From: Chromatiales bacterium
GTDB taxonomy: Bacteria; Pseudomonadota; Gammaproteobacteria; JAGRGH01
DNA: 51,133 nt
Assembly: GCA_020445605.1 (NCBI GenBank)
Contig: JAGRGH010000052.1
Span: 1 to 51,133 of the forward strand
Direction of reading: 5' to 3'
Shown here one piece after another: positions 1 to 51,133 of the stretch. Position 1 is the first letter of the stretch; the number at the start of each line of letters is the position of its first letter. Made by a program: the position numbers and the translations under genes. The notes beneath the pieces are model-generated. The model did not search any database, was not told where the DNA came from, and saw only the letters and a list, made by a program, of their open reading frames with translations.

Positions 1-52
1 ACACCGGGATCATCTTCATCTGCCCGTAGTCGTAATCCTTGTATCTGGCCAT
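1..52 (-). CDS. IS transposase, N-terminal fragment (runs off the window)
   Basis: Read leftwards from an ATG at 52, the first 17 codons give MARYKDYDYGQMKMIPV. This closely resembles the N-terminus of IS1182-type DDE transposases, which begin with a basic KxYDYxQMxMIPV stretch. The rest of the gene lies outside the window. The sequence between the start codon and the integron cassette edge at about 124 should hold the IS promoter and terminal inverted repeat; on the minus strand it reads GGCTGTCGGAAAACCCC near 102-118. Family assignment rests on 17 residues only, so the IS family is an inference. Confidence 0.6.
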   Translation of the reverse strand, partial: MARYKDYDYGQMKMIPV

Positions 53-123
53 TCACCCGACCCTCGAATCGCTGATTTTTATGCCTTGATTTTACCAGTA
101 CGGGGGTTTTCCGACAGCCTCAA

Positions 124-217
124 CGCTTCACATCACCGGCAGCAAAAAGTGGTGTGGCTGTAGCGCAGCGAAAGCCGCGCCGCTTTTTGCTGTCCGAGTG
201 CATGTGATTGTTATACC
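124..217 (-). other. attC recombination site
   Basis: On the minus strand the site runs R'' box GGTATAAC, spacer AA, L'' box TCACATGC, then CTCGGACAGCAAAAAGCGG. An apical loop follows, then CCACTTTTTGCTGCCGG, L' box TGATGTGA, spacer AGC, and R' GTTGAGGC. TCACAT pairs with ATGTGA, AAC pairs with GTT, and the central arms (about 139-157 and 173-191) pair over roughly 18 bp. The CTCGGAC...GCCGG signature is typical of environmental integron attC sites. The length of about 94 bp is in the normal range. The SEFIR stop codon sits inside the R'' box. No T-tract follows, so a plain terminator is a poor alternative. Confidence 0.82.
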
Positions 218-1647
218 TTTTTTGCTAGCTGATCAAATCCAAGCAGGACACTTGGGCTGAAGGAATCAAACTGCCACCTCGGTAACTTTTGCCGATCCGC
301 CTTATATGATTCAAGCAGTTCATTAAGATCCTCTGGTTTGTCAATCACTAATAGACATTTCACTTTGTCGAAATATCGTTTAGATATTGATCTAGCAAAT
401 ATTTCAAATGCACTATGAAACCTACCAACGTAAAGGAGTGTTTCTGGCCACCATCGAGAATAGTAATCTTCGCTTTCAATCTCTGCCCTCATAAAGATCA
501 CAAAATCTGCTTGCATGAGATGTCTAAATTCAATGCCAGAGCTTTTTGATCGTTGCTCTAGCATATCTGCACGAACGGATAGGCGATTCAATTCTAATCG
601 CTTATTACGGTGCTCTAGTGACTTCATGTACTCACGAAATACTATAAAGCTCACCATTACATTCTTTCCGTAATCAGAATTACCAGCCAAATAATACTGC
701 TGGGTCAACAACACGTTTGCCTGATCAAAACACTCCGCTTTAAGCAGTATTGCAACCGTATATAGAAATAGCTCATGAATGATGAACTTAAAATTATCGA
801 AATCCCACTCACTCCACTGCCTGACATTCTCAGGACGGTTCATGTACGGAATAAGTGATTCAAAAAAGCGATGTAATTTAAGGATGTTATCTTCAGATGG
901 CGCGTAGTGACTTATGGCTATGAATAGCTGTATAGCTTCATTTCTGTAAGGAAGAAACTGCTCAACACTGTTTACCACTGCATCGTCAAATTCACCCTCA
1001 ACTTCTTTTAATCTAAAACGCTCTAGATTTTCTGAAAACGCTGCAAAATATTCATCTAATGCACCAGATGCATAAGGTTTGTTTTCCCTAATTGCAGATA
1101 TTGCACGCTTAAATGCAGAAGACGTACCTAATGAAATACCCTCTTTCTCGTCTAGGAAGGCAGGGCGTTTGCCAATATCTGGCTTAACATATAGAGGTTT
1201 ATCAAATACCCACCGAAGAAGCTTTTCGTAGTTGTCGCCGTAGTTATCTGCCTCACTTAAATCAATGTAAATTCGGGACTTGTAGTATGTAGGTAAATAC
1301 GGCTTTCCGTCCCCATCCTTTTGTGATACTACTGCAACAAATTTATCTTGCTCCTGATTGTCGTAAACTTCTTTAGATATTATTTGCGTCTCTGTTCCCA
1401 CTCCTCCAGCCCTGCCGTCAGCTTTAGCGGCGTATGTTTCATCCGTAATAATTGCCACTTTTCTTATTTCAGGATCTGTGACCATTTTTTCCATAAAAGC
1501 CACTGCATCATGACCTTCTTTCAAATCCCATTTATCAAGTATGACATCTACACCTGATTCTCTTAGCTCTGTAGCAAGATCAACAACCCATTGCTCATGA
1601 GGAGCATTCGACCAACTGTACGAAATGAATAGCTTTGGTATGGACAT
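211..1647 (-). CDS. SEFIR (TIR-like) domain protein, candidate immunity effector
   Basis: 478 aa. Residues about 3-150 form a SEFIR domain: FISYSW near the start, a helix with ELRESGVDVILDKWDL, then VAIITDETY and GGVGTETQIISKEVY, close to the conserved blocks of bacterial SEFIR proteins. Residues about 165-478 are mostly helical, rich in aromatic and charged residues, and match no domain I recognise. There is no signal peptide or membrane segment, so it should be cytosolic. SEFIR/TIR proteins act as scaffolds or NAD-consuming effectors, and several bacterial ones defend against phage; that role is inferred here. The gene is the only cargo of an integron cassette, with AAGGAAA about 12 bases before its ATG. 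Its A+T-rich codons mark it as recently acquired. Confidence 0.85.
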   Translation of the reverse strand: MSIPKLFISYSWSNAPHEQWVVDLATELRESGVDVILDKWDLKEGHDAVAFMEKMVTDPEIRKVAIITDETYAAKADGRAGGVGTETQIISKEVYDNQEQDKFVAVVSQKDGDGKPYLPTYYKSRIYIDLSEADNYGDNYEKLLRWVFDKPLYVKPDIGKRPAFLDEKEGISLGTSSAFKRAISAIRENKPYASGALDEYFAAFSENLERFRLKEVEGEFDDAVVNSVEQFLPYRNEAIQLFIAISHYAPSEDNILKLHRFFESLIPYMNRPENVRQWSEWDFDNFKFIIHELFLYTVAILLKAECFDQANVLLTQQYYLAGNSDYGKNVMVSFIVFREYMKSLEHRNKRLELNRLSVRADMLEQRSKSSGIEFRHLMQADFVIFMRAEIESEDYYSRWWPETLLYVGRFHSAFEIFARSISKRYFDKVKCLLVIDKPEDLNELLESYKADRQKLPRWQFDSFSPSVLLGFDQLAKKV

Positions 1648-1673
1648 TTGCTAAATGTTTCCTTGGGTATAAC

Positions 1674-2026
1674 AGCAGATTATGCAGCTGGCACAATATC
1701 GGCAATATTGTGCCGGCACAATATTGGCAATATGCGGCCAAGTGCGCCATCGCCGTGCGTCGTTGATTGGGTGGTGGCTGTTTTGCAGTCCCGGTGAGTC
1801 GGACTGCGGGGGTCGCGGGGTCGCCTGAGTTGAATTGCGTGTTGCACGGTTCCTGTACCCCTTCCTGACTGAATCTCCCGATGCCTGCACCAGAAGCTAG
1901 CACGCGGCCAGCGGTGCGACAAGCAGAAGCGCCTGGTCTAGCTGCCCCGGATGGCACGACTGGCGGGCGAGGTCGGGGACGGGCCCGCGAGCGGTGCTGC
2001 GCGCAGTCGGATGCCGTGCTAGCCTG
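1674..2026. other. Intergenic stretch between cassette edge and imuB
   Basis: No credible gene. It holds a tandem pair of 25-bp repeats at 1690-1739, followed by G+C-rich sequence with only short shadow frames. I looked for an integrase gene, a second attC and the 3' end of imuA, which often precedes imuB, and found none. The junction near 1673 could be an attI site or a secondary insertion site for the cassette. Confidence 0.6.
1690..1739. repeat. Two tandem 25-bp repeats with a 24-bp perfect palindrome
   Basis: GGCACAATATCGGCAATATT (1690-1709) and GGCACAATATTGGCAATATG (1715-1734) begin two 25-bp units placed head to tail, each ending in GCC. Across the junction, 1703-1714 and 1715-1726 form a perfect 24-bp inverted repeat (CAATATTGTGCC and its complement). 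The motif is A+T-rich in G+C-rich surroundings. It lies upstream of the cassette gene (minus strand), so it could be an operator for that transcript. No binding protein is suggested by the neighbours. Confidence 0.7.
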
Positions 2027-2046
2027 TACTGGAATAAAACACAGTA
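2027..2046 (+). promoter_or_regulatory. LexA (SOS) box in front of imuB
   Basis: TACTGGAATAAAACACAGTA has both half sites TACTG and CAGTA at the CTG-N10-CAG spacing of gammaproteobacterial LexA operators, with an A+T-rich centre. It ends seven bases before the imuB ATG, so repression would directly block transcription or translation initiation. Confidence 0.75.
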
Positions 2047-2053
2047 TCCGACC

Positions 2054-3589
2054 ATGCCCGCTTTTGATCGAGTTCGGCCGGCCGCCCGACCGGCGAACAA
2101 CCCTGCACCCGTTGTGTCCACGCCGGCGCGGCCGGCGCGTGTGCCCGCGGACGGGCCGGCGCCGCTGTGGCTGGCTCTGGCGTTTCCGCATTTCGCGCTG
2201 GATGTGACGCTGCGCGGCGCGCCGTCGGGTGGCGAGGCGCTGCTCACGGAGGTCCGCGGCGGCATGCCTGTGGTGCATGACTGCACGGACGGGCCGGCCG
2301 CTCTCGGTGTGCATCCCGGCATGCGGCTGGCGGCGGCGCTGGCGCTGGTGGATTCGGCGCAGGTGTTCGCGCGCGATCCGCTGCGCGAGGCCCGCGCATT
2401 GCAGGCGCTGGCGGTCTGGGCGCTGGCGTTTTCCCCGCAGCTCAGTACGGACGGCGACGCGGCGCTGGTGATCGAGATCGGCCGCAGCCTGCGTCTGTTC
2501 GGCGGGCTCGAGGCGGTTCGCACGCGGGTCGCGGCGGGGCTGGGTGAACTGGGGTTCCGCGCAAGGCTCGGCATCGCGCCCACGCCCATTGCGGCGCGCT
2601 GGCTCGCACGGGCCGGGCGGGCAACGCCCTGTACGGAGCCGGCCGAACTCAGCGACGTACTTGCGGGGCTGCCGGTACAGGCCGCGGATTTCAGCGCGCG
2701 TGAACGCGAACTGCTCCAGGGGCTGGGCATCCGCTCGATCGGCGAGGTGTTGCGCCTGCCGCGCGATGGTCTTGCCCGGCGGCTCGGGCCGGCGTGGGTC
2801 CGGCGGCTGGATCAGGCGCTCGGGCGTCAGCCCGATCCGCGCCGCGCGATCACGCCGCCGAAGCGCTTCCAAAGCCGGCTGGAACTGCCGTTCGAGATCA
2901 CCGCCGCGCCGATGCTGCTGCACGCCGGCCGGCGCCTGCTCGCGGAACTCGAGGGCTTTCTGCGCGGCTGCGCGCGAGTCGCACAACGGCTGGACTGGCG
3001 CATCCATCATCGTGAGGGGCCGGCCTCGCGTCTGCGCGTCGGCCTGCGCGAGCCGACCCGCGACAGTGCCCGCATGGCGACCCTGCTGGAGGCGCATCTG
3101 CACGGGCTGAGCCTGCCGGCACCGGTCGTGGCCCTGACGCTGGAGGTGAGCCAGACCCGCACGGCCGGGGAGGATCCGACGGACCTGTTCGGCACCGCTG
3201 CGCTGGAACCGCAGGCGCTGGTCGAGCGGCTGCGCGCGCGGCTGGGTCATGACGCGGTCATCGGGCTGGCACTCGACGACGATCATCGTCCCGAGCGTGC
3301 CTGGCGATGTGTCGAGCCGGAACTGAACCGCGTCGATGCCGCGACGGACACCCCGCGCCCGCTGTGGCTCGTCGATCCGCCTGAACCTCTGCGTGCGCGC
3401 GACGACCGGCCGCACGCGCAGGGCGGGGCGTTACGCCTGCTCAGCGGCCCGGAACGGATCGAGACCGGCTGGTGGGAGGCGGCAGCCGTGCGGCGCGATT
3501 ACTACATTGCCGCCGATCGCGCCGGCCACCGGCTGTGGGTCTATCGCACGCCGAGCGGCGAGTGGTGGCTGCACGGGCGGTTTGACTGA
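2054..3589 (+). CDS. imuB: ImuB, Y-family polymerase-like mutasome subunit
   Basis: 511 aa. The N-terminal part (LWLALAFPHFALD near 39-51) is the degenerate Y-family palm. DGDAALVIEIGRSLRLFGG corresponds to the palm strand followed by the little-finger approach. GLGIRSIGEVLRLP is the helix-hairpin-helix. The C-terminus (DYYIAADRAGHRLWVYR, then GEWWLHGRFD) is typical of ImuB. The acidic metal-binding residues of active Y polymerases are not conserved in the family; ImuB serves as the beta-clamp-binding hub for DnaE2 during SOS mutagenesis. I chose the ATG at 2054 because the LexA box ends at 2046. It has no clear ribosome binding site, and a GTG at 2114 is an alternative. imuA and lexA2, often adjacent, are absent. 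dnaE2 lies 7 kb downstream. Confidence 0.9.
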   Translation: MPAFDRVRPAARPANNPAPVVSTPARPARVPADGPAPLWLALAFPHFALDVTLRGAPSGGEALLTEVRGGMPVVHDCTDGPAALGVHPGMRLAAALALVDSAQVFARDPLREARALQALAVWALAFSPQLSTDGDAALVIEIGRSLRLFGGLEAVRTRVAAGLGELGFRARLGIAPTPIAARWLARAGRATPCTEPAELSDVLAGLPVQAADFSARERELLQGLGIRSIGEVLRLPRDGLARRLGPAWVRRLDQALGRQPDPRRAITPPKRFQSRLELPFEITAAPMLLHAGRRLLAELEGFLRGCARVAQRLDWRIHHREGPASRLRVGLREPTRDSARMATLLEAHLHGLSLPAPVVALTLEVSQTRTAGEDPTDLFGTAALEPQALVERLRARLGHDAVIGLALDDDHRPERAWRCVEPELNRVDAATDTPRPLWLVDPPEPLRARDDRPHAQGGALRLLSGPERIETGWWEAAAVRRDYYIAADRAGHRLWVYRTPSGEWWLHGRFD

Positions 3590-3626
3590 GGCCCGGACAG
3601 CCCGACCGGAAAGATGCGCTTGTCTG

Positions 3627-4397
3627 TCAACGCGTTGCGCCGAAGACGGTCTTGAGCAGATCGCTGGTGCGCGCGACGGGGTTCTCGCGGATGCGTTTTT
3701 CTTCGCCCGCGATCATCGTGAACAGGCCGTTCACGGCCTCGTTGGTGACATAGCCGTCCACGTCCGTTGCATCGCCCTTGCCGAGCATGCTGAGCACCGG
3801 CGCGGCCTGGCCGACGAGATCCTTGTACGCGGAGGTCACGCCGGTCGCGGCGGTTGCCGATTCCACGATCGGCCGGAAGCGTTCGACCAGCGCCGGGCCG
3901 GCCTTGTCGCGGAAGAAGTTCGTGGCCGCATCCTCGGGGCCGGTCAGGATCGCCTTGGCGTCCTCGATGGACATCGCGCGGATCGCATCCGCGAAGATGC
4001 CGGCGGCCTCCGGCACGGCCTGTTCGGCGGCGCGGTTCATCGTCGTTTCAAAGGCATCGACATACGAGCCGCCGCCGATCTTGCGTGCGGTCTTGGCGAT
4101 CTTGGTCATGCTCTCGGGCAGCGCGATGCGCACGAGTTCGTTGCCCAGGAAGCCGTCGGTCTTGCCCAGCGTGGCGATCGCGGTCTCGATGCCGTTGGCG
4201 AGTGCTTCCTTCAGGCCGTCGGCGACCTGGCCCTGGCTGAGGTCGGCGAGGCTGGTCGCGCCGGCCGAACCGCCACCGCCCAGCAGGTCACCCAGCCCCT
4301 TGCTCAGGCCGCCCCAGTCCAGGGCGAGCGTGGTTGACGACATGCCAGCGGAGCCGATCAGCAAGCCCAGTGCGGCCACGAGCGAACGACGATTCAT
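3627..4397 (-). CDS. DUF4197 family secreted protein
   Basis: 256 aa with a signal peptide (MNRRSLVAALGLLIGSAGMS, cleavage near TLA-LD). The mature protein opens with a Gly-rich segment (GLGDLLGGGGSAG), then LSQGQVADGLKEALANGIETAI and the helical DUF4197 core. That core includes RKIGGGSYVDAFETTMNRAA and DAKAILTGPEDAATNFFR, and a late region with VNGLFTMIAGEEKRIRENP. Such proteins are predicted periplasmic, and the function is unknown. The ATG at 4397 has AGGAG spaced eight bases upstream and starts the signal peptide, so it is preferred over an upstream in-frame start. It converges with imuB, with 37 bp between the stops. Confidence 0.88.
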   Translation of the reverse strand: MNRRSLVAALGLLIGSAGMSSTTLALDWGGLSKGLGDLLGGGGSAGATSLADLSQGQVADGLKEALANGIETAIATLGKTDGFLGNELVRIALPESMTKIAKTARKIGGGSYVDAFETTMNRAAEQAVPEAAGIFADAIRAMSIEDAKAILTGPEDAATNFFRDKAGPALVERFRPIVESATAATGVTSAYKDLVGQAAPVLSMLGKGDATDVDGYVTNEAVNGLFTMIAGEEKRIRENPVARTSDLLKTVFGATR

Positions 4398-4504
4398 TGC
4401 GGATACTCCTGTGCGGGATGCGGGCAGTCTAACGGTCCAGCCCACTGCATGCGCGCCAGAACGCCATCCGTAACGATTGTTTTATCGCGAACCGGGTGGC
4501 CGTT

Positions 4505-4675
4505 CCTAGCAGGCTGTTGAAAAAGGCCCATCCATGGCCTTTTCAACGTCGCAACCGAAAAGCGTGGTTTTCGGTTGCTCACGAAAATCAAACACTTGCA
4601 TGTTCGATTTTCGGGCGAGACATCCCTGTCTCGCGTGATCAGGCTGTTGAAATGAGAATTTCAACAGCTGCTAGG
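4505..4675 (+). repeat. MITE-like palindromic repeat, copy A
   Basis: 171 bp bounded by imperfect terminal inverted repeats: CCTAGCAGGCTGTTGAA at the left, TTCAACAGCTGCTAGG at the right. Inside are successive hairpins: CAACCGAAAA/TTTTCGGTTG, AATC/GATT around 4587-4609, GCGAGAC/GTCTCGC, and CTGTTGAAAT/AATTTCAACAG. It has no coding capacity. Copy B (8201-8367) is the same element inverted and nearly identical. Copy C (34147-34305) is diverged. The GGCTGTTGAAAA end resembles the ends of several IS elements, so it may be a non-autonomous element moved in trans (inference). Confidence 0.85.
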
Positions 4676-4795
4676 CGTGCTATTCAGTCTTGCGGATCGG
4701 AGTTAGACTGCCGCCGCCGATCGCCGCGGGGCGACCGGCGCGGTCGAGTGCAATGCGCGGTGCGTTCCGCCCCGCCTCTTCACGAGGACTTTGAG
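4676..4795. other. Leader region of the methyltransferase gene
   Basis: Together with copy A this fills the gap between the DUF4197 and methyltransferase genes. No conserved promoter hexamers stand out. The downstream end supplies CGAGGA (4783-4788), a Shine-Dalgarno match seven bases before the GTG at 4796. Confidence 0.5.
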
Positions 4796-6325
4796 GTGGG
4801 CGATACCTACGACGCAATCCCCTACGATTCCCAGCCGTTTTCGGACGCGCGCCCGGCCAGCCTTGCCGCGCTGGCGGCGTTGCACGGCCTCGAGCCTGCG
4901 GACCCGGCGCGCGCGCACGTGCTTGACCTCGGCTGCGCGAGCGGCGGACACATCATCCCGCTGGCGTTTTTCCATCCCGAGGCACGGTTCACCGGCATCG
5001 ATCTGTCGGCCGAACAGATTCGTCAGGGCCGCGAGCTTGTCACGGCACTGAAGCTCGGCAACTGCGACTTGCGCCAGGGCGATGTCTGCGCGCTGGACCT
5101 GCCCGACGCGAGCGTCGATTACGTCGTCGCGCATGGCCTGTATTCCTGGGTGCCGGATGCCGTGCGCGGTGCGCTGCTCGAGCAGATTCGCCGCGTGCTC
5201 GCGCCCGGTGGCATCGCGTATATCAGCTACAACGCGTTTCCGGGCTGGCGGCGGCGTGGCGCCCTGCGCGATCTGCTGCTCTGGCATGTGCGCGATCACG
5301 ACACGCCTGAGGCACGCGGCGCAGCGGTCGCCGCGCTGATCGGCGAGCTTGCCCCGGCGCTCGATGATCACCACCCGCTGGCCACGGAGCTTGCGCGCGT
5401 TTCGCGCATGCCCGTGTCCTATCTCGTGCATGAATATCTGGAGACGAACAACCAGCCGTTCCATCTGCACGAGTTCGCCGCGCGTACGGCATCTGCCGGC
5501 CTGCGTTATGTCTGTGACGTTGCACTGAACTGTGATCTGCCCGGTTTTTACGGCGAATCCGTCGAGGCCCTGCTGGCCGGCGTGAACGATCCCGTCGAGC
5601 AGGCCCAGTATCTCGATTTCTTTACCGACCGCGGCTTCCGGCAAAGCCTGCTGTGCCGGGACGATGCGCCGCACAGCGAACTGAACCTCGACCGGTTCCG
5701 CGGGCTGTGGCTGCTGTCCGATCTGCAACCGCGGCATAAATGCGATCTGCGCCGTGCAAAGGCGCAGGCGTTCATGGACCCGAACGGGCAGACGACCGAG
5801 GTCGTGCATCCGCTGGCCAAGTCCGTGCTGAGCCAGCTGGCCGACGCGTTTCCGCGTGCGGTCTCAATCGATGCCGCGCTGGAAACCGCCGCGGCCGAAG
5901 TGCGCCGCGCCGGCAATGCAGCGCTCGCACAACAGGCCGACGAGGCCCTGTCGGAACTGTTCACGCTGGTCGCGTATCAGGTCATCGATCTCGTGACCGA
6001 TCCGGGCGCGGATCATCCGGCGCGAGACGGCGCGCTGCGCGCGAACGACCTGGCGCGTCATCAGGCGCGGCTCGGCTGGTCACATACCGCGACCCTGCAT
6101 CATCGCGTGTACGGCTTCGATCCGTTCATTCGCGAGCTGCTTGGGCTGCTGGATGGAACGCTCGACCGCGAAGGGCTGATCGCCGCGCTTGTGCCGCGTT
6201 TTGCGCCGGGCCAGGCGCTTGCCGAACTCGCGCCACCGGGCAATGCGGACAATCTGCGCCGGCAGATCGCGGCGAATCTGGATCGTGTGCTGGGCTCGTT
6301 CGGGCGAAACGGATTGCTGCGTTAG
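4796..6325 (+). CDS. Class I methyltransferase with methyltransferase-regulatory domain
   Basis: 509 aa. An N-terminal YDAIPYDSQPF motif is typical of this family. It is followed by the SAM-binding motif VLDLGCASGG (42-51), the acidic loop TGIDLS, and DVCALDLPDASVDYVVAHGL. The middle (roughly 195-300) carries the regulatory-domain signature VSYLVHEYLETNNQPFHLHEF and NCDLPGFYGE. The C-terminal third is a winged-helix-like segment seen in these proteins (LGWSHTATLHHRVYGFDPFIRELLGLLDG). The substrate is unknown. The open frame continues upstream through repeat A, but GTG at 4796 has a good ribosome binding site and begins where family homology begins. The gene is monocistronic, between repeat copies. 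Confidence 0.85.
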   Translation: MGDTYDAIPYDSQPFSDARPASLAALAALHGLEPADPARAHVLDLGCASGGHIIPLAFFHPEARFTGIDLSAEQIRQGRELVTALKLGNCDLRQGDVCALDLPDASVDYVVAHGLYSWVPDAVRGALLEQIRRVLAPGGIAYISYNAFPGWRRRGALRDLLLWHVRDHDTPEARGAAVAALIGELAPALDDHHPLATELARVSRMPVSYLVHEYLETNNQPFHLHEFAARTASAGLRYVCDVALNCDLPGFYGESVEALLAGVNDPVEQAQYLDFFTDRGFRQSLLCRDDAPHSELNLDRFRGLWLLSDLQPRHKCDLRRAKAQAFMDPNGQTTEVVHPLAKSVLSQLADAFPRAVSIDAALETAAAEVRRAGNAALAQQADEALSELFTLVAYQVIDLVTDPGADHPARDGALRANDLARHQARLGWSHTATLHHRVYGFDPFIRELLGLLDGTLDREGLIAALVPRFAPGQALAELAPPGNADNLRRQIAANLDRVLGSFGRNGLLR

Positions 6326-6327
6326 GC

Positions 6328-6480
6328 AAACTCTGAACCATTCAGAGTTTCCCGCCGCACAGGGATGTGCCGCCATAGTCGACGTCTGCAAGCCGTCGAC
6401 AATGAAAGAAAACGAAAAACCACGGTTTTTCGTGCTCAAAGCTCCGGCAATCCGGGACGGATTGATCTGAGCTTGCAGGT
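6328..6480. repeat. Palindromic intergenic element, second family (copy D)
   Basis: A chain of hairpins just after the methyltransferase stop: AAACTCTGAA/TTCAGAGTTT (6328-6350), GCACAGGGATGTGC, GTCGAC/GTCGAC, CGAAAAACC/GGTTTTTCG (6413-6432) and CAATCC/GGATTG. The order resembles the stretches at 28010-28100 and 45155-45345. The first hairpin could end the upstream transcript, although it lacks a long T-tract. No gene fits here. Confidence 0.55.
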
Positions 6481-6507
6481 TTCGTGGCCCGGGGTTGATG
6501 TCGCCGG

Positions 6508-8022
6508 TCAGGCCGCGCCTGCGTCGATTGTGGAGAAGTCCACGATGCGGTTGCGTCCCTGACGTTTCGCGGCGAACAGTGCCTTGTCGGCATTGCCGAT
6601 CGCGGTCTCCGGTGTCACGCGCGTGCCCGGGCTCATGTGGAAGCTGCCCATGCTGAGGGTCGTGATCGGTTCGCCCGGCTGCTCTTCACGCTGCTTCTGC
6701 GCGAAGCGGTCCATGAGCCGTTCGAGCATCGCCGTGGAGTGCTCGGGCGGACTCGCCTCGTAGAGCAGCAGCACGAATTCGTCGCCCGCGTAGCGCGCGG
6801 CAAAGTCGCCGGTGCGCAGGTTTCTGCGCAGGCAGCCGGCGAAATGAATCAGCATCTGGTCGCCGCCCTGGTGACCGCGGCGATCGTTGACCTTTCTGAA
6901 GTGATCGAGATCGAGAATCACCAGATGAAAACCGGCGCCGCGTTCGACCATGCCACAGATGTGGATGAGCATCTCTTCCAGATAACGCCGGTTCGGCAGC
7001 CGGGTCAGCGGGTCGTGCTGCGCCTCGTAGCTCAGGCGTGCCTGCAATTGGGAAAGCTGCGCCGCGAGATGTTCGATGTCGGACATTGCGGCGCGCGTCT
7101 CCAGCAGATGCGAGGGCGCATCCGAGGATTGGTGGCGGCCTTCGCGGACGTCGAGCAGGGTGGTGCGGATGCGTTCCAGGTCCGCGCGCATGAGTTTCCA
7201 GATGCGCGCGGAGATCGCCAGCGGAACGATGACGATCAGAACGAAGAACGCGGTCTTGAACAGGGTCAGCTGACGCGCCAGTGAGTCGGCGTCGGCCACC
7301 ACCTTGTGGATGCGAAGCGCGAACTGCGAGTCGCCCAGCGGCGCGGTGAACGCCGTGGCGCCGGTGCGAATCGATCCACTGGCCGCGACGGTTCGCCCGC
7401 TGTGTTCGATGATCTCCACGCGTTCGCCGTCCTGGGTGAACGGTTTGATCCAGCGCTCGACCAGACTCAGGCGAAAGCTCATGAACAGAAAGCCTTCGTT
7501 GGGATGGCTGGCGTCCGGGATCGGCGCGATCATGTCGAAGTGTTCCAGACCGGGTAGATCGCGGTGCACGATTGGCCATGGCAAGACCTTGCCCGCGACC
7601 AGCCGCCCGACGTCCGCCTCGCAACTGGGACCGACCCGCAGGTCGTTGGCCTGTCCGACCAGGGTGCCGTCCACGTCGAAAAGTGCAACGCCGAGGCTGC
7701 CGGGCACGAAGCGGCGCACGCCGATGGCCCAGTCCTGCATGTCCATGGTGTATCCGAACGCCACCAGTTCGCGCACGGACTGTTCGGCGGCGAGTGTCTG
7801 CACGCTGGTGTGAAGCTGATCCAGCAGGTCGGTCAGTGCGTTTGCGCGCAGGGTGACGTCGCGGCGGGCGCTGGGCTCGGATTGCGGATGACTGGGGTCG
7901 TAGTAGCGCTCGACGATGCGGTAGACCACATAGATCGCGAGCAGATAGGCGGCCAGAATCCCGACCACCATCAGGATGCGCAGGCCGCGGATGGAATGCC
8001 AGAGTGCTCGAAGGATCTGCAT
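6508..8022 (-). CDS. Membrane diguanylate cyclase (GGDEF, AGDEF active site)
   Basis: 504 aa inner-membrane sensor. The first membrane helix is near 14-36 (LRILMVVGILAAYLLAIYVVY). A periplasmic sensor region of about 210 residues with a Cache-like pattern follows (GVALFDVDGTLVG, FDMIAPIPD). The second helix is FFVLIVIVPLAISA, then a short linker and coiled coil (AAQLSQLQARLSYEAQHDPLTRLPNR). The GGDEF domain ends the protein. The active site reads RYAGDEF, a tolerated variant. The inhibitory site RTGD stands five residues before it, so product inhibition should be kept. The protein probably makes cyclic di-GMP from GTP. The ATG at 8022 is chosen because the first membrane helix follows directly; the longer frame adds an unlikely 15-residue tail. 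Confidence 0.9.
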   Translation of the reverse strand: MQILRALWHSIRGLRILMVVGILAAYLLAIYVVYRIVERYYDPSHPQSEPSARRDVTLRANALTDLLDQLHTSVQTLAAEQSVRELVAFGYTMDMQDWAIGVRRFVPGSLGVALFDVDGTLVGQANDLRVGPSCEADVGRLVAGKVLPWPIVHRDLPGLEHFDMIAPIPDASHPNEGFLFMSFRLSLVERWIKPFTQDGERVEIIEHSGRTVAASGSIRTGATAFTAPLGDSQFALRIHKVVADADSLARQLTLFKTAFFVLIVIVPLAISARIWKLMRADLERIRTTLLDVREGRHQSSDAPSHLLETRAAMSDIEHLAAQLSQLQARLSYEAQHDPLTRLPNRRYLEEMLIHICGMVERGAGFHLVILDLDHFRKVNDRRGHQGGDQMLIHFAGCLRRNLRTGDFAARYAGDEFVLLLYEASPPEHSTAMLERLMDRFAQKQREEQPGEPITTLSMGSFHMSPGTRVTPETAIGNADKALFAAKRQGRNRIVDFSTIDAGAA

Positions 8023-8200
8023 ACCTGTAGACGGTGCAAGCCCAGGGAAACGGACGCCGAACCACATCGGTCGTCCATGGCGCGCAGATCGTTCGGCCTT
8101 CTTGAGCTTAGATCATCGGCGGCGTAACACAATGAAAAATAATGGCCTGAGTCCCCTCGTGCCGTTCAGGCCCGATAGGAGAACTCGCAGTTTAAAGGGT
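8023..8200. other. Intergenic region upstream of the GGDEF gene
   Basis: With repeat copy B this forms a 384-bp gap between the divergent 5' end of the cyclase gene and the 3' end of rlmKL. The part next to 8022 should carry the cyclase promoter. I do not see convincing hexamers, and there is no gene. Confidence 0.4.
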
Positions 8201-8367
8201 TATCAGGCTGTTGAAATTCTCATTTCAACAGCCCGATCACGCGAGACAGGGACGTCTCGCCCAAAATCGAACACGCAAGTGCCTGATTTTTGTGAGCAAC
8301 CGAAAACCACTCTTTTCGGTTGCGACGTTGAAAAGGCCATGGATGGGCCTTTTTCAACAACCCGTTA
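8201..8367 (-). repeat. MITE-like palindromic repeat, copy B (inverted relative to A)
   Basis: Read on the minus strand, this matches copy A along nearly its full length, including GGCCTTTTTCAAC, CAACCGAAAA, GTCTCGC and the terminal CTGTTGAAA arms, with scattered substitutions. The edges read TATCAGGCTGTTGAA and TTCAACAACCCGTTA. It ends about 40 bp before the rlmKL stop codon. A and B face each other around the methyltransferase and GGDEF genes. Confidence 0.85.
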
Positions 8368-8406
8368 TTGGCGGTCGGCTCGGTGGGCAGATTCCGTGCC
8401 GTTTGC

Positions 8407-10545
8407 TCAACGGCGGTTCGCGGCGGTGATGCGCCAGCACTGGTGAACCTTCGGCTGGCGTTTGAAGTCCTCGGGCGTGGTGCGCGCCGTCCAGTCCTCG
8501 ATCGCAAACGCCGCGAGTGCAGCGGTATCGAGCGTGAAGCGGCGGAAATTCGTCGAGAAGATCAGTTCACCGTCCGCTGTCAGCAGACGGGCGGCGTCGG
8601 TGATCAGCCGCACGTGATCGCGCTGGATGTCCAGTACATCTTCCATGCGCTTGGAGTTCGAGAACGTCGGCGGATCAAGAAAGATCAAATCGAAGCGCGC
8701 GGGCCTTTCCGCGGCCTGTTCCAGCCATGTCTGGGCGTCCGCGCGCACGAGGCGATGGCGCTTTTCGTCCAGCCTGTTCAGGCGGAAGTTGCGCTCGGCC
8801 CAGTCGAGATAGGTGTTCGACAGATCGACCGAAACGCTCTCCGTCGCGCCGCCCAGCGCCGCGTGCACGCTCGCCGTGGCGGTGTAGCAGTAGAGATTCA
8901 AAAAACGTTTTCCGCCTGCGCGTTCGGCGATCAGCAGTCGTACCGGGCGGTGATCCAGAAACAGACCGGTGTCGAGGTAGTCGGTCAGATTCACCAGCAA
9001 TCTGGCGGCACCTTCGTGCACGGGATGGAATCCCGACTGTGCGTCGAGCTTTTGATACTGGGCGCGTCCACGCTGGCGCGCGCGATGTTTCATGATCGCG
9101 TGTTCGCGTGGAATCTCCAGCGCCTCGGCAACCGCGCCGACGGCCATCACGCGCCGACGTTCCGCGCGCTCGGCATCCACGCTCTTGGGTGGATCGTATT
9201 CCTGAATGTGCGCCCAGCGCTGGGAGCCATTGGCGGTTTCCAGATCGTAGCAATCGACCGCGAATGCGAACTCCGGCAGATCGCGGTCGTAGACACGAAA
9301 CGCCGCGATGCCTTCGCGCCTCGCCCAGCGGCCGAGATGCTTGAGGTTCTTGCGCAGGCGGTTGACGAACATCGTCGCCGCGTCGTCGTGCGCGGATTCG
9401 GTCTGCGTGAAATGCAGCAGGCGACACTCGATCGGGCCGTTGTAGAGCGTGTCGATGCGCTGCGGCGCGAGGCCGATGTAGCCGGCCAGCGTGGCGTCGG
9501 CCGTGAATACCGCCGCGCGCCAGCCCGGGTGTTTCGCGATGGCATCACCGAGCGCGGCGTACAGCGCGGGCAGACCGCTGTCGGCGCCGATGCGCTCGCC
9601 ATACGGCGGATTCGTGATCAGGAGTCCGCCGGCGGCTTCCGGCAGTTCGAGGCCCTGGCGCAGATCGCGACGGTTCAGTGTCACGTGGTTCGCGAATCCC
9701 GCGCGGGCGAGGTTCTCCCGCGCGCGGACCAGTGCCATCGAGTCGGAATCCGCACCGCTGATCAACGGCATGCGGGCGCGGCCGGCGGCCTCGCGCGCAT
9801 CGGCCTCGGCCAGCAGTGCCTGCCATGCGCCGGCGTCGTGACCGCGCCAGCCGAGGAAGCCGTAGTAGTCGCGGTGTCGGCCCGGGGCCGCATCGGCGGC
9901 GATCATTGCAGCCTCGATCAGCAGGGTGCCGGCGCCGCACAGCGGGTCGGCCAGTGCGAAACCTCCGGCCGCCAGCGCCGGCCAGTCCGCCGCCAGCAGC
10001 AGCGCGGCGGCGAGGTTCTCCTTCAGCGGCGCTGCGCCGGCCTCGGTGCGGTAGCCGCGCCGGTGCAGGCTGGCGCCGGACAGATCCAGCGACAGTCGCG
10101 CCTTCTCGCTGCGCACATGCAGATTGATGCGAATGGTCGGCCGTTCGAGATCGACCGACGGCCGCGCGCCGCCGTGTTCGCGGAACTGGTCGACGATCGC
10201 GTCCTTGACCTTCAGCGCCGCGTACTGGCTGTGCGGCAGCACCGAGCCCGCCGCGGTGCAGTCGACGGCGAGCGTGTCGGCCGGGCCCAGGTGCGCGCTC
10301 CAGTCGATCGTGCGCACGAAGTCGTACAGTGCGTCCGGCCCGTTCACGCGTGTCTCGGCCAGCGGCATCAGCACGCGACTGGCCACGCGCGACCACAGGC
10401 ACACGCGATAGGCCGCGGCGAGCCCCCCCTCGAACAGCAGGGCCGCCGGGCCCTGCGCGCCGGCGTCGATGCCCATGGCGCGCAGTTCGGCGCGCAGCAG
10501 GCCGATGACGCCCTTCGGGGCGGTGACGACGAAGTTCTGGTTCAA
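8407..10545 (-). CDS. rlmKL: Bifunctional 23S rRNA methyltransferase RlmKL
   Basis: 712 aa, close to the E. coli length. Residues about 1-160 hold the THUMP region (FVVTAPKGVIGLLRAELRAMG; LHRRGYRTEAGAAPLKENLAAA). The RlmL half, which makes m2G2445, has the SAM site LADPLCGAGTLLIEAAM and the catalytic motif TNPPYGERIG. The C-terminal RlmK half, which makes m7G2069, has FLNLYCYTATASVHAALGGA and LDPPTFSNSKRM. Both modify 23S rRNA during early large-subunit assembly. The start ATG at 10545 gives the standard N-terminus. It is divergent from dnaE2, with about 100 bp between starts. Confidence 0.96.
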   Translation of the reverse strand: MNQNFVVTAPKGVIGLLRAELRAMGIDAGAQGPAALLFEGGLAAAYRVCLWSRVASRVLMPLAETRVNGPDALYDFVRTIDWSAHLGPADTLAVDCTAAGSVLPHSQYAALKVKDAIVDQFREHGGARPSVDLERPTIRINLHVRSEKARLSLDLSGASLHRRGYRTEAGAAPLKENLAAALLLAADWPALAAGGFALADPLCGAGTLLIEAAMIAADAAPGRHRDYYGFLGWRGHDAGAWQALLAEADAREAAGRARMPLISGADSDSMALVRARENLARAGFANHVTLNRRDLRQGLELPEAAGGLLITNPPYGERIGADSGLPALYAALGDAIAKHPGWRAAVFTADATLAGYIGLAPQRIDTLYNGPIECRLLHFTQTESAHDDAATMFVNRLRKNLKHLGRWARREGIAAFRVYDRDLPEFAFAVDCYDLETANGSQRWAHIQEYDPPKSVDAERAERRRVMAVGAVAEALEIPREHAIMKHRARQRGRAQYQKLDAQSGFHPVHEGAARLLVNLTDYLDTGLFLDHRPVRLLIAERAGGKRFLNLYCYTATASVHAALGGATESVSVDLSNTYLDWAERNFRLNRLDEKRHRLVRADAQTWLEQAAERPARFDLIFLDPPTFSNSKRMEDVLDIQRDHVRLITDAARLLTADGELIFSTNFRRFTLDTAALAAFAIEDWTARTTPEDFKRQPKVHQCWRITAANRR

Positions 10546-10629
10546 GCGGGCGGTCTGGCGGGATGGGGCGCGCAGTTTAGCGCGAGACCGGGATGACCCG
10601 CCCCCGGCGCCCTTTCGGAAAAGGTCGAA

Positions 10630-10649
10630 AACTGTTTTTATATACAGTA
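10630..10649 (+). promoter_or_regulatory. LexA (SOS) box overlapping the dnaE2 start
   Basis: AACTGTTTTTATATACAGTA is a near-consensus CTG-N10-CAG operator with an A+T core. Its last base is the first base of the dnaE2 ATG. There is no room for a Shine-Dalgarno sequence between box and start, so the transcript may be leaderless or the start lies elsewhere. It is also only about 85-105 bp from the rlmKL start. Confidence 0.88.
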
Positions 10650-13600
10650 TGTCGACGCCGGCCTATGCGGAACTGCACTGTCTGTCGAATTTCAGCTTTC
10701 TGCGCGGGGCCTCGCACGCGCAGGAATTGGTCGCGCGCGCCGCCGAACTCGGCTATGCGGCGCTGGCGCTGACCGACGAGTGCTCGTTCGCCGGCAGCGT
10801 GCGCGCGCATCTGGCGGCGCGGGACTGTGGCCTCCCGCTGATCCATGGCACGGAACTGCGGCTTGCCGACGACGGCATCCGCCTGGTGTTGCTGGCGACG
10901 GACCGCGCGAGCTACGGCCGGCTCGCGGCCCTGGTCACCGCCGGGCGGCGCGCGGCCGAAAAGGGCGGCTATCGCCTGACCCGTGCCGATCTCGATGCCG
11001 CCGATCTCGCCGGCTGTCTCGCGCTGTATGCGCCGATTGATCCATTCAGTCCGGCCGCGGCGGACGACGCGCGCTGGGTCGCCGGGCGCTTTGGTGCGAG
11101 TGCCTGGCTGGCCGTGGAACTGCATCGCGAGGCCCGCGATGCCGAGCGCCTGACGCGGCTGCTCGATCTGGCCCGGCAAACCGGTCTGCGGCCCGTGGCG
11201 GCGGGCGACGTGCACATGCACCGGCGTGCACGTCGTGCGTTGCAGGACGTACTCACGGCACTGCGACTGCACACCACGGTGCAGCAGGCCGGTCGCGCGC
11301 TGTTCGCGAACGCCGAGCGCAGGCTGCGCACGCGCGGGGAACTCGCGGCCATCTATCCGCCGGAACTGCTCGCCGAGACGCTCGCGATTGCCGAACGCTG
11401 CGCATTCTCGTTCGACGAACTGCGCTACGAGTATCCGCGCGAACTCGTGCCGGCCGGCAGCACGCCGAGCCGGCACCTGCGTGAACTGAGTCTTGCGGGT
11501 GCGGCACGGCGCTGGCCCGGCGGGGTGTTACCGCAAGTCCGCGCGCAGATCGAACGCGAACTCGTGCTGATCGCCGAGCTGCGTTACGAGCCGTTTTTTC
11601 TCACAGTGCATGACATTGTTCACTACGCGCGCGGGCGCGGCATTCTGTGCCAGGGCCGTGGCTCGGCCGCGAACTCGGCGGTGTGTTTCTGTCTGGGCAT
11701 CACCGAGGTTGATCCCGCGCGCGGTCATCTGCTGTTCGAGCGGTTCATTTCCAAAGAGCGCAACGAGCCGCCGGACATCGACGTGGACTTCGAGCACGAA
11801 CGGCGCGAGGAGGTCATCCAGTACATCTACGGCAAATACGGCCGTGCGCGTGCGGCGCTTGCCGCGACCGTGATCAGCTATCGCGCGCGCAGCGCGATCC
11901 GTGACGTGGCGCGTGCGCTGGGTTTCGGCCCGGACCAGATCGTGCAGCTCGGCGCGAACCGTGCGTGGTGGGATCGCGAGGCGCTCGCCGCCGACCGCCT
12001 GCGCGAGCAGGGCTTTGATCCGGACAATCCGCTGATCGCGCGGCTGCGCTGGCTGGTCGACGAGCTGATCGGCTTTCCGCGCCATCTCTCGCAGCATGTC
12101 GGCGGTTTCGTCATCAGCGAGGGGCCGCTGTGCGAACTCGTGCCGATCGAGAACGCCGCGATGCCCGGGCGCACGGTGATCCAGTGGGACAAGGACGATC
12201 TCGACGCGCTCGGTCTGCTGAAGGTCGATTGTCTGGGTCTGGGCATGCTGTCGGTCATCCGCCGTGCATTCGATTTAATCCAACAACATCGTGGCCGTGC
12301 ACTGACCCTCGCCAGCGTGCCGCCGGAAGACCCTGCGGTCTACGCGATGCTGCAACAGGCCGACAGCATCGGCGTGTTCCAGGTCGAGTCGCGCGCGCAG
12401 ATGACCATGCTGCCGCGACTGAAACCCGAATGTTTCTACGATTTGGTCATCGAGGTCGCGATTCTGCGCCCGGGGCCGATTCAGGGCGAGATGGTGCATC
12501 CGTATCTGCGCCGTCGGCGCGGTGAGGAACCGGTCGATTATCCGAACGCCGCGGTGCGTGCCGTGCTCGAACGCACGCTGGGCGTGCCGATCTTTCAGGA
12601 ACAGGTCATCGAACTGGCGCAGGTCGCGGCCGGCTTCACGGCCGGCGAGGCCGATCAGTTGCGGCGTTCCATGGCGGCATGGAAGCGCAACGGCGGGCTG
12701 GAACATTTCCGTCAGCGCCTGCTCGACGGCATGCATGCACGCGGCTTTTCCGACGAATACGCCGAACGCATCTACCGGCAACTGCTGGGCTTTGGTGCGT
12801 ATGGGTTTCCTGAATCGCACGCGGCGAGCTTTGCGCTGCTCGTGTATGTCTCGGCCTGGCTCAAGTGCCATGAGCCCGCGGCGTTTGCTGCGGCACTCAT
12901 CAACAGCCAGCCGATGGGGTTCTATGCGCCGGCGCAGCTCATCATCGATGCGCGTCGACATGGCGTCGAAGTGCGGCCGATCGATGTCACGCGCTCGGAA
13001 TACGACTGCACGCTGGAACCGTGCAAGGGACCGGGCGGGCTTGCGTTACGGCTGGGCCTCAGGCTCGTGCTCGGGCTTGCCGAAGCCGCCGCCGAACGCA
13101 TCGTGACCGCACGAATCAGGAAGCCGTTTGCATCCGTCACGGAGCTTGCACGACGGGCCGGGCTGGATCGCGGTGCGCTGGAACGCCTTGCCGCCGCCGA
13201 TGCCCTGCACGCGCTGGCCGGCAACCGTCATCAGGCGCGCTGGCAGACCCGTGGCGTGGAGCCCGCCCGCGCAATGTTTGAAAACGCCGAACCGCCCGAG
13301 GGCGTGCCCATGCTGCGCACGCCGCGTGAAGGTGAATCCATTCTTGCCGATTACCGGCATACGCATCTGAGCCTGCGCCGGCATCCGCTTGCATTGCTGC
13401 GCAAACGGCTCGCGGCGAAGGGCCTGCGCACGGCCGCCGAGGTCGGCGCGTTCGAACATGGTGAATGGGCTTCGGCGGCGGGCATCGTGACCTGTCGCCA
13501 GCGCCCGGGCACGGCGACCGGCGTGGTGTTCCTGACGCTCGAGGACGAGACCGGCTATACGAATGTCGTCGTCTGGAGCCGGGTGGTCGAACAGCATCGC

Positions 13601-13744
13601 GCCGTGGTGCTCGGCGCGCGTCTGGTGGGGGTGGCGGGGCAGGTGCAGCGTGATGGTGAGGTCGTGCATCTCATCGCGCGCCGGCTCGAGGACCTCAGCG
13701 CGCTGATCGGCACCCTGCCGTCCGTTTCACGGGATTTTCATTGA
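10649..13744 (+). CDS. dnaE2: Error-prone DNA polymerase DnaE2 (ImuC)
   Basis: 1031 aa, the usual DnaE2 size. The N-terminal PHP domain opens with YAELHCLSNFSFLRGASH. Palm motifs are GILCQGRGSAANSAVC and the catalytic PPDIDVDFEHERREEVIQYI. Further family blocks are QWDKDDLDALGLLKVDCLGL, LRPGPIQGEMVHPYLRRR, and GFGAYGFPESHAASFALLVY. A C-terminal OB domain ends the protein (GVVFLTLEDETGYTNVVVW). DnaE2 is the polymerase of SOS-induced translesion synthesis, working with ImuB and the beta clamp. Start: the ATG at 10649 directly precedes the conserved YAELH block. The long upstream frame is antisense to rlmKL and ignored. It is regulated by the overlapping LexA box. No imuA is nearby. Confidence 0.97.
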   Translation: MSTPAYAELHCLSNFSFLRGASHAQELVARAAELGYAALALTDECSFAGSVRAHLAARDCGLPLIHGTELRLADDGIRLVLLATDRASYGRLAALVTAGRRAAEKGGYRLTRADLDAADLAGCLALYAPIDPFSPAAADDARWVAGRFGASAWLAVELHREARDAERLTRLLDLARQTGLRPVAAGDVHMHRRARRALQDVLTALRLHTTVQQAGRALFANAERRLRTRGELAAIYPPELLAETLAIAERCAFSFDELRYEYPRELVPAGSTPSRHLRELSLAGAARRWPGGVLPQVRAQIERELVLIAELRYEPFFLTVHDIVHYARGRGILCQGRGSAANSAVCFCLGITEVDPARGHLLFERFISKERNEPPDIDVDFEHERREEVIQYIYGKYGRARAALAATVISYRARSAIRDVARALGFGPDQIVQLGANRAWWDREALAADRLREQGFDPDNPLIARLRWLVDELIGFPRHLSQHVGGFVISEGPLCELVPIENAAMPGRTVIQWDKDDLDALGLLKVDCLGLGMLSVIRRAFDLIQQHRGRALTLASVPPEDPAVYAMLQQADSIGVFQVESRAQMTMLPRLKPECFYDLVIEVAILRPGPIQGEMVHPYLRRRRGEEPVDYPNAAVRAVLERTLGVPIFQEQVIELAQVAAGFTAGEADQLRRSMAAWKRNGGLEHFRQRLLDGMHARGFSDEYAERIYRQLLGFGAYGFPESHAASFALLVYVSAWLKCHEPAAFAAALINSQPMGFYAPAQLIIDARRHGVEVRPIDVTRSEYDCTLEPCKGPGGLALRLGLRLVLGLAEAAAERIVTARIRKPFASVTELARRAGLDRGALERLAAADALHALAGNRHQARWQTRGVEPARAMFENAEPPEGVPMLRTPREGESILADYRHTHLSLRRHPLALLRKRLAAKGLRTAAEVGAFEHGEWASAAGIVTCRQRPGTATGVVFLTLEDETGYTNVVVWSRVVEQHRAVVLGARLVGVAGQVQRDGEVVHLIARRLEDLSALIGTLPSVSRDFH

Positions 13745-13805
13745 GCGAATTTACCTGCCGGAACCAAAAAACCCCGAATCAATTACGTGGCTGGTTGGAT
13801 GCTTC

Positions 13806-14462
13806 CTAAAGCAGCAGCGCTCCCTTTTCAAAAAAATCCGTGCAGAACTCTTCCGCCTTGAAAAGCTCCGACTTCAAGCCTGCCGCGCCGGTGCTTACCA
13901 GCGCATCATAGGTCGGCGCGGAGTCGGTGTTCGAGTATTCAGGTTTGAATTGGCACGTATCTTCAGCAACTATTTCTTTAGACTGCGTGTCAATCAGGCG
14001 CATTCTCGCCGCATAGTGAACGTGATAGTTATTCCAGTCAGAACTGAAATAAACAAAGCTCCAGTTCAGTGTCTTGATGTCAATTATGAATCTCGCGTGC
14101 TGGTAGAGATCGGACAGCGAGTCCAGCGAATCGCTGTTTGCCACTGTTGCATTGGGCAGTATCGTTACGCCTCGCCTTAGAGAAATGTACTCTGCAATCG
14201 AATTTCCGATCCTGACGGCCGGATCAGGAACATTGTTTTCTTCGATAATCTTGTTTCCTTCTGATACTGCCACTAATACCCCGAGCACACCAAAGTATGC
14301 CTTGCCGGCAGTGAAGGCCATAAAATCCGGTTTATCGTAAGCGCTCGTGGTTGTCGATGCCGACCCGAGTGCGCCAATTGCGTCACTGGAAATAGGTTGG
14401 TGTCTGACAGACGCGCATCCTGTTAACAGAATCAGGCCGACCATGGCTGGCGCGTATTTCAT
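13806..14462 (-). CDS. Predicted lipoprotein of unknown function
   Basis: 218 aa. The signal peptide MKYAPAMVGLILLTGCASV contains a lipobox (LLTGC), so it should be lipidated. No known domain is recognised. Visible features are IIEENNVPDPAVRIGNSIAEYISLRRG, a segment reminiscent of lipoproteins that report a stress or transport state, and AEDTCQFKPEYSNTDSAPTYDALVSTGAAGLKSEL near the C-terminus. The ATG at 14462 has a strong GGAGGT 11 bases upstream; the longer frame is rejected. The gene is more A+T-rich than its neighbours, suggesting later arrival. It converges with dnaE2. Confidence 0.75.
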   Translation of the reverse strand: MKYAPAMVGLILLTGCASVRHQPISSDAIGALGSASTTTSAYDKPDFMAFTAGKAYFGVLGVLVAVSEGNKIIEENNVPDPAVRIGNSIAEYISLRRGVTILPNATVANSDSLDSLSDLYQHARFIIDIKTLNWSFVYFSSDWNNYHVHYAARMRLIDTQSKEIVAEDTCQFKPEYSNTDSAPTYDALVSTGAAGLKSELFKAEEFCTDFFEKGALLL

Positions 14463-14784
14463 CAGGCTACCTCCAAAAATTACGAAAAAACACAGAATGG
14501 CGGCGTACGCCAGGAAGCGGCGGTGGCAGAGGAACGGCAAGCCCCTCTGGGTGGGGCTATGCGCTGGCGATCCATTGCTGAATGCCAGAACGAAAGAGGT
14601 TGCGAGAGGGGGATGCCTTGCCAGAACCCAGCCCGGTTTCATCGATATCCCGAGTCATTCCCCTGACACCCTGTTCGATCATGCGCTCGGCGCTCGCGGA
14701 TGAAATTAGCCCTTGAGCAAGACTTCGTCAAGACGAATCAATCGAGCGAAACTGCGGTGAGGTGCCGCGTCGGTGCCGACCGGG
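14463..14784. other. Intergenic stretch before the lipoprotein gene
   Basis: 322 bp without a credible gene. It contains a small hairpin, AGCCCC/GGGGCT (14540-14558), without a T-tract. The 40 bp next to the lipoprotein start are A+T-rich and probably contain its promoter. I see no other structure. Confidence 0.5.
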
Positions 14785-15168
14785 TCACTGGTCGTTGCGC
14801 ATATGCTCGGCGGTGTTGCGGAAGTACTGGTCGAGCTGCTGGCGCAGCATGCCGTCGAAGCTGAGGTCGTCCATGGCGCGGGACATGCACAGCAGCCACT
14901 GATCGCGTTCGCGCGGGCCGATGGAAACGACCAGGTGCCGGCGGCGCAGCATCGGGTGGCCGCGGCGTTCCACATACAGCGGCGGGCCGCCGAACAGGCC
15001 CGACAGGAACCAGTAGAGCTTGTCGCGCGAGCCCGTGAGATCGGGCGGGTGCAGCGCGAGGATGTCGCGCGCCTCGGGCAGGCTCGCCATGTGGTCGTAG
15101 AAGCGGTCGACGAGTTCGCGCAGGCGCCCGGCACCGCCGATGCGTTCGTACAGGGTTTCGGCTGGCAC
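14785..15168 (-). CDS. Group II truncated haemoglobin
   Basis: 127 aa. YERIGGAGRLRELVDRFYDHM carries the B-helix Tyr. GHPMLRRRHLVVSIGPRERDQWL carries the proximal His and the G8 Trp that mark group II (trHbO-type) globins. The haem-binding cytosolic protein would bind O2 or handle nitric oxide/peroxide; physiology is not known here. Translation begins at GTG (15168) directly before PAETLYERIGG, with only a weak ribosome binding site. It is divergent from the PaaK-like gene, about 60 bp between starts. Confidence 0.9.
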   Translation of the reverse strand: MPAETLYERIGGAGRLRELVDRFYDHMASLPEARDILALHPPDLTGSRDKLYWFLSGLFGGPPLYVERRGHPMLRRRHLVVSIGPRERDQWLLCMSRAMDDLSFDGMLRQQLDQYFRNTAEHMRNDQ

Positions 15169-15229
15169 GGGGTTGATCCAGGCCGGCGCGGCTCGCGCCA
15201 GCCGTGCAGGTTTGGTCTGCGGCTACGTG

Positions 15230-16612
15230 ATGTCAAGCCATGATCCGGGCCAGTCGGTATGCTTGGCGGCTGTGAGTGGTCCCAACATCAGTATCGAAGC
15301 GGTTCTGGAGATGCAGAACCAGCTTGCTGACAGTCAGTGGCTGGAGGCCGCGGAGCTGCGCGCGCAGCAGTTCGAAAAGGCCACCGCACTCGTCGAACAT
15401 GCCTGGCGCACGGTGCCGTGGTATCGCGAGCGGCTGGCGATCGCCGGCATTCGCCCGGGCGTGCCCCTGACGGAGGCCGACTGGCTGCGCATCCCGATCC
15501 TCTCGCGACGCGAGGTGCAGGCGCTTGGCTTCTCGCTGAAAAGCGATGATGTGCCGCCCTCGCACGGCGAGGTGGTCGAGAACCGTTCCTCGGGTTCCAC
15601 GGGCACGCCGGTGCGCGCGCTGGGCACGGTCTACGACGCACTGTGGTTCAAGGCCATCGAACTGCGCTTTCACCTCTGGCACGACCGCGACTTTGAAAAA
15701 CCGCTTACGACCATTCGCAAGCGGCGCTGGCATACCGCGGCCTGGCCGGAAGGCGAGACGTACGAACGCTGGGGCGACATGGCGACGTTCCCGTTTCCGA
15801 CCGGCCCGCGTTACGCGCTGAACACCTCGGCGAGCACGGCCGAGCAGCTGGACTGGCTCCAGCGTCGGCCGCATCACTACCTGATGAGCTATCCGTCAAA
15901 CGTGCGCGCGCTCGCCCTGCATTGCCGGGAGACCGGCGCGGCACTGGCGGGGATGGCCCAGATCATCACGGTCGGCGAGGTGGTCCCCAACGAGCTTCGC
16001 GAGCTGTGTCGTGAAGTGTTCGGCGCCGTGATCACGGATGGCTACAGCGCCATGGAAGTCGGCCAGCTCGCGCTGCAATGCCCGGAGCACGAGCACTATC
16101 ACGTGCAGTCCGAGCGGCTGCTGGTCGAGGTCGTGGACGACGACGGCCAGCCCTGCGGCCCGGGGCAGATCGGCCGGGTGCTGGTCACGCCGCTTTTGAA
16201 CTACGCCATGCCGCTGCTGCGCTATGCCCTCGGCGACTATGCCGAGGTGGGGGCGCTGTGCGAGTGCGGACGCGGGCTGCCCGTGCTGACGCGCATCCTC
16301 GGCCGGCAGCGCAACACGCTGATCACACCGGACGGTGGGCGCTACTGGCCATCGTTCGGCACCACGACGTTTCTGAAGGTCGCGCCGATCGTGCAGCATC
16401 AGTTCGTGCAGCACAGCGTGGAACGGCTCGAAGGGCGGTTTGTGGTGAAGCGACCCCTGACGGAGCCCGAACTCGTGGAACTGCGCGAATTGATCCTGTC
16501 CGCCGTGCCATACCCGTTCGAGATCGAGCTGAGTTTCCACGATTCCCTGGAGCGCAGCGCCAGCGGCAAGTGGGAGGATTTCATCTCGCATGTCGATGCC
16601 GGGCCGCGTTAG
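15230..16612 (+). CDS. PaaK/CapK-like adenylate-forming enzyme
   Basis: 460 aa. The adenylate-forming signature RSSGSTGTPVRAL, the GYSAMEVGQLALQC block, LLRYALGDYAEVG and the C-terminal hinge/lysine region (SASGKWEDF) place it with phenylacetate-CoA ligase-like (PaaK/CapK) enzymes. These activate a carboxylate with ATP to an acyl-adenylate and may pass it to CoA or another acceptor. No paa pathway genes lie nearby, so the substrate is unknown. CEHEHYHVQSE and CECGRGLP give Cys/His residues similar to the metal-binding cluster of family members. The start is uncertain: ATG 15230 is used, and GTG 15272 is possible. Confidence 0.82.
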   Translation: MSSHDPGQSVCLAAVSGPNISIEAVLEMQNQLADSQWLEAAELRAQQFEKATALVEHAWRTVPWYRERLAIAGIRPGVPLTEADWLRIPILSRREVQALGFSLKSDDVPPSHGEVVENRSSGSTGTPVRALGTVYDALWFKAIELRFHLWHDRDFEKPLTTIRKRRWHTAAWPEGETYERWGDMATFPFPTGPRYALNTSASTAEQLDWLQRRPHHYLMSYPSNVRALALHCRETGAALAGMAQIITVGEVVPNELRELCREVFGAVITDGYSAMEVGQLALQCPEHEHYHVQSERLLVEVVDDDGQPCGPGQIGRVLVTPLLNYAMPLLRYALGDYAEVGALCECGRGLPVLTRILGRQRNTLITPDGGRYWPSFGTTTFLKVAPIVQHQFVQHSVERLEGRFVVKRPLTEPELVELRELILSAVPYPFEIELSFHDSLERSASGKWEDFISHVDAGPR

Positions 16613-16692
16613 CCGGTGGTAGAATCCTGCGTAATCAGAACTTTATTCAGGCGCGGCCGGACGCGGCGGCGCGGATACACGGGGGCTTCCAA
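16613..16692 (+). promoter_or_regulatory. Leader of first tandem gene, with block shared by the second
   Basis: CAGGCGCGGCCGGACGCGGC (16648-16667) and the following GGCGC recur at 17352-17376 in front of the paralogue. TAGAATCC lies about 30 bases upstream in both cases. The block sits 25-45 bases before the ATG, so it is either in the 5' untranslated region or a promoter-proximal regulatory site duplicated with the gene. Confidence 0.55.
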
Positions 16693-17259
16693 ATGAACGC
16701 AATCCACCCAAAACGACTGGCCTTTCCGATGGCGCTGGCGCTCGGCGTTACGCCGGCGTTCGCCGCGCCGACGCTCGATACCGACCCGACCAATGACGAT
16801 TTCACGGGCGCGGATGTCGTCACGATCCCGTCGTTTGAGGGCGAAGTATCCTGGCCCAGCGACAACTACGATTTCTTCAAATTCAACCTGCCGCCCGGCA
16901 CCCGGTTCACCCTGCTGGTGGAGAGCCTCGGTCCGCAGTCCGGCGCGTACTACTATGTTTTCGACCCCGCTCATCTTTTGGGCAACAACGTAGATTTCTC
17001 GTCGTCGATCGACGACCTTAACAACCTGTATGGAAACGGATACCTCACCGGTGCCGTACCGGACAGCGGCATGCTCGGTCTGCGTGTGGAAGGCGGCCGG
17101 ATCGACGACAACCAAGAGGGCTACCGGATCACCCTCGTCGAAGCGCAGCATGTCCCGGTGGCACCCGCGATCATTCCGCTGACCGGCATTGGACTTGCGG
17201 CGCTCGCGGGTCTGCGTCTGCGCCAGCGTCGTCGCAAGGCGAAGAAAACCGCCGGCTGA
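16693..17259 (+). CDS. Secreted protein with PEP-CTERM-like C-terminal anchor, paralogue 1
   Basis: 188 aa. A signal peptide (MNAIHPKRLAFPMALALGVT, cut after AFA) leads to the acidic start APTLDTDPTNDDFTGADV. The domain has a beta-rich pattern (DFFKFNLPPGTRFTLLVESLG; GMLGLRVEGG; QEGYRITLVEA), resembling bacterial pre-peptidase C-terminal-like domains. The tail is VPVAPAIIPLTGIGLAALAG followed by LRLRQRRRKAKK: a Pro-containing motif, a hydrophobic helix and a basic cluster. That is the layout of protein-sorting tails such as PEP-CTERM. The exact VPEP motif is absent, so sorting by an exosortase is inference. It is followed by a close paralogue. Confidence 0.75.
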   Translation: MNAIHPKRLAFPMALALGVTPAFAAPTLDTDPTNDDFTGADVVTIPSFEGEVSWPSDNYDFFKFNLPPGTRFTLLVESLGPQSGAYYYVFDPAHLLGNNVDFSSSIDDLNNLYGNGYLTGAVPDSGMLGLRVEGGRIDDNQEGYRITLVEAQHVPVAPAIIPLTGIGLAALAGLRLRQRRRKAKKTAG

Positions 17260-17351
17260 TTGCTCCTGCCGGCGGGTGGCTTCAGGCACGGGCACGGGCG
17301 CGGGCGCTGTTCGCCGCCGATGCTAGAATCCGCCGGAATTGATCTAATTAA

Positions 17352-17394
17352 CAGGCGCGGCCGGACGCGGCGGCGCAACCAGGGGGCTAACTCA
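17352..17394 (+). promoter_or_regulatory. Duplicated leader block of second tandem gene
   Basis: CAGGCGCGGCCGGACGCGGC (17352-17371) plus GGCGC repeats the block before paralogue 1. TAGAATCC at 17325 is upstream as before. Conservation of this non-coding block while the intervening bases differ suggests selection or a recent duplication. Confidence 0.55.
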
Positions 17395-17964
17395 ATGAAC
17401 GCGTTCCAGCCGAAACCACTGGCCTTTTCGATTGCACTGGCCCTGGGCGCCGCGCCGGCGTTCGCCGCGCCGACGCTCGATACCGACCCGACCAATGACG
17501 ATTTCACGGGCGCGGATGTCGTCACGATCCCGTCGTTCGAGGGCGAGGTGTCGTGGCCCAGCGACGACTTCGATTTCTTCAAATTCAACCTGCCGCCCGG
17601 CACCCCGTTCACGCTGCGGGTGGAGGCGATCGGCCCGGATTACGACGCGGACTACGTCGTGTTCGACCCTGCGAGCCAGCTCCTCGGTAACAACGTAAGC
17701 CTTTCGGGGAACATCGACTTCGTCGATGATCTGGACGGAGTTGCGTATCTCACCGGTAACGTGCCCGGTGGCGGCATGCTTGGCCTGCGTGTGGAAGGCG
17801 GCAATGCAACTAACAGTCAGGAGGGCTACCGGATCACCCTGCTTGCAGCTCAGCATGTCCCGGTGGCGCCCGCGATCATTCCGATGACCGGCATTGGCCT
17901 TGCCGCACTCGCCGGCCTGCGCCTGCGTCAGCGCCGTCGCAAACCGGCCAAGTCGGCAAGCTAG
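17395..17964 (+). CDS. Secreted protein with PEP-CTERM-like C-terminal anchor, paralogue 2
   Basis: 189 aa, a tandem copy of the preceding gene. Signal peptide MNAFQPKPLAFSIALALGAA, then the same APTLDTDPTNDDFTGADVV start and VPVAPAIIPMTGIGLAALAG tail with LRLRQRRRKPAKSAS. The first 60 residues after the signal and the tail are almost unchanged. The middle (near 75-130) has diverged, for example DYDADYVVFDPASQLLGNN against SGAYYYVFDPAHLLGNN. The pattern suggests a surface or envelope protein whose exposed part varies. The AlgE-like porin gene starts 14 bp downstream and is probably co-transcribed. Confidence 0.75.
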   Translation: MNAFQPKPLAFSIALALGAAPAFAAPTLDTDPTNDDFTGADVVTIPSFEGEVSWPSDDFDFFKFNLPPGTPFTLRVEAIGPDYDADYVVFDPASQLLGNNVSLSGNIDFVDDLDGVAYLTGNVPGGGMLGLRVEGGNATNSQEGYRITLLAAQHVPVAPAIIPMTGIGLAALAGLRLRQRRRKPAKSAS

Positions 17965-17978
17965 ATTTTCTCCAGTCC

Positions 17979-19202
17979 GTGATCGGCCGGGCGCCCTGGG
18001 CGCTGCTGCTTGTGCTTGCCTGTGCGCCGGCGCTTGCGGGCAGTTCGATCGGCGGGCATTTCGAACTCGATCTCGAATCCGAGCGCAATTTCGACCTCGA
18101 TCGCTCGCGCGCGGATACGCGCACCCTGATCGCGCCGGAGTTCCAGCTCGAGTGGACCTGGAACCTGCCGGCCAACGGCCTGCATGGCTATGTGCAGGCC
18201 GAACTCAAGCGCAAGTTCGAACTGGAAGAGCAGGGCCGCGACCGCGACTACGAGTGGAGCCTCGACCTCGAGGAGGCCTGGGTCGAAATCCCCTTCGGCG
18301 ATTCCGGCTGGTCCCTGCGCCTAGGCCGGCAGGACTTCGAGGACGAACGTGAGTGGCTTTACGACGACAGCCTGGACGGCGCGCGGCTGTTCTACCGCGG
18401 TGACACCCTCCAGGCCGAGTTTGCCGCCGTGCGCCAGACCGGCTTCCGCCGCGAGTTCCTCGATGAACACGAGGACGGCGAGTTCGATTTCTGGCAGGCC
18501 ATGGCCTCGTACCTCCCGCGCAAGGAATGGACGGTCACGGCCTACGCCATGGGGCAGCAGGGCCGCAACGGTTCCGAGGCCGACCCCTGGTGGCTGGGCC
18601 TGCGCTCGCGCGGTCGCCTGAACGAGCATGTTCAGCACTGGCTGGAACTTGCGCTGATGCGCGGGGATGACGCCAGCACCTCGCTCGATGCCCATGCGTT
18701 GGACCTCGGAGTCACCTGGCTCATCGGCGGGCGCTGGAATCCGTCGTTGACCGTTGGCTTTGCGCTGGGCAGTGGTGACGGCGATCCGAACGACGGTACG
18801 GATCACGCTTTCCGCCAGATCGGCATCCAAGACAACGACGATCGCCTCAATGGCGTGACACCGTTCCTGTATTACGGCGAGGCGCTGGACCCGGAACTCA
18901 GCAATCTGCGGATTTTCACGCTCGGGGCCGGGTTCAGGCCGACGAAGAAATCCAGCGTCGATCTGGTCTGGCACGACTATCGCCAGGCGCGCCGGTCGGA
19001 TGCGATGCGCGACATTGCGTTCGATGATCCGAACGGCGTTGATCGCGATCTGGGCTACGAGTTCGACCTGATCCTCGGCTACCGCGAGATCAAAAACCTG
19101 AAACTCGAACTGATGTTGGGCTATTTCGTGCCCGGCGATGCCTTCGGACCGGATGCCGACCCGGCGCTGTTTGTCGGTTCCGAGGCGCGCTTCAAGTTCT
19201 GA
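17979..19202 (+). CDS. AlgE-like outer-membrane porin (alginate export family)
   Basis: 407 aa. Signal peptide (IGRAPWALLLVLACAPALAG), then an alternating aromatic/charged pattern typical of a beta-barrel. Family cues include FELDLESERNFDLD, WSLRLGRQDFEDEREWLYDD, GARLFYRGDTLQAEFAAVRQ and a C-terminal Phe (SEARFKF), the Bam recognition signal. The AlgE-type barrels export polysaccharide or take up small molecules. No alginate synthesis genes are present, so the cargo is not known. GTG (17979) is the only start that keeps the signal peptide intact. It lies 14 bp after paralogue 2. The 3' end overlaps that of tctB on the other strand by 11 bp. Confidence 0.8.
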   Translation: MIGRAPWALLLVLACAPALAGSSIGGHFELDLESERNFDLDRSRADTRTLIAPEFQLEWTWNLPANGLHGYVQAELKRKFELEEQGRDRDYEWSLDLEEAWVEIPFGDSGWSLRLGRQDFEDEREWLYDDSLDGARLFYRGDTLQAEFAAVRQTGFRREFLDEHEDGEFDFWQAMASYLPRKEWTVTAYAMGQQGRNGSEADPWWLGLRSRGRLNEHVQHWLELALMRGDDASTSLDAHALDLGVTWLIGGRWNPSLTVGFALGSGDGDPNDGTDHAFRQIGIQDNDDRLNGVTPFLYYGEALDPELSNLRIFTLGAGFRPTKKSSVDLVWHDYRQARRSDAMRDIAFDDPNGVDRDLGYEFDLILGYREIKNLKLELMLGYFVPGDAFGPDADPALFVGSEARFKF

Positions 19203-19605
19203 GCAGGCCCGCAAACAGCACGGCCCCCGGCACGATGCGCGTGACCGACCACAGCAGCAGCGCGGTGCCCGCCGCGAACGCGATGCTCAGGCCCCAGCCC
19301 TCGCGGCGCGCGATCCACAGGTAGGCGAGCATCCACAACGGCGCGCCCGGCAGGAACCCGATCAGCAGCACCGTGACAAACAGGAGCCCGAACCAGCCCA
19401 GCTGACGCCACTCGGCGGCGAGCAGCGGCGGGGTGTCCGCGTCGGGTTCACTACGCAGGTCCGCGACGGTCTGGGCGATGGCCAGCAGCATGCCGGCCAC
19501 GCCGATCAGCAGCGGCAGTGCGCTGCCCGATTGCGCGAGCGTCCAGCCGGTCCAGGCGATCGCGCCGAACAGGATCGTCAGGAACGGCCCGCGCAGGCCC
19601 TTCAT
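19192..19605 (-). CDS. tctB: Tripartite tricarboxylate transporter, small membrane subunit
   Basis: 137 aa, four predicted membrane helices (FLTILFGAIAWTGWTLAQSG; LPLLIGVAGMLLAIA; LGWFGLLFVTVLLIGFLPG; LSIAFAAGTALLLWSVT). This is the size and layout of TctB. It supports the large channel TctA in the inner membrane. Its ATG overlaps the tctA stop (ATGA). The order here is tctC-tctA-tctB, whereas tctC-tctB-tctA is more usual. Confidence 0.85.
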   Translation of the reverse strand: MKGLRGPFLTILFGAIAWTGWTLAQSGSALPLLIGVAGMLLAIAQTVADLRSEPDADTPPLLAAEWRQLGWFGLLFVTVLLIGFLPGAPLWMLAYLWIARREGWGLSIAFAAGTALLLWSVTRIVPGAVLFAGLLRT

Positions 19606-21077
19606 GCCCGTCGCCTGCGCCATGCGTAGGCCAGCAGGCTCGCTATGGTCAGCAGCATCAGCACGATCACGATCGGCCGCGCGAACATCCCCGGGCCCCA
19701 GATGATCCACGCCCGGTGCAGTGAGATCTCCGCGACCGGCCCGAGCACCAGCCCGATGACGAACGGCGCGCGCGGCCAGCCCCAGCGTTTGCACAGCCAG
19801 CCGAACACGCCGAGTGCCGCCATGACCAGCATCTGCTGCCAGTGTGCGCTGGCGAGTTCGCTGCCGAGCAGCGCGAGCACCAGGACCACCGGCACGAGCA
19901 GGGCCGCGCGCACCTGCACCACGCGTCCGAGCGCCGGCGCGACGGCGACGAACATCGCGACCGCCACCAGATTCGCGATCACCAGTGTCCACACCAGCGT
20001 CCACAGCAGGTCCTGGTTGCCGAGCATCAGGTCCGGTCCCGGCGCAAACCCGAGCATCACCAGCGCGCCGAGCAGCAGCACCATGCCGGAACTGCCTGGT
20101 ACGCCGAAGAACAGGGTCGGCACGAGTGCGCCGCCTTCCTTGGAGTTGTTCGCGGTCTCCGGGCCGATCACGCCCTCGATCGCGCCATGGCCGAAACGCT
20201 CCGGCGTTTTCGACGACTGCACGGCATGGCCGTAGCACAGCCACGCGGCGACATCACCGCCCAGCCCCGGGATGAGGCCGATGACCGCGCCGATGACCGA
20301 GGTGCGCAGGGCCAGCCAGCGGTGCGTGATGAGCGCGCGCATGCCGCTCAGCAGCTCGCGCAGGCGGTAACGCGCGGGCGGCTCGGCGCCCCCGCGCCGG
20401 TCGGCCAGCGCGAGGTCGATCATCTCCGGCACCGCAAACATCGCCAGCACGGCGGTCACGATATTCACGCCGTCCCACAGGCCGAGCTGCCCGGCGGTGA
20501 AACGCGGCACGCCGGAGATCGGGTCCATGCCGACACTTGCACAGGCGAGGCCCGCGAGCCCGACCATGAGCCCCGCGCGCAGCCGTCGACCGCTGAGCGA
20601 AGCGACGAAGGTGATGCCGAACACCGCGAGCATGAAGATTTCCGCCGAACCGAAGGCCAGCACGACCGGTTCGAAGATCGGCACCAGCAGTGCCAGCGTG
20701 AACGCGCCGATCACACCGCCGAGCGCCGAGGCGGCGAGGCTCGCGCCCAGTGCCTGGCCGGCCTGGCCCTTGCGTGCCATGGGGAAGCCGTCGACGACGG
20801 TCGCGGCGTCCGGACCGGTGCCCGGGATGCCGAGCAGGATGCTGGGCAGCGATCCGCCGGTGTGCACCACCGCATGCAGGGCCACCAGAAACACCGCGCC
20901 GGCGGTGAGTTCCATGCCGAACACGAACGGGATGGCCATCGCGATGGCGAGCTTGCCGCCCAGTCCGGGCACGGCGCCGAAGAACATGCCGATCGGCACG
21001 GCGAGCGCGATCAGACCCAGCAAATGGCCTGATCCGAGCAGGCCGGTCAGGGTCGCCAGCGCACCTGCATCGGCCAT
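19602..21077 (-). CDS. tctA: Tripartite tricarboxylate transporter, large membrane subunit
   Basis: 491 aa, highly hydrophobic with about 11-12 helices. The family signatures are GAVPGLGGKLAIAMAIPFVF, ILLGIPGTGPDAATVVDGFP, and the repeated IGLIPGLGGDVAAWLCYGHA, together with NNSKEGGALVPTLFFGVPGSSGM. TctA forms the permease pathway for tricarboxylates or related organic acids, driven by an ion gradient. The solute is delivered by the TctC-type binding protein encoded just upstream. The start ATG at 21077 is chosen by homology; the longer frame upstream is antisense noise. Confidence 0.95.
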   Translation of the reverse strand: MADAGALATLTGLLGSGHLLGLIALAVPIGMFFGAVPGLGGKLAIAMAIPFVFGMELTAGAVFLVALHAVVHTGGSLPSILLGIPGTGPDAATVVDGFPMARKGQAGQALGASLAASALGGVIGAFTLALLVPIFEPVVLAFGSAEIFMLAVFGITFVASLSGRRLRAGLMVGLAGLACASVGMDPISGVPRFTAGQLGLWDGVNIVTAVLAMFAVPEMIDLALADRRGGAEPPARYRLRELLSGMRALITHRWLALRTSVIGAVIGLIPGLGGDVAAWLCYGHAVQSSKTPERFGHGAIEGVIGPETANNSKEGGALVPTLFFGVPGSSGMVLLLGALVMLGFAPGPDLMLGNQDLLWTLVWTLVIANLVAVAMFVAVAPALGRVVQVRAALLVPVVLVLALLGSELASAHWQQMLVMAALGVFGWLCKRWGWPRAPFVIGLVLGPVAEISLHRAWIIWGPGMFARPIVIVLMLLTIASLLAYAWRRRRA

Positions 21078-21084
21078 TGGAAGG

Positions 21085-22089
21085 TCAGTCGTTGCCGCCG
21101 GCGGCCAGCTCGCGAATCCGGGCCAGTGCGCGTGGTGATGGCGAGAGCGCCGAGCGCACCATCCCGGCGACGGATTCACCGTCGAGCGGCGCCAGCGGCA
21201 GACGCAGCTGCGCAGCCTGGGCGTGCAGTTCCGGGTCGGCCAGTGCCCGTGCATACGCGTCGCGCAAGGTCGCCAGCCGGTCGGCCGGCACGTCCGGCGG
21301 CACCGCGGTCAGGCGGCCGAGTTCGGACTGGGCGCGAATGAAGGCGACCACGGAGCGCGCGTCAGCGTCCGTGACCAGATCGCCAACCTCGGGAATGTCC
21401 TGAAAGTCCACGGCATCGCCGCCAATGCGCAGCAGCGGCCGTCCCTGCTTGCGTTCGACGAACGGTCGCAACGAACTCCACGAGCCGAGCATGCCTTCGA
21501 CTTCGCCACGCAGAATGGCCATCTCGGCCTCGTTTCCGGCATAGCCCGGGACGAGCGTCACCGGAAAACCGAGCACCTCGGCGAGGATGCGCATCTCGTT
21601 GTGTGCGGCGGTGCCCGCCCCGGAACTCGCCAGCACGATCGGCCGCGCGGAACGGCGCAGGTCGGCGACGGTATGAAACGGCGCTGCCGTCGATACCAGC
21701 AGTACGCGCGGGTCGGCCGCGGCCTTGCCGATCCAGCCCATGCGCGCGAGATCGAAGCGCACGCCCTCGCGTTCCAGCAGTTGCGCGTAGATCAGGCCGG
21801 TGTTGAAGGTGACCAGCGTGAGCCCGTCGGGTTTTGCGGCATAGACCTGGTTCGCGCCGATGATGTGGCCCGCGCCGGGCACGTTGCGCACGACGACGCG
21901 CGAGCCGGGGAGATGTTTTTCCAGGAACGGTGCGATCAGGCGGGCATAGGCGTCATAACCGCCGCCGGGTTTGGTGGCCACCACATAGGTGATGAGCTGG
22001 TCCCGGTAGAACGGTTCGTCGGCGTTCGCGGTCGCGGACAGGATCATGCAGAGCGCGATCAGGCCGCGCCGGAACAGAAGTTTGAACAC
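21085..22089 (-). CDS. tctC: TctC/Bug-family periplasmic solute-binding protein
   Basis: 334 aa with a signal peptide (FKLLFRRGLIALCMILSATA, cut after NA-DE). Bug features: TKPGGGYDAYARLIAPFLEKH, VRNVPGAGHIIGANQVYAAKPDG, and PIVLASSGAGTAAHNEM, which line the ligand cleft. Translation starts at GTG (22089), whose first base is the last base of the upstream methyltransferase stop (TAGTG). That is tight translational coupling. The ligand is not predictable beyond organic acids. Confidence 0.9.
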   Translation of the reverse strand: MFKLLFRRGLIALCMILSATANADEPFYRDQLITYVVATKPGGGYDAYARLIAPFLEKHLPGSRVVVRNVPGAGHIIGANQVYAAKPDGLTLVTFNTGLIYAQLLEREGVRFDLARMGWIGKAAADPRVLLVSTAAPFHTVADLRRSARPIVLASSGAGTAAHNEMRILAEVLGFPVTLVPGYAGNEAEMAILRGEVEGMLGSWSSLRPFVERKQGRPLLRIGGDAVDFQDIPEVGDLVTDADARSVVAFIRAQSELGRLTAVPPDVPADRLATLRDAYARALADPELHAQAAQLRLPLAPLDGESVAGMVRSALSPSPRALARIRELAAGGND

Positions 22090-23000
22090 TAAATGCGCCT
22101 CGCCAGCAGGCGCACGCGGTAACTGCCGCTGGAAGCCTGCACGGGTGGATGATCGCCGGTCATCGAATTCGACACGAGTTCATCGCGCGCAACGATCTCG
22201 AAGCCGTTGTGTGTGAAGTGTGCCGCGACTTCGTCGCCGGACCGGAGGTTGAAGTTCGACTTCGCCTGCGCATACTTTCGCGCCTCACGCAGCAGGTCTT
22301 CGCGGGACACCCCGAGCGGGGCGGCAAAGTTGTCCGCGGCCGTGCGCACCGATGCCACGAACCGCTCGATGGTGGCGTCGTCGTAGCGGACCCGTTCGGC
22401 GTCCAGGCCGGGGCGTGCACGGTGACTGGTGAGCACCCAGCCGCCGGGGCGCAGCAGATCGCGCCAGTGACACAACAGCCGGTTGCGCACTTCGGGTTCA
22501 AATCGTGCGATGAACGAGTGCGTGCAGATGAGATCGAACGGCGCCGCGCCGCGATACTCGAGGATGTCGCTTTGCACCGTTTCGAAGTCCGCGGATACCT
22601 GTCGTGCGTACCAGTCACTGATCGCGAGTGGTGTCGCGCAGCGATCGACCACGGTAATGCTGGGCGACTGGTTTTCCAGCCGCGCCGCTGCCAGCACGCA
22701 GGCCGGCATTGCGTAGTCCGCCGTACCCGAGACCAGGACGCGCTCGATGCGTTCGCTGCGCAACCGTTCGCGCAGGGTCTGAATCAGAAACGCGCGATCG
22801 CTGCGCAGGCCACGGATGACATCGAGCAGCAGCAGGTATTGCCAGACGCCGTGGTAGGCACGGCAGTGGTCGCTGCACAGATGCTGCGCCTCGCGCCACA
22901 TGACGGGTGCAGATTCGGCGAGCGGTTCAAAGACTTCGAACTGCGTTGGCTCTGGGCTGGCGGCCACTGGTGGTGTGCGCTCGGGCGTGCGGATGCTCAC
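22089..23000 (-). CDS. SAM-dependent methyltransferase, class I
   Basis: 303 aa. A variant SAM site, VLVSGTADYAMPACVLA, is followed by ITVVDRCATPL (acidic ribose loop), DILEYRGAAPFDLICTHSFI (motif II/III region) and LLRPGGWVLTSHRA. The N-terminus has FEPLAESAPVMWREAQHLC with a Cys-rich stretch (CSDHCRAYHGVWQYLLLLD). The substrate is unknown. It begins with GTG at 23000, overlapping the mgtE stop (GTGA), and shares one base with tctC, so it is embedded in the mgtE-tct operon. That makes it an odd linker between Mg2+ import and organic-acid uptake. Confidence 0.8.
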   Translation of the reverse strand: MSIRTPERTPPVAASPEPTQFEVFEPLAESAPVMWREAQHLCSDHCRAYHGVWQYLLLLDVIRGLRSDRAFLIQTLRERLRSERIERVLVSGTADYAMPACVLAAARLENQSPSITVVDRCATPLAISDWYARQVSADFETVQSDILEYRGAAPFDLICTHSFIARFEPEVRNRLLCHWRDLLRPGGWVLTSHRARPGLDAERVRYDDATIERFVASVRTAADNFAAPLGVSREDLLREARKYAQAKSNFNLRSGDEVAAHFTHNGFEIVARDELVSNSMTGDHPPVQASSGSYRVRLLARRI

Positions 23001-24355
23001 AACAGAAACACTGTCGCCAGGCCGAGGAACGCGAAGAATCCGACGACATCGGTGATCGTCGTCAAAACGACATTGCCGGCGAGCGCGGGATCGATGCCAA
23101 TGCGTTGCAGCACCAGCGGCACGACGGCACCGGAAAACGCCGCCGCGATCAGGTTGATGATCATCGCTGCGGTGATCACATAGCCGATCGACGCATTGCC
23201 GAACCACAGCCCTGCGATCAGTCCGACGACCGCCGACCACAGCAGTCCGTTCAGAAGACCGATCGCCGTTTCCCGCACCACCAGCGCGCGCGCGTTGCGC
23301 GCCGAGATGTGCCCGAGCGCGAGGCCGCGGATGACCACCGCGACGGTCTGTCCCCCGGCGATGCCGCCCATGCTTGCGACGATGGGCATCAGCACGGCGA
23401 GGGCCACGACCTCGGCGATCGTTGCCTCGAACAGCCCGATGACCCAGGCCGCGAGCAGCGCGGTCAGCAGGTTGATGCCGAGCCACAGCGCGCGCCGCAG
23501 GCTGCTGGCGAGGATCGGCGCGAACAGGTCTTCCTCTTCGCTCAGGCCCGCGCGCGCCAGCAGGCTGCGGTCGGCCTCGTCGCGGATCTCGTCGACGACG
23601 TCGTCGACCGTGATGCGTCCGAGCAGGCGCTGGTCGGCGCCGATGACCGGGGCCGAGACATAGTCTTTGCGTTCGAACGTGGAGACGACCTCGCGCGCGG
23701 TCTGGTCGACCGGAATGGCGTCGACGTCCAGCGACATGATCTCCGCAACGGTCTGGTCGGCCGGGGAGGTCAGCAGCACGGTCAGCGGCAGCAGCCCCAG
23801 ATAGCGGCCGTCGCGGTTGACGACATACAGGGCGTCGGTATGTGGCGGCAGATCGCCGCGCACGCGCAGATACCGCAGCACGACCTGGATGGTGAGTTCC
23901 GGGCGCACGGTGACCACGTTCGGGTCCATGAGCCCGCCGGCGGTGTCCTCGGCGAACGACAGCACGGACTCGATGCGCTGGCGGTCCTGCAGGTCCATGG
24001 ACGCGAGGACGCGGTCGGTGAGCGCGCCGGGCAGGTCCTGGAGCAGGTCGACGAGGTCGTCGGTGTCGAGGCCGGCGGTCGCCGAAACGAGTTCGGCGGT
24101 GTCCATCTTTTCGATGAGGCCGTAGCGGACCTCTTCGTTAAGATTGACGAGGACTTCACCGTCCAGCGACGGGTCGACGAGATCCCAGACGACTTCACGC
24201 TGCGCGGGCGGCAGCGACTCGAGCAGGTGCGCGATCTCGCCCGGATGCAGCGAATTGACCAGCCGCGGCACGTTCTGCAGCGACTGCTCGTCGAGCGCCC
24301 GCAACAGCGATTGCAGGCGTGAAATGCGCAGTGGCTTGTCGTCGGAGTCGGACAT
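22997..24355 (-). CDS. mgtE: MgtE magnesium transporter
   Basis: 452 aa with the standard architecture. A helical N domain (RLVNSLHPGEIAHLLESLPP... FAEDTAGGLMDPNVVTV) comes first. Two CBS domains follow (YVVNRDGRYLGLLPL; SAPVIGADQRLLGRITVDDVV). The transmembrane domain has five helices, including MPIVASMGGIAGGQTVAVVI and ITDVVGFFAFLGLA, which form the ion pore with conserved acidic and Gly residues. It imports Mg2+ gated by cytosolic Mg2+. It probably heads the operon with the methyltransferase and tct genes. Confidence 0.96.
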   Translation of the reverse strand: MSDSDDKPLRISRLQSLLRALDEQSLQNVPRLVNSLHPGEIAHLLESLPPAQREVVWDLVDPSLDGEVLVNLNEEVRYGLIEKMDTAELVSATAGLDTDDLVDLLQDLPGALTDRVLASMDLQDRQRIESVLSFAEDTAGGLMDPNVVTVRPELTIQVVLRYLRVRGDLPPHTDALYVVNRDGRYLGLLPLTVLLTSPADQTVAEIMSLDVDAIPVDQTAREVVSTFERKDYVSAPVIGADQRLLGRITVDDVVDEIRDEADRSLLARAGLSEEEDLFAPILASSLRRALWLGINLLTALLAAWVIGLFEATIAEVVALAVLMPIVASMGGIAGGQTVAVVIRGLALGHISARNARALVVRETAIGLLNGLLWSAVVGLIAGLWFGNASIGYVITAAMIINLIAAAFSGAVVPLVLQRIGIDPALAGNVVLTTITDVVGFFAFLGLATVFLL

Positions 24356-24595
24356 ACGCGCTGGAACCTGACCAGAATTTGCGCGCGGCCGCGACCGTGG
24401 CGAGGGAGGTTGGCGGGGTAGCGCGACGTGGCGCGCAGTGTAGCAAGATCGCCCTGGCCCCGATGGGCGATTTGCGGCCGGTTGGTAGCGGCCCGGAGGA
24501 TTGTTATCAGCAGGTCTTCAGAGCGCTACGCGCGTGGAAACCGCTTTGGCGATGCCTGAATCGTGGGCTTTATGCCCTCGCCATGCGCGGACCGA
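24356..24595. other. Gap where ptsI would be expected
   Basis: 240 bp with no gene between ptsH and mgtE. In many relatives ptsI (enzyme I) lies directly after ptsH here. I see no remnant of the enzyme I active-site region, and no clear hairpin terminator. It should contain the mgtE promoter. Confidence 0.55.
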
Positions 24596-24886
24596 TCAGG
24601 CGGCTTCGCCGAAGCGTTCGTCGATCAGAAGGCCGATGGCGTCCAGGGCCGAGTCGGCATCGTGGCCGTCGGCGGATACCTCCACGGTGCCGCCGCAGCT
24701 GGCCGCCAGCATCATCACACCCATGATGCTCTTGGCGTTCACGCGCCGGCCGTTGCGGGTGATCTCGATCGTGGCTTCGAACTTCATGGCCAGGCGCACC
24801 AGCTTCGCGGCGGCGCGCGCATGCAGGCCCAGCCGGTTGATGATCTCGAATTCGGCGGCGACCGGCGCCGCGCCTTCAGCAGCCAT
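24596..24886 (-). CDS. ptsH: HPr-type phosphocarrier protein
   Basis: 96 aa. The phosphorylatable His lies in NRLGLHARAAAKLV, and the regulatory Ser site in VNAKSIMGVMMLAASCG, so it can be a substrate for both enzyme I (His) and HprK (Ser). It overlaps the EIIA gene by 11 bp. Because hprK is in the same cluster, Ser phosphorylation is likely used. The enzyme I gene is not in its usual place downstream. Confidence 0.95.
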   Translation of the reverse strand: MAAEGAAPVAAEFEIINRLGLHARAAAKLVRLAMKFEATIEITRNGRRVNAKSIMGVMMLAASCGGTVEVSADGHDADSALDAIGLLIDERFGEAA

Positions 24887-25265
24887 GGCCCGCGATGGGC
24901 GCCACCGCGCTGTCGCTGCAGCGTGCGGCGAGGGTCTCCAGTGGCGCGGAAGGGTAGTTGTACGCGCGCAGCAGCATCGGCAGGTTCAGGCCGGCGATCA
25001 CGCGGGCATGGCGCCCGGTCACGGCATGGCAGGCGGCGTTGCAGGGGGTCGCGCCGATCAGGTCGCACAGGACCAGCGTGCCGGCGTCGGATTCGAGGCG
25101 CTCGATCTCGGCGCGGATCGAGTCGGTCGCGTCGTTCAGGGTCGAGTCCTGGCCGACGCCGATCATCGCGGTCGGCAGCGGCAGGTCGCCCATGATGACA
25201 CGCGCAGCCTCGACCAGCTCACGGCCAATGCCGCCGTGGGTGACGACGATCAGAGCAACGCTCAT
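24876..25265 (-). CDS. Mannose-family PTS EIIA protein
   Basis: 129 aa. The N-terminus MSVALIVVTHGGIGRELVEA contains the phosphoacceptor His, and LVLCDLIGATPCNAA matches the EIIA-Man fold. No EIIB, EIIC or EIID genes are present, so it is probably a regulatory EIIA of the proteobacterial PTS-Ntr type, not part of a sugar permease. It overlaps rapZ by 4 bp (ATGA) upstream and ptsH downstream. Confidence 0.92.
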   Translation of the reverse strand: MSVALIVVTHGGIGRELVEAARVIMGDLPLPTAMIGVGQDSTLNDATDSIRAEIERLESDAGTLVLCDLIGATPCNAACHAVTGRHARVIAGLNLPMLLRAYNYPSAPLETLAARCSDSAVAPIAGHGC

Positions 25266-26116
25266 AGGAGTTCGCGGTGACGAACCAGGACCGGTACCGA
25301 GTGATCGCGGAAGTATGCGGCAAGGCGCTCGATCATGTACACCGAGCGATGCTGACCGCCGGTGCAGCCGAGCGAAATCGTCAGGTAGCTGCGGGCGTCG
25401 GAGCGCATGCACGGCAGCCAGCGATCCAGAAAACCGCTGATGTCGCCGAACATGCGTTCGACCTCGGGGTCGGCCTCCAGAAACGCGCCGACGGCGGCAT
25501 CGCGGCCGGTCAGCGCGCGCAGTTCGGGGTGCCAGTGCGGATTCGGCAGGCAGCGCACGTCGAACACGAAGTCCGAGTCCTGCGGGCAGCCGTGCTTGAA
25601 GCCGAACGACTGCAACAGCAGCGACAGGCCCGAGTCGTGCTCGACGAGCCGTGACTGGATCAGCTCACGCAGCGCGTGCACATGCATGCGGGTGGTGTCG
25701 ATGCGCAGGTCCGCGTTCGTCGAGAACGGCTCCAGCAGCAGGGCCTCGCGACGGATCGCCTCGGCCAGCGACATCTCGCTGCGCGAGAGCGGGTGGCGGC
25801 GGCGCGTCTCGGAAAACCTTGTGAGCAGGGTCGAAGTCTCGGCCTGCAGGAACACGATGCGCGTGTCCACGCCGGCCTCGCGCAGGTGGCGGATTGCATC
25901 GGGCACCTGCGCCAGGCTCTGGTGCGGATTGCGGGCGTCGATGGCGATCGCGGCCCGGCGTTCGGTCAGTCCGTCGGACTCGCTCAGGTGTCGCGCCGTG
26001 GTCTCGAGCAGCGCGACCGGCAGGTTGTCGATGCAGTAATAGCCGCCGTCCTCGAGCGCCGCGAGGGCGACACTCTTGCCGGCGCCGGACTGGCCACTGA
26101 CGATGACGAGCCGCAT
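25262..26116 (-). CDS. rapZ: RapZ, RNase adapter/ATP-binding protein
   Basis: 284 aa, the standard length. Walker A is VSGQSGAGKSVALAALEDGG, then YYCIDNLPVALL. The C-terminal domain has SFGFKHGCPQDSDFVFDVRC and GCTGGQHRSVYMIERLA, the hallmarks of RapZ. In E. coli it binds glucosamine-6-phosphate and directs RNase E to sRNA GlmZ; in other bacteria its target is less certain. It sits between hprK and the EIIA gene, with a 14-bp gap to hprK. Confidence 0.97.
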   Translation of the reverse strand: MRLVIVSGQSGAGKSVALAALEDGGYYCIDNLPVALLETTARHLSESDGLTERRAAIAIDARNPHQSLAQVPDAIRHLREAGVDTRIVFLQAETSTLLTRFSETRRRHPLSRSEMSLAEAIRREALLLEPFSTNADLRIDTTRMHVHALRELIQSRLVEHDSGLSLLLQSFGFKHGCPQDSDFVFDVRCLPNPHWHPELRALTGRDAAVGAFLEADPEVERMFGDISGFLDRWLPCMRSDARSYLTISLGCTGGQHRSVYMIERLAAYFRDHSVPVLVRHRELL

Positions 26117-26130
26117 GGCGGGAAACGGCT

Positions 26131-27087
26131 CTAGGTGTTCTCTATGGCCGCGGACTGGCGGGCGATGAAGTCGCCGGCCGCGTCGTAACCGCTGCGTTCC
26201 AGCAGATGATTGCGCACGGCCGCCTCCACCAGCACGGCCAGGTTGCGTCCCGGTGCGACGGGCAGGGTGATCTGCGGCAGGTCCACGCCGAGGATGGTAC
26301 GCGCCGTGCGTGCGCCGCGCAGCCGGTCACCGTCGTCGGCGATGTATTCGGCGAGCGGGCGCAGGTCCAGCACCAGACGCAGGTTCTTGCTGGGCTTCAG
26401 GGCCGTGTCCCCGAACATCGCGCGAACGTTCAGTAGCCCGAGTCCACGCACCTCGAGGAAATCGCGCAGCAGCGGCGGGCAGAACCCGCGTACGACCTGG
26501 TCGTCCTCGAGTTCGAACTCGGGCGCGTCGTCGGCAATCAGGCGATGACCGCGGTTGAGCAGTTCGAGTGCGAGTTCGCTCTTGCCGATGGCGGGCGGCC
26601 CGGTCAGCAGTACGCCCGTGCCCGTGACCTCCATGAACACACCGTGCACGGTGACGCGGCCATGCAGCGCGCGAAGCAGCACGGTTTGCAGGCGACGCAC
26701 CAGGGCGACCGCGGGCAGCGGGGAGCGCAACAGTGCGATCCTGCGCGCCGCGACGGCCTTGCGCAGTGCGGGCTGTGGTTCGAGGTGATCGCCCAGCACC
26801 AGCGCGCGGGTGCCGGTCGGCAGCCATGCCTCGTCGTTCCGGGAAAGCGACTCACCCACCCGGCGCAATTCCTCGCGACCCAGCACCGCCACGCGATAGC
26901 CATGCACCCCGTCGTAGAGGCCGCTGAGCAATACGCCATCGGTCACATCCTGACGCGCCGCAAACAGCGGCACGGCGGCCTGTGAGGCGTTACCGGTCAG
27001 CGCCAGTGGCGCGTCGATGGTGGCCGCCTCGACGAGGTCGGCCACCCGGTATTCGCCGCTCAGGCCGACTGTCGGTACGGTGACCAT
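26131..27087 (-). CDS. hprK: HPr kinase/phosphorylase
   Basis: 318 aa. The N-terminal domain is followed by VHGVFMEVTGTGVLLTGPPA and the Walker A end IGKSELALEL. RLIADDAPEFELEDDQV comes next, and the HprK signature is LEVRGLGLLNVRAMFGD. It phosphorylates and dephosphorylates HPr on Ser, linking energy and phosphate state to the PTS. The ATG at 27087 lies inside ptsN (28-bp overlap), implying translational coupling. HprK is absent in E. coli but common in beta-proteobacterial and Xanthomonas-like rpoN clusters. Confidence 0.96.
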   Translation of the reverse strand: MVTVPTVGLSGEYRVADLVEAATIDAPLALTGNASQAAVPLFAARQDVTDGVLLSGLYDGVHGYRVAVLGREELRRVGESLSRNDEAWLPTGTRALVLGDHLEPQPALRKAVAARRIALLRSPLPAVALVRRLQTVLLRALHGRVTVHGVFMEVTGTGVLLTGPPAIGKSELALELLNRGHRLIADDAPEFELEDDQVVRGFCPPLLRDFLEVRGLGLLNVRAMFGDTALKPSKNLRLVLDLRPLAEYIADDGDRLRGARTARTILGVDLPQITLPVAPGRNLAVLVEAAVRNHLLERSGYDAAGDFIARQSAAIENT

Positions 27088-27530
27088 TCCATGAACAGTC
27101 GCTCGGCGGCGGTGGCGTCCGGTGCCTCGCGCAGGGCCTTGGTGAAACGGTCGTCGGAGAACATCTGCGCGAGCGTGGCCAGGGTCTCCAGATGTGCCTC
27201 GGCGGCGTCGGCGGGCACCAGCAGTGCGTAGAACACATCGACGGGCTGGCCGTCGATCGCGTCGTAGTCGACGCCCTCGCTGAGTGTGAGCAGTGCGGCG
27301 CGCGCCTCGGTCAGACTGGTCGAGCGCCCGTGCGGAATCGCCACGCCGTGTCCGATGCCGGTGCTGCCGAGCCGTTCACGGCTCAGCAGGCACTCGTAGG
27401 CACTGGCGGCGGCCTCGTCGGCTTCGACATCCAGCAGTTCGCCGAGTCGTTCGAGTACGCGTTTGCGACTCGATTGCGCCGCTCCACATTCGATGCGCGA
27501 AGGCGCGAGCAGTTGTGCAGGATCTGCCAT
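27060..27530 (-). CDS. ptsN: PtsN, nitrogen-regulatory EIIA
   Basis: 156 aa. The active His is in GIGHGVAIPHGRSTSL. VDVFYALLVPADAAEAHLETLATLAQMFSD is the conserved EIIA-Ntr half. It receives phosphate from HPr/NPr and controls potassium uptake and envelope stress targets in other species. It is part of the rpoN-hpf-ptsN-hprK-rapZ cluster, 33 bp after hpf. Confidence 0.96.
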   Translation of the reverse strand: MADPAQLLAPSRIECGAAQSSRKRVLERLGELLDVEADEAAASAYECLLSRERLGSTGIGHGVAIPHGRSTSLTEARAALLTLSEGVDYDAIDGQPVDVFYALLVPADAAEAHLETLATLAQMFSDDRFTKALREAPDATAAERLFMEWSPYRQSA

Positions 27531-27563
27531 GTTCTGGTCTCTGGAGCGGCTCCCGGGTTGGCG

Positions 27564-27890
27564 TCAGACCTGGGGTTCCGCGCGGCGGATCGAATGCTCG
27601 TTGTGATGCGCCGAGCGTTTTTCCTTGAGTTTCTTGATCTGCCGGTCGAGCTTGTCCACGAGTCCGTCGATGGCGGCGTACATGTCGGTGTGCACCGCGT
27701 CGGCAAACACGTTCGCGCCCTGCACATGCACAGTGGCTTCGGCCTTCTGATCGAGCTTTTCGACGGACAGGATGACATGAGTGTCCGTCGTGCGATCGAA
27801 GTGACGCTCGATGCGTTCAAACTTGCTCAGCACATAGCTGCGCAGCGCATCGGTGACGTCGACATGATGGCCGGAGACTGAAATCTGCAT
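27564..27890 (-). CDS. hpf: Ribosome hibernation promoting factor (short HPF)
   Basis: 108 aa, the short form. MQISVSGHHVDVTDALRSYV and SKFERIERHFDRTTDTHVIL are typical HPF/RaiA. The basic helix LDRQIKKLKEKRSAHHNEH contacts rRNA. It dimerises 70S ribosomes into 100S in stationary phase. ATG at 27890 has AGGAG eight bases upstream. It follows rpoN after a 211-bp gap. Confidence 0.95.
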   Translation of the reverse strand: MQISVSGHHVDVTDALRSYVLSKFERIERHFDRTTDTHVILSVEKLDQKAEATVHVQGANVFADAVHTDMYAAIDGLVDKLDRQIKKLKEKRSAHHNEHSIRRAEPQV

Positions 27891-28009
27891 GGATGTACTC
27901 CTGGATAACGTCAGCATGGATGCTGACAGGGATTGGACTCGATCGAAACAGCCGTGCCCGGGCCATCGTTCGGTCCGGGGCGGACGATGCGACGGCTCGC
28001 GCGATGCAA

Positions 28010-28100
28010 AGCCGGGGGCAACTCTGGGCGAGTCAGGGTTGCCCGCAGCACAGGGAAGTGTTGCCGCCCTGGCAATCCGCGACGGATCGATCAGGGCTTC
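28010..28100. repeat. Palindromic intergenic element, second family (copy F, short)
   Basis: GGGCAACTCTG/CAGGGTTGCCC (28016-28044) forms an 11-bp stem. It is followed by GCAGCACAGGGAAGTGTTGCC and CAATCCGCGACGGATCGATC. The last two resemble CGCACAGGGATGTGCCGCC and CAATCCGGGACGGATTGATC in copy D. It lies between rpoN and hpf, so both stability of the rpoN transcript and hpf expression may be affected. Confidence 0.5.
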
Positions 28101-28101
28101 C

Positions 28102-29589
28102 TCAGGCAAGTCGCTTGCGTTCATTCGACGGTGGTATGGCCATGGCCTCGCGATACTTGGCAACGGTGCGACGCGCGACCTCAACGCCACGGTTGGACAA
28201 CAAGACGGCGATGCGATTGTCGCTCAACGGTTTGGCCGGCGGCTCTTCCGACACGAGTTGACGAATCAGCGCGCGCACGGCGGTGGCCGAATGGGTCTCG
28301 CCGTTTTCCGAGGTGACGTGACTCGAAAAGAAATACTTGAGCTCATAGACGCCGCGCGGCGTATGCATGTACTTGCGCATCGTCACGCGCGAAACGGTGG
28401 ATTCGTGCAGGCTCAGCGAGTCGGCAATCTCGCGCAGCACCAGCGGTCGCATGGCCTCGTCGCCGCGTTCGAGGAACTCGCGCTGGTGCTCGACGATGGC
28501 CGAGGCCACGCGCAGCAGTGTCTCGTTGCGACTGGCAAGGCTTTTCAGAAACCAGCGTGCCTCCTGCAGGCGGTCGCGCAGGTAGGAGGCGTCGTCGGCG
28601 TTGCCGTTGCGGCGCACCAGACCCTGGTAGAAGCGGTTGATGCGAAGCTTCGGCATCGTCTCGTTGTTGAGCTCGACGCGCCAGCCGTGTTCGGAGCGAC
28701 GCACGATGACGTCCGGCACGATGTACTCGATGGATGCAGCGGCAAACGTGCTGCCGGGGCGCGGGTTCTGTGCACGAATCAGTGCAATGGCACGGTCGAA
28801 TTCCTCGTCGCTCGCGCCGAGTCGCTGGGCGATGGTCTGCGCACGCTGGCGCGGCAGTTCGTCGAGATGATCTTCGACCAGCGTCAGCGCCAGTGCGAGA
28901 CTGTGGGTCTCTGGTGACAGCTGGCGAAGCTGCAGCAGCAGGCACTCGCGCAGATCGCGTGCACCGACACCCGCCGGGTCGAATGCCTGCACGCGCTTGA
29001 GCACGGCCGCGACTTCATCGGGTTCGATCGGGTCGTCCGCGCTGACATCCACGGACAGCGCGATGTCGTCGAGCGGGGACTCGAGGTAGCCATCGTCATT
29101 GATGCCATCGATCAGCGCTTGGGCGATGGCCCGGTCGCGGGCACTGAACGGTGCCAGGTTGAGCTGCCAGTACAGGTAGTCGTGCAGCGTCTGGGTCGCC
29201 GCCGAACGCGCCAGATAATCCTCGGGGACGGCACGTTCCGATTCGCCGCCCTGACCGCCGAGCGATGCCTCGTAGACATCGTCCCAGACGCTGTCGACGG
29301 GCAGCTCGTCCGGGATGTCCTCGCGCATCTCCTCACGCGCGTCCGTGGGGGCGTCGTCGGGGGCGGAGAACTCGACCTCGTCCGGGCCGTCCCGGCCGTC
29401 CGGCTCATCGTGCGCGGGCTCGTCGCCGGACTCGAATTCGTCGAGTTCCAGCATCGGGTTGGTTTCGAGTACCTGCTGGATTTCGGTCGACAGTTCAAGC
29501 GTCGACAGCTGCAACATGCGGATGGCCTGTTGCAGCTGCGGGGTGATCGTCAGCTGCTGGCCGATGCGAAGTTGTAGCGACTGTTTCAT
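28102..29589 (-). CDS. rpoN: RNA polymerase sigma-54 factor
   Basis: 495 aa. Region I is Gln/Leu-rich (LQLRIGQQLTITPQLQQAIR; LQLSTLELSTEIQQVLETNP). Region II is acidic. The core-binding and DNA-binding domains follow, and the C-terminal RpoN box is present (ARRTVAKYREAMAIP). It directs enhancer-dependent transcription with bEBPs. lptB lies upstream, as in E. coli. Confidence 0.98.
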   Translation of the reverse strand: MKQSLQLRIGQQLTITPQLQQAIRMLQLSTLELSTEIQQVLETNPMLELDEFESGDEPAHDEPDGRDGPDEVEFSAPDDAPTDAREEMREDIPDELPVDSVWDDVYEASLGGQGGESERAVPEDYLARSAATQTLHDYLYWQLNLAPFSARDRAIAQALIDGINDDGYLESPLDDIALSVDVSADDPIEPDEVAAVLKRVQAFDPAGVGARDLRECLLLQLRQLSPETHSLALALTLVEDHLDELPRQRAQTIAQRLGASDEEFDRAIALIRAQNPRPGSTFAAASIEYIVPDVIVRRSEHGWRVELNNETMPKLRINRFYQGLVRRNGNADDASYLRDRLQEARWFLKSLASRNETLLRVASAIVEHQREFLERGDEAMRPLVLREIADSLSLHESTVSRVTMRKYMHTPRGVYELKYFFSSHVTSENGETHSATAVRALIRQLVSEEPPAKPLSDNRIAVLLSNRGVEVARRTVAKYREAMAIPPSNERKRLA

Positions 29590-29795
29590 GCAGGGCCAGA
29601 TGGACTCGTACGGCGCTCGAAATGGCCAGCGCGGGATCGCGAAGGGTGCTTGTAATACTAGCGCAACCTGCCCGGTTTGCGATTGTTTCCGCGCCGGGCC
29701 GGGCGCTGGCGCGGGACCGCGCTTGCCCCGGTTTTCAAATTAAAACCATATATAAATCAGCAAGTTGTACCGAATTTCCCGGGTGGCTGTGCAGA
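29590..29795. other. lptB-rpoN intergenic region
   Basis: 206 bp. Apart from A+T-rich sequence near 29738-29775 (TTCAAATTAAAACCATATA) I see no strong element. It may contain the rpoN promoter. I looked for a -24/-12 sigma-54 promoter (autoregulation) and found none with correct spacing. Confidence 0.4.
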
Positions 29796-30521
29796 TTACA
29801 TCCGGAACGCCTCGCCGAGGTAGACCTTGCGTACGGTCGGGTCCGCGAGGATCGCCTGGGGTTCGCCGTTGGCGATCACGCTGCCGCCCGAGATGATGTA
29901 GGCCCGCTCGCAGATGCCCAGCGTCTCGCGCACGTTGTGATCGGTGATCAGCACGCCGATGCCGCGATCGGTCAGGTGCCGGACCAGATCGCGGATGTCG
30001 CCGACGGCGATCGGGTCGATGCCGGCAAACGGCTCGTCGAGCAGCATGACCCGCGGCTCGCTGGCCAGGGCACGGGCGATCTCCAGCCGGCGGCGCTCGC
30101 CACCGGACAGGCTCGTCGCGCGCTGCTCGGCCAGATGCGCGATGTTGAACTGCTCGAGCAGCGAGAGGGTGCGCCGCTCGACCATCGCGCGGGTCTGGCG
30201 CGGGCGCGTCTGCACGATGGCGCGCACGTTGTCGGCGACGCTCAGCCCGCGAAACACCGAGGCCTCCTGCGGCAGGTAGCCAAGGCCCAGTTGCGCGCGG
30301 GCGTGCATCGGCAGATCGGTGATGTCGACCCCGTCGAGGCGCACGCTGCCGGCGTCGGCGCCGATCAGTCCGACGATGATGTAGAAGCAGGTGGTCTTGC
30401 CGGCGCCGTTCGGGCCGAGCAGGCCGACGACCTCGCCGGCACCGACCTCGAGCGCGACATCGTCGACGATGACACGGCCGCCATAGCGTTTCGCGAGGCC
30501 GGCGGCCTCGAGCATGGGCAT
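29796..30521 (-). CDS. lptB: LptB, LPS export ABC ATPase
   Basis: 241 aa. Walker [10 protein letters not shown], signature [15 protein letters not shown], Walker [15 protein letters not shown]-loop TDHNVRETL. It powers LptFG to extract LPS from the inner membrane. It lies 11 bp after lptA. The C-terminal end [14 protein letters not shown] is typical. Confidence 0.98.
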
Positions 30522-30532
30522 CGCGCGGTCGC

Positions 30533-31054
30533 TTAGGGCTTGGTGGCGTCTGCCGCGGTGCGCGCCGGCAGCGTGATCTGCACGCGGTTTTTGCCTTCCG
30601 CGCTTGCGCCGGCCTTCAGCGTGGCCTTGCCGCGGTCATAGGCAATGCGGTCGCTCGCCATGCGCGTGTCGCCCTGCGTGATCACGGCCTGGTCGATCAG
30701 CGTCAGAATATCGCTGTTGCGATCGAACTCGGCGCGCTGCGCACGTCCGCGGTATGGCACGCCCTTGTCGGGCTCCTGGTAGAAGGTCACGGGGTTGCCG
30801 GTCGCGATGATGCGGTCGGTCTCGCCGCGCGCACCGTGCACCTCCAGCCGATCGGCCTCGATGCGGATGGAACCCTGTTTGAGCACGACATTGCCGCGGT
30901 AGACGCTGACTTTCGTCTTGTCGTCGATCTCGGCGCTGTCGGCGGCGAGTTCGATCGGCTGTTTCGTGTCGTCGGCGCGGGCCTGTGCCTGCGGTGTGAC
31001 GAGGCTCGCGGCAAGAAGCAGCAGCACGGCTGGAATCGAATTACTGGATGACAT
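30533..31054 (-). CDS. lptA: LptA, periplasmic LPS bridge protein
   Basis: 173 aa. Signal peptide [20 protein letters not shown] ending near QARA. The OstA-type beta-jellyroll follows ([40 protein letters not shown]). It links LptC to LptD. ATG at 31054 overlaps lptC by 14 bp; the longer in-frame extension is rejected because it destroys the signal peptide. Confidence 0.96.
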
Positions 31055-31625
31055 GTTTTCCCTTGACCTCGGCTTGCAGTTGCAGTCGCACACCGTCCTC
31101 GCCGAACCAGCTTTTCATGCCCATGCCCTCGAGCGTGGACGAGCCGCTGGCCAGCGTGACATGGCGATCGGTTTCGGCGTAGTGGTTGCGTGGTTGCACA
31201 CGCAGTTGACTGGTGTCTACGCGCATCGGTTCGCTGCCCGTGGCGCCGGGCCTGCGCAGGCGCACGTTTTCGTCGAGCAGCACCTCGTTGCCGTCGGCCG
31301 ACACCCATGCGCGTTCTGCGTGCAGGTCCCAGGCCGGGCGCGGCTCGTCGTGGATGCGCAGTCGTGGCCGGAACAGCCGGGTGCTGTTGTCGCTGGGGTA
31401 GTGCGCAAGCGTGCTGGCTTGCAGGCGGTATTTGGGCCGGCCCTGGGGATCCATGGTGATCGCGTCGAGCGACGTGGCGATGTAGTCGGGGCGATTGGAG
31501 TCGCTTGTGGCGCGCCGGTCGTCATCACGCAGGGTGCCGGCGAGCCACGCGCTCACCGCGACGGCCAGTACCAGAAGAATCAGCGGCAGGCCGGGCACTC
31601 GAAGGCGGGGCGGTTGAAGGCGCAT
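31041..31625 (-). CDS. lptC: LptC, LPS export membrane protein
   Basis: 194 aa. One N-terminal membrane helix (VPGLPLILLVLAVAVSAWLA), then the periplasmic jellyroll domain (RPKYRLQASTLAHYPSDNST; LDENVRLRRPG). It anchors LptA to the inner-membrane complex. The ATG at 31625 is 11 bp after the kdsC stop. It overlaps lptA. Confidence 0.94.
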   Translation of the reverse strand: MRLQPPRLRVPGLPLILLVLAVAVSAWLAGTLRDDDRRATSDSNRPDYIATSLDAITMDPQGRPKYRLQASTLAHYPSDNSTRLFRPRLRIHDEPRPAWDLHAERAWVSADGNEVLLDENVRLRRPGATGSEPMRVDTSQLRVQPRNHYAETDRHVTLASGSSTLEGMGMKSWFGEDGVRLQLQAEVKGKHVIQ

Positions 31626-31636
31626 CCGCGGCCACG

Positions 31637-32158
31637 TCAAAGGTAATGCGCCAGCGCCGCATCGAGCGTGCCCTGGGCTTCCATGATAAGTTCGCACACG
31701 TCGCGTGCCGCACCGCGTCCGCCGGGCGACGGCGCCAGCCAGTGCGCGTGCGTGCGCACGAGCGGGTGCGCGTCGCCGACCGCGATCGCGAGCCCGACGA
31801 CGCGCATCACGGGCAGGTCCATGACGTCGTCGCCGACATAGGCGACCTCGTGGTCGGCAAACCCCGTGCGTTCGCGTAGCTCGTTGTAGGCCGGCAGTTT
31901 GTCCAGGCGTCCCTGATAGACGTGTTCGACACCCAGGCTCTGCATGCGGATGCGCACGACTTCGGAGCTGCGGCCGGTGATCACGCCGATGCTGACGCCG
32001 GAGGCTTGCAGCATCTTCATGCCGTGTCCGTCGCGTGAATAGAACGCCTTGTATTCCTGGCCGTCGTCGCCGAGGAACAGACTGCCGTCGGTCAGCACGC
32101 CGTCGACATCGAAGATCACCATGCGGATCGCGCGTGCGCGTTCGATGATATCGCGCAT
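31637..32158 (-). CDS. kdsC: KdsC, Kdo-8-phosphate phosphatase
   Basis: 173 aa HAD phosphatase. Catalytic motif IFDVDGVLTDGSLF, motif II TGRSSEVV, motif IV AYVGDDVMDLPVM. It releases Kdo from Kdo-8-phosphate in lipid A core synthesis. Adjacent kdsD makes the substrate precursor. The C-terminal ELIMEAQGTLDAALAHYL is normal. Spacing to kdsD is 5 bp. Confidence 0.97.
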   Translation of the reverse strand: MRDIIERARAIRMVIFDVDGVLTDGSLFLGDDGQEYKAFYSRDGHGMKMLQASGVSIGVITGRSSEVVRIRMQSLGVEHVYQGRLDKLPAYNELRERTGFADHEVAYVGDDVMDLPVMRVVGLAIAVGDAHPLVRTHAHWLAPSPGGRGAARDVCELIMEAQGTLDAALAHYL

Positions 32159-32163
32159 GATGA

Positions 32164-33165
32164 TCAGACCACGCCCGCGCGCAGCAGGTCGTGCATGTTC
32201 AGGGCGCCGATCAGCTGTTCGTTGTCATCGAGTACGAGCAGGCCGTTGATCTTGTGCTCTTCCATGATCTTCAGCGCCTCGGCCGCGAGCGTGCCGGGGT
32301 GGATCGACTTCGCGCCATGCGTCATGACCGCGCCGATGGTCGTCGCGTGGATGTCGATCGCGCGATCCAGCACGCGGCGCAGGTCGCCGTCGGTAAACAC
32401 GCCGACGACATGGCCCGCGTCGTCCACGACGGCGGTCATGCCGAGGCCCTTCTTCGTCATTTCCATCAGCGCGGCCGGCAGCGGCGCGTCCTTCATGACG
32501 CGCGGCACCCGCTCGCCGGTGTGCATGAGGTCGTCGATCATCAGCAGCAGGCGCCGGCCCAGTGCGCCGCCCGGATGCGAGCGCGCGAAGTCCTCGGCGG
32601 TGAAGCCGCGCGCCTCGAGCAGCGAGATGGCAAGCGCATCGCCCATCGCAAGCGCGGCGGTCGTAGACGAGGTCGGCGCGAGATTCAGCGGGCAGGCCTC
32701 GGTCTCCACCGAGACATCGATATGCACGTCGGCCATGCGCGCGAGCGTGGACTGGCGGTTGCCGGTCAGTGCGATCAGCGGCACCCCGAGGCGCCGGATC
32801 AGCGGCAGGATCGTGACCAGCTCGGAGGTTTCGCCGGAGTTCGACAGCGCCAGGACTGCATCGTGGGCCGTGATCATGCCGAGGTCGCCATGACTGGCCT
32901 CGCCCGGATGCACGAAGAACGCCGGACTGCCGGTGGACGCGAGCGTCGCTGCGATCTTGCCGCCGATGTGGCCGGACTTGCCCATGCCCGTCACGACGAT
33001 ACGGCCCGTGCAGTCCAGCAGGATGCGACAGGCCTGCGCGAAGTCCGCGTCGATGCGCGCTTCCAGGGCGCGGATGGCCCCGGCTTCCGTGCGGATCACG
33101 GCGAGCCCGAGTTCGATCAGGCGCGCGGTATCGTCGGGCTGGCTGGCGCGTTTGGGTACATTCAT
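32164..33165 (-). CDS. kdsD: KdsD, arabinose-5-phosphate isomerase
   Basis: 333 aa. The SIS domain has VVTGMGKSGHIGGKIAATLA and HPGEASHGDLGMI, then LALSNSGETSELV. Two CBS domains follow (GMTAVVDDAGHVVGVFTDGD; NGLLVLDDNEQLIGALNMHD). It converts ribulose-5-phosphate to arabinose-5-phosphate, the first step to Kdo. Its ATG overlaps the antiporter stop (ATGA). Confidence 0.97.
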   Translation of the reverse strand: MNVPKRASQPDDTARLIELGLAVIRTEAGAIRALEARIDADFAQACRILLDCTGRIVVTGMGKSGHIGGKIAATLASTGSPAFFVHPGEASHGDLGMITAHDAVLALSNSGETSELVTILPLIRRLGVPLIALTGNRQSTLARMADVHIDVSVETEACPLNLAPTSSTTAALAMGDALAISLLEARGFTAEDFARSHPGGALGRRLLLMIDDLMHTGERVPRVMKDAPLPAALMEMTKKGLGMTAVVDDAGHVVGVFTDGDLRRVLDRAIDIHATTIGAVMTHGAKSIHPGTLAAEALKIMEEHKINGLLVLDDNEQLIGALNMHDLLRAGVV

Positions 33166-34133
33166 GCCGGCACCTGCCAGAACAAGAACCCCTGATAGGC
33201 GATGACAGACAAGAGCAAGACGACCCCTTCGATCCGGTTGATGCCGCCCGGTCGCGCGCCCCAGGCGCGGGCGACCAGCCACAGCACGACGGTGAACGCG
33301 AGCATGACGGGATAGTCCCGCCACACCACGTCTGCGCTGACGGCGCCCGGCGCCAGAACGGCGGGCACGGCCAGCACGGCCAGCAGATTGTAGATATTGG
33401 ACCCGATGACGTTGCCGATCGCAATGTCATGTTCGCCGCGCAGGGCGCTGACGACCGAGGCCGCGAGTTCCGGCAGGCTGGTGCCGACGGCGACGATGGT
33501 CAAACCGATGACCAGATCGGAGACCCCGAGCGACTGCGCGATCCCGACCGCCGCCCAGACCATCGCGCGCGCACCGCCCAGCAGCAGGGCGAGGCCGATT
33601 GCGAGATGCACCAGTGCTGGTCCCAGTGCGATCGGTTCGCCCAGTTCGGCACTGAACTCCGCCTCGAGTGCGTCGCCGCCGCCGTCGAGCCGCGCCAGCC
33701 GGATCAGCCATAGCGTTGCGAGGACCAGGCCGGTGATGAGGACCGCGCCGTCGAACCGGTCGAGGCTGCCGTCGAACAGGAGCCAGCCGGTCAGCACCGT
33801 GGTGATCAGCAAAACGGGGTACTCCCGCATGAGGATCGTCGAGCGCACGCCCAGCGGCCGGATCAGCGCGGTCGCGCCGAGGATCAGCCCGATGTTCGCG
33901 ATGTTCGAGCCGACGGCATTGCCGATGGCGAGGCCCGCCTTGCCGTCGATCGCGGCGAGCGTGGAAACCAGCAGCTCGGGCGCAGAGGTGCCGATCCCGA
34001 CCACCGTCATGCCGATCAGCAGTGGCGTGACACCCATGTGCCGGGCCAGGTTGGAGGCGCCCGCTATGAAGCGATCCGCTCCGAACACCAGCGCGGCGAG
34101 TCCCGCGAGGAATACCAGTACATTGACCAGCAT
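33162..34133 (-). CDS. yrbG: Ca2+/Na+ antiporter, YrbG family
   Basis: 323 aa with about ten helices in two repeats. Each repeat has an alpha motif: GIGTSAPELLVSTLAAIDGK with GNAVGSNIANIGLILG, and AVGTSLPELAASVVSALRGE with GNVIGSNIYNLLAVL. These acidic/Ser residues bind cations. The same gene precedes kdsD in E. coli. The only upstream sequence before prfA is repeat copy C, which must contain the promoter or be transcribed through. Confidence 0.95.
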   Translation of the reverse strand: MLVNVLVFLAGLAALVFGADRFIAGASNLARHMGVTPLLIGMTVVGIGTSAPELLVSTLAAIDGKAGLAIGNAVGSNIANIGLILGATALIRPLGVRSTILMREYPVLLITTVLTGWLLFDGSLDRFDGAVLITGLVLATLWLIRLARLDGGGDALEAEFSAELGEPIALGPALVHLAIGLALLLGGARAMVWAAVGIAQSLGVSDLVIGLTIVAVGTSLPELAASVVSALRGEHDIAIGNVIGSNIYNLLAVLAVPAVLAPGAVSADVVWRDYPVMLAFTVVLWLVARAWGARPGGINRIEGVVLLLSVIAYQGFLFWQVPA

Positions 34134-34146
34134 GGCGGCCTAAAAG

Positions 34147-34305
34147 AAGATTGAAAAAGACCCATCCGGGGCCTTTTCAATGTCGCGACCGAAAGGTGCG
34201 GTTTTCGGTTGCTTACGAAATTCGGGCACGCGCGTGCTTGAATCTTGGGCGAGACCTTCCTGTCTCGCGCAAGCAGGCGGTTGCGGGAAAAAATTCAACA
34301 GCCGG
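34147..34305 (+). repeat. MITE-like palindromic repeat, copy C (diverged)
   Basis: Same order of hairpins as copy A: GATTGAAAAAGACCCATCC, CCGAAAGGTGCGGTTTTCGG, GCACGCGCGTGC, GCGAGAC/GTCTCGC, and AATTCAACAG at the right edge. Many substitutions show it is older than copies A and B. It abuts the prfA stop codon (34306-34308) and ends 13 bp before the yrbG start. Confidence 0.75.
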
Positions 34306-35388
34306 CTACCCGCGCAGCTCGGCGAGGCGTTCGGCGTGGTCGTGCCGCGCCAGTGGATCGAGCACCGGATCCAGATCGCCTTCGAGAATCTCTTCGAGCC
34401 GGTACAGCGTCAGATTGATGCGGTGGTCGGTGAGCCTGCCCTGCGGAAAGTTGTAGGTGCGGATGCGCTCGGAGCGGTCGCCGGAGCCGACCAGCGTGCG
34501 GCGCGTGGCGTCGCGCTCGTCGCGCTGGGCGCTGCGCGCGGAGTCGAGCAGGCGCGCCTTCAGCAGGGACATCGCCCGCGAGCGGTTCTTGTGCTGCGAG
34601 CGCTCGTCCTGACACTCCACGACGATGCCGCTCGGCAGGTGCGTGATGCGCACGGCCGAGTCGGTCTTGTTCACGTGCTGCCCGCCGGCGCCGGATGCAC
34701 GGTAGGTGTCGATGCGCAGATCGCGGGCGTCCAGATCGATCGCCTCGATCTCGTCGATCTCGGGCAGTACGGCGACCGTGCAGGCCGAGGTATGAATGCG
34801 GCCCTGCGATTCCGTCTCGGGCACGCGCTGGACGCGATGCGCGCCCGATTCGAACTTCAGTCGGCCGTAGACGCCGTCGCCCTCGATGCGCGCGATGACT
34901 TCCTTGTAACCGCCGAGTTCGCCGGGGCTGCCGGAGGTGATCTCGGCCTGCCAGCCGCGGCGCTCGGCATAGCGCAGATACATGCGCAGCAGGTCGGCGG
35001 CGAACAGTCCGGCCTCGGCGCCGCCGGTGCCGGCGCGGATTTCGAGCCAGGCGGGCTGGGCGTCTTCCGGGTCTTCGGGTACGAGCAGGGCCTCGAGCTG
35101 TTCTTCGAGCGATGCGCGGGCCTCGGTCTCGCGCTCGACCTCGTCGCGGGCCAGCGCGCGCAGCTCGGGGTCGCTGTCGTCGACCATCTCGCGGGCAGCG
35201 CGCAGGCGTCTGTCGTTTGCGGCGAATTCCTGCCAGGTGCGCGCGAGCGGGTCGAGTCTGGCGTATTCGCGGCTCAGGTCGCGCAGGCGATCGGGCGCGG
35301 CGGCGGTGTCCGGCTCGGCGAGCAGGGCCGACAGTTCCTCGTGCCGCTCGAGCAGTTGCTCGAGCCGCCGTTCGATGGCGGGGTCCAC
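34306..35388 (-). CDS. prfA: Peptide chain release factor 1
   Basis: 360 aa. The stop-codon recognition PET motif is in [15 protein letters not shown]. The catalytic GGQ is in [40 protein letters not shown] follows. It terminates translation at UAA and UAG. The expected partner prmC, which methylates the GGQ Gln, is not downstream; repeat C stands there instead. Only 3 bp separate it from the hemA stop. Confidence 0.98.
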
Positions 35389-35391
35389 GGG

Positions 35392-36654
35392 TTAGTTTTC
35401 TTTGCTGTCGAGTCCCAGGACCCGACGTGCGGCGCGCAGTGCCTCGACATCACCGTCGGCGGCAGCGCGTCGCAGTGCCACGGTCGGCTGGTGCAGCAGC
35501 CGGTTGGAAAGCCGGTGCGCAAGCCGGCGCACGACCTTGGCCGGATCGCCGCCGGCCGCAAGCTGGCGCAGGGCCTGTTCAGTCAATTCGGCGCCGACCT
35601 CGGCCGCGCGATCGCGCAGCTCCGTGATCGGACTGACTGCTTCCAGCGAACGCTGCCATTCGGTGAACGCCTCGACGTGCCCGATGATGACGGCGTCGGC
35701 CTGGCGTGCCGCGTCCTGGCGCGACTGCAGGTTGTCGGCAACGACGGCCTGCAGGTCATCGACGCTGTAGAGGTATACGTCGTCGAGGTTCGCGACCTCG
35801 GGTTCGACGTCGCGCGGCACGGCGAGGTCGACGATGAACATGGGCCGGTGCTTGCGCGCGGTCAGCGCGCGTTCGATCGCACCCTTGCCAAGGATCGGCA
35901 GCGGGCTGGCGGTCGACGAAATGATGATGTCCGCGCCGGCGAGATGCGCGGGGATGTCGGTCAGTGAAATGGGTTTGCCGCGGAAGCGTGTCGCCAGCGA
36001 TTCCGCGCGCGCGACGGTGCGGTTCGCGACGGTGAGCTTGCGTGCGCCGCAGTCATACAGGTGACGCGCCGCGGTTTCGATGGTGTCACCAGCGCCGATC
36101 AACAGCACCGAATGGTCGGCGAGGTCGGCGAAGATGCGCTTGGCCAGCTGTACGGCGGCCGCCGCGACCGACAGTGAGTTCACGCCGATACCGGTGTCGG
36201 TACGGACCTGCTTGGCGACCGCGAAGGTGTGCTGGAACAGGCGTTCGAGCAGTCGGCCCACGTTGCCGGATTCGCGCGCGTTCTGATAGGCGAGCTTGAT
36301 CTGGCCGAGGATCTGCGGCTCGCCGAGCACCATGGAATCCAGGCCGCTGGCGACCCGCAGCAGATGCTGCACGGCATCGCGATCCCACAATTCGTAGAGC
36401 GACGGCTGCAGACGATCGCGCGGAATCGCCGAGATCTCGCTCCAGCGCGTGACCACGCGGGCCGCGTCGAGGCCGTCGCCGGCGCAGTACAGCTCGGTCC
36501 GGTTGCAGGTCGACAGCACGGCCGATTCGTGTACACCGCCGACGGCGCGCAGTTCGCTGAGCACGACCGGGATGCGCTCGTTCGGAATGCTGACCTGCTC
36601 GCGCAGCTGCACCGGCGCGGTCGCATGGTTCAGGCCGACGGTCAGAATCGACAT
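35392..36654 (-). CDS. hemA: Glutamyl-tRNA reductase
   Basis: 420 aa. The N-terminal catalytic domain has MSILTVGLNHATAPVQLREQ and STCNRTELYC with the nucleophile Cys. The NADPH domain has VLLIGAGDTIETAARHLYDC and IISSTASPLPILG. A helical dimerisation domain follows. It makes glutamate-1-semialdehyde, the first committed haem precursor. ATG at 36654 fits the family; the much longer frame upstream is a shadow. Confidence 0.98.
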   Translation of the reverse strand: MSILTVGLNHATAPVQLREQVSIPNERIPVVLSELRAVGGVHESAVLSTCNRTELYCAGDGLDAARVVTRWSEISAIPRDRLQPSLYELWDRDAVQHLLRVASGLDSMVLGEPQILGQIKLAYQNARESGNVGRLLERLFQHTFAVAKQVRTDTGIGVNSLSVAAAAVQLAKRIFADLADHSVLLIGAGDTIETAARHLYDCGARKLTVANRTVARAESLATRFRGKPISLTDIPAHLAGADIIISSTASPLPILGKGAIERALTARKHRPMFIVDLAVPRDVEPEVANLDDVYLYSVDDLQAVVADNLQSRQDAARQADAVIIGHVEAFTEWQRSLEAVSPITELRDRAAEVGAELTEQALRQLAAGGDPAKVVRRLAHRLSNRLLHQPTVALRRAAADGDVEALRAARRVLGLDSKEN

Positions 36655-36912
36655 CCGGTACTGCTCGGTGAAAGACAACTGGTATGGGCCGGCGCCACCG
36701 GCGCTGGTGCAATTCGGTCGACCCGAAATTATAGCGCCGTGCGGACTCGCGTCGGTTTTCCTTGGGCGGGTGCGACCGGTCTCAGTGCGCGAGTCACGGG
36801 GGCGGGCCGGGAACCGTCCGTTCGCCACGCGGTCGACGCAGACGTGCGGGCCTGCCGCCGGCCACGTGTCGGCCGGCACGGCAGGGTCGAATTTCGGGGT
36901 ATATTTGCGGAC
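36655..36912. promoter_or_regulatory. Divergent promoter region of hemA and the TPR gene
   Basis: 258 bp between divergent starts. TATATT at 36900-36905 is a reasonable -10 for the TPR gene. It is only seven bases before the ATG at 36913, with no Shine-Dalgarno sequence, which would make the mRNA leaderless or nearly so. No clear -35 is seen. Inverted G+C-rich stretches (GCCGGCC type) occur near 36852-36878. Confidence 0.4.
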
Positions 36913-38643
36913 ATGAGTCAATCGATGCAGTCGTCGCGCTGGTTCGCGGTTCCCGCGCTGATCGCCGTCCTGTTCGCTGGCGGGTGCGCAACTCAGGGAG
37001 CCGGTCCGCAGGGCGAATCGCAGGACGCGGGCACCGCGACGGCGCCCGAACCCACGGGGCTTACGCCGGACATCGTCGAAGCCGTGCTGATCGCCGAGCT
37101 CTCGGCGCAGCGTGGCGATCTCGCCCAGGCGGGCGAGCATTACCTGTACGCCGCGCGTATCGCGCGCTCCGCGGAACTGGCCCGGCACGCCGCGCGCGTC
37201 GCACTGTTTCGCGACGATTCCGAAGCAGCGCTGGAGGCGACGCGGCTGTGGGTGACGCTGGCGCCGGCTGACGGCGAGGCGCAGTCACTGGCGGGCCTGC
37301 TGTCGTTGCGCGCGGGGTTGCCTGAACAGGCACGTGAGCATTTCCTGCGGTTCTTGGAGCAGGGCGATGCCGCCAAGCGCGAGGAGCGTTTGTTGCAGAT
37401 CGCCGCGTTGCTGGCGAAGGAATCAGCCTCGCCCCAGGCCGTGGCGCTCATGCGCGAAATCGCCGGTTCGGGCCCGGACAGCGCAAACGCCCATCAGGCG
37501 GTGGCGGTCGTCGCGCTGGCGGCGCGCGAGCATGCCGATGCGATTGCCGAGGCCGAGCGCGCGCTGACGCTGGACCCGACGATGACGCGCGCCGCGGTCG
37601 TGCTCGGCAGCGCGCTGCTGGCGGCAGAGCGCACCGATGACGCCGTGGCTGCCTTCGCCCGCGCGGCGGCCAGTGCACCGGAGGATCGGGTCGTTCTCGT
37701 CAGCTATGCGCAGGCACTGGTCAAGGCCGGACGTCTGCCCGAGGCCTTCGATCAGTTCCAGAATCTCAACCGGCTGCAGCCCGGTCAGCCGGATCTCGTC
37801 TACGGGCTTGCGGTGATTGGCTATCAGCTGCGCCGGTATGAGGACGCCGAACCGCTGTTTGAGTCGCTGCGCAACAATCGGACCCGTGGCGAGGATGCCG
37901 ACTACTACCTGGGTCGCATCGCGGAATCACGCCAGCAGTGGGAGAAGGCGCTGGCGCTCTACAACAACGTGCAGAGCGGTGAGCTTGGCTTCGAGGCGCG
38001 GCTGTTGTCCGCCGGCATCGAGGCGCGTCTCGGCAGGCTCGATGCCGCACGTTCGATCTTCGGGATACTGCGCGAAACGCGCGCTGCGGAAATCGCCCGC
38101 ATTGCCGTCGCGGAGAGCGACGCCCACTTCAGTGCGGGCGCGAAGCTCGAAGGCTATGCGGTGCTGGACCGGGCGGTCGAGGCGAAGCCCGACAGCAACG
38201 ACCTGCTGTATGCGCGTGCGCTGTACGCGGTCAGAATCGACCGCGTGGACCTGCTCGAACGTGATCTGCGCACCCTGCTTGCGCGCGAGCCGACGCACGT
38301 CGATGCGCTCAACGCCCTGGGCTACACGCTGGCGGATCGGACCGACCGGCTCGGCGAGGCCGAGGGTTACATCCGCAAGGCGCTCGAACTCGAACCGAAC
38401 AATGCGGCGATCCTCGACTCCATGGGCTGGGTGCAGTATCGCCTCGGACGACTGGATGTCGCGCTCGAATACATCTCGCGCGCGCACGCGTTGTTGCAGG
38501 ACAGCGAGATTGCGGCACACCTGGGTGAGGTGCTGTGGGCGACCGGCGCACGTGATCGGGCGCGCACTGTCTGGAACGAGGCCCTGTCGGTCGAGCCCGA
38601 CAGCGAGATCCTGCTGCGCGTGATCGATCGTCACGCGCGCTGA
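36913..38643 (+). CDS. TPR-repeat lipoprotein
   Basis: 576 aa. Lipoprotein signal: MSQSMQSSRWFAVPALIAVL then FAGGCATQG. The rest is tetratricopeptide repeats, e.g. ADAIAEAERALTLDPTMTRA, LGYTLADRTDRLGEAEGYIR, ALELEPNNAAILDSMGWVQY and RLGRLDVALEYISRAHALL. This is the conserved neighbour of hemA in Pseudomonas-like genomes; its role in the envelope is not established. lolB normally follows, but ispE starts 22 bp downstream. The start ATG has no clear ribosome binding site. Confidence 0.92.
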   Translation: MSQSMQSSRWFAVPALIAVLFAGGCATQGAGPQGESQDAGTATAPEPTGLTPDIVEAVLIAELSAQRGDLAQAGEHYLYAARIARSAELARHAARVALFRDDSEAALEATRLWVTLAPADGEAQSLAGLLSLRAGLPEQAREHFLRFLEQGDAAKREERLLQIAALLAKESASPQAVALMREIAGSGPDSANAHQAVAVVALAAREHADAIAEAERALTLDPTMTRAAVVLGSALLAAERTDDAVAAFARAAASAPEDRVVLVSYAQALVKAGRLPEAFDQFQNLNRLQPGQPDLVYGLAVIGYQLRRYEDAEPLFESLRNNRTRGEDADYYLGRIAESRQQWEKALALYNNVQSGELGFEARLLSAGIEARLGRLDAARSIFGILRETRAAEIARIAVAESDAHFSAGAKLEGYAVLDRAVEAKPDSNDLLYARALYAVRIDRVDLLERDLRTLLAREPTHVDALNALGYTLADRTDRLGEAEGYIRKALELEPNNAAILDSMGWVQYRLGRLDVALEYISRAHALLQDSEIAAHLGEVLWATGARDRARTVWNEALSVEPDSEILLRVIDRHAR

Positions 38644-38665
38644 TCCGCGCCGTATCGACCCGCCG

Positions 38666-39529
38666 ATGCGCCCGTCGGACTGGGACGACCCGTCGGTCTG
38701 GCCCGCACCCGCGAAACTCAATCTCGGGCTGCGCGTCGTCGGCCGCCGGTCCGATGGCTACCACCTTCTCCAGACCGTCTTTCAGCTGCTCGATTTCGGT
38801 GACAGCCTGCGGTTTTGGCCTGCCGAGTCCGGGGCGATCAGCGTTGAACCGACCCTGGCCGGCGTCTCTGCGATCGATGACCTCTGCGTTCGTGCCGCGC
38901 GCCGGCTTGCCAGTCACGCGGGCGTGGCGACCGGCGTGCGCATCGGGCGGGTCAAGCGCATCCCGCTTGGCGGCGGCCTCGGTGGCGGGAGCTCGAACGC
39001 CGCGACGGTTCTGCTTGCGCTGAACCGGCTCTGGAACCTCGGGCTCGAAATTGACGAACTCGCGCAGATCGGACTCGGACTCGGCGCCGATGTGCCGGTG
39101 TTCGTGCGCGGGTGCAGCGCGTTTGCCGAGGGGGTCGGCGAACAGCTCCGGCCGGTCCGCCTTGCGGCGCGCTGGTTCGCCGTATTTACCCCGGCCGTTG
39201 CGGTGTCGACCGGCGCGGTGTTCGCCGATCCGCAATTGACACGTGACGCCAAACCACTGAAAATGCGCGACTTTCTTCGCGCTGGTCCAGAGAACGGTCT
39301 GGAGTCCGTCGTGCGCCGGATGGCCCCCGAGGTTTCCGTGCTGCTGGACTGGCTGGCGACGGAAACGGCCGACGGTGGGCTTACGGGCTCGGGATCGAGC
39401 GTTTACGCACCCTGTCCGTCGTATGCGGCGGGCACCGCGCTGCTGGCCCGGTGCCCGCTACCGGTTTCGGCTTTCGTTGCGCGGGGCGCCGATCGCTCGG
39501 CGACCCTGTCGAGGCTGGATCAGGCATAA
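38666..39529 (+). CDS. ispE: IspE, 4-diphosphocytidyl-2-C-methyl-D-erythritol kinase
   Basis: 287 aa GHMP kinase. WPAPAKLNLGLRVVGRRSDG holds the substrate Lys and Asn, and the ATP loop is PLGGGLGGGSSNAA. The C-terminal GLTGSGSSVYAPCPS closes the active site. It performs the ATP-dependent step of the MEP isoprenoid pathway. The next gene is tRNA-Gln, as in Pseudomonas. It follows the TPR gene with 22 bp. Confidence 0.95.
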   Translation: MRPSDWDDPSVWPAPAKLNLGLRVVGRRSDGYHLLQTVFQLLDFGDSLRFWPAESGAISVEPTLAGVSAIDDLCVRAARRLASHAGVATGVRIGRVKRIPLGGGLGGGSSNAATVLLALNRLWNLGLEIDELAQIGLGLGADVPVFVRGCSAFAEGVGEQLRPVRLAARWFAVFTPAVAVSTGAVFADPQLTRDAKPLKMRDFLRAGPENGLESVVRRMAPEVSVLLDWLATETADGGLTGSGSSVYAPCPSYAAGTALLARCPLPVSAFVARGADRSATLSRLDQA

Positions 39530-39554
39530 GTCGCGCCAGAGCGCACCAGACGTT

Positions 39555-39629
39555 TGGGGCGTCGCCAAGTGGTAAGGCAACGGGTTTTGATCCCGTCATT
39601 CCCAGGTTCGAATCCTGGCGCCCCAGCCA
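39555..39629 (+). tRNA. tRNA-Gln (anticodon TTG)
   Basis: 75 nt with encoded CCA. Acceptor TGGGGCG/CGCCCCA, discriminator G, anticodon loop TTTTGAT (anticodon TTG) on stem ACGGG/CCCGT, T-arm CAGGTTCGAATCCTG. It lies between ispE and prs, the conserved place in gammaproteobacteria. Its 3' end is duplicated downstream. Confidence 0.97.
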
Positions 39630-39864
39630 TTTATGGCGCCAGGATGAGAACCTGGCAGGTTCGACAAAATCGCCGGGAGCGATTTTGAACGCGCGCAGCG
39701 CGGCCCGCAGGGCGCAGGGCAGGGACAGCCCGGAGTAATCCTGGCGCCCCAGCCATTTATGGCGCCAGATTGACGGCGCGAGGATGAGAACCTGGCAGGT
39801 TCGACAAAATCGCCGGGAGCGATTTTGAACGCGCGCAGCGCGGCCCGCAGGGCGCAGGGCAGGG
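39611..39864 (+). repeat. Tandem repeat starting in the 3' end of tRNA-Gln
   Basis: Two copies, period 126 bp: 39611-39736 and 39737-39864. Each begins with the tRNA 3' end (AATCCTGGCGCCCCAGCCA). Each continues with GGCGCCAG, AACCTGGCAGGTT, the hairpin AAAATCGC/GCGATTTT, GCGCGCAGCGCGG and GCAGGGCGCAGGGC. Copy 2 has a 14-bp insert (ATTGACGGCGCGAG, 39769-39782). TCCTGGCGCC (in the tRNA) can pair with GGCGCCAGGA just outside it. The duplicated tRNA end is the shape left by an integrase att site, but tandem hairpin amplification is another option. No gene is seen in 39630-39928. Confidence 0.8.
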
Positions 39865-39928
39865 GCGTGGTTGGGGAACCCAGCGTCGCGAGTGGTGCTG
39901 ATTTGTTCGTACTGGATCGAGACCGAGC

Positions 39929-40867
39929 ATGATCGTATTCGCGGGAAATTCAAACCGACCACTCGCCGAGGCCGTGACTGCGTATCTAAACCTGTCGCTT
40001 GGTCGCGCGTATGTCGGGCGCTTCAGCGACGGTGAGATCCAGGTCGAGATCGAGGAAAACGTCCGCGGCCGCGACGTGTTCGTCGTGCAGTCGACCTGTG
40101 CCCCGACCAACGAGCACCTGATGGAGATGCTCGTGATGGTCGATGCGCTGGTGCGCTCGTCGGCGGGTCGCGTGACAGCGGTGATTCCGTATCTCGGCTA
40201 TGCGCGCCAGGACCGTCGTCCGCGTTCGGCCCGGGTGCCGATCACGGCGAAGCTGGTCGCGAAGATGATCGGAGTGGCTGGCGTGGACCGGGTGCTGACC
40301 GTGGATCTGCACGCCGACCAGATTCAGGGCTTTTTCGACGTGCCGGTCGACAACGTTTATGCCTCGCCGATATTGCTTGGTGATGTATATCGGCAGAAAT
40401 ACCCTGATCTGATGGTCGTATCGCCGGACGTCGGCGGCGTGGTGCGCGCGCGGGCGCTGGCCAAACGGCTCGATGGCGCGGATCTGGCGATCATCGACAA
40501 GCGACGGCCGCGCCCGAACGAGGCGAAGGTCATGAACATCATCGGCGATGTCGAGGGCCGCAGCTGCGTGCTGGTCGATGACCTCGTGGATACGGCCGGC
40601 ACCCTGTGCCAGGCCGCTGCCGCGCTCAAGGAGCATGGCGCAACGCGGGTTGCGGCGTACTGCACGCACCCGGTGCTGTCCGGCCCGGCGCTGGCCAACA
40701 TACGCGCATCTGCGCTCGATGAACTCGTGGTCACCGACACGATTCCGTTGAGCGATGCGGCGCGTGAAATTGATCGGATTCGTCAGCTGTCGATTGCCGA
40801 GCTGCTCGGCGAGACGATGCGACGGGTGTATGACAACGAGTCGGTCAGTTCACTGTTCGTGGACTGA
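39929..40867 (+). CDS. prs: Ribose-phosphate pyrophosphokinase
   Basis: 312 aa. [16 protein letters not shown], the [14 protein letters not shown] block, [20 protein letters not shown], and the PRPP loop [12 protein letters not shown]. It makes PRPP from ribose-5-phosphate and ATP for nucleotide, His and Trp synthesis. ATG at 39929 matches the family N-terminus. It is followed by rplY. Confidence 0.97.
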
Positions 40868-40969
40868 TCGGACTGCGTGGTCACAGCGGGCTGCGAGCCC
40901 GAAGGGTGCATCGCCCTGGTCGCGGGGTGATGTGGTTGTAACGCTCAAGACACCTTTGAAGGTGAGGTT

Positions 40970-41623
40970 ATGAAAGAGACATTCGAAGTTGAAGTTGAAC
41001 TGCGCAAAGACGTGGGGAAGGGTGCGAGCCGCCGCCTGCGTAGCGCGGGTATGGTTCCGGTCATCCTATATGGCGGTGACGAAGCACCGCTGAACCTGAT
41101 GACCGAGCACAATACGTTCGCACATCATCTGGAAAACGAGGCCTTCTATTCGCACATTCTGTCGCTGAAGCTCGACGGCAAGGTGCACAAGGCCGTGCTG
41201 AAGGATCTGCAGCGCCATCCCTCCAAGCCGTTCCTGATGCACGCCGACTTTCAGCGTGCCAGTGGCTCGCAGGTGCTGCGCATGCATGTTCCGTTGCACT
41301 TCCTTGGCGAGGATGTGGCGCCGGGCGTCAAGGCGGGCGGGCAGATCTCGCACAACATGATCGATGTCGAGGTCTCCTGCATGGCGAAGGATCTGCCCGA
41401 GTACATCGAGGTGGACCTCTCGCAGGCGAACCTTGGCGATGTCGTGCATCTGTCTGACCTGAAGATTCCGGCAGGCGTGGAGATTCTCGCGATGGCCCAT
41501 GGCGAGGACGCCGATTTGGTGGTCGCGAGCGTGCACGCGACACATCTGACCGACCTTGGTGATGACGAGGCTCCGGCCGAGGGCGCCGAGGGTGCGGCCG
41601 AACCCGCCAAGGGTGAGGACTGA
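40970..41623 (+). CDS. rplY: 50S ribosomal protein L25 (long, CTC form)
   Basis: 217 aa. FEVEVELRKDVGKGASRRLR and GMVPVILYGGDEAPLNL (5S rRNA-binding domain), then the C-terminal TL5 domain (HVPLHFLGEDVAPGVKAGGQ). An acidic, Ala/Glu-rich tail follows (DDEAPAEGAEGAAEPAKGED). The long form is usual in many gammaproteobacteria. AAGGTGAGG precedes the ATG. A strong terminator follows. Confidence 0.95.
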   Translation: MKETFEVEVELRKDVGKGASRRLRSAGMVPVILYGGDEAPLNLMTEHNTFAHHLENEAFYSHILSLKLDGKVHKAVLKDLQRHPSKPFLMHADFQRASGSQVLRMHVPLHFLGEDVAPGVKAGGQISHNMIDVEVSCMAKDLPEYIEVDLSQANLGDVVHLSDLKIPAGVEILAMAHGEDADLVVASVHATHLTDLGDDEAPAEGAEGAAEPAKGED

Positions 41624-41634
41624 TCCGCAGACGC

Positions 41635-41669
41635 GACCGCGCGGCAGAAAAGCCGCGCGGTCTTTTTTT
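41635..41669 (+). terminator. Rho-independent terminator after rplY
   Basis: An 11-bp stem GACCGCGCGGC/GCCGCGCGGTC with loop AGAAAA is followed by seven T. It ends the prs-rplY transcript. The pth ATG begins 18 bp later, so pth needs its own promoter or readthrough. Confidence 0.92.
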
Positions 41670-41686
41670 CACCTTGAGTAACCGGG

Positions 41687-42265
41687 ATGCCGATCAGCCT
41701 CATCGTTGGCTTGGGCAATCCGGGCAATCGCTACACGGAAACCCGGCATAACGCCGGGTTTTGGCTGGCAGATCAGATCGCGCGCCGCTACGGCGCCGTG
41801 CTTCGCGCGGATGCCCGCTTCCATGGTCTGATTGCCGAGGCCGTCATTGGCGGCCGACGGCTGCGCATTCTCGAACCACAGACCTACGTCAATCAAAGTG
41901 GCCGCAGCGTGGCGGCGACTGCCCGGTTCTACAAAATCCCCGCGGACGAAATCATCGTCGCGCATGACGATCTCGACCTGCCCGCAGGCACGGTGCGTGT
42001 GAAACGTGGCGGCGGGCATGGCGGGCACAACGGTCTGCGCGACATCATCCCGGCGCTCGGAAGTGCCGAATTTGTGCGCGTTCGGCTCGGCATTGGCCAT
42101 CCAGGTCACCGGGATGCCGTCGTTGATCACGTGCTGAAGCCGGCCTCACGTGAAGATCGTGCGGCGATTGATCAGGCGATCGACGCTGTGCTCGACGAAG
42201 TAGAGACGCTGGTTCACGGGGAGATTGATGCCGTGATGAACCGGCTGCACCGTCGGTCGGAATGA
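41687..42265 (+). CDS. pth: Peptidyl-tRNA hydrolase
   Basis: 192 aa. ISLIVGLGNPGNRYTETRHN contains the catalytic His, and HDDLDLPAGTVRVKRGGGHG the conserved Asp. GHNGLRDIIPALGSAEFVRV follows. It recycles peptidyl-tRNAs released early. ychF, which usually follows, is absent; the next gene is on the other strand. Confidence 0.97.
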   Translation: MPISLIVGLGNPGNRYTETRHNAGFWLADQIARRYGAVLRADARFHGLIAEAVIGGRRLRILEPQTYVNQSGRSVAATARFYKIPADEIIVAHDDLDLPAGTVRVKRGGGHGGHNGLRDIIPALGSAEFVRVRLGIGHPGHRDAVVDHVLKPASREDRAAIDQAIDAVLDEVETLVHGEIDAVMNRLHRRSE

Positions 42266-42274
42266 CCGGGCGGG

Positions 42275-42345
42275 GCCCGCACATCCCTGTGCCGGGCCGG
42301 AAGTCGGGGGCTCCGATGGATCGCCGGAGCCCGGGATTTTCCTAG
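42275..42345. terminator. Hairpins between convergent pth and RND genes
   Basis: GGCCCGCAC/GTGCCGGGCC (42275-42299, one bulge) and GGGCTCCG/CGGAGCCC (42308-42332, then GGATTTTCC). They sit between the two stop codons and could end both transcripts. The T-tract is short, so strength is uncertain. Confidence 0.5.
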
Positions 42346-45128
42346 GTCGCCTTGAACACGTAGGCCGGTTTGATCCAGCGAACGAGCAACGGCAGGATCG
42401 CGAGCGCCGTTACCACGTCAATGATCAGGGCTTCACCGATAAATACGCCAAGTCCCCAAGTGTTGGCGAGGCTTGTTGACACTAGCGGTATGAAGCTGCC
42501 GAGCAGCACGACGACCGAAACGAGCACGGCTGAACCGGTTGTATTGAGCGTGTTCTGTAACGATTTGTCCCAGTCGTTGCCGGTGGCGATCATCTCTTCG
42601 CGTAGCCGCGACACCATGTAGATGCTGTAGTCGACGCCCAGCCCCATTGAGATGCTGAGCGTTACCAGCAGGTGAAACGCCAAGTTGCCGGACCAGTTCT
42701 CAACGGACGTAAAGTACCCTCCCAACCCATATTGCGCGAACAGGGTGACGAACAGCAGGCTGATGAGGATGATGGCGACCGAGAACGAACGGAACATCAG
42801 GGCCGAGATGATGAACACAGCAAGCGCTGTTTGCAGCGGACTGCGCAGCCATTCCTGTTCCGCAACCTCTCGCGTTGCCTCGGTGGCGCCGAGGAATCCG
42901 CCCACGGCGGGTCGGACATAGTTCGGACCGTCGACGGACAGTTCGTTCGTGTCGCCGGACAGGTCGTCGGCGGGTCCGGAGCGCAGACCGAAGTGCACCT
43001 TCGAAAAGCCAGGGTCGTTCTTGTGGTCTTCGATGTACTGCTGGATGTCCATCGTGACCTGGTGGGTTTGCACCGGGTCCATCGTGTTGATGAAACCCAT
43101 CACCGCGCCTTCGTTCCAGTTCTTGGCGACAAAGGAATCCATGTCGCCGGGGCTGGTCATCGCCTCGAGCAGGCCGTTGTAAAGCTCGGTGATGCCATCC
43201 GGGCTGCGGTCGTCGTCCGGATTGAGCTTTCTCAGGTGTTCCAGCGTCGGGATTGCAAGATCCCTGAGCTGCGGCTTTTCGCCAGGTTCGGCGGCAAGCA
43301 GCATGTTGACGAGCCGGATGTACTGGGCATACGAGCCGGTGAACCCGATGTACGGGTGAGCCCGCATCCAATTCTCGAGTTTTTCAACGTCACCGAGTAC
43401 GTCAGCATCGTTGAAAACGCCCTGTGCGCCGCATGGATCCGGATCCCAGCACTGGAGTTCGGCCTTGTACTTTTCGCACTGCGCCAGACGTTCAGCCCGG
43501 TTCTCGATGTCATAGAGGGATTCGGGGAAGGGCTGGTCGGAACAGATATCAAACGTCTTCTCGCGACCGCGAATCGGAATCGACACCGAGATGACGCCCG
43601 GCATGATCCGGTTCAGCTGAAGCAGATCCTGAATCGTCTCGGAGGACTCCTTGAACGCCGCGCGGGCGTAGTTGATGCCGCGTTCGACTCCGGGCATCAG
43701 ATTGTCCGAAGTAGCCTGATAGATCTTCGTGTAGTAGACCGAAAGCCCAATCACAACCGCCACGAATGCGAGCGGCAGGATCTTTCCCGGACCGGTGGTC
43801 AGTTTCGCCAGGAATCCACCGACCGCCTGTTCCCAACCGTGCGAGGTGCTGAGTTCGCGCTTTTTGAACGGGAAGGTCATCAGCAACAGCGGGATCAGGG
43901 TGGTTGTCGTGATCAGCAGGGTCGCCATGCCGAACATGCCGAAATACGCATAGTCCTTGTAGAACGAGATGTCGACAAGGGCCAGCGTCGCGAATCCGGC
44001 CATGTCGGTTACGATCGACAGGGTTGCAGGCACGATGGTCTGGCTGACGGCGGTCTCGGCCATATCAGCACATTCGCAATCCGGATTCTTGTCCATCTCG
44101 ACGAATGCACGACGGGTGATCTGCACCGAGTGGCCGATGCCGATCGCGAGCAGAAGCATAGGCGTCAGTACCATCATGGTGGTCAGCTTGAACTGGGTGA
44201 AGCCCATCAGGCCCAGTGTCATCGTGATCGTTGCACCCACGCCAAGCAGCGGGAAAATCGCCGCTTTCAGGTTGCGGAACTCGAACCACAGCACCGCGAT
44301 GACAATGCCCACCGAAATCGCGAACAACCACCACTTGTTTACGAGATCACGCAGCATCCAGGCGAGGAAGTACGGTTCGCCAGCCACCCGAACTTCCACG
44401 CGCGGGTCTTTGGCGTACTCCTGCGCGAGGGCGTGGACTTCGTCCACCCACGGTAGATAAATCTGCTTGACGTCATCGGTGTAATCAGCGATGACGTACG
44501 CGGCCTTGGCCGTACAATTCGGATCGTTGTCCGAGGTGTCGAAGTTGTCGTATTCCAGGAACTGACAACGGGTGCCGTCCGGGCGCATGTACGACACCAG
44601 CATCGGTGCCATGACGGGGTTTGATTCGATTCCCTCGCGCAGAAACGCCAACTGCTCGGCGGCCTTTTCGGGGTTTTCGGTGTCGATGCCCGCCGTGGGG
44701 ATCAGTCGTTTGAACACGAGCCCGTTTTCATCGGCGCTCATGTACTTGATTTTCTGCGCGGCGATGTCGATGAAATTTTCGGGCCGCGACGTCGGCAGTG
44801 CCTCAAGTTTGCGGTGCAAGTCTTGGAGCATGTTGATCAGCCATGGCTGATAGATGTCTCCGTCCTTGACCCGCAGCGCAAACACCATGAGATTGCCCAT
44901 GCCGTAGTTATGCTCGGCATAGAGGTTTGTTGCCACATACCGATTAGTCGGCGGAAGCAGGGTGTCCGGGTCGTTGCGTATATCCAGCTTCGGCACTTGT
45001 GTGGCCGCGGCAAGCGTGACCAGTACCACGAGCAGGATGATGAGCTTGCGAAAGCGGATGGCCCAGCGGGCATAACGGACCGGCAGACTCGCCGGAGCGG
45101 CGGCGCCGCTGGCGGAAGATTCACTCAT
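42342..45128 (-). CDS. RND (MMPL-type) transporter
   Basis: 928 aa. Two repeats, each with one N-terminal helix, a large periplasmic loop and five helices. Helix 1: FRKLIILLVVLVTLAAATQV. First SSD-like bundle: ISVGIVIAVLWFEFRNLKAA, LTPMLLLAIGIGHSVQITRR. Second bundle: LLVTLSISMGLGVDYSIYMV and VSVVVLLGSFIPLVSTSL. It belongs to the hydrophobe/amphiphile exporter group rather than AcrB: no MFP is nearby. Cys pairs occur in the loops (CSDQPFPE; CWDPDPCG). It is probably co-transcribed with the DUF1302 barrel and LolA-like genes upstream; together these may move a hydrophobic compound or lipid across the envelope (inference). Confidence 0.93.
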   Translation of the reverse strand: MSESSASGAAAPASLPVRYARWAIRFRKLIILLVVLVTLAAATQVPKLDIRNDPDTLLPPTNRYVATNLYAEHNYGMGNLMVFALRVKDGDIYQPWLINMLQDLHRKLEALPTSRPENFIDIAAQKIKYMSADENGLVFKRLIPTAGIDTENPEKAAEQLAFLREGIESNPVMAPMLVSYMRPDGTRCQFLEYDNFDTSDNDPNCTAKAAYVIADYTDDVKQIYLPWVDEVHALAQEYAKDPRVEVRVAGEPYFLAWMLRDLVNKWWLFAISVGIVIAVLWFEFRNLKAAIFPLLGVGATITMTLGLMGFTQFKLTTMMVLTPMLLLAIGIGHSVQITRRAFVEMDKNPDCECADMAETAVSQTIVPATLSIVTDMAGFATLALVDISFYKDYAYFGMFGMATLLITTTTLIPLLLMTFPFKKRELSTSHGWEQAVGGFLAKLTTGPGKILPLAFVAVVIGLSVYYTKIYQATSDNLMPGVERGINYARAAFKESSETIQDLLQLNRIMPGVISVSIPIRGREKTFDICSDQPFPESLYDIENRAERLAQCEKYKAELQCWDPDPCGAQGVFNDADVLGDVEKLENWMRAHPYIGFTGSYAQYIRLVNMLLAAEPGEKPQLRDLAIPTLEHLRKLNPDDDRSPDGITELYNGLLEAMTSPGDMDSFVAKNWNEGAVMGFINTMDPVQTHQVTMDIQQYIEDHKNDPGFSKVHFGLRSGPADDLSGDTNELSVDGPNYVRPAVGGFLGATEATREVAEQEWLRSPLQTALAVFIISALMFRSFSVAIILISLLFVTLFAQYGLGGYFTSVENWSGNLAFHLLVTLSISMGLGVDYSIYMVSRLREEMIATGNDWDKSLQNTLNTTGSAVLVSVVVLLGSFIPLVSTSLANTWGLGVFIGEALIIDVVTALAILPLLVRWIKPAYVFKAT

Positions 45129-45154
45129 GGCACACTCCAGGGCAAACGCTTGGG

Positions 45155-45345
45155 CTTATTGTTGTGGGAAAGCTCTGTCTACATCAGAGCTTTCCGCGGG
45201 GCGGCATGGCGCCTCGTTCGTCAATGGCCAGGGCCATCGGTTCTCAGCAAAAACGAAAGATCCGAATCTTTCGTTTTGGCTGCTCTGCTGGTCCACGATG
45301 GACTGCTCAGAGCTATTTTCAGACCAATTCCTCAGCAGCCGTAGC
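45155..45345. repeat. Palindromic intergenic element, second family (copy E)
   Basis: AAAGCTCTG/CAGAGCTTT (45168-45191), GGCCAGGGCC, AACGAAAGAT/ATCTTTCGTT (45254-45277) and TCCA/TGGA near 45293-45302 give a hairpin chain. Order and spacing resemble copy D. It lies between the DUF1302 and RND genes in their operon, so it could act as a processing or attenuation region. Confidence 0.5.
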
Positions 45346-45364
45346 GGCTGAGAGGGTGGAGAGC

Positions 45365-45397
45365 GCCGCATCCGCGTGAACACCACGCGGATGCGGC
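45365..45397 (-). other. 14-bp perfect hairpin after the DUF1302 gene
   Basis: GCCGCATCCGCGTG/CACGCGGATGCGGC with a 5-base loop, about 14 bases past the DUF1302 stop codon (45411-45413). It has no T-tract, so it is more likely an mRNA-stabilising or partial-attenuation structure that could make the barrel more abundant than the RND protein. Confidence 0.6.
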
Positions 45398-45410
45398 AAC
45401 GGACATGAAG

Positions 45411-47579
45411 CTAGTCGAGCAGGACCTTCACGCCCGCCTGCACGTTCGAGCTGTTGTGGAACTGGCCGAACAGCGAATTGCTTTCGCCCCAGTAATGGTT
45501 CCACTCGCCGGTGAGAATGATGTTGTCGGTCAGGCCCCACTCGACGTCCAGCCGGTTCCAGCGACCGCCAATATCCTCAAGAATCAGGATGTTGTTGACG
45601 CGGCCCTGCTGTTCGCCGCCGATCGGCTTCGAAAGGAACAGCGAGAAGAAGTTCTTGAACTCCTGGCCCTTCGCGAGGCCGTTCTCGAGATGCAGGAACG
45701 CCGGGTCGGCGGTGTAGCGACCGCAGTTCACCGGGTTCGGCGTGGTCGAGCAGTCGGCGCCCGTGATGCTGTCTTTGTCCGAATCCTCGAAGTCCAGGTT
45801 GATGAACTGGATGAATTGTGTGCTGACCAGGAGGTTGGTCAGAACCGTGATGTCCACACCGAGCACGTATTTGAAGAAGTCCGCCTTCTCCGGTTTGAGA
45901 CCCTCGGTGATGTTGCCGATGCCAAGTTGGCTGCGGTCGACCACGGGTACGCGCACGTCCTTGTCGTAGAGGACCTCGCCGCGGACGACGACCGGAATCG
46001 TTCCGGCATCAAACGCAAAGTCGAACGACCCGCCGAGGCTATGTACGCGGTGCACGGTTTCCTCGAACACGAGCTTCGCCGGGGCATCCGGCATCACGCC
46101 CGGGATGAAGCCCGTTGCGGCGCTGGAGTTGTATACCTCGGGGTTGCCGATCGGATCGGGGTTGGCCTCGCAGCCCGTGGTGTCGCCGTTCTTGCACAGG
46201 CGCACCGTGGTGACGGTCTCGCCGGTCGGGGCCGGCACCGGGCCGAACATCGGGTGCATGATGATGTTGCTGAAGTCAAATCCGGGTGCCTGGGTCAGGA
46301 ACGGCGTGAGTTCCTGACCGGTGACAGGGTCTTCCCAGTGGATGCCCACCGACGGGTTGTGGTCGTAGTGGTAGAAGTAATTGACCGAGAAGTTCAGACC
46401 GCTGTCGGTCGACTGACGCCAGCGAAAACCGACATCCGGGTTTTCGTGCGTCGGGTAGTTGCGACGATACTCACTGGTGGCGCCGTTGAAGGTGTCAAAG
46501 GTCGTGAACGAGGCCTGCGACATGTACTCGAACGGGTTGTTCGGATCCCACGCGTCATAGACATCCGTCACCAGATTCGTTACGCCGTTGTTGCCGCCCA
46601 GCGGCACGAAAAACGGCATCATCGGATCCGGCGAGATGTTCAGCGTGGCTTCCGTCTGCGCGATCGCATTGAGCATGGTCGGGCAGCTGGTGCCGAGGCC
46701 CGGGAGCCCTGGCACACCACCTACGCAGAACGGAGTCTGACCGTCGATGAAGTTCTGCACCGTGAAGTTGCTGCCGCTGACACCTTCCAGATTCGGCGTG
46801 GAACCGAAGAACGGGTTCATCGGATCCGGGTTGAAGGTGAAGCCGGCAGCGAACAGATTGAACGCCTGAGCAGTCGCGCCGAGTCTGGGCACGATGTTCA
46901 GGAAGCCATTGACCGAGCCGGTGATGGAATCCACGCCCTTGAACAGGAACGGATGGCCGGGGTCGCCGGAGCTGTTCAGGCCCGGGATCAGGTTTTCCTG
47001 GCGGCGTGAGGCGATGAACTCGATGTTGCCGGGCCCGATGTTGGATTCCGCGGCGATCATGGCGGTCGGGATGCGCGAGTCCTCGAACGCGTTCTGCACG
47101 AATTCGCGATAATCCGTGCCGTTGACGATGTCGAGCAGCTTGATGCCGTCGGCGGTGCCCCAGACGCGTTGTGCAAGCCCGGCGCGGACATACCAGTTCG
47201 CGATGTTGATATCCGCGTAGAGTTCGCGTATCCAGTCCTGCTGCGAGTGCACCTCGTGGCCTTTCCACTTGTTGTTGACGCCCTCGGAATCATAGATGGC
47301 GTTGATCTCGCCGTGCCAGGTGGCGTTCTCGCCGAGTGCGCCGTTCAGGAACAGCTTGAGCGAGTTCTCGAACTTGCCGAAATGGCTGTGGTGCGAGTCG
47401 TCGTCGCCGTAGAAGCGCGCCTCGCCGTTGAACTGGCCATCGCGCGTGAACACGGCGGTTTCGTTTTTCAACACGCCGCTGATTTCGATTCCGCCGACGT
47501 CGGGGATGTCGAATGCAGAGGCCTGGGACACGGCCAGCGCGGATGCGATTGCCCCGGCGATCAGGCTGAATTTATTCAT
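45411..47579 (-). CDS. DUF1302 family outer-membrane beta-barrel
   Basis: 722 aa. Signal peptide MNKFSLIAGAIASALAVSQA, mature end FDIPDVGGIEISGVL. DUF1302 hallmarks: GEARFYGDDDSHHSHFGKFE with ENSLKLFLNGALGENATWHG, then QQDWIRELYADINIANWYVR and AGLAQRVWGTADGIKLLDIV. The DYREFVQNAFEDSRIPTAMI segment is conserved. Later strands are Asn/Asp-rich with long extracellular loops (NPDPMNPFFGSTPNLEG). The last residues SSNVQAGVKVLLD resemble a barrel end. It is probably the outer-membrane partner of the RND protein. ATG 47579 gives a clean signal peptide. Confidence 0.88.
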   Translation of the reverse strand: MNKFSLIAGAIASALAVSQASAFDIPDVGGIEISGVLKNETAVFTRDGQFNGEARFYGDDDSHHSHFGKFENSLKLFLNGALGENATWHGEINAIYDSEGVNNKWKGHEVHSQQDWIRELYADINIANWYVRAGLAQRVWGTADGIKLLDIVNGTDYREFVQNAFEDSRIPTAMIAAESNIGPGNIEFIASRRQENLIPGLNSSGDPGHPFLFKGVDSITGSVNGFLNIVPRLGATAQAFNLFAAGFTFNPDPMNPFFGSTPNLEGVSGSNFTVQNFIDGQTPFCVGGVPGLPGLGTSCPTMLNAIAQTEATLNISPDPMMPFFVPLGGNNGVTNLVTDVYDAWDPNNPFEYMSQASFTTFDTFNGATSEYRRNYPTHENPDVGFRWRQSTDSGLNFSVNYFYHYDHNPSVGIHWEDPVTGQELTPFLTQAPGFDFSNIIMHPMFGPVPAPTGETVTTVRLCKNGDTTGCEANPDPIGNPEVYNSSAATGFIPGVMPDAPAKLVFEETVHRVHSLGGSFDFAFDAGTIPVVVRGEVLYDKDVRVPVVDRSQLGIGNITEGLKPEKADFFKYVLGVDITVLTNLLVSTQFIQFINLDFEDSDKDSITGADCSTTPNPVNCGRYTADPAFLHLENGLAKGQEFKNFFSLFLSKPIGGEQQGRVNNILILEDIGGRWNRLDVEWGLTDNIILTGEWNHYWGESNSLFGQFHNSSNVQAGVKVLLD

Positions 47580-47675
47580 TTCAATTGCTCCCCAGCAGTG
47601 GAGTTGGGCATTGGTTTCATTGATCGTTGTTCGGATGTGGGCGCAGCCACTCGTGTGCTGCACCCGACCTCAGCG

Positions 47676-48635
47676 TTACTTCTTGATTCGACGCAGCGTG
47701 GATTCCGTCCAGAGGTCTGCTTCCAGACTGGCGTCGTTCGTGCGTACGACACTCTTCGGGATGACGGCCCAGGTCTCGTGCCCGGTGTCTTCATTGCGGC
47801 CGTACCAGTAGGCCCAGGTGTTGGCGCGCGGATCGGACATGTTCAGGCTACGCCAGTCGCGATCAATGGTTTTGATCTTCTTGTCGCCCTTGAAATATTC
47901 GGTTCGGTAGTCCGAAAAACTCTTGGTGTCGATGTAGCCGATGCGGCAGTCGTACCACCAGCTTTCGAACTTGGTGCAGCTCTTGAGCTTGTAGACCTGC
48001 TTGCCTTTCGCCTCGCAGGAGCCGCTGGTCGGGACGTCCTTGGTGTACTTGTTGCGGTCGCCCTCTGCGATCTGCATGAAACCGAGGCAGTCGTTGAAGG
48101 TCTCGGTGCCGAGAAGCGTGTGATTCTCGTGACGCGGCTTGCGCAGGGTCACGTCGCCGAACGTGAAATCCGTGCCGCCCCAGGCGTCGTCGTGGGCCGG
48201 CTGGCCAAAGCGGCGAATCTTGCGCAGGGCCGGCAGCCAGATCATGTAGGACTGCGACTTTTCGTCGTCGACATAGTCCTCGATCAGCATGCCCGTGCCC
48301 CGCAACTTGCCGGAGCGGAAGATCGCCAGATCCTTCGCGCGGGTGGTGCCGTCGGAGTAGTCGTTATTGAGAAAACGTTCGACGGTCAGCGTCAGCGGGG
48401 TCTCGCCCTTGTCGCCGGTCAGGATGACGGTAATGTCGTCGTCGACCTTTTGTATGGAGTAGTTCTTCAGGGCGTAGAAATGGTTGACGAAGTAGACCTG
48501 GTTGGCGATTTCGTCGGCGCTGGGGGTGCCGCTCGGGTACGGCAGGTCCGGCGTGACGGCCGCCGATACGAGCAGCGGAAAACCGAAAACGGCGCTTGCA
48601 ACGATCGAGCGGCGCAGGGCGGGCGCTTTGGACAT
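47676..48635 (-). CDS. LolA-like outer-membrane lipoprotein-sorting family protein
   Basis: 319 aa. The signal peptide is SKAPALRRSIVASAVFGFPL then LVSAAV. The LolA-like fold motif is visible: RAKDLAIFRSGKLRGTGMLI, then EDYVDDEKSQSYMIWLPALR with KIRRF, GGTDFTFGDV. It likely binds a lipid or hydrophobic ligand in the periplasm. It is the first gene of a three-gene operon with DUF1302 and RND proteins. ATG at 48635 starts the signal peptide. Alternative name DUF1329-like cannot be excluded. Confidence 0.85.
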   Translation of the reverse strand: MSKAPALRRSIVASAVFGFPLLVSAAVTPDLPYPSGTPSADEIANQVYFVNHFYALKNYSIQKVDDDITVILTGDKGETPLTLTVERFLNNDYSDGTTRAKDLAIFRSGKLRGTGMLIEDYVDDEKSQSYMIWLPALRKIRRFGQPAHDDAWGGTDFTFGDVTLRKPRHENHTLLGTETFNDCLGFMQIAEGDRNKYTKDVPTSGSCEAKGKQVYKLKSCTKFESWWYDCRIGYIDTKSFSDYRTEYFKGDKKIKTIDRDWRSLNMSDPRANTWAYWYGRNEDTGHETWAVIPKSVVRTNDASLEADLWTESTLRRIKK

Positions 48636-48730
48636 GGGCTTTGTCTCCTCCAGCTTCTTGATATGGGGGCCAGGTGGGCAACCGTGCACGACAGTGGGCC
48701 TTTTATAGGCCTTCTTCGGCAATCTCATAA

Positions 48731-48759
48731 AAGCTAACGCACACTATTAATAATGTCAA
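48731..48759 (-). promoter_or_regulatory. Sigma-70 promoter of the LolA-like/DUF1302/RND operon
   Basis: On the minus strand TTGACA (complement of 48754-48759) and TAGCTT (complement of 48731-48736) are spaced by 17 bp in an A+T-rich stretch. The LolA-like ATG is about 95 bp downstream, leaving a leader. Confidence 0.6.
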
Positions 48760-48842
48760 TTTCTGGAGCCCACGCAAGGCTCGGTCACCTTGGCGCCCGA
48801 CGTTGCACCTGCAACGCTGCCGTAAAAACACGGTGAGCGCGT

Positions 48843-50186
48843 TCAGCCTCGTGATGCCGGTGCGCGCCCGATGCTGTGGTAGTCAAATCCGGCGGCGGCG
48901 ACCTCGGCCGGTTCGTAGAGATTGCGGCCGTCGAAGATCACGCGCCCGCGCATGCTGCGTGCGAGCAGGTCAAAGTCGAGCGAGCGGAACTCGGTCCATT
49001 CCGTCGCGATGGCCAGCGCGTCCGCGTCGCGGACGGCGTCCAGAGCGCTGGCGGCGAACTCGATCCGGTCCTGATCGCGCAATTGCAGCCTTGCGTTATC
49101 GGCCGCGACCGGGTCGTAGGCCCGCACCGTGGCGCCGGCTTCGAGCAGGGATTCGAGCAAAACCAGCGCCGGTGCTTCGCGGAGATCGTCGGTGTTGGGC
49201 TTGAACGCCAGCCCCCAAAGCGCGATGGTGCGCCGCGAAAGATCGCCATCGAAATACCCCAGAATGCGCTCGCCAAGCAGCTGTTTCTGCTGGTTGTTGA
49301 CGGTCTCGACGGCATCGAGCAGAGCGGCTTCGATGCCGGCCTCGGCTGCGGTCCGGCGCAGTGCGCGCACGTCCTTGGGAAAACACGAGCCGCCGTAGCC
49401 GATCCCGGGATAGATGAAGTGGTAGCCGATTCGCGGATCGGCCCCGATCCCGCGACGCACGGCCTCGATGTCGGCGCCAAGCCGCTCGGCGATCCCGGCC
49501 ATCTCGTTCATGAAGCTGATCTTGGTGGCGAGCATCGCGTTGGCAGCGTACTTGGTGAGCTCGGCCGAGCGCCGCTGCATGATGATCAGCCGGTCGTGAT
49601 TGCGGTTGAACGGCGCGTACAGGCTGCGCATCCCGGTCGCGGCGCGTTCGTCGTCGGTGCCCACGATGATGCGGTCCGGGCGCATGAAATCCTCGACGGC
49701 CGCGCCTTCCTTGAGGAACTCGGGATTGGAAACGACCGCCGGCGTGGACTTGAGTCCGCGCGCGGCGAGCTGATCAGCGAGTACGGCCTCCACGCGGTCG
49801 CAGGTCCCGACCGGGACGGTGGACTTGACCACGACTGTCGGCGAGGCCCCGGCTGGCAGGCGCGAGCCGATTTCCCGCGCAACGGCCAGCACGTGGCGCA
49901 GATCCGCCGAACCGTCCTCGTCGGGCGGCGTGCCGACCGCAATCATCTGAACCTGGCCGTGTTCGACGGCCAGCTGCGGATCCAGCGTGAATCGGAGCCG
50001 ACCGGCGCGCTGGGCGTCGTGCACGATTTCGTCCAGGCCCGGCTCGTGGATCGGAATTTCTCCGCGGTTCAGCGCGTCGATGCGCTCGGGGTTCACATCC
50101 ATGCACAGAACCTGGTTGCCGACCCGGGCCAGACAGGCCCCGGTGACGAGGCCCACGTAGCCGACCCCGAATACGCTGATCTTCAT
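48843..50186 (-). CDS. ugd: UDP-glucose 6-dehydrogenase
   Basis: 447 aa. NAD site FGVGYVGLVTGACLARVGN, then STVPVGTCDRVEAVLADQLA, SNPEFLKEGAAVEDFMRPDR, and the catalytic Cys in GIGYGGSCFPKDVRALRRTA. The C-terminal domain has ALWGLAFKPNTDDLREAPAL. It oxidises UDP-glucose to UDP-glucuronate for surface polysaccharides. No other polysaccharide gene is adjacent; the AlgE-like porin is 29 kb away. Confidence 0.97.
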   Translation of the reverse strand: MKISVFGVGYVGLVTGACLARVGNQVLCMDVNPERIDALNRGEIPIHEPGLDEIVHDAQRAGRLRFTLDPQLAVEHGQVQMIAVGTPPDEDGSADLRHVLAVAREIGSRLPAGASPTVVVKSTVPVGTCDRVEAVLADQLAARGLKSTPAVVSNPEFLKEGAAVEDFMRPDRIIVGTDDERAATGMRSLYAPFNRNHDRLIIMQRRSAELTKYAANAMLATKISFMNEMAGIAERLGADIEAVRRGIGADPRIGYHFIYPGIGYGGSCFPKDVRALRRTAAEAGIEAALLDAVETVNNQQKQLLGERILGYFDGDLSRRTIALWGLAFKPNTDDLREAPALVLLESLLEAGATVRAYDPVAADNARLQLRDQDRIEFAASALDAVRDADALAIATEWTEFRSLDFDLLARSMRGRVIFDGRNLYEPAEVAAAGFDYHSIGRAPASRG

Positions 50187-50431
50187 GGCTGATCGCTGTT
50201 GCGAAGCGGCGCGCGGCCGCGGTGAATGCGGCGGGCCGCACCGTGGCGCGGCCCGAGGTAGCGCGCGATTCTAGCAGCCCAGGATGCTGTTCTGATGACC
50301 CCGTCGGCCGCCGATGGGCTGGCTCCGGACGGGGTCCGTCGGACATTCTGCTGATTCGCGATCCGCGCTGGATCGCGGTATTCGATATTGACACTCCGCG
50401 CAAACTTTCGGAGAATGACCGGCTATTTTTC

Positions 50432-50516
50432 GGAGGGGTTCCCGAGCGGTCAAAGGGGGCAGACTGTAAATCTGCTGGCTCCGCCTTCGGAGGTTCGAAT
50501 CCTCCCCCCTCCACCA
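50432..50516 (+). tRNA. tRNA-Tyr (anticodon GTA)
   Basis: 85 nt with encoded CCA and long variable arm. Acceptor GGAGGGG/CCCCTCC, anticodon loop CTGTAAA, T-arm GAGGTTCGAATCCTC. It is the first of the tRNA set upstream of tuf, as in E. coli (tyrU-glyT-thrT-tufB). Confidence 0.97.
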
Positions 50517-50610
50517 AAGTCCAGGGTGATTCGGTCCAGGACACGGGCGGTCTGGCATGGCCTGCGGAGCGATGAGCCCCGCGCCGGCTGGAGACCCGGC
50601 CGGGAACGAT

Positions 50611-50684
<74 letters not shown>

Positions 50685-50816
50685 TTTCACGTGAGGTGGT
50701 GGTTCTGGACCGGCGCCTGCCCGCCCGGACGCGGGGCTGGAACTGGTGACTGGCTGGGCGACAGAGCCGGGGCGAAACCCCGAGGAGCGCAGGGTACCTG
50801 CAACATTATGATTTAG

Positions 50817-50892
<76 letters not shown>

Positions 50893-50932
50893 GATCGTGG
50901 CCCGGGCGCTGATCGGCGCCAGGCCGGAACAG

Positions 50933-50949
50933 TCAGCCTTCCAAGCTGA
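50933..50949 (+). other. Copy of the tRNA-Gly anticodon arm in the tuf leader
   Basis: TCAGCCTTCCAAGCTGA is identical over 17 bases to 50636-50652 in tRNA-Gly, with GAAC shortly before it in both. It can form the same small stem-loop with the TCC loop. No further tRNA sequence follows. Confidence 0.7.
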
Positions 50950-51005
50950 GAAAGCAAGAGCAAGCAAAACCTGAATTTCATCAGACAAGAGACGGAATCA
51001 AGACG

Positions 51006-51133
51006 ATGTCCAAGGCGAAGTTCGAGCGCACGAAGCCGCATGTGAATGTCGGGACGATTGGTCACGTGGACCATGGCAAGACGACGTTGACCGCGGCGAT
51101 CACCACGCACCAGTCGAAGAAGTTTGGTGGTGA
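51006..51133 (+). CDS. tuf: Elongation factor Tu, N-terminal part (runs off the window)
   Basis: First 42 residues: [20 protein letters not shown] then the P-loop [17 protein letters not shown]-Tu delivers aminoacyl-tRNA to the ribosome. The position after Tyr, Gly and Thr tRNAs corresponds to tufB. AGACGGA eight to fourteen bases upstream acts as ribosome binding site. Confidence 0.97.

Follow-up and report, generated by a model that had tools for sequence, protein, structure and literature searches.

The tRNA-linked repeats (TLRs) of Escherichia coli K-12 (Egan and Landy 1978; Rudd 1999) end in 18–19 nt that repeat exactly the 3′ terminus of the RNA gene immediately upstream (PMC8144298). 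Found in 1978, they had no known function as of 2021, and an early claim on recovery from amino acid starvation was retracted (PMC8144298). Three of them lie between rrn terminators and give rise to processed sRNAs with Hfq and CsrA as partners; the transcription and processing of RrA, RrB and RrF have been followed by Northern blot and S1 mapping, and for a 5S-linked TLR it has been proposed that the tail directs cutting as in the host RNA (PMC8144298). The Rfam family RtT (RF00391) includes rttR of the E. coli tyrT operon, which is an annotated small RNA in K-12. RtT homologues adjoin tRNA genes in Actinobacillus (Pasteurellaceae), as far as the accessible part of the source goes (PMC4986893), and partly accessible reports describe Salmonella serovars that differ in rtT copy number (VNTR; PMC2658671) and one strain that has lost RtT together with a tRNA-Tyr gene (PMC12584984). 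The available text of a further study places rtT-like elements upstream of gatY, rbfA, cvpA and other enterobacterial genes, assigns them to BIMEs and interprets them there as attenuators (PMC2965389).

The locus described here lies in the window, by which we mean the whole 51,133-nt stretch of DNA that was analysed. Between ispE (38666–39529) and prs (39929–40867), both named from the reading of their ORFs, a tRNA-Gln gene (anticodon TTG; 39555–39629, + strand; called by ARAGORN and at 64 bits by the Rfam tRNA model) is followed directly on its 3′ side, on the same strand, by two tandem units. The original prediction had pointed out that the last 19 nt of the tRNA (39611–39629), which we regard as the source of the unit 1 terminus, recur exactly at 39737–39755, with a spacing of 126; they do, inside a repeat family of 37 nt and 95% identity at this locus (D2). 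A second direct repeat relates 39629–39724 to 39769–39864 over 96 nt at 97% identity and a spacing of 140 (D1). The stem formed by TCCTGGCGCC and GGCGCCAGGA, also put forward at the outset, is present too, with 21-nt arms that are 90% complementary and lie 12 nt apart (I1).

Unit 1 reads, in order, as a TTTAT spacer, GGCGCCAGGATGAGAACCTGG, a single C, AGGTTCGA, a 73-nt core and ATCCTGGCGCCCCAGCCA, all on the + strand. Its 5′ arm GGCGCCAGGATGAGAACCTGG (39635–39655) is an inverted copy of the T-arm and acceptor 3′ strand of the tRNA, 90% complementary to it, and supplies the 5′ strand of P1 and half of P2. The piece AGGTTCGA (39657–39664), identified from the sequence and by comparison with other units, copies the T-arm in the sense direction and ends in GA, and the core starts right after it. 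The core (39665–39737), delimited by the core model R1, by folding and by covariation, is predicted to form four hairpins, HpA (39665–39687, loop CGGGA), HpB (39690–39702), HpC (39703–39713) and HpD (39717–39731, loop AGGGACA); it scores 61.3 bits (E 5.7e-11) against R1, being itself one of the 58 training sequences of that model. The tail ATCCTGGCGCCCCAGCCA (39738–39755) repeats the tRNA 3′ end in the sense direction, CCA included, and forms the 3′ strand of P1. The predicted structure is a closed multi-branch with P1 (11 pairs), P2 and the four core hairpins, and free folding of 39630–39755 gives −62.1 kcal/mol, with a z-score of −3.7 and 0 of 200 shuffles as low. The stem had been thought to compete with the folding of the tRNA; such pairing can be drawn, but the predicted partner of the arm within the unit is the downstream copy of the tail.

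In unit 2, the 5′ arm (39761–39804, +) holds a partly doubled antisense piece followed by AGGTTCGA, and the core (39805–39872, +; R1 38.4 bits, E 1.1e-5) is truncated at its 3′ end. The hairpin-rich tandem originally described does contain this second unit, but the unit lacks the tRNA tail and its match stops near 39864–39872. A simple scan placed no promoter or terminator between the tRNA and the units, and a weak terminator-like site past unit 2 (39881–39900).

At its cut-off, Rfam calls tRNAs alone in the window. A search by E-value rather than by gathering score returns RtT over its full length (model 1–130; 39623–39755, + strand) at 40.6 bits and E 1.5e-6, below the gathering cut-off of 45 bits; the three RtT units behind tyrV in E. 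coli K-12 score 133.8–137.5 bits. Unit 1 has the RtT consensus fold, with P1 made by an antisense arm and the tRNA tail, and the GAUGAG motif, and it has the 3′ identity of 18–19 nt to the adjacent upstream RNA gene that characterizes E. coli TLRs, an identity that is absent from unit 2. With the position behind a tRNA and the tandem arrangement, these features are shared with RtT of E. coli, from which unit 1 differs in its host (Gln as against Tyr) and in its loops, CGGGA and AGGGACA not being those of the tyrT unit. The window unit is a diverged member of the known RtT/TLR family. The full-length match, a fold 3.7 s.d. beyond shuffles and the units that this genome has at four further tRNA loci bear out that repeat and stem are not due to chance.

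Similar units at other tRNA ends, whose absence would have counted against the original prediction on its own terms, are present both in this genome and across its class. RtT matches at E ≤0.001 occur in 65 of 369 genomes of the class (the window genome counted, which is the sole representative of its order in the compared collection) and amount to 127 units, in tandem in several genomes; in 23 of the 65 at least one match is above the cut-off of 45 bits, and in the other 42, the window genome included, none is. In the window genome, similar units stand at tRNA-Val, Ser-CGA and Ser-GCT and, more weakly, at Arg-CCG. At E ≤0.001, R1 finds seven cores there, all at tRNA genes (two at Gln, one at Val, two at Ser-CGA and two at Ser-GCT); the Gln and Val cores are 0.95 alike and their ends differ, each following its own tRNA. 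A tRNA-Ser(CGA) gene with its trailer (L019, 793–968) has a weak match to the sRNA sX4 (RF02223, 40.8 bits, cut-off 70), and sX4 may be a TLR relative. Compared with the TLRs as published (E. coli; other Enterobacteriales, for rrB; Pasteurellaceae), those seen here are wide in the class, have an inverted arm, interrupt tRNA copies and include dispersed cores.

The ends of the units follow the host gene. When tRNA finding was run on the loci of all 127 RtT units, 99 proved to be preceded by a same-strand tRNA no more than 700 nt away, with 12 kinds of anticodon (Gln, Tyr, Ser, Glu, Arg and Val); among the remaining 28, several are cut by contig ends and 8 have a same-strand tRNA downstream. In 74 of the 99 units, the tail agrees with the final 18 nt of its own tRNA at 18/18 positions, and in 88 the own tRNA gives a better match than every tail of another isotype; counting against the rule, the match to the own tRNA is poor in 16. 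For the inverted arm, a strict comparison with the complement of the acceptor end only favoured the own tRNA over all others in 32 of 78 units. Since the arm also copies the T-arm and variable region, it was retested on a longer tRNA stretch: against the reverse complement of the own tRNA the mean score was 14.2, as against 9.2 for other isotypes (78 units), with the own tRNA ahead of all others in 52 and its score reached by 0 of 50 shuffles in 60. The duplex of the arm with its own tail is predicted at −16.7 kcal/mol, compared with −11.7 kcal/mol for other isotypes, and the 5′ piece of the T-stem that precedes TTCGA favours the own tRNA by only a small margin (3.2 of 5 positions versus 2.6). 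In the best cases, the arm extends past what P1 needs and into the variable region, and so looks like an inverted copy rather than only a selected complement. Simple insertion does not account for this inverted arm.

Between these host-specific ends sits a shared and structured module. Core boundaries were clean in 103 of the 127 units (24 were dropped), 78 of them with an upstream tRNA, and 58 of the 103, one per locus and filtered on length, ends and likeness, make up alignment A1 and the core-only model R1, which is built from tRNA-linked cores. In these 58 cores, 16 of 18 stem pairs have changed on both sides, and 90.8% of paired cells are complementary, against 69.3% in shuffled and at most 41.5% in slid versions. 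The share of G-U pairs, considered as a way to tell DNA hairpins from RNA ones, was dropped for that purpose, as the core hairpins (2.6%) and tRNA stems (2.3%) do not differ. Between genomes, cores are as similar at different isotypes (median 0.558) as at the same anticodon (0.553; 68 loci in 49 genomes), which indicates that they were not simply inherited with one tRNA gene; rapid change of the core could blur such a signal. Within one genome, the similarity of cores at different isotypes is only a little higher, at 0.603 (20 pairs, p 0.0035), and for no more than 7 of 27 loci is the closest other core in the same genome. R1 matches 143 of the 369 class genomes. Of its best 30 loci, 24 have a tRNA, 23 of them on the same strand, a share at tRNAs that is overstated because the model was trained on tRNA-linked cores. 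At two loci (L240, 711–854; L303, 3678–3812), two cores lie back to back with no spacer, as though the second insertion had landed right behind the first.

Several loci hold cores inside copies of tRNA genes. In L095, three tandem copies of tRNA-Gln are split at the T-loop (GGTTCGA^core^ATCC) and followed by an intact tRNA-Gln, and T-loop-split copies of Ser-TGA and Gln tRNAs stand beside the intact gene in L081, L120 and L075. In L045, a core whose end lies in the D-loop of a tRNA-Ser copy precedes that copy (only the 3′ junction was read), the T-loop of the same copy holds a second core, and an intact copy is adjacent. At Ser-GCT of the window genome, two cores lie upstream of the intact gene, and the second of them comes after a 5′ half-copy of the tRNA that runs as far as the D-loop (GGCTGA); D-loop junctions were also read in two named genomes (L239 and L254). 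A scan for a sense tRNA copy ahead of the core found 7 among the 103 cores, in 5 loci, one of which (L104) was flagged by the scan alone. In the tRNA-linked loci that were read, an intact tRNA stands beside the unit and the tRNA is not lost.

Hosts other than tRNAs also occur. One unit lies behind tmRNA and carries a copy of its 3′ end (L057), and in L134–L136 the host is 5S rRNA, whose 3′ end is copied behind the core. The core of the enterobacterial rrn terminator spacer is 79–81% identical to that of the window over 63 nt, and from their place these spacers would be RrA, RrB and RrF, which share with the window the tail copying the 3′ end of the host RNA and the GGA loops, and differ from it in having 5S rRNA as host and in showing, by eye, no inverted arm of the kind seen in tRNA-linked TLRs. 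The rrn T1–T2 core is present in at least 4276 of 5426 E. coli genomes and may vary in presence between strains. A rule by which cores sit in loops is not borne out by the 5S-linked units: a 5S-like stretch precedes the core in L136 only (TGAGTAGGA, versus GAGTAGGGA in 5S), and none does in L134 or L135. The 5S position that matches the L136 stretch is one that we take not to be an apical loop.

In several genomes, near-identical cores have no tRNA within the 1.6–4 kb read around them. They sit inside repeats of about 200–250 nt whose arms differ between genomes; the loci examined were chosen for their dispersed look. In G246, versions of one site with and without the core, the mark of a mobile element, are found together. 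A palindromic repeat with the ends TTAACGTG...GAGTTAA is there in 28 empty copies (by exact pattern) and 12 filled ones, with the core at the same loop position: CTGGGA^GAGGGATGGGG when empty and CTGGGA-core-CAGGGATGGGG when filled. No target duplication was seen at the filled sites, and the G that originally follows the site has become a C wherever the core is present, which makes the insertion less than perfectly clean. With the core removed, the nearest empty copy is at least as near as the nearest filled one for 12 of 12 filled copies and strictly nearer for 9, one pair being identical. The tree of the repeat requires at least 9 changes and rejects a single filled clade (AU p 0.0035). Together, the tree and the nearest-copy result show that the core was gained more than once at a single loop position, whether through insertion or through conversion between repeats.

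Elsewhere the association with hairpins is less uniform. Clear inverted flanks were lacking from several members of a first set of 22 dispersed or non-tRNA cores, and among 47 dispersed cores picked by hand, a few per near-identical family, a flanking hairpin was significant in 22 (p ≤0.01 in 9), so a hairpin rule is not established for all cores. A scan of named genomes for one GGA core sub-type returned at least 118 stretches, of which 80 were used, with 88 of 104 model matches in those 80. Among the matches listed, the sub-type occurs in Rhodanobacteraceae, Thioalkalivibrio, Idiomarina, Rheinheimera, Marinicella and others, and two come from MAGs labelled Acidobacteria and Eremiobacteraeota; again among the matches listed, the two bases before the core are GA in 35 of 88 and CA in 44 of 88 (nearly all of the latter one Rhodanobacteraceae repeat), and 12 of 88 cores are by a tRNA. 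On a Pantoea plasmid, a core lies between the inverted-repeat arms CAGGGAACACGGTCAGA...TCTGACCGTGTTCCCTG downstream of fumA (L137, about 960–1165), another hairpin host. The rtT-like elements of BIMEs resemble these cores in occurring away from tRNAs in enterobacteria, a likeness drawn from the description, not the sequence, in the accessible part of that source (PMC2965389). Further afield, MITE-like elements, REPINs and IS200/IS605-derived palindromes are, like the core, short, non-coding, hairpin-rich and multicopy with no visible target duplication; compared by description only, the core is unlike them in lying within other hairpins after GA and in having no Y1 tie. We also entertain as a candidate idea, by assumption, that the enterobacterial Boxc is the same repeat as the core.

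Our reading of the window, which we consider probable, is that two tandem TLRs lie behind tRNA-Gln, the second of them decayed, with a core that is a loop-inserting miniature element and ends that derive from the host. We also lean, by a little, towards the broader proposition that the RtT/TLR core represents an unrecognized class of miniature mobile element that invades hairpin loops and adopts the stem of its host, the E. coli TLRs being domesticated or trapped copies. The non-coding 73-nt core, with its four hairpins, would insert after GA in the loop of a host hairpin, with the T-loop (GGTTCGA^), the D-loop (GGCTGA^) and the loops of dispersed palindromic repeats as landing sites, and, for the class as a whole, the T-loop region of tmRNA as a further one. 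The inverted and sense copies of the tRNA 3′ region would form a host-derived layer, pairing as P1 and closing the core. At RNA genes, only insertions into a duplicated part would survive, so that the gene remains intact and has next to it a unit composed of the core and ends taken from the host. The window unit would be transcribed by read-through from tRNA-Gln, and as its tail ends in the CCA of the tRNA, the tRNA 3′ maturation machinery could cut there and free the tRNA and the trailer RNA separately. Mobility as the cause of these patterns is inferred, as are, for this organism, the transcription and processing of the unit, known for the E. coli members, and any function that the released RNA may have. 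A mobilizing gene was not found in a search for one enzyme family (Y1_Tnp, PF01797). A Y1 (HUH) transposase was rejected as the mobilizer: its association with cores has an odds ratio of 2.9 (p 4e-6, relatedness uncontrolled), and Y1_Tnp is absent from 35 of the 143 core genomes, among them G299 with 11 cores (the Y1 list being one genome short). An origin in phages was likewise set aside, with three phage records only (two Salmonella contigs and one unannotated phage), all with the rrn-type core.

Direct repeats of tRNA 3′ ends flank islands at tRNA genes, and the exact 19-nt copy could in principle be such a footprint, left by a lost integrative element at the tRNA 3′ end. Of the two origins first proposed, this att scar and a processed small RNA, the latter is the better half, given an RtT/TLR element; the former is unsupported as written and we regard it as highly improbable. 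The stretch between the repeats is a conserved, structured, full RtT unit that recurs at many RNA genes and is in tandem in several genomes, the tails follow each neighbouring tRNA, units also stand behind tmRNA and 5S rRNA, and the core is found in D-loops and in unrelated dispersed hairpins. Good evidence does exist that the core itself is an insertion, into T-loops, D-loops and other hairpin loops. Tandem duplication with concerted evolution is a more serious alternative, and still an unlikely one: each tRNA would have an old, vertically inherited trailer RNA, and slippage, gene conversion and template switching would homogenize its copies and arms. Conversion could hold tails and inverted arms to the tRNA, and the tandem units have variable copy number, as in the rtT VNTR of Salmonella serovars reported in the accessible part of that study (PMC2658671), but the cores carry no isotype signal between genomes, empty and filled sites of one repeat coexist within G246, and cores lie in D-loop copies of tRNA genes. 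For G246 taken by itself, spread of the core among repeats by gene conversion rather than by new insertions is rather doubtful, if less so, as the arms, about 40–100 nt at near identity, are enough for conversion and the cores are nearly identical; it leaves unexplained both the arrival of the core at unrelated hairpins in other genomes and the GA site shared with tRNA loops.

A different explanation is that the core is a functional regulatory RNA under selection, for instance a CsrA- or Hfq-binding sRNA for each tRNA or rRNA, whose spread reflects function together with horizontal transfer. We hold this as a tentative possibility, short of even. It would fit the strong covariation and the loops, since HpA and HpD of the window both have GGA and resemble CsrA sites, and GGA goes together in the two loops, with 20 cases of both, 11 and 3 of a single one and 53 of neither among 87 genome and loop combinations (Fisher p 3.8e-9, phylogeny uncontrolled). 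By loop type, HpD has GGA in all scored units of 18 of 54 genomes, in none in 33 and mixed in 3. For the unit behind tmRNA, HpD is GUACAGGGAUGUAC, which we take to fit the CsrA consensus. Binding of both CsrA and Hfq is on record for RrB, the 5S-linked TLR of E. coli; the remaining 19, tRNA-linked E. coli TLRs are below 0.01 for CsrA binding (PMC8144298). Also against a regulatory role, csrA is found in 58 of the 65 TLR genomes without separating GGA from non-GGA genomes, one genome of the GGA type that is 98% complete has no csrA match (G195), and many cores lie in dispersed repeats with no RNA gene in the 1.6–4 kb read. A CsrA sponge as the reason for the family was rejected as the main account and stays as an alternative: the GGA loops pair up but the presence of csrA does not track them. 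The window genome itself has csrA, and in its contig C54 the gene immediately precedes the tRNA-Ser(GCT)/Arg pair with the core-holding D-loop copies (L020, about 178–1213); csrA near TLR-bearing Ser genes recurs in several genomes.

A loop-inserting core would account for the oddest feature of TLRs, a tail identical to the neighbouring RNA gene, and would unite the RtT RNA, the enterobacterial rrn terminator spacer and unnamed dispersed hairpin repeats. The literature, searched mostly without subscription journals, gave no account of the TLR core as mobile or as entering T- or D-loops, nor a match to words of the core sequence; rtT-like elements away from tRNAs are already on record, in the accessible part of one study (PMC2965389), and the word 'mobile' is absent from the TLR report (PMC8144298). 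A hairpin present in the same genome both with and without the core reveals the insertion site and makes the question testable, and landing sites in tRNA loops are relevant to the way in which essential RNA genes are colonized by small elements. If mobility of the core is correct, it would persist in such genes because an intact host copy adjoins it, and E. coli TLRs, as trapped or domesticated copies, would each carry the 3′ end of their neighbour for that reason. A natural empty site is offered by the tRNA-Tyr/Gly/Thr cluster of the window (50432–50892), where model R1 finds no core; in other genomes (L141, L149 and L160), TLRs stand behind tRNA-Tyr in the same cluster.
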